In this document: piece after piece, positions 1 to 64,000 of the stretch | Position numbering within the stretch: the stretch's first letter is position 1 | Layout of the letters: the number at the start of each line of letters is the position of its first letter | Assembly (NCBI RefSeq): GCF_000264995.1 | Contig: NW_006767436.1 | Coordinates: 2,093,997-2,157,996 of the forward strand | Reading direction: 5' to 3' | Source of the DNA: Punctularia strigosozonata HHB-11173 SS5 | Taxonomy: Eukaryota > Basidiomycota > Agaricomycetes > Corticiales > Punctulariaceae | DNA length: 64,000 bases | Program-made: the position numbers and the translations under genes | Notes under the pieces: model-generated | What the model saw: only the letters and a program-made list of their open reading frames with translations | What the model was told of the DNA's origin: nothing | The model's database searches: none

Positions 1-805
1 GTAGGCGCCATTTTTTGTTATGCTTATAACTACTTCGCTGAGAATTCATATGGCTCAGCTGCATTTCAATCTCAGCTATGTAACAAGCATCGATGCATCC
101 CGATTCCGAATAGCATCATCCAACGAGCAACACTTGAACGGCAATACTCGCCTCCCGACCCGTACTGAACAGGATCAAACCGGTGCGTTCCACGCAGCAG
201 CTCTCGCGGCACTCCGAGTCGAGCGGATCCGGAGCGAATGGTCGAGTATGGAGTCCGATCCCGACGCCGCCCGGGGAGGGGGGCGTTGGGGGGAATCATA
301 ACCTTGCAGTTGCGGCCAATTCGCGGTGGTCAGGAGGTCACCGAGATCAGAGATGCCATAACTCGGCGACGTCATGTTCAACCATCCATTACTGCGGCGA
401 CGCTGCGCGCTGGTTCCACTTGACGAGGACGCGCCGTTGTCTTCGGTCAAGCGTTATGGGCCATGTATCTACGGACGACTGTTTGCATCCGTCGCTGATA
501 CTACTTAGTTGCAGCCACAGCACGATGCCCTCAAGGATTGCTGTAAGTCCGTACGTGACAGCAAGCTGAGTGTGACCCGGAGGCGGCGTGACTTGAGACA
601 CCGGCTAACGTCGGCATACTGGATGGCAGTGCCTTGCATTGAGTCGCAGCTATGCGCAGCTGCGGAAGTGGGAGTGTGGACGGGCACGGCTCGCACACCG
701 TTCGTCTCGCGCTTGGCCCTTGGTCCCTTCCACGTCGACTGCGCACCCCGTGTCTTATAAACTAGCCCGCTGACCGCTGGGAATCCCCCCGCATACGTTG
801 ATACG
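1..805. other. 5' intergenic stretch, no supported gene
   Basis: Several overlapping open frames exist on both strands, but none has recognisable protein content, splice-linked exons or a plausible product. The right end is the promoter of the stomatin-like gene. Nothing else can be supported here. Confidence 0.5.
756..760 (+). promoter_or_regulatory. TATA-like element of the stomatin-like gene
   Basis: A TATAA sequence lies about 50 bp upstream of the ATG at 806, at a distance that suits a short-leader fungal promoter. It is a motif match only; the transcription start is not visible. Confidence 0.35.
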
Positions 806-2078
806 ATGTCGACCAACAACAGCACGCTCGATCGCAAGGACCGCATCCCCTCCCCAATCAGCGAGGGCTCTTCACGTGGGAACGTCGTCGACCACAATGC
901 TCCTCATGGTGAGCGTCATTGCGCCTTCTAGTGCCCCCTCGAGCTCATTTGGTATCAGTGACCGCTGACCCTGGGCCCTCAGCACCGCGCCGCACCGGGA
1001 CAGAGTATGTAATCAAGGTTCAACCCTTGAAGCGCAACGAGATGCAGGTCCGTGCTCGGGACTGTTGAACCGGGCATTGCGGAAGCTAAATAAAGGCGTT
1101 GTCTTCAGCCTTCCTATGCGCAGGACATGGGCTTGCAAGAGGTCACCCATGGTCTTTACGGAACACTCCTTCAGGGGCTCGGAAACTTTGTCGGCTGCTT
1201 TGGCGCCGTTCCCTGCTTCCCTTGCCCGAACCCTTACCGGGACGTCAAGCAAGGATCAGTCGGCTTGGTTTCTCGATTTGGCCAGTTCTACAAATCTGTA
1301 GACCCTGGCTTGGTCCGCGTTAACGTCTGCACCGAGTCACTCCGCATCGTCGACGTCAAAATACAAATAAGTGCCATCGGACGCCAGAAGGTCATCACGC
1401 GCGACAACGTGGACGTCGAAATGTGAGTGGATATCACATTGGAAGCGCAAGCATATATGAAACTGTTCCAGCGATTCCGTCATTTATTTCCAGATCACCA
1501 ACCCTTACCGGGCCGCCTTCGGTATCACTGATTTGCGTCAGGCTCTCATAGAGCGAGCGCAGACCACCTTACGGCACGTTGTCGGCGCACGGGCCGTGCA
1601 ATCCGTCGTCACCGAGCGCGAGGCGATCGCGTTTGAAATTGCCGAAATTGTTGGCGACGTCGCGGACAAGTGGGGCGTCGCCATCGAGGGCATCCTCATC
1701 AAGGATATCATCTTCTCGCCCGAGGTTTCCGCCTCCCTCTCGTCCGCCGCACAGCAGAAGCGGATCGGCGAGAGCAAGGTCATCGCCGCCCGCGCCGAGG
1801 TCGACGCCGCCCGTCTCATGCGTCAGGCCGCCGACATCCTCGCGAGCCCGGCCGCGATGCAGATCCGGCAGCTCGAGGCGCTGCAAGGCATGGCGAAGAG
1901 CGCGAACAGCAAGGTCGTATTCGTGCCGATGCAGCTGCAGAGCGACATCGCGAGTCAACTGGCGCCGCAGGCTTCATCCTTTGGAGCAGGTCCGTCGAGC
2001 GCCTTACGGGAGGAGACAGGCGAAGGCTTTGGCGCCACGTCTAGGGCGGCCATCCTGAACAGCGCCGCTGAGTTGTAA
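806..2078 (+). CDS. Stomatin-like (SPFH/band 7) membrane protein
   Basis: Stomatin-family proteins are hairpin-anchored, oligomeric scaffolds that organise membrane microdomains. Four exons can be joined: the ATG at 806, a short second exon ending in NEMQ, an exon starting DMGLQEV after the intron closing near 1131, and a long exon from about 1471 that enters at DSVIYFQITNPYRA. The hydrophobic hairpin region contains a cluster of cysteines (CFGAVPCFPCPNP) just before the band 7 domain, a place where stomatins are often palmitoylated. The SPFH core (VGLVSRFGQFYKSVDPGL, then ITRDNVDVEI, RQALIERAQTTLRHVVG) and the C-terminal coiled coil (SAAQQKRIGESKVIAARAEV) are clear. The plasma membrane is the likely site. 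The family is certain; the start is well placed behind a TATA-like element. Confidence 0.9.
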
Positions 2079-2440
2079 GGTTGGGCATGTGCTCGCATTT
2101 TGATTGTGATACCTCTCCCGACGCACATGCGACGAGTTTGTATAGGTTCGCTCTCCCGTTCGATCCGCTCGTCGACCTAAGGTTATATTAGTTACCTGTC
2201 ACGATCAAGTCCGCTTACGTTCTATATAATGCCATTTGTACTACTATGCCCTACCTTGGAGACGGATGCCATCTCAGCGCAATTACGGCCCTCATGTGCT
2301 GCTGAGAATCACCCCGCAAAGCAACATATGGAACACATCAAGCAGCTATGTAAGTCACACAAGCTGCCCCATTTCTGCAGGTTATCATTGTGCAGTTGCT
2401 TGGTCCTTCCGGCTTAAGCCATCCGGCTACGCGGACTATC
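2079..2440. other. Convergent intergenic spacer
   Basis: This 362-bp spacer separates the 3' ends of the stomatin-like gene and the GH5-like gene. Short open frames here have no recognisable content. It presumably carries both terminators, but no defined signal is evident. Confidence 0.5.
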
Positions 2441-4113
2441 TCACGTCGCCAAGGACGCAGAAAAGTCGAAAGCGCTATTGGTGGCGATGGTAGATCGCGA
2501 CAGGCTCTCTAGAGTGCTCCAATCTTGACCATTCAAGGCGTCAATCTGGTATGCATGCTGAATGAGACCGTACGTAGCTGGGCATGGCGAGTGCAACAAC
2601 TCACCTCGAAGTCCTGTCCTTGGTGAGGATCTGCACGCGTACGTGTGACCGATGAGACAGAGTAGAGGATATTCTGCCGAGCTTACCTATGTTGGTGATG
2701 AGCTCCCAATACAGCCAAGAGACGTCGTGTTCGTTGATCTTCTGGACATTGTTCTGCATATTGGCCACGCGTGATCCATCATTGGAGCTGAACTCGGATC
2801 CCCATTCCTCGATGATGATTTTCTTTCCTGCACTTTGTGCGTTTGCAACAACTGTGCCCAGGAAGCCATCCCAGTCGCTGACCACGTTCATGAACAGGAT
2901 CCCAAAGATCGATGATTAGCGATCAACGCACTCGTTGTAGTCATGTATTGCAATGACATCCACGGCGCACGAGGTGCTGAAATACTCCGAGGGCGGGGCG
3001 CATTCTCCGCTACCACATGAAAATCCACCGGAGAGAATTAACTAAGAATGATGCATGTGCCCCATAACGAAGTCTGCATGAAGAGCGGAGTGGACGAACC
3101 TGGTTTCTATCTCCCACATTGTTACGAATCTGCGCGAGGCGATGGCGTGCGTCATTTTTTCGTGTTGCATTGCATACCTGGGGTCGGCCTACCTGTTGAG
3201 CTGCACCGCAGACCCAGTCGACATGACTTGAGGAAGGTCTAGTTGCGGCATGATGTTAGTGTTTTCATTGGTACTCGAGATAGATGCCCACTCGTTCATA
3301 GGCTCATAGCCAAAGATATAACCTCCCAACTCGGACCATGGTTGATTTCCCAACAAAGCGTTCTTGTGGATATTGGTTATATAGGTGATACGCTGGTAAA
3401 AGTTGTTGATCGTATCTGTGTTCTCGCTCAACAACCGATTCTCGTGTCATTCCGAGTTGCATCACTCACCGGGATTGGTGTAGAATCCTTCTACGCCATA
3501 TGAATTGGCGTACGCTGATACTGAGCCGGAGTTCAACCAGTTCACTGGAGACGGTAATGACGTAAAGCTGATTGATCATGAACGCTAGTCAGTCTACTCA
3601 CCATCATAAAGCGCTATCAACAGCTTGATTCCTGAGGAGAATTAGTTAGCGGAGGTCGTGACTGGTAGATATATGAGGCGCACCGACAGCATGTGCGTTG
3701 ACCATGAGCTGGTCGATCTAGGCAGGAATGTAGTAATTAGACGGATTACAATCCGTAGCTTTTCCGCCTTACGCGGTTCAAGATTGTGTCGTCCCTGGTA
3801 CCGACGCCGTTCTGCTCCAGATCGTTGGTTTCCAAGCTATCATTGTTCTTCTGGCCGGCGGCCTCGAACGATACAAACGTTCTCAAGACCTGTAATGCTT
3901 TAGTCATCAAAACTGAGCCTAAATGCGAGGCTTGTCTGGCAGGCCAACCTTCATCCCGGTATTACTCATAGCCTGCAGCAGCGCCTTCTGCTTCGACTGT
4001 GGAAGAGCATATGCGTAATAGTTATTAGCACCGGTGAAGCTGTTTGCCCCGCGAGCACTCAGGATGCATTGAGCGAAACTGCAGAGAGAAATGAAAACAA
4101 TGCTGTACTTCAT
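2441..4113 (-). CDS. Secreted glycoside hydrolase, GH5 (clan A) type, mannanase-like
   Basis: The first exon (ATG at 4113) encodes a signal peptide (MKYSIVFISLCSFAQCILSA) followed by GANNYYAYALPQSKQKALLQ, the usual opening of a fungal GH5-type (beta/alpha)8 barrel. A GTTGGC donor after GMK joins to VLRTFVSFEAAG. Downstream, FGYEPMNEW carries the acid/base glutamate in the Asn-Glu pair, and KKIIIEEWGSEF carries the nucleophile glutamate. The last two exons read DPHQGQDFE and IDALNGQDWSTL, ending in the stop at 2441. Many small introns break the gene; the joins between about 2920 and 3700 are not fully resolved. An extracellular polysaccharide-degrading role, such as endo-mannanase or another beta-glycanase, is likely, but the substrate cannot be read from sequence alone. 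It has no carbohydrate-binding module. Confidence 0.75.
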
Positions 4114-5049
4114 CTCGAGGATCCGTGCGGTGTTGAATAATGATTGGACTGCATTTATACGTTCAGTGATTTAATATAAGCGACATAGACGGCACGGTTA
4201 ATTGGGTAAATGCCAGCACATGGAATCACGACAAACTTCGGTGGCCCGGGAAAGGGTGGCGCGGATGAATATGATTGAGTGTCGGACGGTGACAAATAGT
4301 ACGTCGTCGTTCCGTCACGCTTGTACGTGCGATGCAACTGAGGGCATCAGCATTGTTTTCCCCCAAGTGTCAAGCCCAGATGACTTTCAGAAGGTTGGCA
4401 TGCGGTCCGGAATGAATTTATGGATCACGGTCTTGATGGGTATGTGATAGCATCACATGTCGACAAAAGACCCAGATGGGCGAAGAGTAAGAGCAGCATC
4501 ATGTTTGAAGCTGAAGATAGATTGCGGAGGATGATGATAGTACTACTTTCCGACTGCCCGTAAGGGGAAGGAGTTGGTTCACAGTAACGCCCTGTGACAT
4601 CCATCAATACATCACAAAAGCGTGATCCTTCCGCGGAAATCGGCCAGCGGGCGCTCGAATCCCGCAGCAGCGTGACAATGTGTGAGAATACTGATATTAT
4701 TTATTGAGATCAGTTGCAGATCTGACCAAGGAGCTCGCCGAGTTGCCGATCGTTTCATTGTTATTGACATGGTCAGTTACGCAAGTGTGATCTGCGTATT
4801 TTTTTCCTCTACGTAATAACACTTGCTGTCTTTGGGCATCGCCTATAGGAGGATAAGATTTGCTTCTGTGAAGGAGAAAAGACCTGGAATCGTCGAGCAA
4901 GTCCTGTCCTGGGGGAGTCAGAATGCGGCGCTTGGTGCCCTTTTAGCTCACGTATGTAGTATGACCGTTTCTGAACGAGAGTAAATCACGTGTTCGGTGA
5001 CCGCGTCCCTCGGCGTCGCAGTAACCAAAGGGTGTAAACTCTGACGTGC
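4114..5049. other. Divergent intergenic region, no supported gene
   Basis: This region separates the GH5-like gene (-) from NDUFAF5 (+) and presumably holds both promoters. One minus-strand frame near 4430-4510 contains a leucine-rich stretch (MMLLLLFAHLGLLSTCDA) resembling a signal peptide, but it stops within a few residues and no following exon can be joined to it. Confidence 0.4.
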
Positions 5050-6567
5050 ATGGCGACCTTCTATGATATGTCTGTATCGGGCTTTGCGAGGCGTGCGTTG
5101 TGCAAGATACCTTCTGCAACGCGAAGCCTGGCATCGGTGGCATCGTCGACTCCTCCTAACCCACATACAGTGAGGCCCTTTGAAGTCTTCAACCGTCACG
5201 CGAAGCGCCTGCAGAAAGACCGTGCAGCATCCAAGGCTGATGGGGCGGCTAGTAGAACTGTTGACTACGTCCGAGAGGAGATAGCGGACTCTCTGGTGGA
5301 GCGATTCCTGGTCAGTTACGGGTTCGTGCACCCTATATTACCTCTACGACCGTCGCGTGGAAGCGTCAATTTAACGGAGATAAATCTCCAGGACATAAAA
5401 AGAAGATTTGAAACCGTTCTTGATCTTGGATCAGGCCCTGGGCATTTTTCCAAGCTCCTTGAGAGGGAAGTGACTTCTAAGGTCATCATGCTCGATTCTT
5501 CCTGTACGTCAATTCATTCACATACACACCCGACCGTTGTACCTATTTCTCATAAATTTAGCGAAGAGTCTTCGTAGAGATGATGATAGCGAGTTCGATG
5601 GTGAGTGTTAGCAATCATACAGAGAATCGGATATCATGGTTGACTACTGTTCCAGCTGAGGTAGAGCGCATCCATGGGGACGAGGAGCGATTGCTGGAGG
5701 TTATACCTCGCAATTCGCAAGAAGCGGTGGTCTCATGTCTTAGCCTTCACTGGGTTAATGATTTGCCAGGTACGATAGTGCGTACATACATCAATCCCAT
5801 ACCCACGTTGGCACAGGAGTGTTAGTCCAAATCAAAGAGGCCCTCAAGCCTGACGGTGTATTTCTTGGCGCTATGCTAGGTGGGGATACGCTATATGAAC
5901 TTCGGTCAGATGTTTCCTTCCTTTTATAAAGTGGTGTGCATTACTGAAGATCATTGATAGAACGTCATTGCAGTTGGCTGAAGTTGAGCGCGAAGGTGGA
6001 ATCTCACCTCATGTCTCACCGATGACTGGTACACCCCATTCATGATGTCAGCAAAACACAACATTGAACCCTTCCAGACACCAAGGATATGACAAATTTG
6101 CTGGGTCGAGCTGGCTTCAATCTTTTGACCGTGGACGTTGACGAACTCAAGGTCAACTACCCCAGCATGTGGGAGTTGATGGACGACTTGAGGGACATGG
6201 GTGAAAGCAACGCTATCACGAATCGGTGAGTTGCCGCGCCTCGTTACTCGACGAGCTGCTGAAGACTGGTCTACCTAGGCGACATTTCATACATCGAGAC
6301 ACCATAGCAGCTGCCTCTGCCATTTACAAAGGTAGGTGCACACGCCGTCGTTAGAAGACTGGGCTCATACTAGCTTGCCCAGAAATGTATGGTAACGATG
6401 ACGGTTCAGTTCCGGCAACTTTCCAAGTGATTTATATGGTGAGCCTATCCCTAATCTTGTGCATCCTCCGTAACTGTCTTGCACAGATTGGATGGAAACC
6501 CGCACCGACACAACCCAAGGCCCTGGAGAGAGGCTCGGGCCAGACGAACCTCAAAGATATCCTATAA
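5050..6567 (+). CDS. NDUFAF5: NADH dehydrogenase complex I assembly factor 5 (methyltransferase-like)
   Basis: NDUFAF5 is a mitochondrial class I SAM-dependent enzyme of early complex I assembly; it hydroxylates an arginine of the NDUFS7 subunit. The N-terminus (ATG 5050) is rich in Arg, Ser and Ala, as a mitochondrial presequence should be. Family motifs follow in order: [32 protein letters not shown], the SAM-binding motif [48 protein letters not shown], then [19 protein letters not shown] and the C-terminal [24 protein letters not shown] split by a short intron. Seven or eight short introns are needed. Length and motif order match the family from N- to C-terminus. TRM10 follows on the same strand about 250 bp downstream. 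Confidence 0.93.
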
Positions 6568-6815
6568 GCTGCTTGTTCGCCTAAATTTTGGCGATCTGTA
6601 TACAACTATGATAACCATAATTTGCCCTCGCCTGTGCATGTAACCCGAGTTCGGGGTTAGGTGCATGTCTCCCAACATCGATGCTGCAGTTCATAAATCT
6701 TGCTTCCTTGGTGCTTTCTGCTCAGAGTTTTCTGGTGTATCCCCTCGCCGCATATCGTGAAAGTGTACGAATTGCTGGCCCTATCTTGGTGCAAAATAGA
6801 CGACTGGTATCGGCT

Positions 6816-8131
6816 ATGGCCGAAACTGGTCCCGCTGAGACTTTACTTGGCGATATACCATCTACGAGTGCACCAACGAGTTCCGCACCATTGTCCAAGA
6901 ACGCCCAGAAGAAGGCCGCTAAAGCTCAACGACTCGCGGAAATAAAAGTAAAGAAGCGTCAGTTGGAGAAGGAGAAGAGGAAGGAGAAAAAACGGATCCG
7001 TGAGGAGAAGCGAGCGGCTGGCGAATTGGACGAGTCAGAGCTCAAAGAAGAAGAGGAAAGGGCCAGGAAGAAAGCTAGGCTATTTGGGCCGAAGCAGCCA
7101 TTTGGTGCGAGGGTCGTCGTAGATCTAGGTTTTGACGATAAGATGACCGAGAAAGTAAGCGACGATTGTGATCGCTCGGCGGAACAAATGTTGCTTATAT
7201 GAATACACAGGAGATTGTGTCTTTGATTAGCCAACTCGGTTATACCTACAGTGCAAACAGACGTGCTACCCGGCCATTCTCGAGGTTATTATTCACTTCA
7301 CTCAATGGCCGCACGAAAGAGAAGATGGATGCCACCAGTAATGCCGGATACAGTCGGTGGAAAGGCACGGAATGGTGGGAGGAAAGTTATGAAGGCCTCT
7401 GGGCAGGAAGCAAGACGATTAATGGAGACGTATCACCGGAGATCGCTGAGTCTCCGCCGACAAAATCAGATCATGGAACTGCTGCACACACGGTTCATGT
7501 ACCATCCTCGGAAGAAGGAAAGGAGTCGTCTATCAAACCTCAGGAGAAAAGTCGTTGCCCTAAGGAGAATATCGTATACCTGACGGCGGACGCGGACGAG
7601 GAGATTTCAGAGTTAAGGGAAGGAGAAACGTATATCATCGGAGGTATCTGTGATCATAATCGGTACAAAGTATGTGTCTTTCGATTTCTTGACATGACCT
7701 GACGTCTGATATGCTTGTGATACGTTCAGAATCTCTGTTTGAACAAGGCAGTCGCGAGCGGCATTCGGAGCGCCAGGCTACCGATAGGAACGTACCTGGC
7801 CGCTTTGCCAACGAGAAAGGTCTTGACAGTGAATCAGGTGTCTCTTCTACGTTTATGTGGTTGTTACAGATAGACTTACCAAGTCATACCGCAGGCCTTC
7901 GAGATTCTTGTGAACTGGGTGGACTCACGGGACTGGGAGCATGCATTGAATGCGGTCATGCCGCAGCGCAAGTTCAACGCAGAGGGAAAGAGACGGAGAA
8001 GATACGGGAAAGATGAGAAGCTGGAAGTCATCGGAGCCGATGAATTGGAAGATGGTGGAGAACCTGCACAGGGAGCTGACAGCGTCGGAGTTTTACAACA
8101 AAACAAGGAGACGCAGCACGAGGGAGTATAG
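6816..8131 (+). CDS. TRM10: tRNA (guanine-9-N1)-methyltransferase Trm10
   Basis: Trm10 is a monomeric SPOUT-fold enzyme that makes m1G at tRNA position 9. The ATG at 6816 (MAETGPAETLLGD) is preferred over an in-frame ATG at 6681 because the extra residues look like leader sequence. A lysine/arginine-rich helix (about residues 30-95) precedes the catalytic domain, as in the family. Core motifs are PFGARVVVDLGFDDKMTEKEI joined across an intron, NIVYLTADADEEISEL, and the SAM-binding knot EGETYIIGGICDHNRYK joined to NLCLNKAVASGIRSARLPIG. The C-terminus is FEILVNWVDSRDWEHALNAVMPQRK followed by an acidic tail. Introns are short with standard GT..AG ends. The function is secure from family conservation. 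Confidence 0.95.
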
Positions 8132-8373
8132 AGTCCTATATACTTGTCATCCAACCATCTAAAGAGAGCAGTGCGTACCTCTGTCAAAATCAGCGTCAAG
8201 ACTTGCAGTTGCAGCGGTAATGTACGGTTATTAACTGCGCTCGGGAATCTGGTGACCGCGGCTGTGGCTGTGAGTCAACGGGCCTCATTCAAAGCCCGAC
8301 AAGCAGGAGATCGGACTCGACGTTCTCCAGGGCGCGTCTTCACCAACGACCACACCCGTGTTGGCTCCTCAGC

Positions 8374-11300
8374 ATGTTCGGGAATAACGCAATCACGTCT
8401 ACCTGGGGTCAGCCCAACAACAACAATCAGCAGCAGCAGGGGACGTCTGCGTTTGGCCAGCCAGCCAACAGTGCGTTTGGAGGTGGCGGAGGTACGTCTT
8501 TCCCAGCCCGCGGCTGAGTGACTGAGCGTGCTGTAACTTCTTCCCATCTCATAGCGTTCGGGAGCGGAGGAGCCTTTGGTCAACCCCAACAGCAGCAACA
8601 AACACCAGCAGCCAATCCCATGTTCGGTAGTTTCGGCACCCCTGCGGCAAACACTAGCCAACCCGGGACGTCCGGTTTTGGTGCGTCTGATGTACAATCT
8701 GCGACCCCAACGCGTCTTGACACGCGTCAAGGTGCCTTCGGTCAGAACAATGCATCGACTACCGGTGCATTCGGCGCGAAGCCAGCCACTGGATTTGGCG
8801 CTTTTGGGGGCACCGGGACCTCGACGTTTGGGTCCGGTGGCGCGTTTGGGAACACAACGGCGCCTCAGCCGGCTGCAACGGGTGTGTTTGGTCAACCCAG
8901 CACAAGTACAGGCGCATTTGGAGGGGGTGGGAGCTTGTTCGGTACCAACAAGCCTGCGACTACGTTTGGTACAACTGGTAAGAAGCCACTGAAGTGCATC
9001 CAGCGGTTTGACACCATGTTAACATGTATCTTCACTTTAGCCGCAGATACGGTAGCCCCAGTAACGACGGGGTCATCCAATCCGCCATACTCCGTGTACT
9101 CGGAGAAAGATACAGCAAACGCTAGCATAACGCTGCAGTACCAGAGCATATCATGTATGCCTGCATATAGGGGCAGTTCTTTCGAGGTGCGCTTTTCATA
9201 ATTTCGAGCTATATATCCTCGCCGGGCATGAGATCTGGCGACACATTGTCTGTCAAAACTCGACTAAGTTTATGTTGCCCGTGTTAACTCTCGGCATAAC
9301 CCCTTCAACACACGCGACAGGCATCTGACTGTTTCGTCTTTTCCCTACCCGCTAGGAACTCCGTGTACAAGATTATCAGCAGGGTCGCAAGACTGCCAAT
9401 GCAACGGTTGGGACCGGCTTCGGGCAACCGGCCACCGGCGCATTCGGGCAACAGTCTACATCAGGCGGGATCTTCGGTCAACCTGCCCAGAGCACAACAG
9501 CCAACAATGCGTTTGGAGCATTTGGGTCCAACACAACCGCTACCCCGGCTACAGGCGGATTTGGTGCCTTTGGCCAGCAGAACAATGCGAGCCAACCCGC
9601 CAACACCGGTGGAGGTCTTTTCGGCGCGTTTGGTCAGCAGCAGCAACCACAAAATCCTCAGCCTTCGGCGTTTGGAGCCTTTGGGCAGGCCAATCAACAG
9701 CCAGCCGCGACTGGAACGAGTGGTGGGCTTTTCGGTGGAGGTAGCGCGTTTGGGCAACAGAACAAACCTGCGTTTGGTGCATTCGGTATGCTCATGTAAC
9801 TCAGAAACTTGACCATACGCTGATCAATTCGCAGGGGCAAATAACACCACAACCAGTGCTTTTGGCCAACCGACTCAATCGCAGCAGCCCACTACCACAG
9901 GCCTCTTCGGCCAACAGCAACCGCAACAAAACACTACTGGTAGTGCTTTCAGCGCCTTCGGTAGGATGATACTTCGCCATATCATTTTATAGGCTCTCAC
10001 GAACAGCAATTACTTCAGGCAGTAATAATAATCAACCGAAGCCCTCATTGTTCGGTCAACCGGCTCAGCAACCAGCGCAACAGTCGACTGGCTTTGGTCT
10101 CTTCGGCCAGCAGAATCAGCAGAACCAGCAACAATCGGGCCAGCCAGCGACAGGCGGTCTATTTGGTGGTGGAACCACCGGCGGGGGCTTGTTCGGTCAG
10201 AACAGTCAGCAGCAGCAGCAGCCGTCTCAGCCGCAAACAGGAGGTTGTAAGTAACATAACCTCTTTCAGGTTGCTTGCGCTGATAGTCGTGTAGTATTCG
10301 GTAATACTCAGCCCGCTCAGCAGCCTGCCACTGGCGGTCTATTCGGCGGGGGGACTACAGGAGGGCTGTTCGGGAACACGCAACAACAAAACCAGCAGCA
10401 ACCAACACAGACGAGCGCATTCGGTGGAGGCGGACTTTTCGGTACAAAACCCGCCACTACGACGCCTACCACCGGCGGACTATTTGGTGGACTTGGACAG
10501 AACAACACTGCGACGAACACTCAAACATCGACGGGTCTTTTCGGTAGCACCTTTGGTCAGAACAACGCGCAGCAGAACAATACGGGCAGTACATTGAGTG
10601 GCGGCTTGTTCGGTACAAAACCCGCAGCCCCGGCTTTCGGAACGGCGTCGTCGACGGGGCAGGCTACCGGAGGATCTCTCTTTGGTAGCACGCTTGGTGG
10701 CACTGGCAATACATTCAATGCTTCCGCTACTGCTCCCGGTGCACAAGGATCGCTCACTGCGTCAATCGCACAACCCATTGGAGCCAGCCTACCTGTCTTC
10801 AGCATGCTACCTCCGGGTCCACGGGCAGTTCCTCTTGATCAACCGAAGAAAAAAGCCGGCTTCTTCACGGATGTTCCTACTCGTTCACCAGTTCCCAGAT
10901 TGCAGCTTGGATTTACCCCTGCAAGCACGAAGCTACGCGGTTTTGCGTCGACGGCCGGTGGAGGCAATCTCGGCTCCAGTTTAGCATATTCAACGACGAA
11001 GTCGGACGCTCTCAACCTCACTCGATCGGCCTCCCCTAATAAGGGCATACCTGGACCTGATGTTTTCCTTAACGGAGGCGGCACAAGTGGCAGCAACGGC
11101 CGTCAAAGCGTGAAGAAACTGGTTCTGAACAAGAAAATCGAACCTGCTCATCTACTTGGCAGAGCGGGGTCGCCGGGCCTTGCTACGGCCGGTGGCAAAA
11201 CGTCCTTCAGTCCAGTGCTTGGGATCGCTGCACGACAGAAAGAGGCCGAGGCTGCTTCAACGACGCCAAAGCCAGAAACTCCTGAACCCACCCCAAGTTC

Positions 11301-11805
11301 CACCCGCCCCAAACCATCCGATGGCGATGCATCGTCCGCGGACCCGAAGACTGCAGACTTGCAAGAGGGCGAGTATTGGTGCAAGCCTGACTTAGCCACC
11401 TTGCGCACGATTAGCTACCACGAACTGCGTGCCTTCAAGGGGCTGGTGGTCGGTCGAGTTGGCTATGGCCAGATCGAGTTCCTCGCCCCGGTCGACCTGA
11501 CCGGAGTGCCGCGGCTTGACGCCTTATTCGGCGATCTGATCCTCTTCGAGGATGCAGAGTGTGCCGTTTATCCTAATAGCGACGAGGCGGACAAGCCGCC
11601 GCCAGGCGAAGGTCTGAATGTGCCGGCAAGGATCACGCTCTGGAAGTGTTGGCCATTGGACAAATCCACGCAGGAGCCTATCAAGGACAAGAATCATCCA
11701 GCTGCTATCAAATTTCAAAAGCGCCTTGCCAAGCGAAAACACATCAAACACGAGCATTGGGATCTGGAGGAAGGGAAATGGGTGTTCCGGGTCGAGAGTT
11801 TTTAG
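8374..11805 (+). CDS. NUP98: GLFG nucleoporin NUP98/NUP116 family
   Basis: This is a structural and permeability-barrier component of the nuclear pore that also docks the mRNA export factor Rae1/Gle2. The ATG at 8374 starts MFGNNAITSTWGQ. A long FG and GLFG repeat domain rich in Gln, Asn, Gly and Thr runs to about 10750, broken by several short introns. Within it lies a GLEBS motif: SNPPYSVYSEKDTANASI, AYRGSSFE, then a 169-nt intron (9187-9355) and ELRVQDYQQGRK. The C-terminal autoproteolytic-type domain (about 11365-11805) begins EGEYWCKPDLATLRTISYHEL and includes VVGRVGYGQIEFLAPVDLTG and ITLWKCWPLDK. The protein stops at WVFRVESF, so there is no HFS cleavage site and no Nup96 half. It is therefore organised like yeast Nup116/Nup100. 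It is convergent with the ferric reductase gene. Confidence 0.94.
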
Positions 11806-11970
11806 TACCTGTTCTACTTACCTTCGTTACCAGCCTTGTTCATGTATGTAGCCCACGTCGCACGACCACCTCATGTTAGCCAGTAGTCAATGTCCTTCGT
11901 TGAATATAATGCAATCCTAAGGATACGTTACAACCACATGGTATAGATACAGAAAGGTAATGAATCCCAA

Positions 11971-14707
11971 TTACAAGGTGTAGTTCTCGGCATGGAAATA
12001 TCTGGCAGATGAGTCAAGACATGTGATCTTTGACCGAAACGAAGACTCACACAGTGGGCAGCCCTCGGAGCACTCCCAACGGACCTGTAATCGGGGCAGC
12101 CAACGCAGAACGAACGGATTCAATTAGGCTTCCGGGGCCAGAAACTATGACAGGGTTGAGCTCGGACGAGAGTGAACAGTTCCGTCCAGTCTTACCATTA
12201 ACCGACACGGGCCCCTCGGCCACCCCGAACTCTTCCTGCAGAATTTCGCGAACATCGGGGCGGCGGCCACGGTGGACCGTGAGCCCTCCTGGAAGCTCAA
12301 AACTACCCTTCTCCAGGTCGTCCGACATGCGCTGACTCGTTGCTGAACTTGGACTACGCATATCGACCAGTTCAAACTTGTCCTTCTGCGTTGAGGACGA
12401 CGTTGAATCCAACGATGCAGGAGGCATAGATACCACAGTCTTGCGACCGGTGACGTGAACCAAAACCTCCAGGGCGTCAAGTCCGAGGAACTCCGGGACG
12501 GACGATAGAGCACCTGTGAGATGCTCCATAATCCACTTTAGATGCGCTATTTCCGAATTCACGTTAGTGGACATCCGGTAGATGTTAACGCGAGGGATAA
12601 GGTCTACCTTCGTCTCGGATAGTCCAGATAAAGACAATGCGACGTGTGCACGCTTTCCTTGCTTCTACTTGCCTGTTGTTTCAGTACGCGTCAGCCAAGC
12701 TTTCACTCGTTATAGCTGCCACTGGGAGGCATACCTGACTAGTTCCAGGAACATTGGTAAGATGTACGATATTCCACTACCACCTAGGAACGTCAGCTCG
12801 CGTCTGAGCTACAAGGAAGTTTTACCTACCAGCTATCAAGACGGAAGTCACGTAAGGAGTAAGATCCGGAGGGTTGCCGTAGGGCCCATCCAGGTACACA
12901 GGAACCTGGGATACGCCCTGGAGAGCGAGAGCCTGTAGTCTTTTGGTCATCCCGTTCCTCGCGCGGACGATGAACACCAGCTCATCCCCCTCGCTGCTTC
13001 GACGCGGGAGTGCATCGTCGTCGGTTTTCTCAGGCAATGACGCTATCGAAAACGGGTGTGCCTCCAGTGGCCACCGCGAAACAGACGGCAGCGTCAAGAA
13101 ACAGTGCTGTCCCGCGCGCCAGCCTAGTGGGACGTTTCGCCGAACCTTGAGCCGGAGGGAGTCGTGGGTCAGGAGTTCGATAGTAGCGTCCGCCGGTTCA
13201 ACCTTGGGCTTGGACACAACGTCTAGCACCAGATGCCGAACCGCACGGCAAAATCGATCGAAACCCCACACAATCCATGCGGGCCAGATGTAGTACTCGT
13301 ATCTGTGCCGTGCATGAGCTATCAGACCGTACTGAGGTCATCGAAAACCTACCCTCGTCCTGACGTATGTACGAAGGCACAGACCAAGAAAACGCAGACC
13401 AGGATAACATGTAAGATGTAGAATGTCTCATAGGCCATAGCCCGTATAGGTCTGACGCTCAGGATTACCGCGATGGTATACGTTAAACCCGCAGCGGCGC
13501 CGAATTGTTGCCAGGTGTGTTGTGAGATATCGTCGGTCCCGGTGAAACTAGTCGAGGAACGCGAATCTTCAGGCTATATTCCAACCCTGGCAACCTCAGT
13601 CACGCACCCAACGGTAAACCTGATATAGGGGTTTAGCGTAAGAAAGGGCTGAAGTGCGATAGATACCAACCTTCCCCAGAAATGAGTCCATATCAAGACA
13701 AGGATACAACGCGCGACACCGCGATGAAATAGGTTAAGCTTCAAACCATCAGTTCCTTCTCGACGTAGGGAAGCAAAGACATCAAGTTCACCTTCTCATG
13801 GGTAACACCGGTAAGCCCTGACTTTGGGTGGTGAGTACGGCCATTGTCATATCTGACACACAAGAGGAACACTAGACAGATCACTCACATCCTATAACAT
13901 TGTTTTTCGATGAAAGGGCGGGTAGTAAAGGAATTTGCGCTGCAGCCAGATGAGCTGCGCGATCACTCCAGAAGAGTATGTCAAGGTTGTTGGCTGTGTA
14001 ATGCGCGATGCAATGAATATTCAGAACGGCCAAAATGGAGGACACTCAGCCTCACTGTTGACAAATTCCCAGGTAAGAAGGACGGTGAGGTAGAAGAGAG
14101 TAACGAGACCCTCTAGGAGATTAGGTGACATCCCGTTTCCCCACAGACGTCTGACAGTCCGTGGCAGGGGGAGGGTGCATCGCAGCCATACGATGCGCGA
14201 AAAGGTCAGAATCGCTTGCGGTATTCGGCGGGGATTCGCCTGCTAGGTGACCAGCACGATAAGCACGTTTCGCCTGGGCCGAACGGCGTTGTACTGACCG
14301 TAGTGCCAATGGGCCTCTGTGCGCGCGCCAGTTCACCCGATCCAACGAATCGGCTCTGGGAATGCTCAGCTCGGGGTTGCATTCGAGACACAGGATCACC
14401 TACGGCTCGTGCCCTTTGTTTGCGCATGCGGTGAAGATGCCAGATACGGTATCTGGTCCATATAGCCGTACTCCAATGTATGATGGTAGCAACACCGATG
14501 ACCGTCACGACGAGATACCAGACTTGCATTGGGTACAACTGTGAAGCATGAAGGTCAGACAAAACGCACTGATGCATACAGAACACCACTCGCAAGTTCG
14601 CCGTGAAGGATCGCTGCCGCGCCTTCCGGAGTGTCGTCCTCGTCACCGTCACCGTCCCCGACTCTTCCGAGCAATGTGTTTGCATAGCGCCACCGCTGCA
14701 GGACCAT
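11971..14707 (-). CDS. Ferric/cupric reductase transmembrane component (FRE family)
   Basis: FRE proteins reduce extracellular Fe(III) or Cu(II) at the plasma membrane using cytosolic NADPH, FAD and intramembrane haem. The first ATG that fits is at 14707 (MVLQRWRYANTLL); an intron then leads to LYPMQVWYLVVTVIGVATII, the first membrane helix. Later exons give LLEGLVTLFYLTVLLTWEFV and ETFYILHVILVCVFLVCAFV, a helix with an HV..HT pair in the haem-ligand position. The cytosolic part has the FAD-binding HPFSIASLPEK, the NADPH-site LDGPYGNPPDL, the GPGSL motif, and a C-terminus VYFHAENYTL obtained by splicing out an intron after GLPTV. That last join moves the stop to 11971. Several joins in the membrane region (13500-14300) remain unresolved. 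Confidence 0.85.
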
Positions 14708-15770
14708 CTCGGGCGATATTGCACTCCTGTCCGAATCGAATACAGAACGTCGTACCAGCGGAATGGGAGATATGATCACAGCGGTAGGCGCAGTACGGGG
14801 ATGCGGCCTGTGTCAAGCGACACTGCTGGGAGAGCGGGTATCCTGCGGTGCGGAGGCGAAAGCGGGCCATATCGCGTATACAAATAGCTTCTGACGCGGA
14901 GGAGACAGCCGCAAGGGACAGAAATACCGGCACTTGTCATCGGAACGAGTCGCTGATCCCCGGTGAGTGCGTTGCGTTGCGTGGGCACGTACGCACATAT
15001 CGGGTGGGAAGGTGCTCCGTAGGACGGGATCGGTGGTGCCCGAGGGGCGCCAGGCAGCGATGGGCGTGTCCGAAAGAATCTCGGATGGCGACGCGCAGCC
15101 CGAGGAAGGTGGTGCATGACGCCGCTGGCCTATCCTTGCTCGAGGGCTGCGCTGTCTTGGCTTGGGACTGGTTGAGAACGCCAGAGAGCGCGCCCGATAT
15201 TGTCCTGCGCCGCCGAGCCGTGGGTGCGAAGCTGCAAGTTAGGGCTGATACGTCGGCGATGCCGCGCATCGGACAGCCAAGGATTGTCGAGTGCCTGAGC
15301 TAAAGCAGGCTCATATCATTGGCAGTCAAGCTGCGCAGATGCGAACAGCGAGCGAGCAAGTGCGATGTCCATTGACTAGAACTGACCACTGACAAGGCCC
15401 GCTCGTCAACCGTAGGCAGGTACTTATGGGAGTGCGGAGCCCAGAAACTGTGCCCCGTGAGATCCGTATGTGTTGTCCGGAGCGAGTGCTCTTTCACTCC
15501 ACCACTTATACTCTCCGTCTCCTTCCATCAGCAATACGCATACACGCTCACTCATATCTGGTTCCGGTCCAGTGCACTGGTCGTGATACAGACGATTCCG
15601 CATGTCCTTAGTAATAGGACGGATTGCTCTGCCGTAAGGCGACCACAGCGGGACAAACTACCGTAATAGTGCGTGAGTTTCAAAGCTTCAACGGCATATC
15701 AATCAAGAGTCGGTGCAAAACAAGCTTGCTACGCACAGGACACAGGGAAGAGCGTAACATACACATCGAC
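14708..15770. other. Intergenic region upstream of the ferric reductase
   Basis: About 1.06 kb lies between the ferric reductase start and the 3' end of the TPR gene. The open frames here run on both strands and have no family-like content or joinable exons. The region is GC-rich and probably contains the reductase promoter. I saw no clear copy of an iron-regulator GATA array. Confidence 0.4.
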
Positions 15771-18057
15771 TTAGCCGTCGTACGCCCAGTCGGGGTGAAC
15801 TTGCGAATCCATCGTGAGGGTTCCCTCGTCCAATGCTTTCCTTACCTCGGTTTCAAACTCGATGAGCTGAACGTTTCGTCTCAACTACGGCCGACTACGC
15901 AGCAGCAACGAGGCTCACCATATTCAACCTTGCTTCCAAACCTTGCTGCGCGAGCGCCGAGTTCTCCCAGATAGCCTTGTATTTGGGTATCACATCCCGG
16001 ACCTCCTCGACGATGGGCAATATCTCCTTCAGAGGTCGGCCGCACTTGAACATAGCATCGGTCCCGCAGAATAGATACCTTTATGAGAGGGTAAGAACCT
16101 GCGAACTTACGGCGGGGAAGTTACTGACCACGCATGTTTCTCGTCATCAGGAGGAAGAGTGTGCGCAGCGGCGAGATAATTCTTTGCAGCCGTATGGAGA
16201 TGCTCTTTGATCGTCTCTACATCCTTGTCGGGCCCGTACTGCGCGAGGTTCTTGTAGTAGAAAGCTATGATCCTATGATCTCGTGTTGGTCATCGTGCAA
16301 TTTGGACGAACGACGGGGCTACGAACGCTAGTGCGTGCGCTTGAGGATAGACATGGAAAGAGCTGTGACATGGGCTCATTGTCAGCTCTGCCGCCCGGAC
16401 GAACGAGACGACACGAACCTCACAAAGCCTGGGTCGACTTCACCGGTGATTGGATGCTCTTTTATATCGTCCAGCTGCTCTTGAGCCTCCTCGAATAGCT
16501 TTTCAAAACTATATTCCTTGTTGGACTTCGGGTCCAAGTTGCATGCCTGAGGCGAGCAAAGGCACGAGTCAGATTTCATAACGCGCATCTAGGCCCTGGG
16601 GCACAATGGACATACCTGCATATACGCTTCCAAATGTAGGTCGCGGACGCCGCGAACAAAGGTGTGATCGAAAATCGTTCCACGATCAGTCGGGGGCACG
16701 TTTTTCCACGTCCGCTGACCCCATTCCAGGACGTGCAGAACCTTGCTGTAAAACTCGACTTGGGTTTTCACGTCATTCTGCAGCCCGCCAGTGAGAAAAC
16801 CACGAAGGAGCAATCCACTATCACATTGGTATCAATAACGAGTCCTGATGTTTGGCAACAAGCTCACCGAACGGTGGTCGACAGAGCCGGTCTGGTCGCG
16901 TTCCACCCTTCATCCCTTACGCGTTTCTGGGCTTCTTCGATGATCTGCTCCGCACTATGTGTCGTCCAAGCTCGAAACCGTTTTGCTTGGAATGTAGCCT
17001 AACTCTTCTTAGCATACAAAATTACCACCTGTGTACCACATTGGTGACCTACTTGATCATTATACATGTTTATGAAGCTATACATCATGAGTCAATTCAT
17101 CACGAGTTTGAGCGCGCGGAAAAAAGGAGAATGCCGTACTTCTGATCTTTGATATGGAAAACTCGTTGATCCCGCATAATACCGTTCGAGAGGCATTCAA
17201 GGCCCTGCAATTGCATGTGAAGGCGCAAGACGGGGTGAATCATCGTAGCTGATCACCTGCGTACTTCCCATCGCGGCGAAACCCTGTGGGCCTGCAATGG
17301 GGATTTTCTTGAAACTTCTCAAGGCCATCATACCCTCTTCAAAGTTCTGGGGATTTGGTCTGAATCGACGTAGACGCGAAGCACCACAGCATCACACACC
17401 TCATGTGCCCCAAGGATCACCCACGCGCTACTCGCGAAAGCGCTCGTGTCCCCGTTCTCTCCCCTCCTCCGGAGATCTTCCTTCATGGCTGCTGCGCGGT
17501 CCCATGGGAGGTCCTTTCCCCCGGCCTTGAAGTAAACCGCGCGCGGTGTCGAGTTCGAGAATGATTCTGCCTCCTTCAGAGCGGCTGTGTATTGTTCTTT
17601 CTGCTTCTGCTCCGAAGGGGACAGATTCTCGGCAGGTAAGCTGGCCAGGGCACGTCTCCACGACTCTATACTAGCGGCTTGTTGAAGGCGCTAAGTGAGG
17701 TGTGGGGTACCATTCAGAGACCTCAGACAAAGTTGAGTAGACACGAACGTCCTGCGCGGTAGCTAAGCGGGCCCAAGCTTTTGCGTAGCCAGGATCGAGT
17801 GTCGTCGCCTTCTGGGCATCGACGAGAGCCTCCTGAAACCTTGGCAAGACAACATGACAGTCAGCATATAGGTAAGTCTACGAAGACCTGTGATACTACC
17901 GTTTCAAGTTGAGACCGCACGCGGCGCGGTTCGCCCACAGGATCGCGTTCCCCTCATCCAGGGCGATGGCCTCGGTATATTTTGCATGTGCCTGTTTCCA
18001 CTTCTGCTGAGAAAAAAGGGCATTGCCCTCATCCTTGAGCTGAGATGCGGTGGGCAT
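15771..18057 (-). CDS. Tetratricopeptide-repeat (TPR) protein
   Basis: The ATG at 18057 starts MPTASQLKDEGNALFSQQKW. TPR helices follow: QAHAKYTEAIALDEGNAILWANRAACGLNL, FQEALVDAQKATTLDPGYAKAWARLATAQ, and a third, less regular unit (residues about 1-130), like the Sti1 or Sgt1 TPR clamp. The middle and C-terminal part is alpha-helical and not a known domain to me: GLQNDVKTQVEFYSKVLHVL, EWGQRTWKNVPPTDRG, FEKLFEEAQEQLDDIKEHPI, and EEVRDVIPKYKAIWENSALA. The last exon, after a GTGAGC intron, reads LIEFETEVRKALDEGTL and ends in WAYDG. A TPR clamp suggests binding of a chaperone C-terminus, but no partner can be named. It is divergent from the Pol I subunit gene with about 195 bp between starts. Confidence 0.75.
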
Positions 18058-18252
18058 GTTGTGGACCAAAGGAAGAGCAGGAAATTTCCATTACAGTTGC
18101 CAGCTAGATAGTGGCAACGCGGCTGAGCCGCGTTTCCTTACGACGTTACGTCCATCCTCGTCGATTTCTCGATCACATGATGGTAAGTAATTTATGGCGG
18201 AACACAGCCACCAGCCTTTTGCTACTCTCCAGTTGGACCAACGCTCGGCGCA

Positions 18253-21200
18253 ATGCCCGATGGCTCTGCCATGACCAAGGATACGTTCAATACGTTAGAG
18301 CGAGAGCGCAAGTTTAGATTCCCCGACAAGACCGGATCCACGGTCCCAATACTCAACGAATTTGTGCTCCCTCACATCGAGTCTTTCAATGCTCTCTTCG
18401 ACGATTCTGGCTTGCCAAAAGGCGATGGCAATGGCAAAGGCCTGCTGTCGCTCGCCCTGAAGGATATCGGAGAACGCGTGGTATTTGATGGAACAGGCGA
18501 ACTTGGCAACGTGAGTGGTCAGTCGGGTTGGGGCAATCGCCTTGCAAGTGAGTTTCGCAATCGAAAGTTCAATGTTCCATCGCATAATCATATGCATGTC
18601 AGTTTCCATCGAGGAAGTAACTGTGGCGCGTCCCATGGTCTCTGAACGAGCTAAGGCTGTCGTGGAACCCCGTATATTCCCTTCCGAGGTGAGAGGTTGC
18701 ATCTGTCTGCAGGATGCATTCCGTCATGCTATAGTGATGACATACTGATTTTTCGTCTGTCATAGGCTCGTGAGAGGCTGACATCCTATCGTGGAAGGAT
18801 GTACATCAAGCTCAACTTTACGCTCAATGACAATCCGGTCCGCACAATCCAGAAAGACTGTGGTTTACTCCCCATCATGGTCCGCGTGCGTTAGAGACGA
18901 GTTCGCTTGCGCGTATTATACATGCTGATAAGGGCTGTTCACCATATAGTCGGTCCGATGTAATCTTCGTTCCATGTCCTCTGCAGAGCTCGTCGCACGG
19001 CACGAGGAACCGGAAGAATTCGGGGGGTATTTCATCATCAACGGCAATGAACGCCTTATCCGTCTTCTCATTTTACCTCGGAGGAACCATGCTATTTCCC
19101 TGTTTCGCCCTTCTTGGGCCAACCGCGGCCCGTCTTATACGCCGTACGCCGTCCAAATACGGTGCGTCCGCCCGGACCAAACCGCCGCCACGAACACGCT
19201 GCACTACCTGCAAAATGGCAACGCCGTCCTACGCTTCACTTGGCGGAAGAATGAATACGTTATCCCCGTGATGCTTATCCTCAAAGCTCTCGTTGGTGCC
19301 TCGGACAAGGAGATATTCGAGGGGCTTGCCATGTGTGATTACGAGAACACGTTTTTGACAGACCGCATCGAGATGTTGCTTCGCGGTTTTAAAACATATA
19401 GTCTGTACACAGGCACTCAATGCCTCGAGTACCTCGGCGACAAGTTCCGTGTCGTGCTCGGTTGCCCCGAGGATTGGACGAATTCCGAGATCGGTGACTG
19501 GTTGCTGAAGAAGATGGTTCTCGCTCACCTGCAAGATCCGAGGGACAAGTACCGTATGCTCATGTTAGTCCCGTACCCATCCCAACTGATTGCTTGCTCA
19601 TCCTTCGTACAGTTTCATGCTCCGCAAACTTTACTCCCTTGTATCTGGATCGTGCGCGCCGGATAATCCAGATTCTCCCCAGCACCAGGAGGTCTTGCTT
19701 CCAGGGCATCTCTATGGAATGATCATCAAAGAGCGCCTGGAGGAGGTCCTCGCTCAAATTCGGAGTCAGATCTACGCCGACGTGCGCAGAGAAGACCCTT
19801 CCATCGACTTTACTGATGGTACGTCGTGGACGGTCACATCTTCGCTCGGCGCTCTGATGGGTGCCCACCAGATCGCTACATCAATAAAGTTCTATCCCGC
19901 GTCAACTTCGACATAGGCGCGAAAATGTCCAATTTCCTCGCTACTGGTAACCTGATTTCCCCGACCGGACTTGATCTCCAGCAAACATCCGGCTTTACCA
20001 TTGTCGCCGAGAAACTGAACTGGCAGCGCTACATCAGCCATTTCAGATCCATACATCGTGGGGCTTTCTTCGCTGAATTGAAAACGACGACGGTCCGTAA
20101 GCTGCTTCCGGAAGCTTGGGGTACGGATTTTGCATTACTGTGTCCGTTTGTCTGTCTAATCACTTATCGACGAAATGCAGGTTTCTTGTGCCCTGTGCAT
20201 ACGCCCGATGGAACGCCTTGTGGTCTACTAAACCATTTATCTCGAACATGTCGGATCGTGACTACTCCGCTACCCGTCGCTCACCTTCCCGCCCTGCTCG
20301 CGGAACACGGCATGTCTCATCCATTCGCGCCTTCACTTGATGGTCGGGGACATGCCAACCTTTGCGTTCAACTCGACGGCCGGGTCATCGGCTGGGCCCG
20401 ACCTGCCGTGGCGCTCCAGCTCGCTGAAAGGCTTCGGATATGGAAGACAGAAGGCCTTCACAATGTGCCCCTGGATCTCGAAGTCGGATACGTTCCGATA
20501 TCGGAAGGTGGACAATACCCTGGGCTGTACCTGTTTTCGACGCGGGCTAGGATGATGCGACCGGTTAGGTACCTTGCGAACGGTCGTGATGACATGATTG
20601 GTTCGTTTGAGCAGGTTTATATGGACATCGCGATCAAGCCCGAGGAAATCGAGCTAGGGGTTTCTTCACACGTGGAACATGCTCCAACGAATTTCTTGTC
20701 TATCCTTGCCAATTTGACTCCGTTCTCGGATTTCAACCAGGTCGATGTCTGCCTATCTGGATATGTTGCCTGATACTGAATGTTCTATAGAGTCCTCGCA
20801 ATATCTATCAATGTCAGGTACGCGACTTGGCGACAATGATCGAATTTCTGTGTCTCACCGAATAATAGATGGGCAAGCAAACCATGGGTACGCCCTCGAC
20901 CGCCATCAGACATCGCACGGATAACAAGCTATATCGTCTTCAATCTGGGCAGAGTCCCGTCGTACGCCCTAAACTCCACAATACGTACGGCATGGATTCC
21001 TTCCCCAACGGCACCAATGCCGTTGTCGCCGTTATTTCCTATACTGGTTATGACATGGAGGACGCCATGATATTGAATAAGTCCGCGCACGAACGCGGCT
21101 TTGCCTACGGCACCATATACAAATCGCAAACTGTCGATTTACAAGAACAGCATGGAGCTTCGAAGTCTAGGACCTCACCCACTCTGCATTTCGGCATAGG

Positions 21201-22505
21201 GGACGACGTCATCGTCGAGGCCGGAACCAAGCAGCACCATTGTGTCGAATTTCTCGACATGGATGGCCTCCCTAGAATTGGCACGCGACTGTCCACCGGT
21301 GACCCTATAGCGGCGTATATCGACGATACTACGCACAGGACGCGCTTTGTGAAGTACAAGGGTGATGAGGTGGCGTACGTCGACGAAGTCCGTTTATTAG
21401 GTGAGCGCCCCCCTGCTGTGCCATTTCTTCGGGTTATACAGGAGGCTTATCTGCGTAGGTGACGATGCCGGTGATTCAGAATTGCAGAAGATTCATATCA
21501 CTTTACGCATCGCACGAGCACCTGTTATCGGTGACAAGTTCTCGTCCAGGCACGGGCAGAAAGGTGTTTGTTCGCAGAAGTGGCCAGCGATCGATATGCC
21601 TTTCAGCGAGAGCGGGATGCAACCAGATGTTATAATCAATCCACATGCGTTCCCCAGTCGCATGACAATTGGCATGTTAGTGGAAAGCATGGCTGGAAAG
21701 GCCGGTGCTATGCACGGACTTGCACAGGACGCTACACCTTTCCAGTGAGTGAAACAATAGCTGCTTTGCACAATCCTGTTGCAAACATCTTGTTAGGTTC
21801 TCCGAAGAAGATACCGCTGTGGATTATTTCGGCAAGCAACTTCTCGCAGCTGGATACAACTACTACGGCAACGAACCTATGTATTCGGGGATCACCGGAC
21901 AAGAGTTCGCTGCGGACATCTACTTGGGAGTTGTCTACTATCAACGCCTACGACACATGGTGAACGACAAGTTCCAGGTGCGGACGACGGGACCTGTGGA
22001 TCCTGTGACGCGCCAACCGGTGAAGGGCCGCAAGAGAGCCGGAGGTATTCGGTTTGGGGAGATGGAACGTGACGCCTTGATTGCACATGGAACGTCCTTC
22101 CTCCTACAAGATCGACTGATGAACTGTTCGGACTACTCAACCGCATGGGTTTGCCGTACTTGTGGTTCTCTCATCTCGCTAGGCTATGAAGACGTCTCGT
22201 TAGGGGAGGTGATGATGGGTTCGTCTGCTACCATCCGGCCGCGGGGACCCGGGGGCGAGTATTGCCGCGTCTGTAGGGCCGCGGCGGAAGAGGAGGATGA
22301 ACGGGCACGCAAAGCGCTGGCAGACGGTGCCAATGGCCGTCAGCACGCCCGAACAGACTTGCGAGTCTCGATTTCCTCCCATCATGTGTTGAACAAAGCT
22401 GCCAAGGGTGGTGATCTGGACGTTGTCGCTGTGCCGTACGTCTTCAGATATCTGTGCGCGGAGCTGGCTTCCATGGGCATAGCCATTTCCTTGGAGGTTC
22501 GATAA
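18253..22505 (+). CDS. RPA2: DNA-directed RNA polymerase I second-largest subunit (Rpa135/Rpa2)
   Basis: This subunit forms half of the active centre of nucleolar RNA polymerase I, which makes the large rRNA precursor. The start at 18253 ([22 protein letters not shown]) matches the usual Pol I opening before the protrusion. Pol I-type motifs include [58 protein letters not shown] and [18 protein letters not shown]. The hybrid-binding core has [29 protein letters not shown] and [19 protein letters not shown], with [20 protein letters not shown] downstream. The C-terminal zinc site has CRTCGSL and EYCRVCR. The protein ends GIAISLEVR. Around ten short introns break it. All catalytic and zinc-site motifs are intact, so it should be functional. 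Confidence 0.96.
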
Positions 22506-22819
22506 TACTCGGTGTCCTCTGTCGCACATGCTTGTACGTCAAAAGTATCACAGTCACCAATGTAATCATTCGCAACATGACCCCTATTAGGATAAACTAG
22601 CGGTATCTTCCCTTCGGGTTACTCCAAAGGAAGCGAGAATGTGGGAAATGGATAACACGAGCAGATCCAACAAAGCTAACGATGCTATAAACATAAGATA
22701 AGATGCAGCGAATACCATCGCCCACAACGATACGAAGCACAGATAAACGCAAACAGGGTGGTTTACTCACAACACCGAGCCGATATTATCGAAATGATCG
22801 TAGGTAGTGATGGTACAAA
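22506..22819. other. Convergent intergenic spacer
   Basis: This 314-bp AT-richer spacer lies between the 3' ends of the Pol I subunit gene and the histone-fold gene. No coding content is seen. Poly(A) signals presumably lie here, but none is a strong match. Confidence 0.5.
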
Positions 22820-25800
22820 TCATGCATCCGCGAGCAACAATCCAACAATCGAGTTCTGTAGATCATCTTCCAGGATGGATAAAGGCTTGGGAGGAGTCTG
22901 GGGTCTGTGGCGAACGACGGAAGGACTGGGCGAGGGATAAGGTACGTCGGTGTCCGTGTTCGCTGTAGGTGCGTTGAGCACGCCGGACTTGCCCAGGAAT
23001 ATGTCGACCAGTAATCTGCACTCGTCAGCAGTGGCTGCTTTCGAGAGCAGTTTACGCAAGTCATGGGCTTCCTGCTGAGACAGGATCGGGGTATTATTAG
23101 CACTGCTGGCAGTTTGATCGTCTGTGGAGGGCGGAGAAGCAGCGGCTGCGTCCTCGACAGGCTTTTCTGCTTCTGATACGGGTGCCGGCGTGGGAGCTGT
23201 GCCGCTTGCAGGTGTCAAAGCAGTCGGGGATGCACGTTTCTCTTTCCTCTTGATAGGAAGTTTCGGGACTTCACTATCAGTGATAACTGTCCTGTGATGC
23301 GTCGACGCGGGGCTGCCCAACGGGCTGTCGTTGCCTACAGAGGCTGCAGAAGGCGGTGCTTTCGTCGGCAATGCAGGGGGTAAAGGCGCCTCGATCGTTG
23401 GAGATGGTTGCTCGCCCGCGGGCATGGTCGCGGATCGCGTGCGCCCATTCGTGCTCGCCTTGGCGGTAGTACCAATGTCGTCATCCGAGGGTTGCCATCT
23501 AGGCACGGCTTTGCGGTGGGATACCTCTCGCTGCACTCGAGACGTCGGTGGTGACGACATGGTCAAATCTTCGGATGACAGCTGCGACGGGGATGATGGA
23601 GGAGACAGCGGAGCCATGTACGGCGGCCGCGGCGGTTTGGTAACCACTGTCACATTTTGCAGCGACACTTTCGATGCAGACGATAGAGAAGACGGCTTCG
23701 GAGGTGTAGGATAAGAAACCGGAGGCAGGCCTATGCTTCTCGGAGACGATCTTGCATCGTCATTGTTCCTGTACAGGCGTTCCGCCGAGGCTTTGCTGGA
23801 CAGAATTCCTGACACCATACGTTGCAATCGTCCCGTCTTGGTCTTACGGGTGTCAAACGAGGCAGCAGTAGCTGTCTTGGGCATCACGGGGATATCTGCA
23901 TCAGGAGGACCCGAGGACAGAAAATCGATGAGGTCCTGGGTGTTCTTGCTGATATACCCCGGCTTCGGTGTTGCCGGACCCTTCCTGCCAGGAGTTGTAG
24001 TAGCTGACCTGGACAGCGGCACCACCTCCTCGTCGTAGTCACCACCGCCCATGATATCGTCGAGGTCCATAGATTCACGGTTCTGAGCAACCTTATGTTT
24101 GCGCTTTGGCATCCCCGAGGAATCTGATGTGGAAGTTTTAATCTGGGTGGGGCTAGGCCGAAGCTTCTGAGGTGTAGCAGGCACCGGCGGCGCAGAATCG
24201 TTAGGTCCGCGTCTAGGCATAAGGTTAGCAGAGGCTGAGAATGATCGAGACCTCGGAGGCGGGTCCGTGAGAACGGGCTGAGCGAGGTCTGGGGGTGCAT
24301 TTCTCGTGGGCCCCGCCGTGGGATGCATGCTGGTCTGACGCGGACGGACGGACGATGGCAGAACATTTATACTCTGCGGGGCCTGCGATCCGTCCTTCTC
24401 TTCTTCGTCTTCCCGAATAGAATCAACTCGTGTCACGGGCCGCCTTCCCCCGAGCGGACGCTTCGGTGTCGGTGACGGTGTGCCGGTGTCGCCCTCGCTG
24501 GTTTCCTGGGTGGCTAAATCCATACCGGGCGGAGGTACCCGTTTGACTCCACGTTGATTGCGCTCTTGCTTGTACATCTAACGGAAAGCATGTCACTGGA
24601 AAGGTTCGAACATCCCGAGTTGACTAGTCAAAGTACCTCCATGCTTCTCAAGCGGTCAGGAGTCAACGACATTTTCATCGTAGACCCGGATCGCATGAGA
24701 TCATCGAAATCGCTCTGGTCCTGGGTTCAGAAAGTTACATGGAGTGCGCGAACACTGCTTTCTCTACTCACCTGCAACTCCACTGGCGCATCTGCTGTAA
24801 CATTCTGATTTCCTTCGAAAGCCTGCCACATCTGCCTTGTCTCGTCGCTGACGATGGATTCCGACATGCTGTGGTTTCTGTCACCGGAATTGTTGGGCTG
24901 CTCGCTACCGGAGGCACCGCGATTATGCTGTATTAACATCTTCAGGGCCCTTGCCTTCTCGAAGGATGTCCTTGTCGGCGGGCTAGCAGCGCCATGGGAG
25001 GTAGGGACTGTCTTTCCCGACCTTGACGAATCACTCGATAGACGGGCACGTCCATTCGACCGGCTGAGATCTTGGGAAGGAGAATTCCGTCCAACAGAGG
25101 CATTGCGATCACCGTTACGCGAAAAGGACTTGCTACGTCGCGGTTGAGGCATCTTAGACAAGGCCTCAATCTGCTCGTATACTATCAAACCATAAACAGG
25201 GTCAAAACCTCTCCGACATCAATGAAAAATCACATACCTTTCATGCTCTTGAACAAACCGTACATGCTGTCATCCTCGCAAAGCGCAACAAATAAGTCCT
25301 GCACTGTTGCGACGTTTCGGCTGCTGTCTCGGGCAGCAACTCGGCCAACAATCCCCAGGGTATGCCTATTAGCATTGTTGAACATATGCGCCAAAGGGGA
25401 GTTGGATGAATACGTACTCGCAGACCGCCCTGTAAAGATGATTAGACACGCAGAATCCGATCAGTCATGGCGACATACTCTAGGATTGCCGTGAGGTATA
25501 ACGCTGCCTGTGCGACCAAATGCGGTTTCGGGGGGGACACGCTGCCTGCGCGAATCATACGCTCTTGCAGGCTTCTTTCGGCGTCTGGGTCCTCGTCGGA
25601 GTCGTTAAGAGTGGAGTATGCTTCACATTTGAGGCGCAGCAACTGAGTTGGAGACCACGGCGTTCAGACAACGCAAGGATGGCCCTCATACAAGCGCTTG
25701 CTTACCTCAAAGGCATACTGTAGATCGAATGTCTCTGCATCCTCCCCGGCCGTAGATCCGTTGGAGGCCGTCCTTTCCAGGTAAGCCCGGAGTTCGACCT

Positions 25801-26041
25801 CAGCTTCCAAGAGCGCCTCCTTTCCCAGCGACGTGGGCAAAACGCGACGCAAACCGGCGTTTAAATGATCCGTGGTCAAGGAACGCGACGCGTTGAGGAT
25901 GCTCCACAGAATCTCGTCGAGGAGAACGTTAATGCAACGGAGCGCCTCGATTTTCAGCTTTATGGGCCTGACGTCGGACAGCACAACATCTGCGGACCGA
26001 GAGGATATGTAGGTCGGACCTGGGTGGAAGTTCTGGATCAT
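22820..26041 (-). CDS. Tandem histone-fold (H2B-like + H2A-like) protein with long disordered tail
   Basis: I do not recognise a named orthologue. Residues about 31-90 (exon 1, from ATG 26041) read like an H2B fold: IEALRCINVLLDEILWSIL, a short loop, then LTTDHLNAGLRRVLPTSLGK, EALLEAEVELRAYLE, matching the H2B alpha2, alpha3 and alphaC pattern. Exon 2 leads to a second fold at about residues 150-210. After two short introns with GTATGT and GTACGT donors it reads AALYLTAILEAVCEHTLGIV, GRVAARDSSRNVATVQDLFV, ALCEDDSMYGLF, which follows H2A from alpha2 through the AARD segment. The remaining roughly 750 residues are Ser/Pro/Thr-rich with basic patches. A conserved-looking helix lies near the end (EAHDLRKLLSKAATADECRL LVDIFLGKSG). 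Human Sos1 has a comparable tandem histone fold. A nuclear or membrane-binding role is possible; function is unknown. Confidence 0.65.
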
Positions 26042-26535
26042 CGACTGATGCTTGCGCGTGACGCTGGTACGTACTGGGGGTATCGGCAGACATGGCTGAG
26101 GGGGACGTGGTCGAGGACAAGCTTGGCTGGGACTGGTAACATCAGTTTAACCCAAATGTTACGCGATCAGGCTTCGCGTTCGCTCCAGCCAAGGACCCGC
26201 GTGGGAACGTGATCCCACAAAAGGCACATACCGAGGCCACTCACCCTCGTCTCCATGGAAGCCAGTCATTATTGCACCGCGGCCTACAGGGTACATATCT
26301 TGAACTGCTTCAGTGGGTGGTATAAGCAGCGCAGCTCAATATGAACCGCAAAGCAGCGAAGGCAGCCGGAAAGTGTTCAAATAATTGAATAAGGTAAACG
26401 TATTATCTTGGAAACGACGCGAACAGATAGCATCGAAGAAAGATCACATCAATCCAAACACTCCTTCCCCGCCTCACGCTCGGGCTGCGCCTTGCTATAC
26501 AAACGGTGCTCTAGCAAGGCTCCAGGCAACAACCA
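26042..26535. other. Intergenic region upstream of the histone-fold gene
   Basis: This holds the promoter of the minus-strand histone-fold gene and the 3' flank of the C2H2 gene. An ATG at about 26090 (MSADTP) precedes the chosen start, but no splice join keeps it in frame with the histone fold, so 26041 was preferred. No other gene is visible. Confidence 0.45.
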
Positions 26536-29500
26536 TCAGTCAAACATCGCCAATGCCGACTCGACTACTTCCTCGTCCACAGCTTCCGAGTTCACCGCCG
26601 ACAGCAATTCCACCGAATCTTGGTTCCGTTCGTGAAAGCTTAATGCCCGCTCTGTCGTCGACACCGCTACCTCATCATGCTTGTTGACCCGGGGCGTTGC
26701 CTTGAGCAGCAGTTCATCTTCTGAGCTATCTCCATCACCGCCGTGAGAGGAGAATTCAGGCGCGGCGATTGGTGTGCTAATGAATGCGTCTGTATCGACG
26801 TCGCGGTCCCATTCCTCATCAGCTACGTCGCATTCACCCCCCTCACAATCGTCCTCTTCTTCCGGGAAATCGAACACGACTCCCTGGAGCACTTGTTCCG
26901 ACACAGCAAGAGAGGCCAGCTCGTCGAAAGGCCTCCGCAACTTTGCGCGCCGTGCCCGGGCGGGAGTCTCCTGAAGGAAATCGTATGCATCCCCTCGTCC
27001 GCGCCGCGCACGCAACGACTCCTCGACATCCTCACGACTGATTTTCTGAGTCTTCGGCGGGTGTCGTGCAGCGTGATGAGAGCCGAAGTACAACTGCGTG
27101 CTTGCATGAATCTGACGGTACACCTTTTGGGATCATCGTGAACCACTCTCCCGATAAGAATGCGAATGATACGTACCCAAGGGCTTATTCTCGCGCGTCG
27201 CACGGACGAAGTAGGTTCCTGGGTGATGTGTCGAGTTATCGCCATGTATGCCGGCATTGTAGTAGGCATGTCAGGTAACGGATTCAGCACTGGGATGAAT
27301 GGTTCATATGAGATCTTCTTGAGAGCTCCCGGCCCATGGTCAGAGCCGCGATGCCTCTTCAAGTCATACATAGTGGCGAAGGTATTCTCGCAGTCTATCG
27401 ATGTCACATCAGTGATGGCAAATTGCGTTGTGCCCACAACGACTCGCCAGCGTACGGACAAGGCAGCGTATGGTGTTCATGCATCTGGACATGCTGTATC
27501 AAAGCCTGACGGCCACTACATCGCTGCTCACAACTTTCCCAAAGACATAAGAGCGGTTCCTGTCTCGTTGTTCAGTCGACAACGCCATTCCTATTGACAT
27601 TATACTTGCCCAGGAATCCAATCCCTCCGCGTGCAGTACGAGGTGCTGACCCAGTTTCTTTCCACATGCTAAGAGCGCTGTACATTCCCTCCACCGACAA
27701 GGTCGCGGGAACAATGCGACTGAGACTTCTCGAGCGAAGTCTTCATCTAAAAATTGTATCAAGCAATGGCAAGGGTATCTAGAAAGATTTGATTACCCTC
27801 TGGGCTCGAGCTGGTAAACCCTAAATCAATCAGCGAGCGGTGGTTCCATAATTTTGATGTGCTCACCTCGCTCCCTGGCTTTATGCACCCACCCTGGGGC
27901 AACCGGAACTTCCACCCATATATCACGCTTTTTAGCGCGACTCAAAGACTCATCCGTCACCTCTTCAGAAGGGACGACTCTGGCCACTGTCAGCGCGTCC
28001 TCATCCAAATGATGTGCGAACTGTACAGCATCCTCGGCAGATGTCGATTCGGGGGGTGTCGGCTCGAAAGAAGAGATTGTACGAGGAGGAGGTTCATGCC
28101 GATGGCCATTCAACATATTAACGGCACCAGGATCGCCCATTGGCTGGTCCGGCACTGATGACACTCCCCAAGATTTCGACGCCGCCGGCACCGACTGCAC
28201 GGCCGTGGAGTGTGACGTCGCTAGCAAAGGAACGTCCGGCTGGTTAAACTGAGGTATCGCTCCAGAAAGATCGCCGTTCAGGCTCGTCTGCACGATCGGC
28301 GGCGTATGATGTGCAACTTGTTGCGAAACGCCAGCCCGATACTTTTTTGCGGTATCGATCGGGAGTGGCGTGGATTCTGGGGATGTACTCCGCCTACGCT
28401 TCAAGAGCGAGTTGGGTCGCAATGCGCGCAAAATATCTTTAGCCAGTCGCCTCTTGTCCGCTTGTTGGGGCGAACGAAGCGGTATCTGCCGCTCATTCCG
28501 TTGCAATTGGGGTGTAGATACTGGAGAGCGTGCTGCGCTGCTTTCCTGTGGTTGGAAAGTCGGAGGAAGCTGCGGGGGAGGCGTCGTAACGCCACGAGCT
28601 GAAGCCGAGGTTGAACCTGGAGCCGACATATATCCTGCAGTGTATGGCCGGTATGTCCAATGATGGGGTTGCGGCTGTTGCTGATTGTGACTCTGCTGAC
28701 CTGTTATCGAAAATGCATGTCCTTCTCTCGCGCTTAGCTTAGCTGACGTGGATGCAACGCTGGGCTTATCATTCAACAACATGCTTGGGGCATCCTGCGT
28801 CGAAGCATGTCTGGGTACAGATGCCGCAGCCGCAAGTCCATCCTGGGTGACGAGCGCATTTTGGTTGCTTGTCGATGCTGTCCCTGGTACGCCAATTCTT
28901 GCAGCAGATGGACGATTATGACTTGAATCGAGTACGGGCGGGGCTGGGGTGGTATGGGCGACATGAATAGAATCGATCATTTGTGCCACGTATTCTTGAG
29001 CCATGTTCTAGTATCACACTGAGTACTTGCTCCATCACCGCGGGAGTGTGATACCTCCTACCTTCGCAACACGCTTCACGGATTGTACATCCTACGTGAT
29101 TTAACGTCATTGTTAAACGAGTATATTGTAGCGACATTCAAGGAATCACCTGTCGCGCGTCATTGGCTTGCTGCGATGATGACATGGATGGAGACGTTTG
29201 CTGGGAAAGCCGGGGCTGCTTAATGTTGCTTTCCGATTCATCGATTTCCACGATCCTCGATGAATCTTCACTAGCTTCGTCTGTGCGCTCTACTGAGGGG
29301 AAAGAGGCAATGGTGGGTGTACCGAGAGCGCCCGATAAACTGGAGGAAGAGGCAACGAAGGGGGAGGGTTCTAGACGGTGCATTAGTTTCTAGAAAGGGA
29401 GTATATGGCATAGATCCCACCAGCGTTGTCGATGTGCACGGTGTTTGAGGAGCTATTGAAGTGGCCCTCCATCGTTTGGCTTACTGGGTACGGACCAGGG

Positions 29501-30309
29501 GCCGCATGGAATTGTGCGAATGTTGATTGCTGAGGGAGTGGATTCAACTGGTGGGCTGCTACATGGTTGTGCGTGAAATGAGATGGATGATGCGGCCAAT
29601 ATTGGGTCGAGGCGTTCATCGGTTGGGAGGACGAGAAGTTGTTTAGGTTCGAAGGCTGGTAGAATGGAGACAATGAGTTCATGCAGTGAGAGCGGGGAAG
29701 GCAGCATACATGTGAGTGCAACTGGTGACCTTGATTGCTCATTTGCCCTTGAACAGGCGCATAACCGTAGTTACCATTCATGGAAGATGGCCCGCTCTGA
29801 GAACAAATCAGTATTCGTATAATATCAACAGAAGGGGTTGATTACTGGAGGAGCACGGTGTGCCGTAGAAATTGCCGGAACAGGGGTGCTCGCGCCAGAA
29901 TGTGTTGACTGCATGATCCGCAGGGCATTTCCAATCAGATTCGGATCACTGACTCGGCTCGTCAGTGACTCGTGCGTCTGCACGAATGCCAAGGATGGAC
30001 GCACAACGAAGGGCCCACAGCGCCTCGTCCTTCCATTCGCTGTAACTCGAGCAGTTGCTGTCTGTAGAGGCTTCAGATGATCGTCATCCAGAGCGCGGAA
30101 TGCGTCACTCACTGAGCATGTTGTCCTTGCCTAATCTGCTCAACCAGTAGATGACGGCGGTGCCCTAACTCGTTCTGTGCTCGCACATGTTGTATGAACC
30201 TTTGCATTTCTGCTTCAAGGCGGTTCAGCTGGGCATCGTTGCGCATATAGTCCGCATCGGGAATGATAGCACGAGATATCTGGTTGAGCCTGGACTGTTC
30301 ATCTGCCAT
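26536..30309 (-). CDS. C2H2 zinc-finger protein with long Q/S/P-rich N-terminal region
   Basis: This is a putative transcription regulator. The ATG at 30309 opens a coiled-coil segment (RLEAEMQRFIQHVRAQNELG). Low-complexity Gln/Ser/Pro/His-rich exons follow down to about 27870. At 27870 the frame appears to end in MEPPLAD, but a canonical GTGAGC donor after KARER joins in phase to DEDFAREVSVALFPRP in the next exon, removing that stop. The fingers follow: CRWRECTALLACGKKLGQHL VLH, CLWESCEQRCSGRQALIQHV QMH, and CENTFATMYDLKRHRGSDH. The C-terminal exon carries a basic region (RARRGRGDAYDF) and an acidic stretch, ending ESALAMFD. The joins between the three fingers (27380-27650) could not be placed in phase, so an extra small exon or a sequence error there is possible. 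It could be two genes if the donor is not used. Confidence 0.6.
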
Positions 30310-31043
30310 GAATGCTCAGAGTCGCGAGGAGGCGGTCCAACACGGGCAAAGACGAAAGAAAGTGCGTATATGAGTCACGTGATCAAAGGCAACTTTCTGG
30401 CAGCGCCGAATTAAGTATACACAGCGGGAAAACCAGGGAAAACATCTGGAAGGGGATCATTCCGCCGACCCGATCCTCGCTTGGCTCGTGTTTGTGACGT
30501 GTTGGGAGTACTGAATAAGTAATGAGTTGCCTGAAACTTGAAATATGACTTTGGCAGGAATAAATTATATTGTTCTCACGCTCACATTACACATCAGTTA
30601 CCACTCTAACCTGATTACATTAACCCATATGCATCCAGCGTTGCTTACAACTTGAAAAGCAACGGATTCTGAACCAGCCGAGGCTGGAAATGCTGGGTTG
30701 TTAATGTCACCATGGTGCAAGCGAAGGTGGTCGCGCGGGGCACCCGCCGCTTTTCCAGTAATTGATGCAACGCACGCGTTGGCCGGCGATCCTCGCTCCT
30801 CGCTCGAGTCGCATCAAAGAACCGAGCTAGGTTGGACCCTCAAGCCGGGACAAGGCAGTGAGGCTGCACACTGCCAGCCACACAGCGGAAAGCAAGGTTC
30901 TTATCCGGTACCGGTGCCATCGATCGATATCACGTCCCAACTTCGTCGGGACTGAAATCCATTCGACTGAATAAGTTAAGTAACTTCGCGGAAATGTCTT
31001 GGGTACACAATGCACACCACCTACGAGTTTCTGCGTACAATTT
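30310..31043. other. Intergenic region, no supported gene
   Basis: About 730 bp lie between the C2H2 gene start (-) and the 3' end of TPA1 (-). Short open frames here are of random composition. It presumably holds the C2H2 gene promoter. Confidence 0.5.
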
Positions 31044-33199
31044 TCAATCTTCGTCTTCCTCTAATGCACCAATTTCATACTCTCCGCATATATCCCATCG
31101 CGACCCCTCGGCAGCGGCTGATACATATTTAACGAACTTCAAGACACCCTCGTCCCTCAGTACCATGAGCATTCTGTTGAATCCCGGTTGCACTGTCAGC
31201 AGCGTCCCGTCATCTTCGTCCTCGTCGCTTGAAGCGGATGCCATGGAAGCATCCTCATCCTCGTCGCCACTGGATTTTCTCTGGTCTTCCTCTGTAGAAG
31301 AGGGAGCACTGGAAGTCTGGATTTGTCCATCGTCACCATTGGCAGTAGCACGTGCGCCTTCCATCCCATTTTGTCGCTGAGCGCCCGATCGATAAACAGC
31401 GGGGTCTTCGTCGCCTTCGTGAGGAGCCATATAGCACTACATCCATCAACGGTTAGCGGTAAATTCGAACATTGAAACCAGAAATTCGCCTCCCAACCAC
31501 CCCATAGGCCGGTTTCCCAGCCAGTGGGCTTGTGCTGTGTCCTCTTCTTCTTCCCTTTTGCCTTCGCCTCGCGAGCCTGGGCTTCAGGAGTCAAGCCGAG
31601 CACCACATCCAGGCGCGCTTCCTTTTCATTGCTCGTTGCCAAAGTGTAATCCAGCCCGGGTCGGAAGCGCCGGGCCTGAGCCGCGAAGCTCAGCGGTACC
31701 ATTTGGGAAACGGTGGCGAGCCAAGCGCGGAAAGCCTCGCTTTTGAATAGCTCATCCTGAAGACTACGAATAATCTCCGTCGTGGAGGTGTTCGCAGCCC
31801 GAGGCTCGACTACAGCAGACGATGAGCCAGGGACTTTAGGCCGAAGCGTGCAGTAGCGCCATTTGTGTGGTGGGCCTGTGATTTCCCAGTCCCCGCTTAA
31901 ACCGGCAGTATGAAGCGGTATGCGACCTTGCCGCTGCCCTTGGTCCAACCCGGCGTCTGCATCGGCGTCCCGTAAACCCGACAGGAGACGTGCAGCAAGC
32001 GACTCGGAAAGGAAGGAGTGCAGCTCCAAACTCGACTCTTCCACGAACCGACCGGCGAGTGCCCTCATCGTGCGCGGTTGAAGGTATACAGGATTGAGAA
32101 ATTCGCGGAGGAAAGATGTGTGCTCCGGCGGTAATGTAGCGTCTGGCAGTGGCGGATCGTTCGTGTCTGCGTACGGGGTATGGTCGATGGAGCTGGAGGC
32201 CTAAGTACAAATCAGTGTATATTCATCGCATGGGAGCATAGAATTTACAAGTTGTTCGCGCGAGCTCTTGAGTTCCGGCGCAGGCTCGGGCACATAATCC
32301 TCCTCACCGGGTTGCGCCGCGTGGAACCATCCGCTGATACTCAAACGCTCACGGCCATCCTTTTCTTCTTTGCCGACGACGACTTCCTCGACGGAATGGA
32401 AGCTTTTTCCCGGCTGCACCTCGAAAAATATGAACTGGTTCCAGCTGGGTGGTATGCTCCTCGCCGGCAAAGCCTCGGGTTCCGGTATGCCACCTGGGCC
32501 ATCCTTCGTAGCATACAACTCCAGTGCGCCGCCCCATTCCGGCTGCCACGTTTGTCCATGCGGGAGGGGCATATATAGGATGTATGATACCCGTCGGGTG
32601 CCGATCACGTCGTCATGATTAAGAAGATGGCATCCGAACTTGTATGTGTTGACGGACATGTCTTGTTTGCTCCCAGAGAGTGGGCCGCATCCTGTAACGG
32701 TGCGCACGAACGAGCGGAATTGCGGAGAGTAGAGGGCGTTTCGCAGAGTGAGCAATGAAGGCAGGCGAGCGAGGTCCTCCGAGGACAGAAAGGACAGCGA
32801 TGCAAGATCGCCGGTCTGGTGAACCTACAGGGGATCCAGGCCATGGATGAATCTACGACTATGACTCTGATCTGGTCTTGCACGCACCTTGTATATATCC
32901 GTCTCCTTTTCAGTGAAGCACAGCTGTCCTAAACACTCGTCTTTCACTTTGACAAGCAGTTCGTCCTGGAACAGCTGATCCAGCTTCGCATGTTTGTAGG
33001 GTTCGCTACTGGCATATTCCGAATGCAGCCGCAGCGCGTTCTCCGGGTCAAGCAAACCGTTAGCGAACTGGGGCGAAGGATCCTCAAATTCGATGTGATA
33101 CTTGTTGCTGTTACTGGTGGCCATTCCAGTTTTCAGTCTCTTAGCGGGATGTCCGCTTGATTGCTCGGGAGACGAAGGTCGGGCATTTTCCTTGGCCAT
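31044..33199 (-). CDS. TPA1: Prolyl 3,4-dihydroxylase Tpa1/Ofd1 (OGFOD1 family)
   Basis: This Fe(II)/2-oxoglutarate dioxygenase hydroxylates a proline of ribosomal protein uS12 and, in fission yeast, links oxygen to sterol-regulator turnover. The ATG at 33199 gives MAKENARPSSPEQSSGHPAK. The N-terminal double-stranded beta-helix has the metal-binding pair in HLLNHDDVIGTRRVSYILYM, the second His in GKSFHSVEEVV, and GWFHAAQ downstream. The inactive C-terminal domain begins around MRALAGRFVEESSLELHSFL and ends with GFNRMLMVLRDEGVLKFVKY and RWDICGEYEI. The final coding join is unusual: family conservation (GGWE then CYMAPHEGDEDPAVYR) places a GC-AG intron at 31437-31489. A nuclear or cytosolic location is usual for the family. 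Metal ligands are intact. Confidence 0.93.
31437..31489 (-). other. GC-AG intron in TPA1
   Basis: Read on the minus strand, this 53-nt intron starts GCGAAT after the exon end GAG and ends in GTAG before TGC TAT ATG. A CTAAC branch-point sequence lies inside. The alternative GT donor a few bases downstream throws the reading frame out, whereas the GC donor restores the conserved family sequence across the junction. Confidence 0.7.
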
Positions 33200-33598
33200 A
33201 GTTAGACGAAGCAGAACACAAGGCCAGTCTTGCGAATGTCCATACTAAATACACCATGCCCTTCCCTTTTCGCTTCCAAGTTTATCCGCCTACCTACCGC
33301 CAGCGGTCCAGACTCAATATATGTCCCTGTCGTGTAGTATCAAGAGTCCTGCCATATCCGCTCCTTGACTCCAGGCCTTGCTTTGCACGCGGGAGTCGTA
33401 GCCATGTAGACAGTCTTTACTCAGGGAGCATGCCTCTATAGTCGCGACGTGCTCTAGATACATGAAGCTACAACACAGAAGCTTTACGGCCAACGGTGGA
33501 TATTACACGCAATGCAGCGATGGGTATGAACTGTGTGATATCTCGGTCAAAGAGGGGACGAACACACGGGCGACCTATGAAAAATGACAACGCCTTCT
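33200..33598. other. Intergenic region, no supported gene
   Basis: About 400 bp between TPA1 and the membrane-protein gene. It should contain the TPA1 promoter. No coding content or clear signal was found. Confidence 0.5.
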
Positions 33599-34686
33599 TC
33601 ACACCGTCTCCTTGTACACTGGCAAGAGTCCTTCTCCTGGGGCGATGGGAAGGGAAATGCGTCCTGTAGGCTCGCAGTACCTATGGCGAGAACCGTTGGT
33701 GGGCGACAAGGTGGCAGGCATTGTGGACGACGCTGACGGCGCGATCCAGGCTTCGGTCGCATGTAATTGACGAGCATCGGCCTCAGAAAGGGAGACCGGG
33801 GCGTATACAAGTTGCCTTCCGGACCTCGACCTATGACCAGGTAACAAGAGGACTCGCTGGGGATGCATGTCGCTATCGAGGGTTTGCAGAAACATCGTGG
33901 AGAAGTCGGCAGTGCGCGGACGAACTAGACGTCGATAGTATACGCTCAAGGCGACGAGGGCATGCGCTCTAAGCGTACATTCAGAGTAAGGTCGCTATGA
34001 TAGAACCGGGTTTGCACACCTCAACATGAGCAAGATGCCCATTATTGCCACAGTCCCGTACACCGACCTCTCCAGCCAGGATTCGCAGTTCTCCAGGCTT
34101 AGACCACTTTCGATTAGGTCCCGAAGAACTTCGGGTCTGCTCGATAGCTGTTCGCATATTTCCGACCGTGTTTGGGTATTCGAAAGCGAGAATATCACCA
34201 GCCCGGTGCCAATGGTCGAGACGGCGAAGTCTCCGATAGAGTAATCTCGATAGAACCGGACTTTGGCTGGGCAATTCTGGATATTCATGAACGACGATAA
34301 CCATCCATGGTCGTAGCTAGACGTACTCGTGCAACACCCCAGAGACCGACCACACAGGCAATGGCTGCGAAGGTGAAGTAGGCTACGACGAGAGCGGATA
34401 AGAGTTTGAGGCCAGTCAGATTCCAGGGGTCTTCGGAGCCTTCCCATTCACTCTCCAGGTCCCATTTGAAGGTGCGCCACGCCGACAGCGATTGAGCAGC
34501 GCAATACGCATAACCCGCGCAACTGAGCAACGCCGAGCCAAACGAGGCGGTCCTGAGGCGGCAAGACGGAACATGCATCGGTCATCAGCTCAGAGACGTG
34601 CCATTTACGAACAATTCCTCGCACCTGGAGTGCGAGATCGACATCGCGGGTGTAATACTCGAGCGCAACGACGGTCGGCAAGTCAT
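33599..34686 (-). CDS. Predicted multi-pass membrane protein, unknown function
   Basis: I do not recognise the family. The ATG at 34686 begins a short exon (MTCRPSLRSSITPAMSISHS) that splices through a GTGCGA donor to TASFGSALLSCAGYAYCAAQ. Three or four hydrophobic helices can be seen: around LLSCAGYAYCAA, then KLLSALVVAYFTFAAIACVV, DYSIGDFAVSTIGTGLVIFS and VYGTVAIMGILLMLRCA, the last followed by ALSVYYRRLVRPRT. The soluble loop between helices contains paired cysteines (QNCPAK, CEQLSSRPEVL, ENCESW). The C-terminal about 100 residues are hydrophilic. A four-helix topology with a cysteine-bearing large loop recalls tetraspanin-like fungal proteins, but the tetraspanin CCG motif was not found, so no function is assigned. 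Confidence 0.6.
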
Positions 34687-34925
34687 ACAAGTCCTGGCGC
34701 AAGCTACGCGAGTATATTACGTATTATTGTGACTCCGACGCATTATACTGCCACCTTACTTTGCCAAAGCTAGGAACAGGAACCAAGCCATTATTATATC
34801 GCATCCTTGGTGAATCCAACTTTTACTTTGTTAGAAGCATGCGCCGCCATGCCTCGACGATTCTGCATGTACAACACATAGGAGAAGCACCAACGCCGAC
34901 AAAGATGAACATGGCCCGACAGGAA

Positions 34926-36503
34926 TTAGAACACTATCTTTGAACCCTGAGCAGGTTGTATGGCAACCGACTGCCTCTGCGCCTGAGCCAGCGCAGCTCC
35001 CGGTTTGGCGCGGGATTTCGATCTCGAGCTGCGGTCCTTTCCCGGGCCAATCTTGCTGGGCCTGTCCTCTGCACGAGCGGTCGCCACAAACGCATCCTCC
35101 TGCTCGATGGGTGCTGCTTCCAGTCCCGGCTCATCATCGAAGCGTCGTTCCTTGCGAAATGCACTTTTACGGCCGTCTCCGTCTCCATTCCGCCGTTTCT
35201 TCGGGTTGAATCCTGACGTTTCTGGCCCTTGATCGCCTTTTCCCCTCCTTGGCTTGACCTTTTCCCCGCTGGTCGGTGCCCCGGGCATGAGGCTGCTCCC
35301 ACCACCGCGTCGAACGGCGTCCGCGCTTGCATACTCGACCTTGAGTTGCCTGCCGTCCAACTTGTGATTCTTGGGATTCACGAGGGCGCAGGTGGCAGCC
35401 TCCACCGAAACGAAGTCAACGAAAGCCCAGCTGGTACACGCATGATATAAGATCAGAATCGGTGTATAGCCAGTCGGTGGCACCCACCCTTTGCACTTGC
35501 CCGTATCTTCAAAAGTTCCCAGACGAATCTTGCGTATCCACTGATCGGCAACCTTATCGTTGTCTTGCAGGTCCGGGTTAGCTTGCTCATCCCGTTGCTT
35601 CCCATTCACGCCTTTCTTTTTGTGCGCTTCTAGCATTCCCCTAATACTCTCTTCCGTTGCCTCGAAGCCCAAATTCCCGATGAACAGAGTAGGTGCCGGG
35701 GGCTGCTTTTGGGCGGCGAGGATTTTTCGTGCGCTTTTGGTTTGAGCATCCGAACTTGCTGTTGTTTCGCTATCTGCAGAGGGAGCAGGACGGCCAGTGA
35801 AGTCGTCGCCTGCATGAACGCAAATATAATTAGAAAAGAATAGAACGTCGTTGATCAACGGACCACGGCGAGCTACTCACCATCTTTGATCAGTAATCTC
35901 CGGCCGTCAAGATTTTGTTCCGACATTGCGATGGCGACTTGCTTGGCGCCGGCAGTTGCAAAGTCAACGTATGCAAAGCTGTATGCGTCATGATCATAAG
36001 TGTTGGCTTAGGTACTGTCATACACACCCTCTATTCTCTTTTCGAACGCCAGGCCCACGCTGTCCGTTCACTGGAGGTTTGAGTGGCAAGTGAATGCGAG
36101 TGATGTCGCCGACGCCATCGAAGAATGCCTTGAGTGCATCCTCTGTCGTCTTGAAAGACAGGTTCCCGACCCAAACAGAATGCTGGCGTTTGGCCGATGA
36201 TTCGGTTTTTGCGTCCCGAGATTTTGGGTCAGAGTGGGTGGCCTCAGGCGACTTGGCCGGCTGATCTCCTTTTTGCATCTTCTGCTTCTTCTTTTGCCTC
36301 CTTCTCTCAGCATGAGAAAGAGCAGGGACATCTTCTTCATCTACCTCCGGGCTTTCGTCCGTTGTAGTCTGGCGTAGAATCGTCGAGCGTTTGCGCTTTC
36401 CGAGCTGGGGACGAGTGCTTGACGAGCGGTCGGAATCTGACGATGCAGACAACGCATGCTCCTTGTCAGAGGCGGAGGGTGACGGTGAAACAGAGCGGCT
36501 CAT
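34926..36503 (-). CDS. Nucleolar RNA-binding protein, two RRMs (Nop13-like)
   Basis: The protein has two RNA-recognition motifs between charged flanks. From ATG 36503 the Ser-rich, acidic and Lys-rich N-terminus (RRRQKKKQKMQKGD) leads to RRM1: HSVWVGNLSFKTTEDALKAF, FAYVDFATAGAKQVAIAMSE after an intron, and NLDGRRLLIK. RRM2 is TLFIGNLGFEATEESIRGML, a long insertion, then IRKIRLGTFEDTGKCKG joined to WAFVDFVSVEAATCALVNPK and LDGRQLKVEYASADAVRRGG. The C-terminus is basic with RG and KKRR motifs typical of nucleolar proteins. This layout and the VEYASADAVRRGG ending fit fungal Nop13, a pre-ribosome-associated factor. It is divergent from the coiled-coil gene. Confidence 0.82.
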
Positions 36504-36776
36504 TGTCTTGGGATGGATGTCATGCGGCGAGCTGACAGTGATTCCGAGGGAGCAGGATCGAGCGTCTGACCTTCAGGCGCGCAACGCCTGAGACCCACGT
36601 GAATGCCATGCTGCGACCTTGACGTCGTTCTATTTCTACCCATGCTACCCGTACTTTGCAGCTGAAACAGGCCCCCCTTCGTGGACGCCCACCTTCGTTG
36701 GTCTGAACAGAACATACTATAGCTGCATATATCATCCGAATATCCGCCGTTAATCCTTCAACCCCTGCCATCGAGC

Positions 36777-39337
36777 ATGCTGGCGAACCCCGGTCCATCT
36801 ACCCCGCGTCCGAAACCACCTGCGAAGGCACGCAGGTCCTTGATCCGCCAGAAATCATCCCCACCACCACCATATGTCCTTACACCTGAATGCGAGCAGC
36901 GATCCAAGTCGGACACCGTACCTGGCTCACCCGCAGTGGTGACCACGCAGATCCTTGATTACTTCGGAGGCGACGGCGCGGAACGAATAACTGCAGATTG
37001 TCTAAACGAGAGATCCCGCGATGAACTACACCGGTTGCTTGCTCGCGCGGAGCAAACGATTAAGGAGCGAGGGGATGGTCAGTCCCTTATGTACCGCCAA
37101 ACATTCCGTGCGCTAACTCCAGGCCACAGAGTTAGGTCTTACCTCCGAAGTATGCAGAAATCTGTACCAGGACAACGTGACGCTCAAGAGCGAACACGAC
37201 GCTCTGTTCTCTCGCCTACCGTTGTCTCGATCTCAGTCTCCGGACGCCTCCTTCTCACCTCCCGCCTCACCCGCGTACCACACCCAATCACTCTCTCCCT
37301 ACTCCAGTTCATTTTCCGACATTGGATCGCCCATATCTGCTCGTCTCTCCTTCCAATCACCGCGGAGGATCACCATCTCTGCTGATGATATCGCGTTCCT
37401 TACGGAGCAAAACCAGGAGCTGCTCGCAAAACTTGAAAAACTCGAGGAGGAGTCAGCGCAAGCGGACCTCGCCGGGAAACGCAAGCTACGGAAGCTTGAA
37501 AAAGAAATTCAGGGCATGCGTGACGAGCTTGAGCGCACGCAGTCTCGCAGTGCCGAGCTCGAGGAGAGGACCAGGAAGCTCCTTGATCGGGAAGTTGACA
37601 TTCGCAAGCAAGAAAGAATAGACCGCTACCACGAACTAAGAGCCATGACAGAACCTCATCCCCGTGCAACGGCTGATTTCCGGGACTTCTCTCCTGGCGG
37701 AGCAATGTCTGGTCCGGTTGTTCCGCGACATGCAGAACGTCTCCCATCCTGGCCACTCAACGTCGACATTACTAGGACGGAGCCATTGATCGCAGAGAAT
37801 TATCCTATTCCACAGAGTACGACGCCTCGCGGTGAAAGACAATCGGAAGACGAGCGAAACATGATTGCGCAGCTGTTAGAGAAAATTCGGGAGCTCGAGG
37901 ATGTCAACGCGCAGATGACCCATCAACAGGCGGACACATCGGTGCGACTGCTCGCTGCTCAACGCGACTCCGACAATATCAAGAAACTTTACGATGTTTT
38001 CAGAGACCAGTCTGGGGCAGACCTAGAGATTATTGTGGAGGACGCCGACGCTCAGGCCACTCCAGTCGACGCGAGTATATCACCCGCGATGTCCAGCAGA
38101 ACTGGACTGGAGCTCCCTAGGATCATACGCTTCAAGAGCCTGCGCAGATCTATCGAGGAGATGTCACTAGACCTTGATGCTTTCGCGGAGGGCATCCAGG
38201 ATGACATGCGCAGCACAGGCCGAGGCTTGCCGGTAGAAAGCGGTCTTTACTCTCGGAAGCCCCGTAAACCGATCGTGGGTCTTTTCGACGAGCCTGAACC
38301 CTCAGGTTCGGACCGATCGTCACCCGATCAACCTGACCTCTCTTTCCATTCCTTTGGTTCTTCCCTGCCGCCCTCCCCTATTATCCCTTCGCTACCTGCG
38401 GGATCGCATACGCCAAGGATTGCGACTCCCACGACCCCCTTGTCAGATAGCAAGACAATGTCTCTGATGTTCGGACCCGGACATATCGAGCCCCCGTGCC
38501 GCGTTCTGAGTAGCGAGCTTGGAGCAGAGTTACAACATGACAACGTATGGGGTAGCCAATCGGAAAACCACCATCTTCGGCGCACCAGTCTGGCGAATAT
38601 TAGCCTGTTTTCGGAACCATGTTCTCCGCTGGACATATCTTCGTCTCTGCCAGGCGCATTCGAGCATCACGATTCACAAGGCAACATATCCCTGGGGGAG
38701 GAAATGCAAGCAGGGTTGGTGGAGCCACTGCCTTCCTTCGCATCATTGTCCAAGGAGGACACTTCCGCTGTTGGCCTGGCTCCGCCTATGAGGCCGGACC
38801 ACTCCCTTCGAAACCGACGGCTTTCGGAGGCAATGCTGTCGCGCAGTGGTCGCTGGAAGGAAGCCCGTGCCAGCCACTGGGCCACCGGCGGCGCGAGTCC
38901 CGTCAAAAGCCCCACGCTAAAGCATGCAACGAAAGGGTCTAAGCTGGGCCTTGCCAGCATCTTTGAGGCGGCCGTGGACGCCATGAACATGGGCCCCTCG
39001 GGTGGGAGTCCCGTTAACGAGTTTACTGATCTGCAATACAACGCAGAGGAGGTAGCCGACGATGCAGATAATTCTGCACTGGAGGTAAGACCTGCGCAGG
39101 GCACCCTGACCGAGAACAAGGAGAAGATGGGTCTTGTTCAGGTCGTCTTGGAGCTTTGGCTGTGGTTACAATTTGTCATTATCATTGTCGTCTTCCGTGG
39201 GTCTTTCACGTACGTATCTTCTCCTGGAGCTAACACCAGTCTTGACAGTGTGGGCTATGGCGAAACGAGGACCCAGGAGTGTACTTGCGGATGCCGAAAA
39301 ACGCAGGAGGACGACCTCTTTGACTGCACAGAAGTGA
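36777..39337 (+). CDS. Coiled-coil protein with C-terminal membrane anchor
   Basis: I do not recognise a named family. The ATG at 36777 opens a Pro/Lys-rich N-terminus. A GTCAGT intron joins ERGD to ELGLTSEVCRNLYQDNVTLK, beginning a helical segment, and a strong coiled coil follows (DDIAFLTEQNQELLAKLEKL through LEERTRKLLDREVDIRKQER, about residues 165-250). A second shorter coil is MIAQLLEKIRELEDVNAQMT. The next roughly 400 residues are Ser/Pro-rich and likely disordered. Near the end, VVLELWLWLQFVIIIVVF is a single membrane helix. Splicing out the intron after it changes the tail to WAMAKRGPRSVLADAEKRRR and ends at 39337. The architecture suggests a tail-anchored tether or adaptor at an organelle membrane. 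Confidence 0.7.
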
Positions 39338-40012
39338 TCCTCAGTTAAGCGCTTGCGTAAAGGATTCTTAGTGGGATTACACAGGGACATCTGCGTTGTA
39401 TCATTAAAGTAAACGATCAGGACTTTGCGTCTAAACGATTCGAAAATTGCAACCTTGCAGACATGCGAACCGTGGGCGCCCTTAGCTGCGGTAGGTAGAC
39501 TCTACTCATCAGCGTAACGGCTACCGCGAAATGTCCCGACTGATATGGCATGGAGCTAGGCAAAAACCATGGTTGATTACGAGGCACGAACACCATAAAG
39601 TACAGATTATAGGCGGAGTTTAGTACTCGACACACCATCTAAATGCGGCAAAGGCTGGATATGTCAAGCGTGGACCCGGCCTCCTCCTTCTTCCACTCCA
39701 CTAGTAAGGTAACGATGGCACTGTGAACCATGTCGCCAGGCATGAGTAGGTGGGACGAGCAGTAAAGGAACGTGCTCTTCGAAGCAAGTAAAGAAAACGA
39801 TTTGTATTGTATCGAAAAACGAGTCGTCAGCGTAGCAGACAAAGTGTGTGACCGACTTTTGCGCAGATTTATACCCGAGCGCACGTGGGCTCAGTGCGGC
39901 CCTGCGTTTGTGCGGCGGTGTCGTCAACGCGGCTTCCGTGTCTTGACCTTGTACTCATCCCCAACAGCGCCCACCCCCCTTCCTCGCCGCCTCCCTCTCC
40001 AAGCGTTGGCAA
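39338..40012. other. Intergenic region, no supported gene
   Basis: About 675 bp upstream of the FG nucleoporin gene. Some open frames are present on both strands but they lack recognisable content. The region immediately before 40013 is CT-rich, as fungal leaders often are. Confidence 0.45.
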
Positions 40013-43000
40013 ATGGCGGGAAGCGACAGCGACATTTTGGGTCACCCAGAGATACCGCTTCGCAAAGCTCCTATGTTCTCATCCTGGGTGCTGGCTCTGC
40101 TCATCGTCGCCGCGACCATCTTCGGCGGGTTCGGGATCCGATGGCTCTCTAGTGCCTTCAAAAAATGGCAAGAGAAAAGCTACAGAAAGTGATTCATCCA
40201 TTCCTCACTCGCCCCGTATATGCGTCTAACGAACATCGTGTTCCCATCAGAGCAATGCGGCGAAGATACGGAATACCTGACGATGATCATCGGCCTTTCA
40301 ACGTCGCCTATGCTGCTGCTACCAACGCGCGTCGCGAACAAGAGAGGGATGCCAAGAGGAGCTCGGTATCTGGCACTCCATCACGTAACGCATTGGCGGA
40401 CGGTCAGAAACAACGGCGAGGTCAAGCGAGACCACCCGGTGAGTGCCGTTACCACAACGGGCGCATGGATATTGGATTTCTCATACTATGTGACCTTCTA
40501 GGCTTTGTAGCGAAGGCAGTACAGAGAACTGTACAGCGCGATGCTGCCAGGCACTATCCTTCCCCACCTGCGGAACAGGCTTCCTCTCCACAACGAGGCT
40601 CTCTGTCTGCCACTTTAGGAAACACGGGATCATCAATACCGAACTCGCTCTCAACGCCCTATATTCCCGGTGGTCTGGTTGGCGTGACCCCTATACCGGT
40701 ACCAGACAGTGCCGATCCTCCGGCTCGCAGAGGTCATATTAGAAAGTACGAGGCCGAGTCTGATGATGAAGGCGACGGGGAGAATTACAAGAAGTCTCGC
40801 GTAGCCGAAGAAGAGATCGCTGAGGATGACGCTGACATCGAAGGGCAGGATCTCGTGCCTCAACGGGGGCATAAGCGCTCCACCGACTCTGTTGATGTCT
40901 CCGGCAGACGTGACAAACGCGCGCGCAAGGTGTCACTTGAGCAGCCTGGTGCGGAGATGGACGTTGATGGGACAGAGGCCGAGGACGGATTGGCCGACAT
41001 AACTTCGGCGTCCAGTCGCGGGAAGCGTGCTTCTGCTGGGGTGAAGCGGCGCCAGAGCGAGGCAGGCTCGACCTTCGGTGGTGACGACAGCTTGGAACTG
41101 GAATTGGAAGGGGAAGATGACGGCGTTCGAGCGCGTCACAGGAAGCGACGCACCTTGCAGAAGCGCAACTTTGAAGTCGCCACTAGAGGACAGAAGAGGG
41201 ACAGACTTGCCTCAGATTCGGACTCCGATGTTGACATGCACTCGAATGATGGTTCCGAACAGGGTAACTTGCGGAAGCGAGGGAAGAGATCGAGCACTAC
41301 GGCGTCAGAGAAAAGCTTCGGGAACGAGCNNNNNNNNNNNNNNNNNNNNNNNNNNNNNNNNNNNNNNNNNNNNNNNNNNNNNNNNNNNNNNNNNNNNNNN
41401 NNNNNNNNNNNNNNNNNNNNNNNNNNNNNNNNNNNNNNNNNNNNNNNNNNNNNNNNNNNNNNNNNNNNNNNNNNNNNNNNNNNNNNNNNNNNNNNNNNNN
41501 NNNNNNNNNNNNNNNNNNNNNNNNNNNNNNNNNNNNNNNNNNNNNNNNNNNNNNNNNNNNNNNNNNNNNNNNNNNNNNNNNNNNNNNNNNNNNNNNNNNN
41601 GGGATGCCAAGAGGAGCTCGGTATCTGGCACTCCATCACGTAACGCATTGGCGGACGGTCAGAAACAACGGCGAGGTCAAGCGAGACCACCCGGTGAGTG
41701 CCGTTACCACAACGGGCGCATGGATATTGGATTTCTCATACTATGTGACCTTCTAGGCTTTGTAGCGAAGGCAGTACAGAGAACTGTACAGCGCGATGCT
41801 GCCAGGCACTATCCTTCCCCACCTGCGGAACAGGCTTCCTCTCCACAACGAGGCTCTCTGTCTGCCACTTTAGGAAACACGGGATCATCAATACCGAACT
41901 CGCTCTCAACGCCCTATATTCCCGGTGGTCTGGTTGGCGTGACCCCTATACCGGTACCAGACAGTGCCGATCCTCCGGCTCGCAGAGGTCATATTAGAAA
42001 GTACGAGGCCGAGTCTGATGATGAAGGCGACGGGGAGAATTACAAGAAGTCTCGCGTAGCCGAAGAAGAGATCGCTGAGGATGACGCTGACATCGAAGGG
42101 CAGGATCTCGTGCCTCAACGGGGGCATAAGCGCTCCACCGACTCTGTTGATGTCTCCGGCAGACGTGACAAACGCGCGCGCAAGGTGTCACTTGAGCAGC
42201 CTGGTGCGGAGATGGACGTTGATGGGACAGAGGCCGAGGACGGATTGGCCGACATAACTTCGGCGTCCAGTCGCGGGAAGCGTGCTTCTGCTGGGGTGAA
42301 GCGGCGCCAGAGCGAGGCAGGCTCGACCTTCGGTGGTGACGACAGCTTGGAACTGGAATTGGAAGGGGAAGATGACGGCGTTCGAGCGCGTCACAGGAAG
42401 CGACGCACCTTGCAGAAGCGCAACTTTGAAGTCGCCACTAGAGGACAGAAGAGGGACAGACTTGCCTCAGATTCGGACTCCGATGTTGACATGCACTCGA
42501 ATGATGGTTCCGAACAGGGTAACTTGCGGAAGCGAGGGAAGAGATCGAGCACTACGGCGTCAGAGAAAAGCTTCGGGAACGAGCAGGATATTTCCAATGA
42601 TCCGCTATGCAAAGGGCGGAAGATTGGAGAAGAATGGACAGCAAACGGTATCAGGTACAAAGTAGGCATGAACGGACAGCGACTTCGTCATGCGCTCGTC
42701 AAGAAGAAGCAACCGACCAAATTCCCGATGGTCAGTTTACCCTACGCGTTTTCCAAGGCCGTACTGACGGAAGTGCAGCCTAGCGACTCTCAACATCCAG
42801 ATCGCGGTGCCGGTGTGGTCATTTGGGTTGAGACCTGGCTCTCTGAAGATGAGTACAAAGCGGCCAAAGAACAAGGCGACCTAGCGTGGCAGAATACTCC
42901 TCCCCTGAAGACTAACGGCTCTGAACCCACTACCCCTGACAGCGCGGCGGTATGTCACCGCGGTTCATCGGTGGGATCATGCTAATCGTCGTTTCATAGG

Positions 43001-44943
43001 TCTCGCCCACCAAGGTTGGCAAAAACCTGTTGTGGTCTTCCACCACAGGACGTGCGAGCGACTCACCGCTGCTTAAGCATAACACCCTTCGCCAGTCGAT
43101 CACAACGACTGCGGTGCTCCGAGTAAACCCCTTCCAGCAATCACAAGCCACTCCAAACCGAACGTTGGGGCGTCGTATCAGCGCCAACAGCCCACTCACG
43201 CTCGCCGCCGACAGCCCAAAGCAGCCGGGATCAAAAACATACAGCAAGTGGGAGAAACAGGACTTGGAGGCAGAGGCGATGGCAAAAATGCGACAGAAGT
43301 TACTTGACCAGAAAAAAAATTCAAGCAGTGCACCAACGTCCCCTAGTCCCCCTCTTGCAGTATCTGCTACACCTGCAGCGCCCAACGCCTTGGGAAGCTC
43401 ACCAGTTGTTCCCCTGCTGAAGCCTGCTTCATCGACGCCGCCCTTCGCGCCTGCAGTCAAGTCGTCGGAAAGCGCAACGGACAAGGCACCTCCGCAGTCA
43501 TCCACAGGGTCCAGTGCGTTTGGGTTCGGGTTCCCGAGCGTTGCGCCGAAGGCGCAGGGATCCTCGGCGGTGGACAGCGATAAGATCAAACCTCCAGCCC
43601 CATTAGTATCCGGCTTTGGGCTTGGAGCACCCCCAACCTCTACGAATTTGGCTTCGTCGTCCGATGTAGCTGGAAAGCAGCCTGAGGTGAAGACCGCCAA
43701 TGAATCAAAGACGCTTGGCAATCCGCTGGGTTCAATGGGTCCTCCTCCTGTCCCTGTCCCTGGACTCGCGTTCGGTTTCAAACCCACGCTGCCATCAGCT
43801 TCACCCTTGCCTACTTCAGCCCCCAAGCCTGCCGACGCTGCGGCAAAACCCAATTCGTTCACGTTCGGCCCTTCATCTACCAACTCCGACAGTACAAAAC
43901 AATCTTCACTCGCTGCTACAGCTGTGTCGAGCCCATCGTTACTGAGCCGCATCGGCGAGAGTAGTTCTGCCGCCAGCGGCGCAAGTCCGGCGCCGGGTGC
44001 GACTGTGGCCCCAGCCCCCTCTCTGTTTTCGTTCAAACCGAACACTCAGAATGCCCCAGAGAGTACAAAAGCCTCGTCGTTCTTCGCTAACAGTCCGGGT
44101 GCCAATACCGATCCATCTCCGGTGTTCACCAGTAAACCGCCCACCTTCAGCTTTTCACTCGGCAAGCAGCCCGAGACGAAGTCAGAAGCCAACAAAAATC
44201 CGGGGCCTAGTGCGGCTAACCCCTCTGCTCCTACGCCGTCCGTGCCATCCTTCTCCTTTGGTGCCCCTAAAAACGACGGGACGACGACGGCGCCTGGATC
44301 AACTGCAGCGAATAAACCCGTGTTTGGAATGGCTACGGGCGGTCAGAGCGCTTTCGGCGTGAACAACACTGGCAGTATTTTCGGTGCGACCAATACTCCT
44401 GGAGCCACGGCTAGCAAACCCGCGCCCTTCACCTTCGGTTCCGCCTCTGCTACTAGTTCCACACCGGCAGGCGACGGTAAGACTGCCGAAGCCTTCAAGT
44501 CGGCATTCAGCAACCCGACGGCGTCAGCTGCGTCGCCCGCGGCGCCGAAAACAACTTTTTCCTCGTTCGGTTCTTCTACTACGACACCCGCGGCTGCAGC
44601 GACGAATACTGCGGGGGGCGCAGACAAGAAGCCACCGACTTTCTCTTTCAACTTTGGTTCGGGAGCGTCGACAGGGCCGAATGCGCCTGCGTTCGGTAGT
44701 GGAGGTGCTTTGGGCAGTTCAACCAACCCCAACGTTTTCGGCTCATCCGCCTTTGCCACGAACAATGCTGCTGCACCGGCCATTGGCACGGCCAATACCA
44801 CAAGCAACGCCTTCTCCTTTGGCCAAAAGCCCGCTGCTGCTGGGACTTCTTCACAGTTCGGACTAGGGGCAACTCCGTCCAGTTCGTCATCTCAATCACC
44901 ATTCACCTTCGGAACTTCGGGACAGAACCAAGGGCAGAAATAG
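40013..44943 (+). CDS. FG nucleoporin with N-terminal membrane segment (assembly-interrupted)
   Basis: This is a nuclear pore protein of the FxFG type. A 59-codon exon (ATG 40013) encodes a membrane helix at residues 25-42 (WVLALLIVAATIFGGFGI) followed by a basic face (RWLSSAFKKWQEKSYRK). A 62-nt intron (40189-40250, GTGATT donor, TCTAAC branch, CAG acceptor) joins it in phase to AMRRRYGIPDDDHRPFNVAY. A highly charged, probably nuclear-import-rich middle follows, then a conserved patch (WTANGIRYKVGMNGQRLRHA, VETWLSEDEYKAAKEQGDLA WQ). From about 43500 to 44930 there are many FxFG and FG repeats. The 1255 bp from 40346 to 41600 look like an assembly duplicate plus gap; without them the gene is continuous. 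Nup1, Nup124 and Nup153-type proteins are alternatives if the first exon is not used. Confidence 0.75.
40346..41329 (+). repeat. 984-bp direct repeat, copy 1 (probable assembly duplicate)
   Basis: This block recurs at 41601-42584 with a constant offset of 1255 bp. Every position I compared is identical, including an intron and third codon positions, and open frames within it translate identically on both strands. It ends directly at the N gap. Confidence 0.9.
41330..41600. other. Sequencing/scaffolding gap (271 N)
   Basis: A run of N separates the two identical copies. Its bases are unknown and any translation through it is meaningless. Confidence 1.
41601..42584 (+). repeat. 984-bp direct repeat, copy 2
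   Basis: Identical to 40346-41329. It begins immediately after the gap, and the sequence continues into the rest of the nucleoporin gene (QDISNDPLCKGRKIGEEW), so this is the copy in true context with the 3' half. Confidence 0.9.
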
Positions 44944-45284
44944 TAAACGCGCCCAGTATTTCTTGACGGCATCGTACTTTGCATACCATCGTAGTCTTTA
45001 TCATCCTGTACAATGTACATTACTCGCACGCCAGTTCCCTACCACTAGTATACGAATCGCACCGGATCGACGTCACGCCTCGGATTTGCCTGTGCCTGCT
45101 CGTCAGCTTCATTTCGTGCTATCAGTTCGAAGAAGTTGCTACGGCCGCAAACGTAAGTCGCGTGTGAAGAACCGAGGAGGAATAAAATCCGTCTGATTGG
45201 TCCTCCGGCTGCCGACCCGGGCCTCGTACCACACGTCTCTTGCTCACACCACCACCTTCCCCCCTCCCTCTTCATCCCTGCGTC
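44944..45284. other. Intergenic region with cytochrome b5 promoter
   Basis: About 340 bp between the nucleoporin stop and the cytochrome b5 start. An ATTGG (CCAAT on the other strand) lies at 45196-45200 and a CT-rich leader precedes the ATG. No gene is seen. Confidence 0.5.
45196..45200 (-). promoter_or_regulatory. CCAAT-box candidate upstream of cytochrome b5
   Basis: The pentamer reads CCAAT on the minus strand, 85-89 bp before the cytochrome b5 ATG. CCAAT boxes bind the Hap complex in fungi, which controls haem and respiratory genes. A five-base match is weak evidence on its own. Confidence 0.35.
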
Positions 45285-45997
45285 ATGGCCACCAAAACCG
45301 TTACCATTGAGGAGCTGAAGGAGCACTCCAAGAAGGACGACCTCTACATCCTCATTAGCGGCAAGGGTATGATACCTGCGCGCCATCGCGTCGCATCCGC
45401 GCTGACACGTAACACTCGCAGTGTACAATGTGACAAAATTCATTGACGAGGTAGCGTGTGTGTATGCTTGGGCAGCGTCTGTTCTCTGATCACCACTTAG
45501 CACCCCGGTGGAGATGAGGTTCTCCTGGCGGAGGCCGGTACGCGCATTCGACACGATCCAATATATTCCGGACTTATCCTGACTTGCTCTTGCTTTTTCT
45601 AGGCAAGGACGCGACGGAGGCCTTTGAGGACGTTGGCCACTCTGATGAGGCTCGCGCGCTTCTGCCCGATATGTTCGTTGGCAACTTCGAGGGTGCTGTT
45701 GTAAGTGATCCACCCTTTCTCCCCTTATCGCCCCGCAGTACTCAGAATGTTCCGTTCGCTTGACACCTGACGCTATTCAATCTGAACAGGAGCAGTTGAA
45801 GGAGGCAGCGAAGGCGGCTTCTGGCCTGACCAACCCTCATGTCAACAGTGCTGTCGAACAAGGGTCCAAGTACGTGGTCGCTCATGCTGCAGTGAAATCC
45901 ACATTGCTGAATCGCGGGACGCCACAGCCTTATGTACTTCGTCCCTCTCGGTCTTCTGGGTGCCTACTTTGCATGGCGGTTCTACTCGTCCGCATAA
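45285..45997 (+). CDS. Cytochrome b5, tail-anchored
   Basis: Cytochrome b5 is a small haem electron carrier of the endoplasmic reticulum that feeds desaturases, sterol enzymes and P450s. The ATG at 45285 gives MATKTVTIEELKEHSKKDDL YILISGK. Short exons join to VYNVTKFIDE, HPGGDEVLLAEA (first haem-ligand His in HPGG), then GKDATEAFEDVGHSDEARAL (second ligand His). The C-terminus EQLKEAAKAASGL precedes a hydrophobic tail ending YFVPLGLLGAYFAWRFYSSA with the stop at 45997. Length is normal. Five short introns are required for a protein of about 140 residues. It is convergent with the SGNH hydrolase gene, about 140 bp apart. Confidence 0.93.
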
Positions 45998-46134
45998 GGG
46001 CACTGTCCGCTAGCGGGACGCCGTTCGTCGGGTCATATACATTTTGTTTTGCTCTCCTTGCAATCCCTTGCTTATTTTTGGTACATAATGTTCACGCCGG
46101 ATATACATTACGCTCACTGAAGCTTTACTGGAAG

Positions 46135-47570
46135 CTACTGGAAGCCAGAAACTCCCTTGGTGAAGTTTGTAAAGAGATCGAGCGGGAATGCCTGAGCGAC
46201 CGCACGGTAACCTGCCGTATTAGGATGCAGTCCATCCCCGGAATCGAATTCGAGCCTGAGTTTGCTGCTGTTCGTGGGATCACGCAGGATCGCGTCGAAG
46301 TCGATAACTCCGTCAAACGCCCCGCTGGTGCGAATCCACTTGTTGATCGTCTGACGTGAAACTTCCCTCGTGGGATCGTCGTACGGCTGGATGACGGTCG
46401 AGTTTTGCGGCGAACCGAACGGCGTTATGGTGGCAGCGAACATGGGGATGCCGTTTGTATGCACCCTGCTGATGATCTGCTTGTATGCCTGGATGAGCCG
46501 CTGAGTCACAGCTGCTTGAGCCTCAGTGGTGGTCGGCGCGGTGCCGATGTCGTTGACTCCCTCGAAGATCATGGCGAAGCCCACGTTCGGGTGTGCGAGG
46601 ACATCCCGCTCGATGCGGCCTTGAGCAGCAGGGCCGAGGCCGTCGGCAAGTATACGATTACCGCCGGCTGCCTGGTTGATCACTGCGATTTGAGACGTAG
46701 GCGGATTCGTCTGCATGCGTGCGAGGAGCTGATCTGGCCAGCTAATGCAAGGATCTGACATGAGCGAGGAGCTTACAGATCTCGGGGTTGAAGATCGTAC
46801 CGATCATTGCCGTCAGTGGTGCTTCCGCGTCCGTCCGTGATGCTGTCACCGACGATTGCAAAAGAGCGGACGGATGGTGGAGACCAAACCTCCAGAGCAC
46901 TGATGAAGAACCAGTGTTGAGCGTTCACGACGGACGTGCCAGTAATGTTCTCCGCGGACGTGGCGTCTCCGAAGGTGAACCACGACGTAGCGCGACTGCC
47001 AGGGTGCGAAGTGATGTCGAAACCTCCTTGGCCATTCGCAAGGTACAAGGATATCGCTAGCTCAGACTGGGGCTGAATTGTGAAGTCGATTGGATCGGAC
47101 ACGGCGAGCGCGCCGTTGGGTATGAGGATTCCATTGCTTCCGCTGAAAGAGAGGGGTACTAATGTGTTCACTTGAATCGCGCTCACGCCAGAAGAGCCAT
47201 TCAGAGGCAGCGCAACGGTAGCCGCTGTAATCTCGAGGTTGGAGTCGCCGAAGTTATTGGAGATGCGGAGACGGATTTGCTTCCCCCCGACAGACGTATG
47301 AATCGTCTGACGTATAGTTGAGTTTTCGAAGACCCCAGTAGTGCCGTTCTGAGGGAATAAGCGATTAGAGATCGGCAATGGTCACACACCAGGCCGATGA
47401 ACACTGACGAACGGTGGGGAAGGCAGGTTCGTCGACTCCGTGAGTTGTGGCATGGATACCCAGGTATCGACCCAGTGCCCTTCCGGAGGGTTTGGAGAGA
47501 TTGCTTGGACACCGAAGGCGAGTCCTACGACGGCTGCGCCGAACCACATCCAATTGGAATTGACTAGCAT
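46135..47570 (-). CDS. Secreted SGNH/GDSL-type hydrolase
   Basis: The ATG at 47570 begins a signal peptide (MLVNSNWMWFGAAVVGLAFG VQA). A beta-rich N-terminal domain follows (HWVDTWVSMPQLTE, STIRQTIHTSVGGKQIRLRI). The SGNH catalytic core has the four family blocks: GDSITDGRGST (nucleophile Ser), NQAAGGNRILADG (Gly and Asn of the oxyanion hole), EGVNDIGTAP, and GDGLHPNTAGY (catalytic Asp and His). Two introns, near 46750-46790 and 47350-47390, are needed. Members with this layout act as extracellular esterases or lipases, including carbohydrate acetyl esterases; the substrate is not evident. All catalytic residues are present. Confidence 0.9.
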
Positions 47571-47988
47571 TCTGGATAGAGAGCAGGCGGATAACGTCGT
47601 CCACTACGGCCGATGCGCAACCCCTCCTTCCGCTATTTGAACGAAGACAGGATGGTGCATGCGGGCCGAGGAAATGCCGCTAAATCGGCCAATGTCGAGA
47701 AGCAGATCGTATGATGGGGACACATGACAGATAAACTGAATATGAGGAAGTACGGCGAGCACGCAGCAGACCCGTATAGCGACCCGGACTGTTTTTGAAT
47801 GCGCTCCTTGACGCAGGAGGGAACGCTCGTCCATCTTCAGCGATTCGAAGACGCGCGATCCGCACGTTACTGAACGCCCTCGCTTACGCGAGCACTGTCT
47901 GCACGTGACTGGCAGGGAATTGAAGGCGGTGATGTCGGAGCCTGACTGATTTCAAGTCAGCCTAGCCCCGCTTGGTGAACTTGGTTCC

Positions 47989-48011
47989 GGGCGGCGGCGT
48001 CCGAGCCGCCC
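47989..48011. repeat. GC-rich inverted repeat in a divergent promoter
   Basis: Perfect 7-bp arms (GGGCGGC and GCCGCCC) flank a 9-base loop. A smaller 5-bp-arm hairpin (TGACT/AGTCA) lies just upstream at 47943-47959. They could be protein-binding palindromes or chance structures. Confidence 0.4.
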
Positions 48012-48026
48012 CGCACGTACCATGAG

Positions 48027-48031
48027 CCAAT
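48027..48031 (+). promoter_or_regulatory. CCAAT box upstream of RCF2
   Basis: CCAAT about 140 bp before the RCF2 ATG, with a TATAA at 48083-48087 about 85 bp before it. Hap-complex control would suit a respiratory gene. Motif match only. Confidence 0.4.
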
Positions 48032-48171
48032 CGCGCACCTGTGGATGGCCCACGCTTAATCGAGTTTGCGCTCGCAACGGTGTATAAGAACTCCTTTGCC
48101 CAGACGCGACTCCATACAAGCCCTGTAACGCACCCTCACACCTAGAATCCTTCTAGACGCAACTCACAGAC

Positions 48172-49053
48172 ATGAAGGTAGCGTCCCACGGAACCTTTGT
48201 GCAGCACGCCTTGGATGACGACCTGGTACTCCACAGCTCGTTACTCCTGAAGAACAAGCAGCGCACCAGGTTAGTAGACAGCAAAGAACGCCAATAATGT
48301 TTGAAGTTGACTCCGTCAGAGAGCTACTATCACCGGAGGTGTCAAGGGCTTTGCGCTGGGTTCAGCAGCCGCCCTCCCAGGATCTTACTTCCTAAACAAA
48401 AGATGGCCGTATTATCGCCAGCTACCTCTCTCTTTGAAGGCACTGGGCGTCATCATGGTCGTCGTTCCGTCCTTCGTCATCTCGGCTGAACACGCGTCGC
48501 AACGGTTTGAGCGGGAGCAATGGACAGGCATTGGGAAGGAGGAGCTTGACCTCCAGCAGCAACGAGCCCTTGAGCGGTGGCAATCGATGACCACCGGGGA
48601 AAAGGCGAAAGACTGGGTTGGTCGCCATCAGTACAGTTTTATCGGCGGTGCGTGGGCAGCCAGCATGGCAGGCGCGTTCGGTTACATCATGCGCGACCCG
48701 CACCAGTCGTTCTCCATGAAAGTTAGTATCGTCAGCGGGCCGCTTTCGCTCGCATGTGTTGACGGGTGTATTGCGCCAGATTGTGCAAGCACGGATGTGG
48801 GCACAAGGCATCACCATCGGCGTGCTCCTTGCAGCCGGCGCCATGACCCAAGCGAACAAGGTGAAGAACAACGACGATTCTTCGATTTACCGCCACGTCA
48901 CGAACACCGTCAGTCCAACTGTGCTTGATCTCGTCCGGTGATTTTACTCATCTCGTATTCTAGGACCATTCATGGCGCGATATCATAGAGCAGGAAGAGA
49001 AGGACAGACTTGCTGCAGAGCAGCGCATACACGCTCGCCCAGCTTCAGTATAG
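48172..49053 (+). CDS. RCF2: Respiratory supercomplex factor 2 (HIG1-domain protein)
   Basis: Rcf2 sits in the mitochondrial inner membrane and modulates cytochrome oxidase and supercomplexes. Three early splices give the family N-terminus MKLVTPEEQAAHQRATITGG from ATG 48172: the first exon is only two codons, MK, before a GTAGCG donor. Then come VKGFALGSAAALPGSYFLNK RWP and the hydrophobic ALGVIMVVVPSFVISAEHAS. The C-terminal HIG1 domain reads ERWQSMTTGEKAKDWVGRHQ YSFIGGAWAASMAGAFGYIM and, after an intron, QARMWAQGITIGVLLAAGAM. The last exon gives DHSWRDIIEQEEKDRLAAEQ and ends in ARPASV at 49053. The order, a two-helix N-terminal part followed by HIG1, is that of Rcf2 rather than Rcf1. Confidence 0.9.
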
Positions 49054-49277
49054 ATCTCGCTCAGCAGGGACATGAAGTAGCTTACGAACTCATAATTTAT
49101 CCATCCGCATCTTGTTGATCAAGCTGCTCGAGAAGGGGCGGCAGATCCGAAGCGAGATTGTAGATTGCAAACGAAAGCGAGATAGCATGGTGATAACAAG
49201 AGCAAGACGTTACACAAATAAGTATGACAATCAAACGAAAACGATTCCGATCATGGCAACGACTCTACCGACTTCCC

Positions 49278-51016
49278 CTAGCCAAGGCCCCACACGCCGG
49301 CCTTCCGGACGCCCTCTACCAGCGCATCAACATTACCAAGCAGGCCACCCAGCAACTCTTTCTTCTCTTCCGTTGTGCGTGTCTCAGGCGTCCGGGAGGA
49401 GGCCGAGGACGACGCACTCGGCATCGTGGTAGTGCAGGACTCCTTGCGAAAGTTTGGTGCAGAGAGAGGTGCCGTAGCCAAAGATGCACCTTTCCTGTGT
49501 CCTGGGGTGAAGGGGCCTCCCTGCATGCTAAATCGTGACGCTGTCCTAGATAAAACCATGGATTCTCCGCGTCTATGGCCAGGAGCTGCAGATCCAGACC
49601 TGCTAGATGCAGCCTTCGCGGCACTACCGCCGGGGAACCCGAGGCCGATGCCGCCTCGCTTGCGAGACAAGGGCGTTGACGGGGGAAACGGTGAGCCGCT
49701 CTTGCTCAGCGATACTTCCAGCGGAGAACGCTTCATGACATCGTCCTTGCCGAATTCAACTGGTCTGGCAGGACTAAGCGGCACATAGTCGACCTCGCGC
49801 TTCAGAAGGAATAGGGCGGGGTTCGGAGCAAATGGTGATGTTGGCGACGGCACGCGGCATGCAGGCTTTGGCGTCGATGCTACCGAGCCGTCTGAGGACG
49901 CTAAAGACGTGGCGGAAGTGGACGAATCATCGGAACCCGAAGACGACAAGGACGTCGCAGACGACAACGATCCCGATGATGCCACACGCCGACCCTCCGT
50001 TTTGACTTTAGGAGTTTGCAGACCACCGGGCCGAGGCTGCAGAACCTGCTGCAAATCGTCGGCTGTTGACGAAGATTCTGCAACAGTGGCCGAGGGATTC
50101 GTCTCGTCCATAAGATAGAAGTACAAGAACTCGAGGCACTTCATCCTGAGATTCAGTTAGCCAAATATACCATCATGCAGGCCTTCACCCACTTACCGGA
50201 CTTCTCGTGCAGTACCAGATCGCTTCAAGATCTTCACGACAGCTTGTATACCATTACAAGCCTCAAATGCCCGGATGGCCGGAGGGGCGTCCACCAGTAC
50301 GCATAATAACGTATCCAAGACCATAGACGTCAACGCAGGCGTAGCAGCGGGACGACGTGACTGAGCATCGGCTGGCATTGTCACGTCCCTGGAAGGAGCG
50401 GGAGGTATGTGTCGTGATATCAGCATGAGATCGACAAGGACCCCGACATTTGCCCTGCGACCGAGCCAGCGCTTGCTGGAATTATGGCAGAGGGCCAGTC
50501 CCTGGACAATGTTGAGGACAGAGGAGACGTTGAGAGCCAACAACGTAATTTGGGAGTCGTAATCGTTGTTGGACCCTTTCTCGGCGGTTGGCGTGGTATT
50601 CGAATCTTGGTTGTGATGTGCTCGAGCTATCAACGACTCCAATCGCAACACGCTCGTGGATATCCATGGCAGCAAATGAGAGGGGACTAGGGGATCGTTC
50701 GGTAAGTGTTGTCACGTCCAAATGAGCTGAGCTTACTATTGCATTCGAAGGTATCCTGGAGTGCCCAAAACAGTCTCGCGTCGCCGTGGGTTTCACTCAG
50801 CGAGGAGCCCGCGTTTGGACGAGATAGAGCAGATACGCTGGCTAACAGCTGTTCGATTGCACCTATCGCCTTTTCCCTGTTGGTATCAGAGCTTCGTGAC
50901 GAGACTATCTATGAGAAAATCGCGGCGTTAGTTGGATTACATTCCTGGTTGGTGGCGCATCCAATACAAACCTCATCCAGAGCGTCCTGAATCGTCGCAT
51001 GCATCGTCAACATCAT
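49278..51016 (-). CDS. CDC14: SIN component scaffold Cdc14 (not the phosphatase)
   Basis: Fungal SIN Cdc14 binds the Sid1 kinase at the spindle pole body in the septation initiation network. The first exon (ATG at 51016, or the second Met at 51013) reads MMLTMHATIQDALDE and splices to IVSSRSSDTNREKAIGAIEQ LLA. Armadillo-like helices follow: LLPWISTSVLRLESLIARAH, LLALNVSSVLNIVQGLALCH, MVLDTLLCVLVDAPPAIRAF. The most diagnostic stretch is NGIQAVVKILKRSGTAREVR followed across an intron by MKCLEFLYFYLMDET. The C-terminal roughly 250 residues are Ser/Pro-rich with RTPETRTTEEKKELLGGLLG near the end. The SIN family is recognised mainly from the VRMKCLEFLYFYL block, so the assignment is good but not absolute. 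Confidence 0.8.
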
Positions 51017-52185
51017 AGTATCTTTGACCAGTCAATAATTCGTGTACTGGTACCCCCCACAAGCAACCCGACAGGAGTGATAGCAGGTATGCGCAGGTGG
51101 AGGATGGGTGAAAGAGGAATATTCAGGGCTTGAGCCTGGACATGAGGTCACGGCGTGTTGCAAGTCAACATGTTGCACTGCCACATGCGATCTGCATTTC
51201 ACCGGAAATGGAAGGAGGAACAATATCAAGGCATGAGATCGGAGCACGGCGTAGACGAGACGAGGCAAAGCGTTTGCTGCTGGAAGTTGAATCTGCTCTT
51301 GAGCGTAATCCACGTCGTGTATCTTCGGCTCTGGAATAGCGACTGCATGCCAGAAGTAGTAACCGCGAGTGCGAATGGGCTTAATGGTCGGCCGCCTTGA
51401 AAATAGCGAACCCATGATGAACGTCAATGGCGGGTCTGTTAGGCATCTTCCAAGTCTCTCATAGTGACAACTGAAGCTTGAAGTCCAACTGTCTAAAGGG
51501 TTCATCAAGACCACTGCGCGTGTTGATGAAGTCCAAAATTGAACATGAGGTTGTATGAACAACACCCCCGACCAATCCCAGCTGGACGTTCATACAATCT
51601 ACTGGATGCAGAACACACATTACTACCGGAAGGACAATCATTACGAAGATCGTACTGATCCACGGTAAAACTACAGTTGCTGCTGACTTGCTGAGGCTCG
51701 AGCCCTGCGACGGCGATTGCGACGCGGACACCGGGTCCTTTCAGTGGTTACTCACGTGCTCCTATGAAAGAAGCCCCCCGGGCCTCTGTTCGTCGCTGAT
51801 CTTGGGCTCCAACATGAAGCATGTCGCGATCTATAATTGGCAAAGTAAGAGCATGTTTGCCGATATCTTGCACACGCGAACTGCTTGAAGAAGGTCCGGA
51901 GATACTACTACTAAGCCGTGTTTACGCTGTTGCCTTCCGCTAACGTGGTGAAGCCGCACTTCTCTTTGATGCAGATTCTGAGCATTCAACAACTGGCTGA
52001 AACACGACTCCGATTTTTCTGATAACAGACAAGGTCGAGATTCAGAAGCCAGATATGTTCCCATCAAGGATATAAGCCCGACTGATAGAAGATCGCCGCT
52101 CGGCTATACGTGCAGTCTCAAGGTATAAGTATGCATACCGCCCGGTGTTGTCACGCACCTCCGGCATATCATCTGCTCCAGATTT
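51017..52185. other. Gene-poor stretch, possible small membrane ORF
   Basis: About 1.17 kb between CDC14 and the BAHD gene. A minus-strand frame at 51459-51731 has a strongly hydrophobic segment (WISTIFVMIVLPVVMCVL) but no ATG, and the splice from an upstream ATG exon (MLHVGAQDQRR, about 51815) enters a different frame. No other coding support was found. Confidence 0.35.
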
Positions 52186-54008
52186 ATGGAACAGCACACT
52201 GTCAAGGCTATCGAGCCGACAGCTTTGGCTGGGCAGAGTTTCTACACACTCCGGCACTCGGATCATCTAACATTCGCCTCGGTGAGTCGACGCTGCTGCA
52301 TACCCGGACGTCTACTGACTACAATGCAGGTCGATACAGTGCATGTTGTTGCAGGTAAAATAGACATAGAGCGATTCTGCCATGCATTAGGAGAAACATT
52401 GCAGTTGTACCCCCTGCATGCTGGTCGGATGTCTGTTCCTGATAGTGCTGATGGTGCGTGGAGGGTGAGTGCGTTCTATTCTCACCCGCAATGCGAAGAC
52501 CGAAGGGGGTTTGGGGGACAATCAGGTTCGACTAAGCAACGAAGGCGTTCCGGTGGTCCTGGTGGAATCTGATGACAAGAATATCGTGCCCATAGTGAGT
52601 TTTTCAGTAATTACGTGTCCTCAGCTCACCTGGCATCAGAGCACTGTAGTTCAAGTGCCGCTGACGCTAATAGACAAAGTTGACGTGAATAAATTATACG
52701 ACCCCACGGCGGACGAGCCATTGCTGCGTGTCTTGATAACGCGGTTCTCCAACCTCGGGCAGACATCTCTAGGAGTGTCGGCATCGCACATCATAGGTCA
52801 GTCCCACCACATGATTGTTGTTGATCCTGGACTGATAATGCGCACTTATCACACGACCAGGCGATGGATATACACATCTACGCTTCATGAGAGCCCTGTC
52901 TCAGATATATCAGGGTCTCTCTTTACTCGACGACTTACCCAACTTCGAAAGCGTGCTGCCCACGGATATTCCTCCAGCGAGGAAATATACCATCTCGCCT
53001 ATCTTTGAACTGGCTCAGCGGTTCAAACGCGGTACTCTGCCCTCGGAGATGGATCCCATGAAGACGGACCCTCCGGGTAGAGTTAATTTCAGACTATCCG
53101 GGGAGCAAATGGTGGCCATCAGGCAAACTGTGCAGGAACAGGGCAGACACGAGGATGGACCGGACGCAGTGGTGATCTCGCGGCAAGACGCCCTAATCGC
53201 TTTGGTTGCCTCTTGCATATCCGAAGCAGACACGGAGTCGCCTCCTGTCAAAGCCGTGAGCATCGTGACATCGGTAAGACTCTCATGTCTTCCGGCGATA
53301 GTGTTGTGCTTCATAACCGATTTCTAGTGCAGAGGCGTCAAGCCGTTCAATGCCCCGTGCAATGGCGGTAAGTGCTCGTTGATCTCTATCCTACCGGTCA
53401 CTGAGATCAAGACAGTGTTTTGGGCACTGTCAGATCCTCCATCATCTGGTGAATCTCTCACGATGTACAATTTCGCTAAACGGACACGCCTTGCGGTATT
53501 GAGGACCCGCGATCCGGAATACCTGAGCGACTACTATCCGATCTTCACAGACCGTTGGCAGGAGATCGGAGCCGAAGATCAGATCCCCAACTTTTCGCCA
53601 CCTCCTGGATTCATGACCGTGAACTCAACATGGAAGTAAGTTGAGGGCACTAGGTGCACGAAAGTCGAGTCGTATTAACGGAAATATGTTCAGATTTGAC
53701 TGGACTTCGCCTCACTTCGGATATCCACAAAGCTGCCGCTTTTACCATAATAACCTGCCGTTCCTACGATATGTCAAGGTATGTCGCGCGCTTTGACATT
53801 GACGGCATGTTTTGATGGTTTATCCTAGTTATTCGTCGCAAATCCCAGCGAAGACAGCGACGGGAAGTGGAGATCGAATCGTGACCAAGTGGAGATCGAT
53901 TTTCGTTTGCAGAAACCTATCATCGACAAGTTTTTTCACGTACTGTCGACCAAGCTCAAAGAGATGGGCATTTCGGGAGAAGTCGTCAGGGCCTCCTCCA
54001 ATAATTAA
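52186..54008 (+). CDS. BAHD-type acyltransferase (transferase family)
   Basis: BAHD-fold enzymes transfer acyl groups from acyl-CoA to hydroxyl or amino groups, often of secondary metabolites. The ATG at 52186 gives MEQHTVKAIEPTALAGQSFY TLRHSD, and a GTGAGT intron joins to VDTVHVVAGKIDIERFCHAL. The active-site motif HIIGDG (HxxxDG form) is built across a 64-nt intron (52797-52860): H at 52787 and the Asp after the acceptor. PLHAGRM lies in the N-lobe. The C-lobe has PFNAPCNGG and FDWTSPHFGYP where the structural DFGWG motif is expected, so that motif is divergent. The end is VEIDFRLQKPIIDKFFHVLS, stop at 54008. It stands alone, with no adjacent biosynthetic genes, so the substrate is open. 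Confidence 0.82.
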
Positions 54009-54206
54009 TATGCATTAATGGCTGAGAGCTTTCGTCCCATGGGAATGACAGCAGTCCCAGTTGTAAACAAGACAGTCCGCGCGCACAACATGTTGTGACT
54101 GACTGAAACCATAACAAGCTTCAAAGCTTGTGCATGAATCAAAGGGAGCATTGAACGATCATGTGATTTTTCACCATTCTTGGGCACCTACCACCACATA
54201 CATGAG

Positions 54207-56825
54207 ATGCGACTCTCTTACAACGAGAACAATCGAGCTGGTCAGAATGGACTGCCGGAATCATCTATCAGGACAGAACTACCCGATGTTCCGGGGCCGA
54301 GGCATTTGGCATCCAACAACGCCGAGTCTCAACGGTCTCCGGTTCAGGCTACAGCGCTAATCACTGGTTTCTCCACCGACTTCGCCCATTCAACCACGGA
54401 TCTGGACACAGCAGAACTAGTGAGCATCCTCGCACCACAGCTCGCTCGCGATGTCGGGTTTCAGACGTATACTGCGGAGCCGGAGTCGTTGGAGGGAGGT
54501 CCTCCGGAAGACGGGTCCCTCGAATCCGCTGTGAGCAAGAGCTTACACGCTCTGGCGCCGAGCTTGCGCCAGGACTCGTCGAGGTCATACGTTCGTCACT
54601 TTCAACGTGTTTTCTGCGCAATTGACTCACAGAACCACACAGTCCAGCGGAGATGGTTAGTATCGTGATGTGTATATTCACAAACCCAAGTGACGCGGGC
54701 AAGCAGAACTTCAAGGCAACGTATCAAGGCCCAAGCGCTACATTTGCCAAGTCGAAAACTGTGGCAAGTCATTCACGAGGAAACAAGACTGTACGCGCCA
54801 CGAAAAAGCTGTTCACGGTCCACCCCAGTTTGTGTGTAGTGTCTGCAACAGAGCATTCACTCGCAAGGACCACTTCCACAGTCATATTCAGAAGCATGGT
54901 AAGCTGTATTCCTGTTATTATGCGGCTGTTTGCGAGTGTACAACGCCGTATAGGGAAAGTCATCCAGATCCTCTCTCCTACCGAATCAGGCGAAGCGTCG
55001 TCGGAGATGCGGCTGGATCCCTCGCTTCAGCACTCTGTTGTGCCGCCATCTCCCGCGACTCCGGTCGTTGGACTTGTGCCAAAGCCAAGTGGTCAAGCAC
55101 GTCGTGACTATAAAATATTCGAGTCTATGGGTTTCGAGTCTCAGGATAACCCTCAGTATAAGGCGATAATCGTTAGTAATACTACCTTCTTGTGTGATGC
55201 ATCTGAGCCCAAATACAGAGTAGCGTCAGGAGAGCCGCTCGAATGCACTTGGATCTGGCGAAAACCATGGGCGCTCAAGACCCGTCAGCTATTCAAAAAG
55301 TGAAAGAAGAGGTATTGACTGTCGTTCTGTCTCACTAGTTGGATACATGATTACCTGCTCAGGTGGTCAAAGATCATACCTGCCTCACTGGATTCCAGGG
55401 TATGTGGCCGGTAGACGATCTTCTGGCCCAGTTCCTCGAAAATCATCGTGCATACGCTCGGAAGAAGGTGGTGTCAATACTACTTACCTGCGACATCTAT
55501 GGTAAACTGAAACATTTCAGAGCGAGGAAATTGCCACTATGCTACCTCAGCACCCTCCTTCTGTGCTGGAGACCGCGATGGACGCACTTCTCACCAATAG
55601 CCGGAAGACGGCGCCGGGGCAGTTGCAAGTCAGTCATGCACCTTACACTTGACTACATTCCGAATTCATAGTATTCCTCAGCAATCCGCCGGAACAACCG
55701 GCAAAATCCGAACCACGGCCACAGAAGGACCGCCTTCGTTTGCCTTTGCTTGGCCCGATCTGTTCCTCCAAAACGTACAGATCGACACAAGTCGGCCAGA
55801 GGTCTTCTCCGGCTCTTCTGATATATTCCGCGGCACATACGAGGACCAGGTAGTGGCCGCTAAACGCTTACGACCACCAATAAGTGACGCATCCGCAGAG
55901 TTCGGTGGACCGGTATGGTCTTTTCAGTACGGCCAGAATGTGTGTTCTTGATCTGTCTTCACGGTCTGCGTTAGGTCTTGCAACGTTTGACTCGAGAACT
56001 CCTTGCCTGGAGACAGTTGGACCATCGAAGAGTCACCAAGCTGCTTGGGTTGGCTAAAGATCCGACTTATCCCCGTCTGCCATATATTATCTCTACATGG
56101 ATGCCTAACGGCACTGTCCTGGGGTATTTGAGACGAGGACCACAGGAAAGGACGCAAAGGTTACGACTAGTATGATTTGTCCTTGATTGAGAAGCTTCCA
56201 TTCCTAATCCACCCACGTCTAGCTCGCTGAGATAGCTGAAGGCGTCGCGTATCTTCATAGTTGTCGGATCACTCATGGAAATCTAAAAGCTGTAAGCGAT
56301 TTTATTTGTCGCCTTTGATATTATTCACACCATGTGCAGGCGAAAGTGCTTATTGACGCTGAATGTCATGCGCGCATAACGGGGTTCGGGATGGCAACGT
56401 TCTTCGGCGACACCCTTCATGAAGATGCCACAGGGTCTCCGCGTTGGATGGCACCGGAGCTCATTAGTATAGAAACCACGGAGGCCAGCGGCAGAAGCCC
56501 CGCAACGGACATATACGCTTTGGCTTGCATAGCATATGAGGTGAGTCAATGTGCGTGTTCTTGAGTTTTCACTTGATTTTCACCTCTTCATAATCGCTAG
56601 ATGTATTCTATGCGTATTCCCTTCGAGGACGTTCGACAAGATTTCGCGGTCATCGTTTGCATCATGCAAGGCCAGCGTCCGTCAAGGGACATCGACATCC
56701 ATGGGGGCGGTGAACCGATCCCAGACGTCCTTTGGGATAAGATGCAGTTGTGGTGGGCGCAAGACCCTGCTCATCGTCCGGACGCTGCTCAAATCATGCA
56801 AGAACTGGCAAATTTATCAATCTGA
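54207..56825 (+). CDS. Two-C2H2 zinc-finger / TKL pseudokinase fusion
   Basis: From ATG 54207 a Ser/Glu-rich leader joins by two short introns to tandem fingers: RYICQVENCGKSFTRKQDCT RHEKAVH and QFVCSVCNRAFTRKDHFHSH IQKH. An intron at 55172-55218 (GTTAGT..CAG, phase 0) removes the stop of the finger frame and continues as SSVRRAARMHLDLAKTMGAQ DPS, a helical linker, then LLAQFLENHRAYARKK and EEIATMLPQHPPSVLETAMD. A kinase-like domain follows: QVVAAKRLR keeps the ATP-site Lys, and WMAPELI, TDIYALACIAYEMYS and WWAQDPAHRPDAAQIM are conserved. The catalytic HRD is HGN, the following Asn is Lys (AAKVLI), and DFG is GFG, so phosphotransfer should be absent. If the 55172 intron is not used, there would be two overlapping genes. 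Confidence 0.72.
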
Positions 56826-56929
56826 CGAACATCTGTTGAGATGGCCTCGCAACCATGGCGGGTACTCTGCCATCACTATTGATACATTATACATACAATG
56901 AAAGCGTCCCATTGTCGGCCGGGCCGTTG

Positions 56930-59187
56930 TCAAAGCCCTCCAAACGCTATGTACTTTGTATTCATGTACTCATCAATGCCATGCGCACCTTCACGCCCTG
57001 AAAGCACTCGAAGTCAGAAATGCACCACAAAATTGTCATGGTCTGTGCTGACCTAGACCGCTCTCTTTCACGCCACCGAATGGGATCACTGCTTGACTGA
57101 TCAAGCCAGTGTTTGTCCCGACCATGCCTACTTCGAGCGCTTCGGCGACCCTCCAGACTCGACCAACGTCCCGGCTATAGAAGTATCCTGCCAGTCCGAC
57201 GTCAGTGTCGTTCGCGAGCTTGACGACTTCTTCCTCAGTGTTGAACTTTGTCAGCGCTGCGACGGGGCCGAACGTCTCCTCAGTGTTGATGAGTGCATCG
57301 GCGGGGACGTCGGCCAGCACGGTCGGGGCGAAGAAGTTGGAGGAGGGCGTGGTGGATGAGGGAGCAACTGCTTCACCGCCTATCAGAATCTGAGCGCCGC
57401 GCTGGATGGCGTCATCGACATGCCGCTTGACTTTGTCAACGGCTTTTGAATGAATTAAAGGCCCATGCGTCCTGGCATGAGACCCAGTGTCAGCCAAGCA
57501 GAAGCTTCTCGGCTCAGAGAAATCTTCATACGTTTTACCGTCGAGGCCATTACCAAGCTTGAACTGCGACACCTTGTCCGCGAGCTTGGATGCGAACTCG
57601 TCGAACGCTCCGGCCTGGACGTAGATACGGTTGGCACAGACGCAGGTCTGGCCCGTGCCGCGGAACTTGCATGCGATCGCACCTAGTCATTTCTTCAGTC
57701 CTGGATGTGAAGGCTGGCTAGGAAGGCATACCCTCCACTGCCGCATCAATGTCTGCGTCATCAAACACGATAAAGGGCGCGTTTCCACCGGCTTCAATCG
57801 ATACCCTGCGAGCAAAATGATATCAGATGCCGCTACACGGTGGGAGCGCCTTCACTTGCTTCTTCATTGTCTTACTCGCGAGGCCATACAGCATCTTCGC
57901 GACCGGTGTGGATCCCGTGAACGTGACTTTCCTGACCTCCTTGTTTTCGCACAGTTCACGCCCAACGTCGCTGACGTGCTGGTGGGTCGTCACAACGTTG
58001 ATTACGCCTGGCGGTACTTGAGCGCGGGTTGCAAGCTGAAGAAGAACACCAGATGAGAGGAGTGCCAACCGGAGCTTTGTCGTAGACGCCCACCTCTGCC
58101 AAAGCCAAAGCGGAAAACGGGGTCTCCGAAGCAGGTTTGATGACCGTCGTGCATCCTGCTGCCAGAGCTGCACCGAGCTTCCGGGTGATCATTGCTGAGG
58201 GGAAGTTCCAAGGCGTCAAGATGGATCTGAGAGCACCAATAAATCTCAGTACAGGATCGCGCGATCGTCCACACTCACACAACACCTAGAGCAGCATGAG
58301 TTATGGGCCTTTCCCTAGACCTGGATGGGACTCACCGACGGGTTGCTTGATCGTGATGTTGCGTATATGCGGAAATGGCGAGGGAATATGCTCTGTTAAC
58401 ACAGTCAGGCTTGAGGCGCCAACAACCTTACGTCTGACGTACCTCCGTATGTTCGTACAGCTTCTTCCGCTGTGAGATAGGCATATATGTCACCTTGCTT
58501 CCAAACCTGGTGGTGCTCACAACTTACCAAACCACTGAGAGAAACCCGTTAGTAGGGAAAACACAGATGCATGAAAACCGTGCTCACTTCAATGAATGAT
58601 GAGCTATACGCGTTTTCTCCTTTAGCTTCTGCCAAAGGTTTGCCATTTTCCAGAGTCTAGCAGGGGTTAGGACATTGTTCTTATTAACCCATGGAGAGGC
58701 ACTATACGATGATGCGCGCCAAGTCTTCAGAGTGCTCTTGCATCAGTGCATAGAAGTTCTTGAGGATATCGTGGCGCTCCTGCAGAGAGTTAGGTAATAA
58801 GGACACCTATTGCGATTTACGCATATACCTTGGCGGTGGTCCTGCTCCAGGTTTTGAAAGCAGCTGCAGCAGCCTCCACGGCTTCCTGGGTCTCAGAGAG
58901 ACCTAGGTCTGGAACGGTGCCAAGTTCCTCATCCGTCGCGGGATCTATCGGCCAGTATTCAGCACGGCTCGCGAATCTGAAATCGTGCGCGGTTGCAACG
59001 AGCACGCACTGAACACTTTTATTGTCGCCTCGTCCTTGGCTCCGAGCCATTTCCCGCCGATAAGTGCCTGTGTCTTGAACAGAGTCGGATCTTTCAGACC
59101 AAGCTGGAGTAAATGATCGGGTCATGTCATGCATTGAATGTTCTGTTGTCGGACGCTCACCTTGGTCGCTGCGTCGCTGCTGGCCAT
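56930..59187 (-). CDS. Succinate-semialdehyde dehydrogenase (aldehyde dehydrogenase family)
   Basis: The enzyme oxidises succinate semialdehyde to succinate with NAD(P)+, the last step of the GABA shunt. The ATG at 59187 starts MASSDAATK, spliced to [20 protein letters not shown]. The core has [20 protein letters not shown], the catalytic Cys in [57 protein letters not shown] and [19 protein letters not shown]. The final intron gives [21 protein letters not shown], the characteristic SSADH C-terminus, with the stop at 56930. Many short introns are present; joins between 58200 and 58800 are approximate. The C-terminus and the TNTGLIS segment distinguish it from other ALDHs. It is divergent from YIH1 with 230 bp between starts. 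Confidence 0.92.
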
Positions 59188-59417
59188 CCTGCGTCCTGCG
59201 ATAACAACGACCGGCCACCGTAGTGGTTGTCTTTGTCCGAGTACAGCAAACCGAAGAGGTCTGTTGGCCCGCATGGTTGTGAGAGTTGCGAGCGTGAGCC
59301 TCCGTGTCCTCGTCGGTCAAGTCGCTTAGCCCGACGTCATGCGGGAAATCGCCGACGACTTCTCCCACGTCTACTGATCCTTTTCCCCTGGACTGACTTG
59401 GAGGCGCGATCGGCAAC

Positions 59418-60824
59418 ATGGTCTCGAGGGCGACGACGCCGGAAGACCGTGCGGCCGATAGAGATTATGCAGCGGAATTGGAGGCGCTCATCGGCGAGGT
59501 CGCAGCGGATCCAGAGCGCGAAGTTGTCGCTTCTGAAATCAGCGGTATGCTGTCTAGTTTCTTCATCTTGAAAGGTGTCCAATCGCTGTATCTACCTAGT
59601 TCTACAATCCATCTATGAACCCGGGTCTATCAGGATATGGCATCCACCAAAATCAAGTACATCTCGCGGCAGTTCCAGTTCTCCGGAGAGCGGCACAATC
59701 CGATACGAGATCCACCTGAAGTAAATCCACCCTTTCTTGAGGTCGGTCAAACATCCTGAGCTGAAGCTGATGTCAGTCTTCCAGATCCGTGTGATTCTGT
59801 GCCGATGCGCATCCTCGTCTCTCTCCCTCCGACCTATCCGGCATCCTCGCCGCCGCAATTGCAACTCCTCTCCCGCTACATCGGCGCGTTCAGCGTCGAC
59901 TCGGCTCTCTTCGGCTCCATCATCCGTACGTACATATCCACCAAAGATGGCGTGGAATGGACACCAGGTGCAGAGTGCGTCTTTGACGGGATTCAAAACG
60001 TGCTGGAACGATGTGTACGGTGGTATGAAGATCGGTTGAGCGTGGAAAAAGCGGGGGAGCTATTGAGGGAGGAGGAGAAGGAGATGCGGCATCGCACCCC
60101 TCAAGAGGAAGAGGGCAGCAAAACCGTGGAGGACTCCACGCCTCGCAGGCTGCAAGAAGTTGGCCCTGCCGATGAACTGCCAGCGGGAATAGGGCTTGTA
60201 GAGGCTGATAGCATCGTGGATCGCAAGAGCGTATTCGTCGGCCGTGCATGTCGAATAACGCATCCGTCACAGGCACGTCCCTTCATTTCATCTGTACAGC
60301 GCTTGTTGACGTGACGTCTCCAACGGGCAGGTACCAGCCATATTATCATATCTTATGAGCGACCGGCGGATTGCCCGAGCAGCTCACCCGATTATCAACG
60401 CGTGGCGCTGTCAGGTCGGTGCCGTACTGCATCAAGGTACCTCGAGCGTGTCGTCGATATCGACAGTTCCATTTTGACTCGATGTAACCTACAGATAATG
60501 ATGATGACGGCGAAACCGCCGCTGGCGGCAGACTCGCGCATTTGCTGCAAATATTGGTACCGTCTTGGATTTATCGTCGCGAATCTTCATTGACATAACC
60601 TGACACAGGAGGTCAATAATGTTCTCGTCGTCGTGACCCGATATTTTGGTGGCATCCATTTAGGTCCCGATCGCTTCAAGCATATAAATCAGGCGGCTAG
60701 GAATGCTCTCGAGCTAGGTAAGTCTACGAAGGCGGCGCGGATTGTCACTAATCGCGTCTCAGGTGGTTTCCTGGATGACGATAAGGAAGGGAGCCGGGCC
60801 AAAGCCAGAGGCAAGAAGAAATGA
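59418..60824 (+). CDS. YIH1: Yih1/IMPACT homologue (RWD + UPF0029)
   Basis: Yih1/IMPACT competes with the kinase Gcn2 for the activator Gcn1 and so damps the general amino-acid control response. The ATG at 59418 gives MVSRATTPEDRAADRDYAAE. An intron joins SEIS to VLQSIYEPGSIRIWHPPKS, the EIxxLxSIY opening of an RWD domain, which continues with ILVSLPPTYPASSPPQLQLL and the helix DGIQNVLERCVRWYEDRLS. An acidic linker leads to the UPF0029 domain: SIVDRKSVFVGRACRITHPS and, after introns, NVLVVVTRYFGGIHLGPDRF KHINQAARNAL. The C-terminus is basic (KARGKKK). Both domains are complete, and the order is that of the family. Confidence 0.93.
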
Positions 60825-60945
60825 ATGATGTACAAAGCGCTCTTGTTTCAACGTAAAGGAGAATACAGATTGTCGTCCAGGATCGTTACACTCGTCATAC
60901 AAAAACAATATATCACGGGTAACATCCAGCAATCCTTACAATGGC

Positions 60946-62383
60946 TCATAGACGGGCTTTGCCCTCTTCCACGACAGGGTTGATCAAGGTGCCGATGCCG
61001 CCGTCCAGCCATACGCGCACTTCATCGCCGTTCTTGAGATAGACCGGCGGGTTGCGTGCAGATCCAACGCCGCGCGGGGTGCCTGTCATGATGATAGATC
61101 CGGGGAGCAAGGTTGTTCCCTGCGAGAGGAATGCGATTGTCTGCCGAACAGTGAACAGCTGATCACTGCGACGGGATAATGTCAGCGAGTCGATAGACGG
61201 CACGGTCAGCAGTAAAGCGCGAAGTGAGAAGCCAGGGCAAAGCCGAATGGTGCAACCTCCCACATTCGAAAGAACTTCGATATGCGAGGGAAGAAGTTTC
61301 CACAAAAGCGCGCGGTGATGTATGTGTGGGAATAGGTACTCACGATGTCGTTCCATCTTGCATTGTCTGCCCGTTCAGAATGGTTCCGAGCCTGAGCGCC
61401 TGTGGGTCAGAGATCGCAGTCGCGGAGACGAGCGCGGGGCCAATAGGAGTTGTGTTGTCTGGTAGTCCTGTTCAATTAGCCGAACGCCGAGGAAATCACA
61501 GTCGCTTACCGAAACCTTTCGAGAAACTCCATTGAGATACGTGCCATTGCCAGAAGCGGAACGATATCTGAGAAAGCGGTTCAGCTTGTACCATGCACCG
61601 CTACCGTGTCCGGTCGTTCGGACGGAGCTGCGACAGGGACGCACGTCGTTGCCGGCGGTGTAACCAAGCACATAATCGAGGGCCTCAGCTTCAGAGACGT
61701 TCTTCGCCGGTTTGCCGATTACAACGGTGAGCTAAGCAAATAATCGTCCGTTCATACAGGCATCGGAGGATGGAATGGACTGCTGACCTCGACTTCATAA
61801 TCTGGATGGTGCTTGTCGATCGGCTGCGCGTGATGAGGGATTGTGATTGGGGCATTTGGACCCAGCAGGGTGTCAACGGGCTTGTAGAACAGGACAGGCG
61901 CGCTGAAGTTCGGGATGATCAGGGGATGCAACGACCAAGTTGACATGGATCTAACTTGGGCTTTTCCAAATTCGCTTCTCTAGCGTGGTCGGCGTAATTG
62001 AGACCCAAGCACCGGACCAGGCCAACCTGCTCCCTCGACAGAGGCGCGAGGAGTTCCTTCACGGTGAGCAGATTCTGGGTAACCGAGGCCGCGGGGTCAA
62101 ACGGGGACCCGACAATCTCATGCGCCTGTATCTTCTCCTTCTGCACGAACGCCAAACCGACTGCGAGGGGCCGAATGCTTAGCACCACTTGGCAAATACG
62201 AGATCTTATGCCTTCGTACCATCCAGGTTGCGGTCCACGGGCTGCCCGATATGGACTTGCCCGGTTTCGGCCGCGACGAACCGAATCAGCCGAGACCATT
62301 GCTGCAGGTTGAAAACGGTCTCGTCTTAACAATCTCGATTCAACCAAGGGAGCAAATCTGCCTACAGTGCGGATGGGTGCCAT
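60946..62383 (-). CDS. Fumarylacetoacetate hydrolase (FAH) family enzyme
   Basis: FAH-fold proteins are metal-dependent C-C hydrolases or decarboxylases such as acylpyruvases. The first exon is MAPIRT (ATG 62383); a GTAGGC donor joins to QWSRLIRFVAAETGQVHIGQ PVDRNLD. The catalytic fold has RCLGLNYADHAREANLEKPK and VLFYKPVDTLLGPNAPITIP. DYEVELTVVIGKPAKNVSEA contains the metal-ligand Glu, and LDYVLGYTAGNDV carries the ligand Asp. The C-terminus, TGTPRGVGSARNPPVYLKNG DEV, is typical of FAHD1-like members. Length is about that of a single-domain fungal FAH protein. The reaction is likely oxaloacetate decarboxylase or acylpyruvase-like, not the tyrosine-pathway FAH, but the substrate is not fixed by sequence. 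Confidence 0.88.
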
Positions 62384-63046
62384 GTTCAGCTACGGAGAGA
62401 TAAACGAAGGAGAGAGATACGAACGTGAGTAACACACGATATTCTTTGTACAATCGTCGACTGGCTTAAGGTCATACTTCGCCAGCCACCGGCCCGAAAC
62501 AAACACCGCCGTGGAAGCTCATGGAAGACGGGGTCCCGTGAGCGCCGTGAGGTTAGGGCTAAGATGGCTTTCGGTTGAGGGATACAGGATAAGTAACCTG
62601 AAGCACATAGTCATCCTACATAGAACAACACCTCAGAGGTATTCAATGAGTACGAAGATGTGAGGAATATCGAGTAAGTAATGGGAGCCTAGGTGTGACG
62701 CGGGCAAAGCCGAATAAGGCTAAGGTGCGTTCACACGGTAAGGTTCTCGAGCGGCACAACAAGAGAGAGTTCACGTCTCGATTGAGCAACTCGAGGTAAG
62801 ATACGAAACCAAAAGGTAAAGGTCCTCGCGACGAAGCTGCTTGTCTTTTATACCTCGTCGCGAGCCCTTGAGCATATGGAAGTGGAGTAAAAGGATCAAA
62901 CAGTCAAAAGGCGCATCAGCGCCGGATGCTAGAAAAGGAAAGAAGTTCTCGGTCTCAGCCTTCGGCAGAACCGGCACGTAACATCCGCCCTCCCGAAGTG
63001 GAAACCGCTTCGCCCAACAAGGTAATCCTCCGCCTCGATCCCTCGA
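62384..63046. other. Intergenic region, no supported gene
   Basis: About 660 bp upstream of the FAH-family gene and downstream of the last gene. Short open frames are of random composition. It probably contains the FAH-family promoter. Confidence 0.5.
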
Positions 63047-63865
63047 CTACACTCCCCGGCGCGTATTCTTCTCTAATTCTCGCTCCCGACGGCGCTGTTG
63101 AGCGCGCATCTGTCCACGCAGCGCCTGCACTATAGCGAACTGAATGACATCTTCATCGACCCCTAATGCGCCGATTGACGCGCTCGACGATCCCGCAACC
63201 ACGTGTGATCCCTGGCTCGACCCTGCGCGATCGTCGGTCGGCTGCTTCTTGATCTTCTTCGCCTGGGTCCCCTCGGGCTTCTCTTGCCCTCCCTTCGCCG
63301 ACTTCGACTTAGCGGTACGCTTGGCGGCGAGCCCGTCTAAGATCTCTTGAACCTCTGGCCGGAAGAAGATCGATCGCATCGGCTCGCCCTCCACCTCGAC
63401 CACACCCTTATCGTCAAATCCGGACAACGAGGCGATGCTGGGATCAACGAGCTTCCTGAGCGTCGAACGGAGGGAATAATACCCGATTGGGACCGGCTCA
63501 TCAACCGAGGCAAGCCCACCACGGATGCGATCGTCGTAGCGGAGGTAACGCTCGACATCCTTCCAATGGTACACATCGAACGGACACCCAATCATCGGGG
63601 CAGGTACGTGGTCCACGATGAACTCCTTGTGGGTGGCGTTGAACTCTACACCCTTGCAACAGGTGATAATCACCACGTCCTCGACATCCTGCGTCGTGCC
63701 AGGAAGCGGCATCAGGTCGACATCGGCGGCGTTGGGGGCAGCTTCCTTTGGAGGTGATGCATTGGCGGCGGGGTCGGAGTCGACTGCGGTCGGCGGTTCT
63801 TTGCGCTTGACGGCACCCCGACGCTTCGTAGGCGGGTCAGCGGTCGAGCCGGATGAAGGGGGCAT
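63047..63865 (-). CDS. Hypothetical basic protein with conserved-looking core
   Basis: This is a single intronless frame of 272 residues starting MPPSSGSTADPPTKRRGAVK. I do not recognise it. The N-terminus is basic and proline-rich (TKRRGAVKRKEP), a possible nuclear-import signal. The middle (about residues 60-170) is more ordered: EDVVIITCCKGVEFNATHKE FIVDHVPAPM and DVYHWKDVERYLRYDDRIRG, then SLRSTLRKLVDPSIASLSGF. The C-terminus is charged and ends with an Arg-rich helix (QMRAQQRRRERELEKNTRRG V). The lack of introns is unusual next to its intron-dense neighbours. It could be a lineage-specific nuclear protein. Its promoter would lie in the last 135 bp of the window. Confidence 0.55.
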   Translation of the reverse strand: MPPSSGSTADPPTKRRGAVKRKEPPTAVDSDPAANASPPKEAAPNAADVDLMPLPGTTQDVEDVVIITCCKGVEFNATHKEFIVDHVPAPMIGCPFDVYHWKDVERYLRYDDRIRGGLASVDEPVPIGYYSLRSTLRKLVDPSIASLSGFDDKGVVEVEGEPMRSIFFRPEVQEILDGLAAKRTAKSKSAKGGQEKPEGTQAKKIKKQPTDDRAGSSQGSHVVAGSSSASIGALGVDEDVIQFAIVQALRGQMRAQQRRRERELEKNTRRGV

Positions 63866-64000
63866 AAACGATGGTGAGTGACGATTGCGTTCACAATGGT
63901 GTAAAGTTACGGGATAGCTAACGGTGTCTGTATCACCTGTCCCGAGTTCGTTATATAGTCGACGTCCACATCTACCGCCGGTCTCATCGACACACAGGGT

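Follow-up and report, generated by a model that had tools for sequence, protein, structure and literature searches.

Double histone folds are known from archaea, bacteria and viruses, from the animal proteins Sos and ABTB2, and from SPT3, according to the available text of a review of these domains (PMC13088155). That text covers archaeal doublets, the H domains of Sos (animals and Capsaspora), bacterial and viral types, the ABTB2-type (animals), SPT3 (animals, fungi and protists) and HSIH-DHF (animals), and SPT3 is the sole double histone fold that its table gives for Fungi (PMC13088155). As far as the same text goes, none of the tandem histone folds is known to homodimerise via the motif, and the roles assigned to the Sos domain are autoinhibition and protein interaction (PMC13088155). 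The accessible portions of two other papers describe the Sos histone domain as a docking element that also binds lipids, namely PIP2 and phosphatidic acid (PMC6328564, PMC3762125). An earlier note on the DNA considered here had proposed a fused H2B–H2A-like module undescribed in fungi. This agrees with the available text of the review and with the open-access literature, in which no fungal protein of the H2B–H2A double-fold kind appears among the matches listed, judged by their titles and abstract openings.

The candidate protein is encoded by a multi-exon gene of Punctularia strigosozonata on the minus strand at 26041–22820 of the window (the whole 64,000-nucleotide stretch that was analysed, to which all coordinates refer), modelled by GT...AG splicing of the genomic sequence. 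Its exon joins are inferred from splice signals and reading frame, and the product comprises 963 amino acids with an 84-nt exon and 935 without it. Exon 1 (25706..26041, residues 1–112), recognised by its start codon, GTAAGC donor and H2B similarity, contains the putative H2B-like half (HF1, ~residues 11–94) and the beginning of an acidic linker. Intron 1 (25643..25705, 63 nt, GTAAGC...CTCAG) keeps the frame and interrupts the linker that joins the two halves; a YTRAY branch-like site was sought in this intron and none was found. The remainder of the acidic linker, the H2A-like alpha-1 and the first half of alpha-2 (…QAALYLTAILE) are encoded by exon 2 (25479..25642), which is followed by intron 2 (25430..25478, 49 nt, GTATGT...TTACAG) with a CTAAT 16 nt from its 3′ end. 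A probable 12-nt microexon, exon 3 (25418..25429), then contributes, with its flanking bases, E-A-V-C-E to the H2A-like alpha-2. Skipping it leaves the frame intact (959 amino acids), and the call is made because similarity falls by 10 units without it, from 61 to 51 against H2A and from 71 to 61 against Sos. Conceivably, microexons of 12 nt escape gene finders, and such proteins could thus go unrecognised. Beyond intron 3 (25366..25417, 52 nt, GTACGT...AATAG), exon 4 (25238..25365) completes alpha-2 of the H2A-like half and supplies its loop 2 and alpha-3 (HTLGIVGRVAARDSSRNVATVQDLFVALCEDDSMYGLFKSMK); it is separated from the next exon by intron 4 (25182..25237, 56 nt, GTATGT...GATAG). The splice model thus places three introns inside the histone-like region, where the earlier note had counted two.

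A disordered tail begins in exon 5 (24772..25181; VYEQIEALSKMPQPRRSKSFS…) and ends with exon 7 (22820..24577; 585 codons and a stop), a Ser/Pro/Ala/Thr-rich stretch carrying PKRKHKV, PxxPx[KR] and CDK-type strings. Between the two is a probable in-frame exon 6 of 84 nt (24637..24720; DQSDFDDLMRSGSTMKMSLTPDRLRSME), flanked by a GTGAGT...CCCAG intron of 51 nt and a GTACTT...GTTAG intron of 59 nt; alternatively, this segment lies inside one 194-nt intron. It is at this join that the folds and the disordered tail could belong to two separate genes merged by the model, a reading that is compatible with the others discussed below and very unlikely. Exon 7 opens with an ATG (ATGTACAAG), and an undivided intron before it would measure 194 nt against 49–63 nt for the other four, both of which would suit a separate gene. 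The in-frame 84-nt exon speaks against such a split by yielding introns of the usual size, albeit with a weak second donor (GTACTT), as does the finding that without exon 6 the frame of exon 5 stops at 24727, just ~150 bp short of the ATG.

A plus-strand gene for the second-largest subunit of RNA polymerase I (~18187–22505) runs towards the double-fold gene, the two stop codons lying ~315 bp apart; in it Pfam identifies the Rpa2-specific domain at 19817–20770 and Rpb2 domains 6 and 7 at 21753–22502. The upstream neighbours on the same minus strand (26536–29007) have long disordered-looking frames; for two of these (27829–29007 and 26539–27132) Pfam returns nothing at E ≤ 0.001. Elsewhere in the window, 10255–11805 and 43000–44943 comprise a Nup98-96 gene, with its autopeptidase domain, and another FG/Ser-rich open frame for which Pfam has no match. 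A 271-N gap (41330–41600) resides between exact 984-bp direct repeats (40346–41329 and 41601–42584), and the repeat is most likely an assembly artefact, an overlap left unclosed in which part of a gene appears twice.

The H2A-like half (HF2, residues ~136–213) can be assigned securely by sequence comparison, as none of 5000 shuffles scores as high against H2A or Sos profiles. When HF2 alone is compared with the PDB by phmmer, macroH2A is matched at E = 0.0045 and Sos at E = 0.27, with bit scores of 20.8 for H2A and 15 for Sos; Smith-Waterman scores stand in the opposite order, at 71 for Sos and 61 for H2A. Identity to the H2A of the same fungus amounts to 18 of 66 aligned columns (27%), and diagnostic identities are tied at seven each for H2A and Sos. 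In the alignment, three of the six H2A acidic-patch positions (E56, E61, E64, D90, E91 and E92) are still acidic (E56, D90, E91 as D), and the other three have been replaced (E61 by H, E64 by G and E92 by S).

Support for the H2B-like half is moderate. Against H2B, 17 of 5000 shuffles score as high as HF1, and 2 of 5000 do so when Sos is added; against the corresponding half of Sos alone the similarity is not significant (106 of 1000 and 568 of 5000 shuffles). The shuffle comparison further indicates that HF1 is specific for H2B and not for H2A. Diagnostic identities number nine for H2B and five for Sos, and 17 of 70 aligned columns (24%) are identical to the fungus’s own H2B. Two aligned prolines, that of V-x-x-V-x-P and the following one (…LP or FP), which precedes the H2B alpha-C region, are 43 residues apart both here and in Sos1 and 53 apart in the own H2B, and in this alignment the mid-fold shortening is a feature common to the fungal protein and Sos1. 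Searched alone against the PDB with phmmer, HF1 retrieves no histone, the sole match being an unrelated protein at E = 0.62. AlphaFold2 run on exon 1 alone returns a model with pLDDT 48.6 and pTM 0.30, containing helices at residues 17–51, 57–67, 74–94 and 107–111. Of these, the first three would fit alpha-1/alpha-2, alpha-3 and alpha-C, a correspondence in the model that is no evidence of the fold. Foldseek lists 53 matches to this model at E ≤ 10 and none at E ≤ 0.001; chains from nucleosome entries do occur in that list (6r25_D, rank 25, TMq 0.32), but they are weak and were treated as meaningless. The proposition that the protein resembles Sos more than H2A was likewise set aside, given that Smith-Waterman favours Sos and phmmer H2A, that the identities of HF2 are tied, and that HF1 favours H2B.

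The best PDB sequence match of the residues that include the two halves is 7dlx, an H2B–H2A single chain, with a whole-sequence E of 9.8e-5 (phmmer), the HF1 part reaching E = 50 and the HF2 part E = 0.046. As proposed in the earlier note, the chain has an H2B-like half first and an H2A-like half second; both align to 7dlx in that order, HF2 strongly and HF1 moderately. Among the 73 distinct PDB sequences found by phmmer at E ≤ 10, the best 60 all contain H2A except 1q9c, the histone domain of Sos (E = 0.43), in which the halves have the same order, as had also been claimed. By sequence, the protein thus carries two consecutive histone folds in a single polypeptide, which is the defining property of a double histone fold (DHF). 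With an E cut-off of 10, Pfam recognises no family in the 935-amino-acid protein, in either half or in the joint 231 residues; the core-histone family (PF00125) is therefore not matched, and the GEF domains that the earlier note had found missing are indeed absent.

The hydrophobic core of a histone dimer is preserved over both halves. Of the 57 columns in which Sos and H2B–H2A both have hydrophobic residues, 49 also have one here, a count equalled by none of 200 realigned shuffles and by none of 30 other open stretches. These controls are six-frame open stretches of at least 200 amino acids, cut to 231 and with antisense included; the filter intended to exclude frames of the double-fold gene itself would have let its last exon through. 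It is likely, judging from the sequence, that the region folds as an intramolecular H2B–H2A-like pseudodimer, in which the two folds of one chain would pack against each other. A different arrangement, in which HF2 is the only true histone fold and pairs with another protein, HF1 being an unrelated helical region, would account for the lack of a PDB histone match to HF1 alone, for its moderate shuffle statistics and for its unconfident model. This arrangement is quite unlikely in view of the specificity of HF1 for H2B and not H2A, its location at the partner position as in Sos and in H2B–H2A fusions, and the core pattern that extends over both halves (49 of 57). Overall, the probable interpretation is that of a disordered fungal protein bearing a double histone fold of the H2B–H2A type.

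C-terminal to the folds is a long tail (~750 residues) that is Ser/Pro-rich, as had been described, with Ser, Pro, Thr and Ala making up 44% of it. In the 935-amino-acid model the tail contains ~13% Pro and has a net charge of +14, and the fraction of order-promoting residues is 0.17 as compared with 0.32 in residues 1–231. The last exon (585 amino acids) has no match in the PDB at E ≤ 10. SP/TP sites in the tail number 26, against a shuffle mean of 20.6, with 199 of 2000 shuffles doing as well; phosphorylation clusters were rejected as a feature of the tail, the count not being significantly above shuffles. Across the whole protein, [ST]Px[KR] occurs seven times, PxxPx[KR] four times and [KR]xxPxxP twice. 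There are three K/R-K/R-x-K/R strings, one of them within an NLS-like, SV40-like PKRKHKV, which weighs faintly in favour of a nuclear site of action. Near the end of the tail, AlphaFold2 without an alignment predicts a helical hairpin (22994..23077, minus strand; …EAHDLRKLLSKAATADECRLLVDIFL…), with pLDDT values of 73–83 in the three blocks covering most of it and 58 in the last. This predicted hairpin is possibly a small interaction element.

The charge distribution distinguishes the double fold from nucleosomal histones. The four loops that contact DNA in the nucleosome, picked by alignment, have a net charge of +5, compared with −3 for Sos and +11 for the own H2B and H2A. Each of the two fold cores is at −1, where the own H2B and H2A are each at +5; for Sos 18–173 the value is +3. 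The linker (95–135) has a net charge of −9, residues 17–212 including the linker have −11, and a basic N-terminal histone tail is absent. On these properties the protein is no packaging histone, because its loops are at +5 rather than +11, its cores are approximately neutral, it has no basic N-terminal tail and its linker is strongly acidic.

In the genome of the fungus (33.6 Mb, 32 contigs), a search with residues 1–231 lists three matches, all of them exon pieces of the double-fold gene, and reveals no second copy at E ≤ 0.001. Searched with human Sos1 1–186 at E ≤ 10, the same genome yields two matches, its H2A gene (E 0.001) and a second place of the histone family (E 0.002), both on contig C7, and the double-fold locus is not among them. 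The 23 matches listed for PF00125 at E ≤ 1 include none in the window, and the 18 RasGEF matches listed in the genome all lie outside it. Scans with a single sequence, which reach close relatives only, retrieved 3 pattern matches among viruses for the 231-residue folds, 10 among viruses for 381 residues of the tail and 39 among prokaryotes for 209 residues of the folds, and tblastn identified no relative in any of these sets.

By analogy with Sos, the balance tips modestly towards a docking module, as opposed to chromatin packaging or a subunit of a nuclear complex. The pseudodimer would form an always-folded monomeric platform, like the Sos histone domain, that docks on a protein partner or on its own tail, and the ~750-residue tail, with its SP/TP sites, PxxPx[KR] strings and hairpin, could recruit other partners, perhaps under kinase control. 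A chromatin or transcription cofactor is possible but distinctly less probable. In that case the pseudodimer would stand in for a pair resembling H2A–H2B within a nuclear complex, comparable to SPT3 in SAGA, or mimic H2A–H2B for chaperones, with the tail recruiting regulators. H2A and H2B are indeed the nearest families by phmmer, the DNA-contact loops are at +5 as against −3 in the cytosolic Sos, the tail is basic and carries the NLS-like PKRKHKV, and half of the presumed acidic-patch positions are still acidic. Yet the other half of those positions is lost, Pfam identifies no SPT3, TAF or NF-Y family, and in a tail that contains K and R an NLS-like string says little. A role as a membrane or cortical adaptor, with the pseudodimer binding acidic lipids and the PxxP strings binding SH3 proteins, seems rather improbable: the near-neutral cores (−1 each), the net −11 of residues 17–212 with the linker and the absence of any lipid-binding domain in Pfam disfavour it, despite the Sos-like order and HF1 spacing, the lipid binding described for the Sos histone domain in the accessible text (PMC3762125, PMC6328564) and the occurrence of PxxPx[KR] (four) and [KR]xxPxxP (two) in a protein whose tail has ~13% Pro. 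A fungal double fold of the H2B–H2A-like kind, carried by a disordered scaffold, would extend the known range of double histone folds, offer a genetically tractable setting for the role of a non-nucleosomal histone pair, and have a bearing on the origin of the histone domain of Sos.

SPT3, a component of SAGA, shares the possession of a double histone fold in Fungi, but the present protein has no SPT3-type or TFIID-18kDa match in Pfam (E ≤ 10) and has H2B and H2A as its nearest PDB sequences. In the ABTB2 (Cca3)-type, too, the double histone fold is part of a multidomain protein of eukaryotes, with H2B-like and H2A-like halves in its relatives, according to the available text of the review (PMC13088155). 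ABTB2 carries ankyrin and BTB domains, both of which are absent here by Pfam, and appears in that text under animals only (PMC13088155). Sequence similarity to ABTB2 is weak, as 22 and 24 of 500 shuffles are as good, a comparison of little weight made with a provisional ABTB2 sequence. The H2B–H2A doublets of Marseilleviridae and HSIH-DHF are also fusions of H2B-like and H2A-like halves in one chain; they resemble packaging histones (at least 60% identity for HSIH in the accessible part of the review; PMC13088155), whereas the halves here are 24% and 27% identical to the own H2B and H2A and are attached to a long disordered tail.

Sos1 (1Q9C, 3KSY) has, like the fungal protein, an H2B-like and then an H2A-like half in one chain and a long Pro-rich C-terminus. 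In addition to the HF1 proline spacing, the two have in common T.QD..VA.C.D......F in the H2A-like half, in which 17 of 53 columns are identical. Sos further comprises DH, PH, REM and CDC25 domains, none of which Pfam detects here, and the fungal protein differs from it in the acidic linker of ~40 residues, in loops of +5 instead of −3, in its host and in an HF1 that is not significantly Sos-like. A common origin with Sos is possible from these sequences. More speculatively, and with lesser probability, the protein could be homologous to the histone domain of Sos while having no exchange factor, in which case it would represent a pseudodimer module on a scaffold protein that predates the split of fungi and animals and was later fused to a Ras activator in animals. 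Such a relationship would make the fungal protein a docking module and a double histone fold of Fungi besides SPT3.
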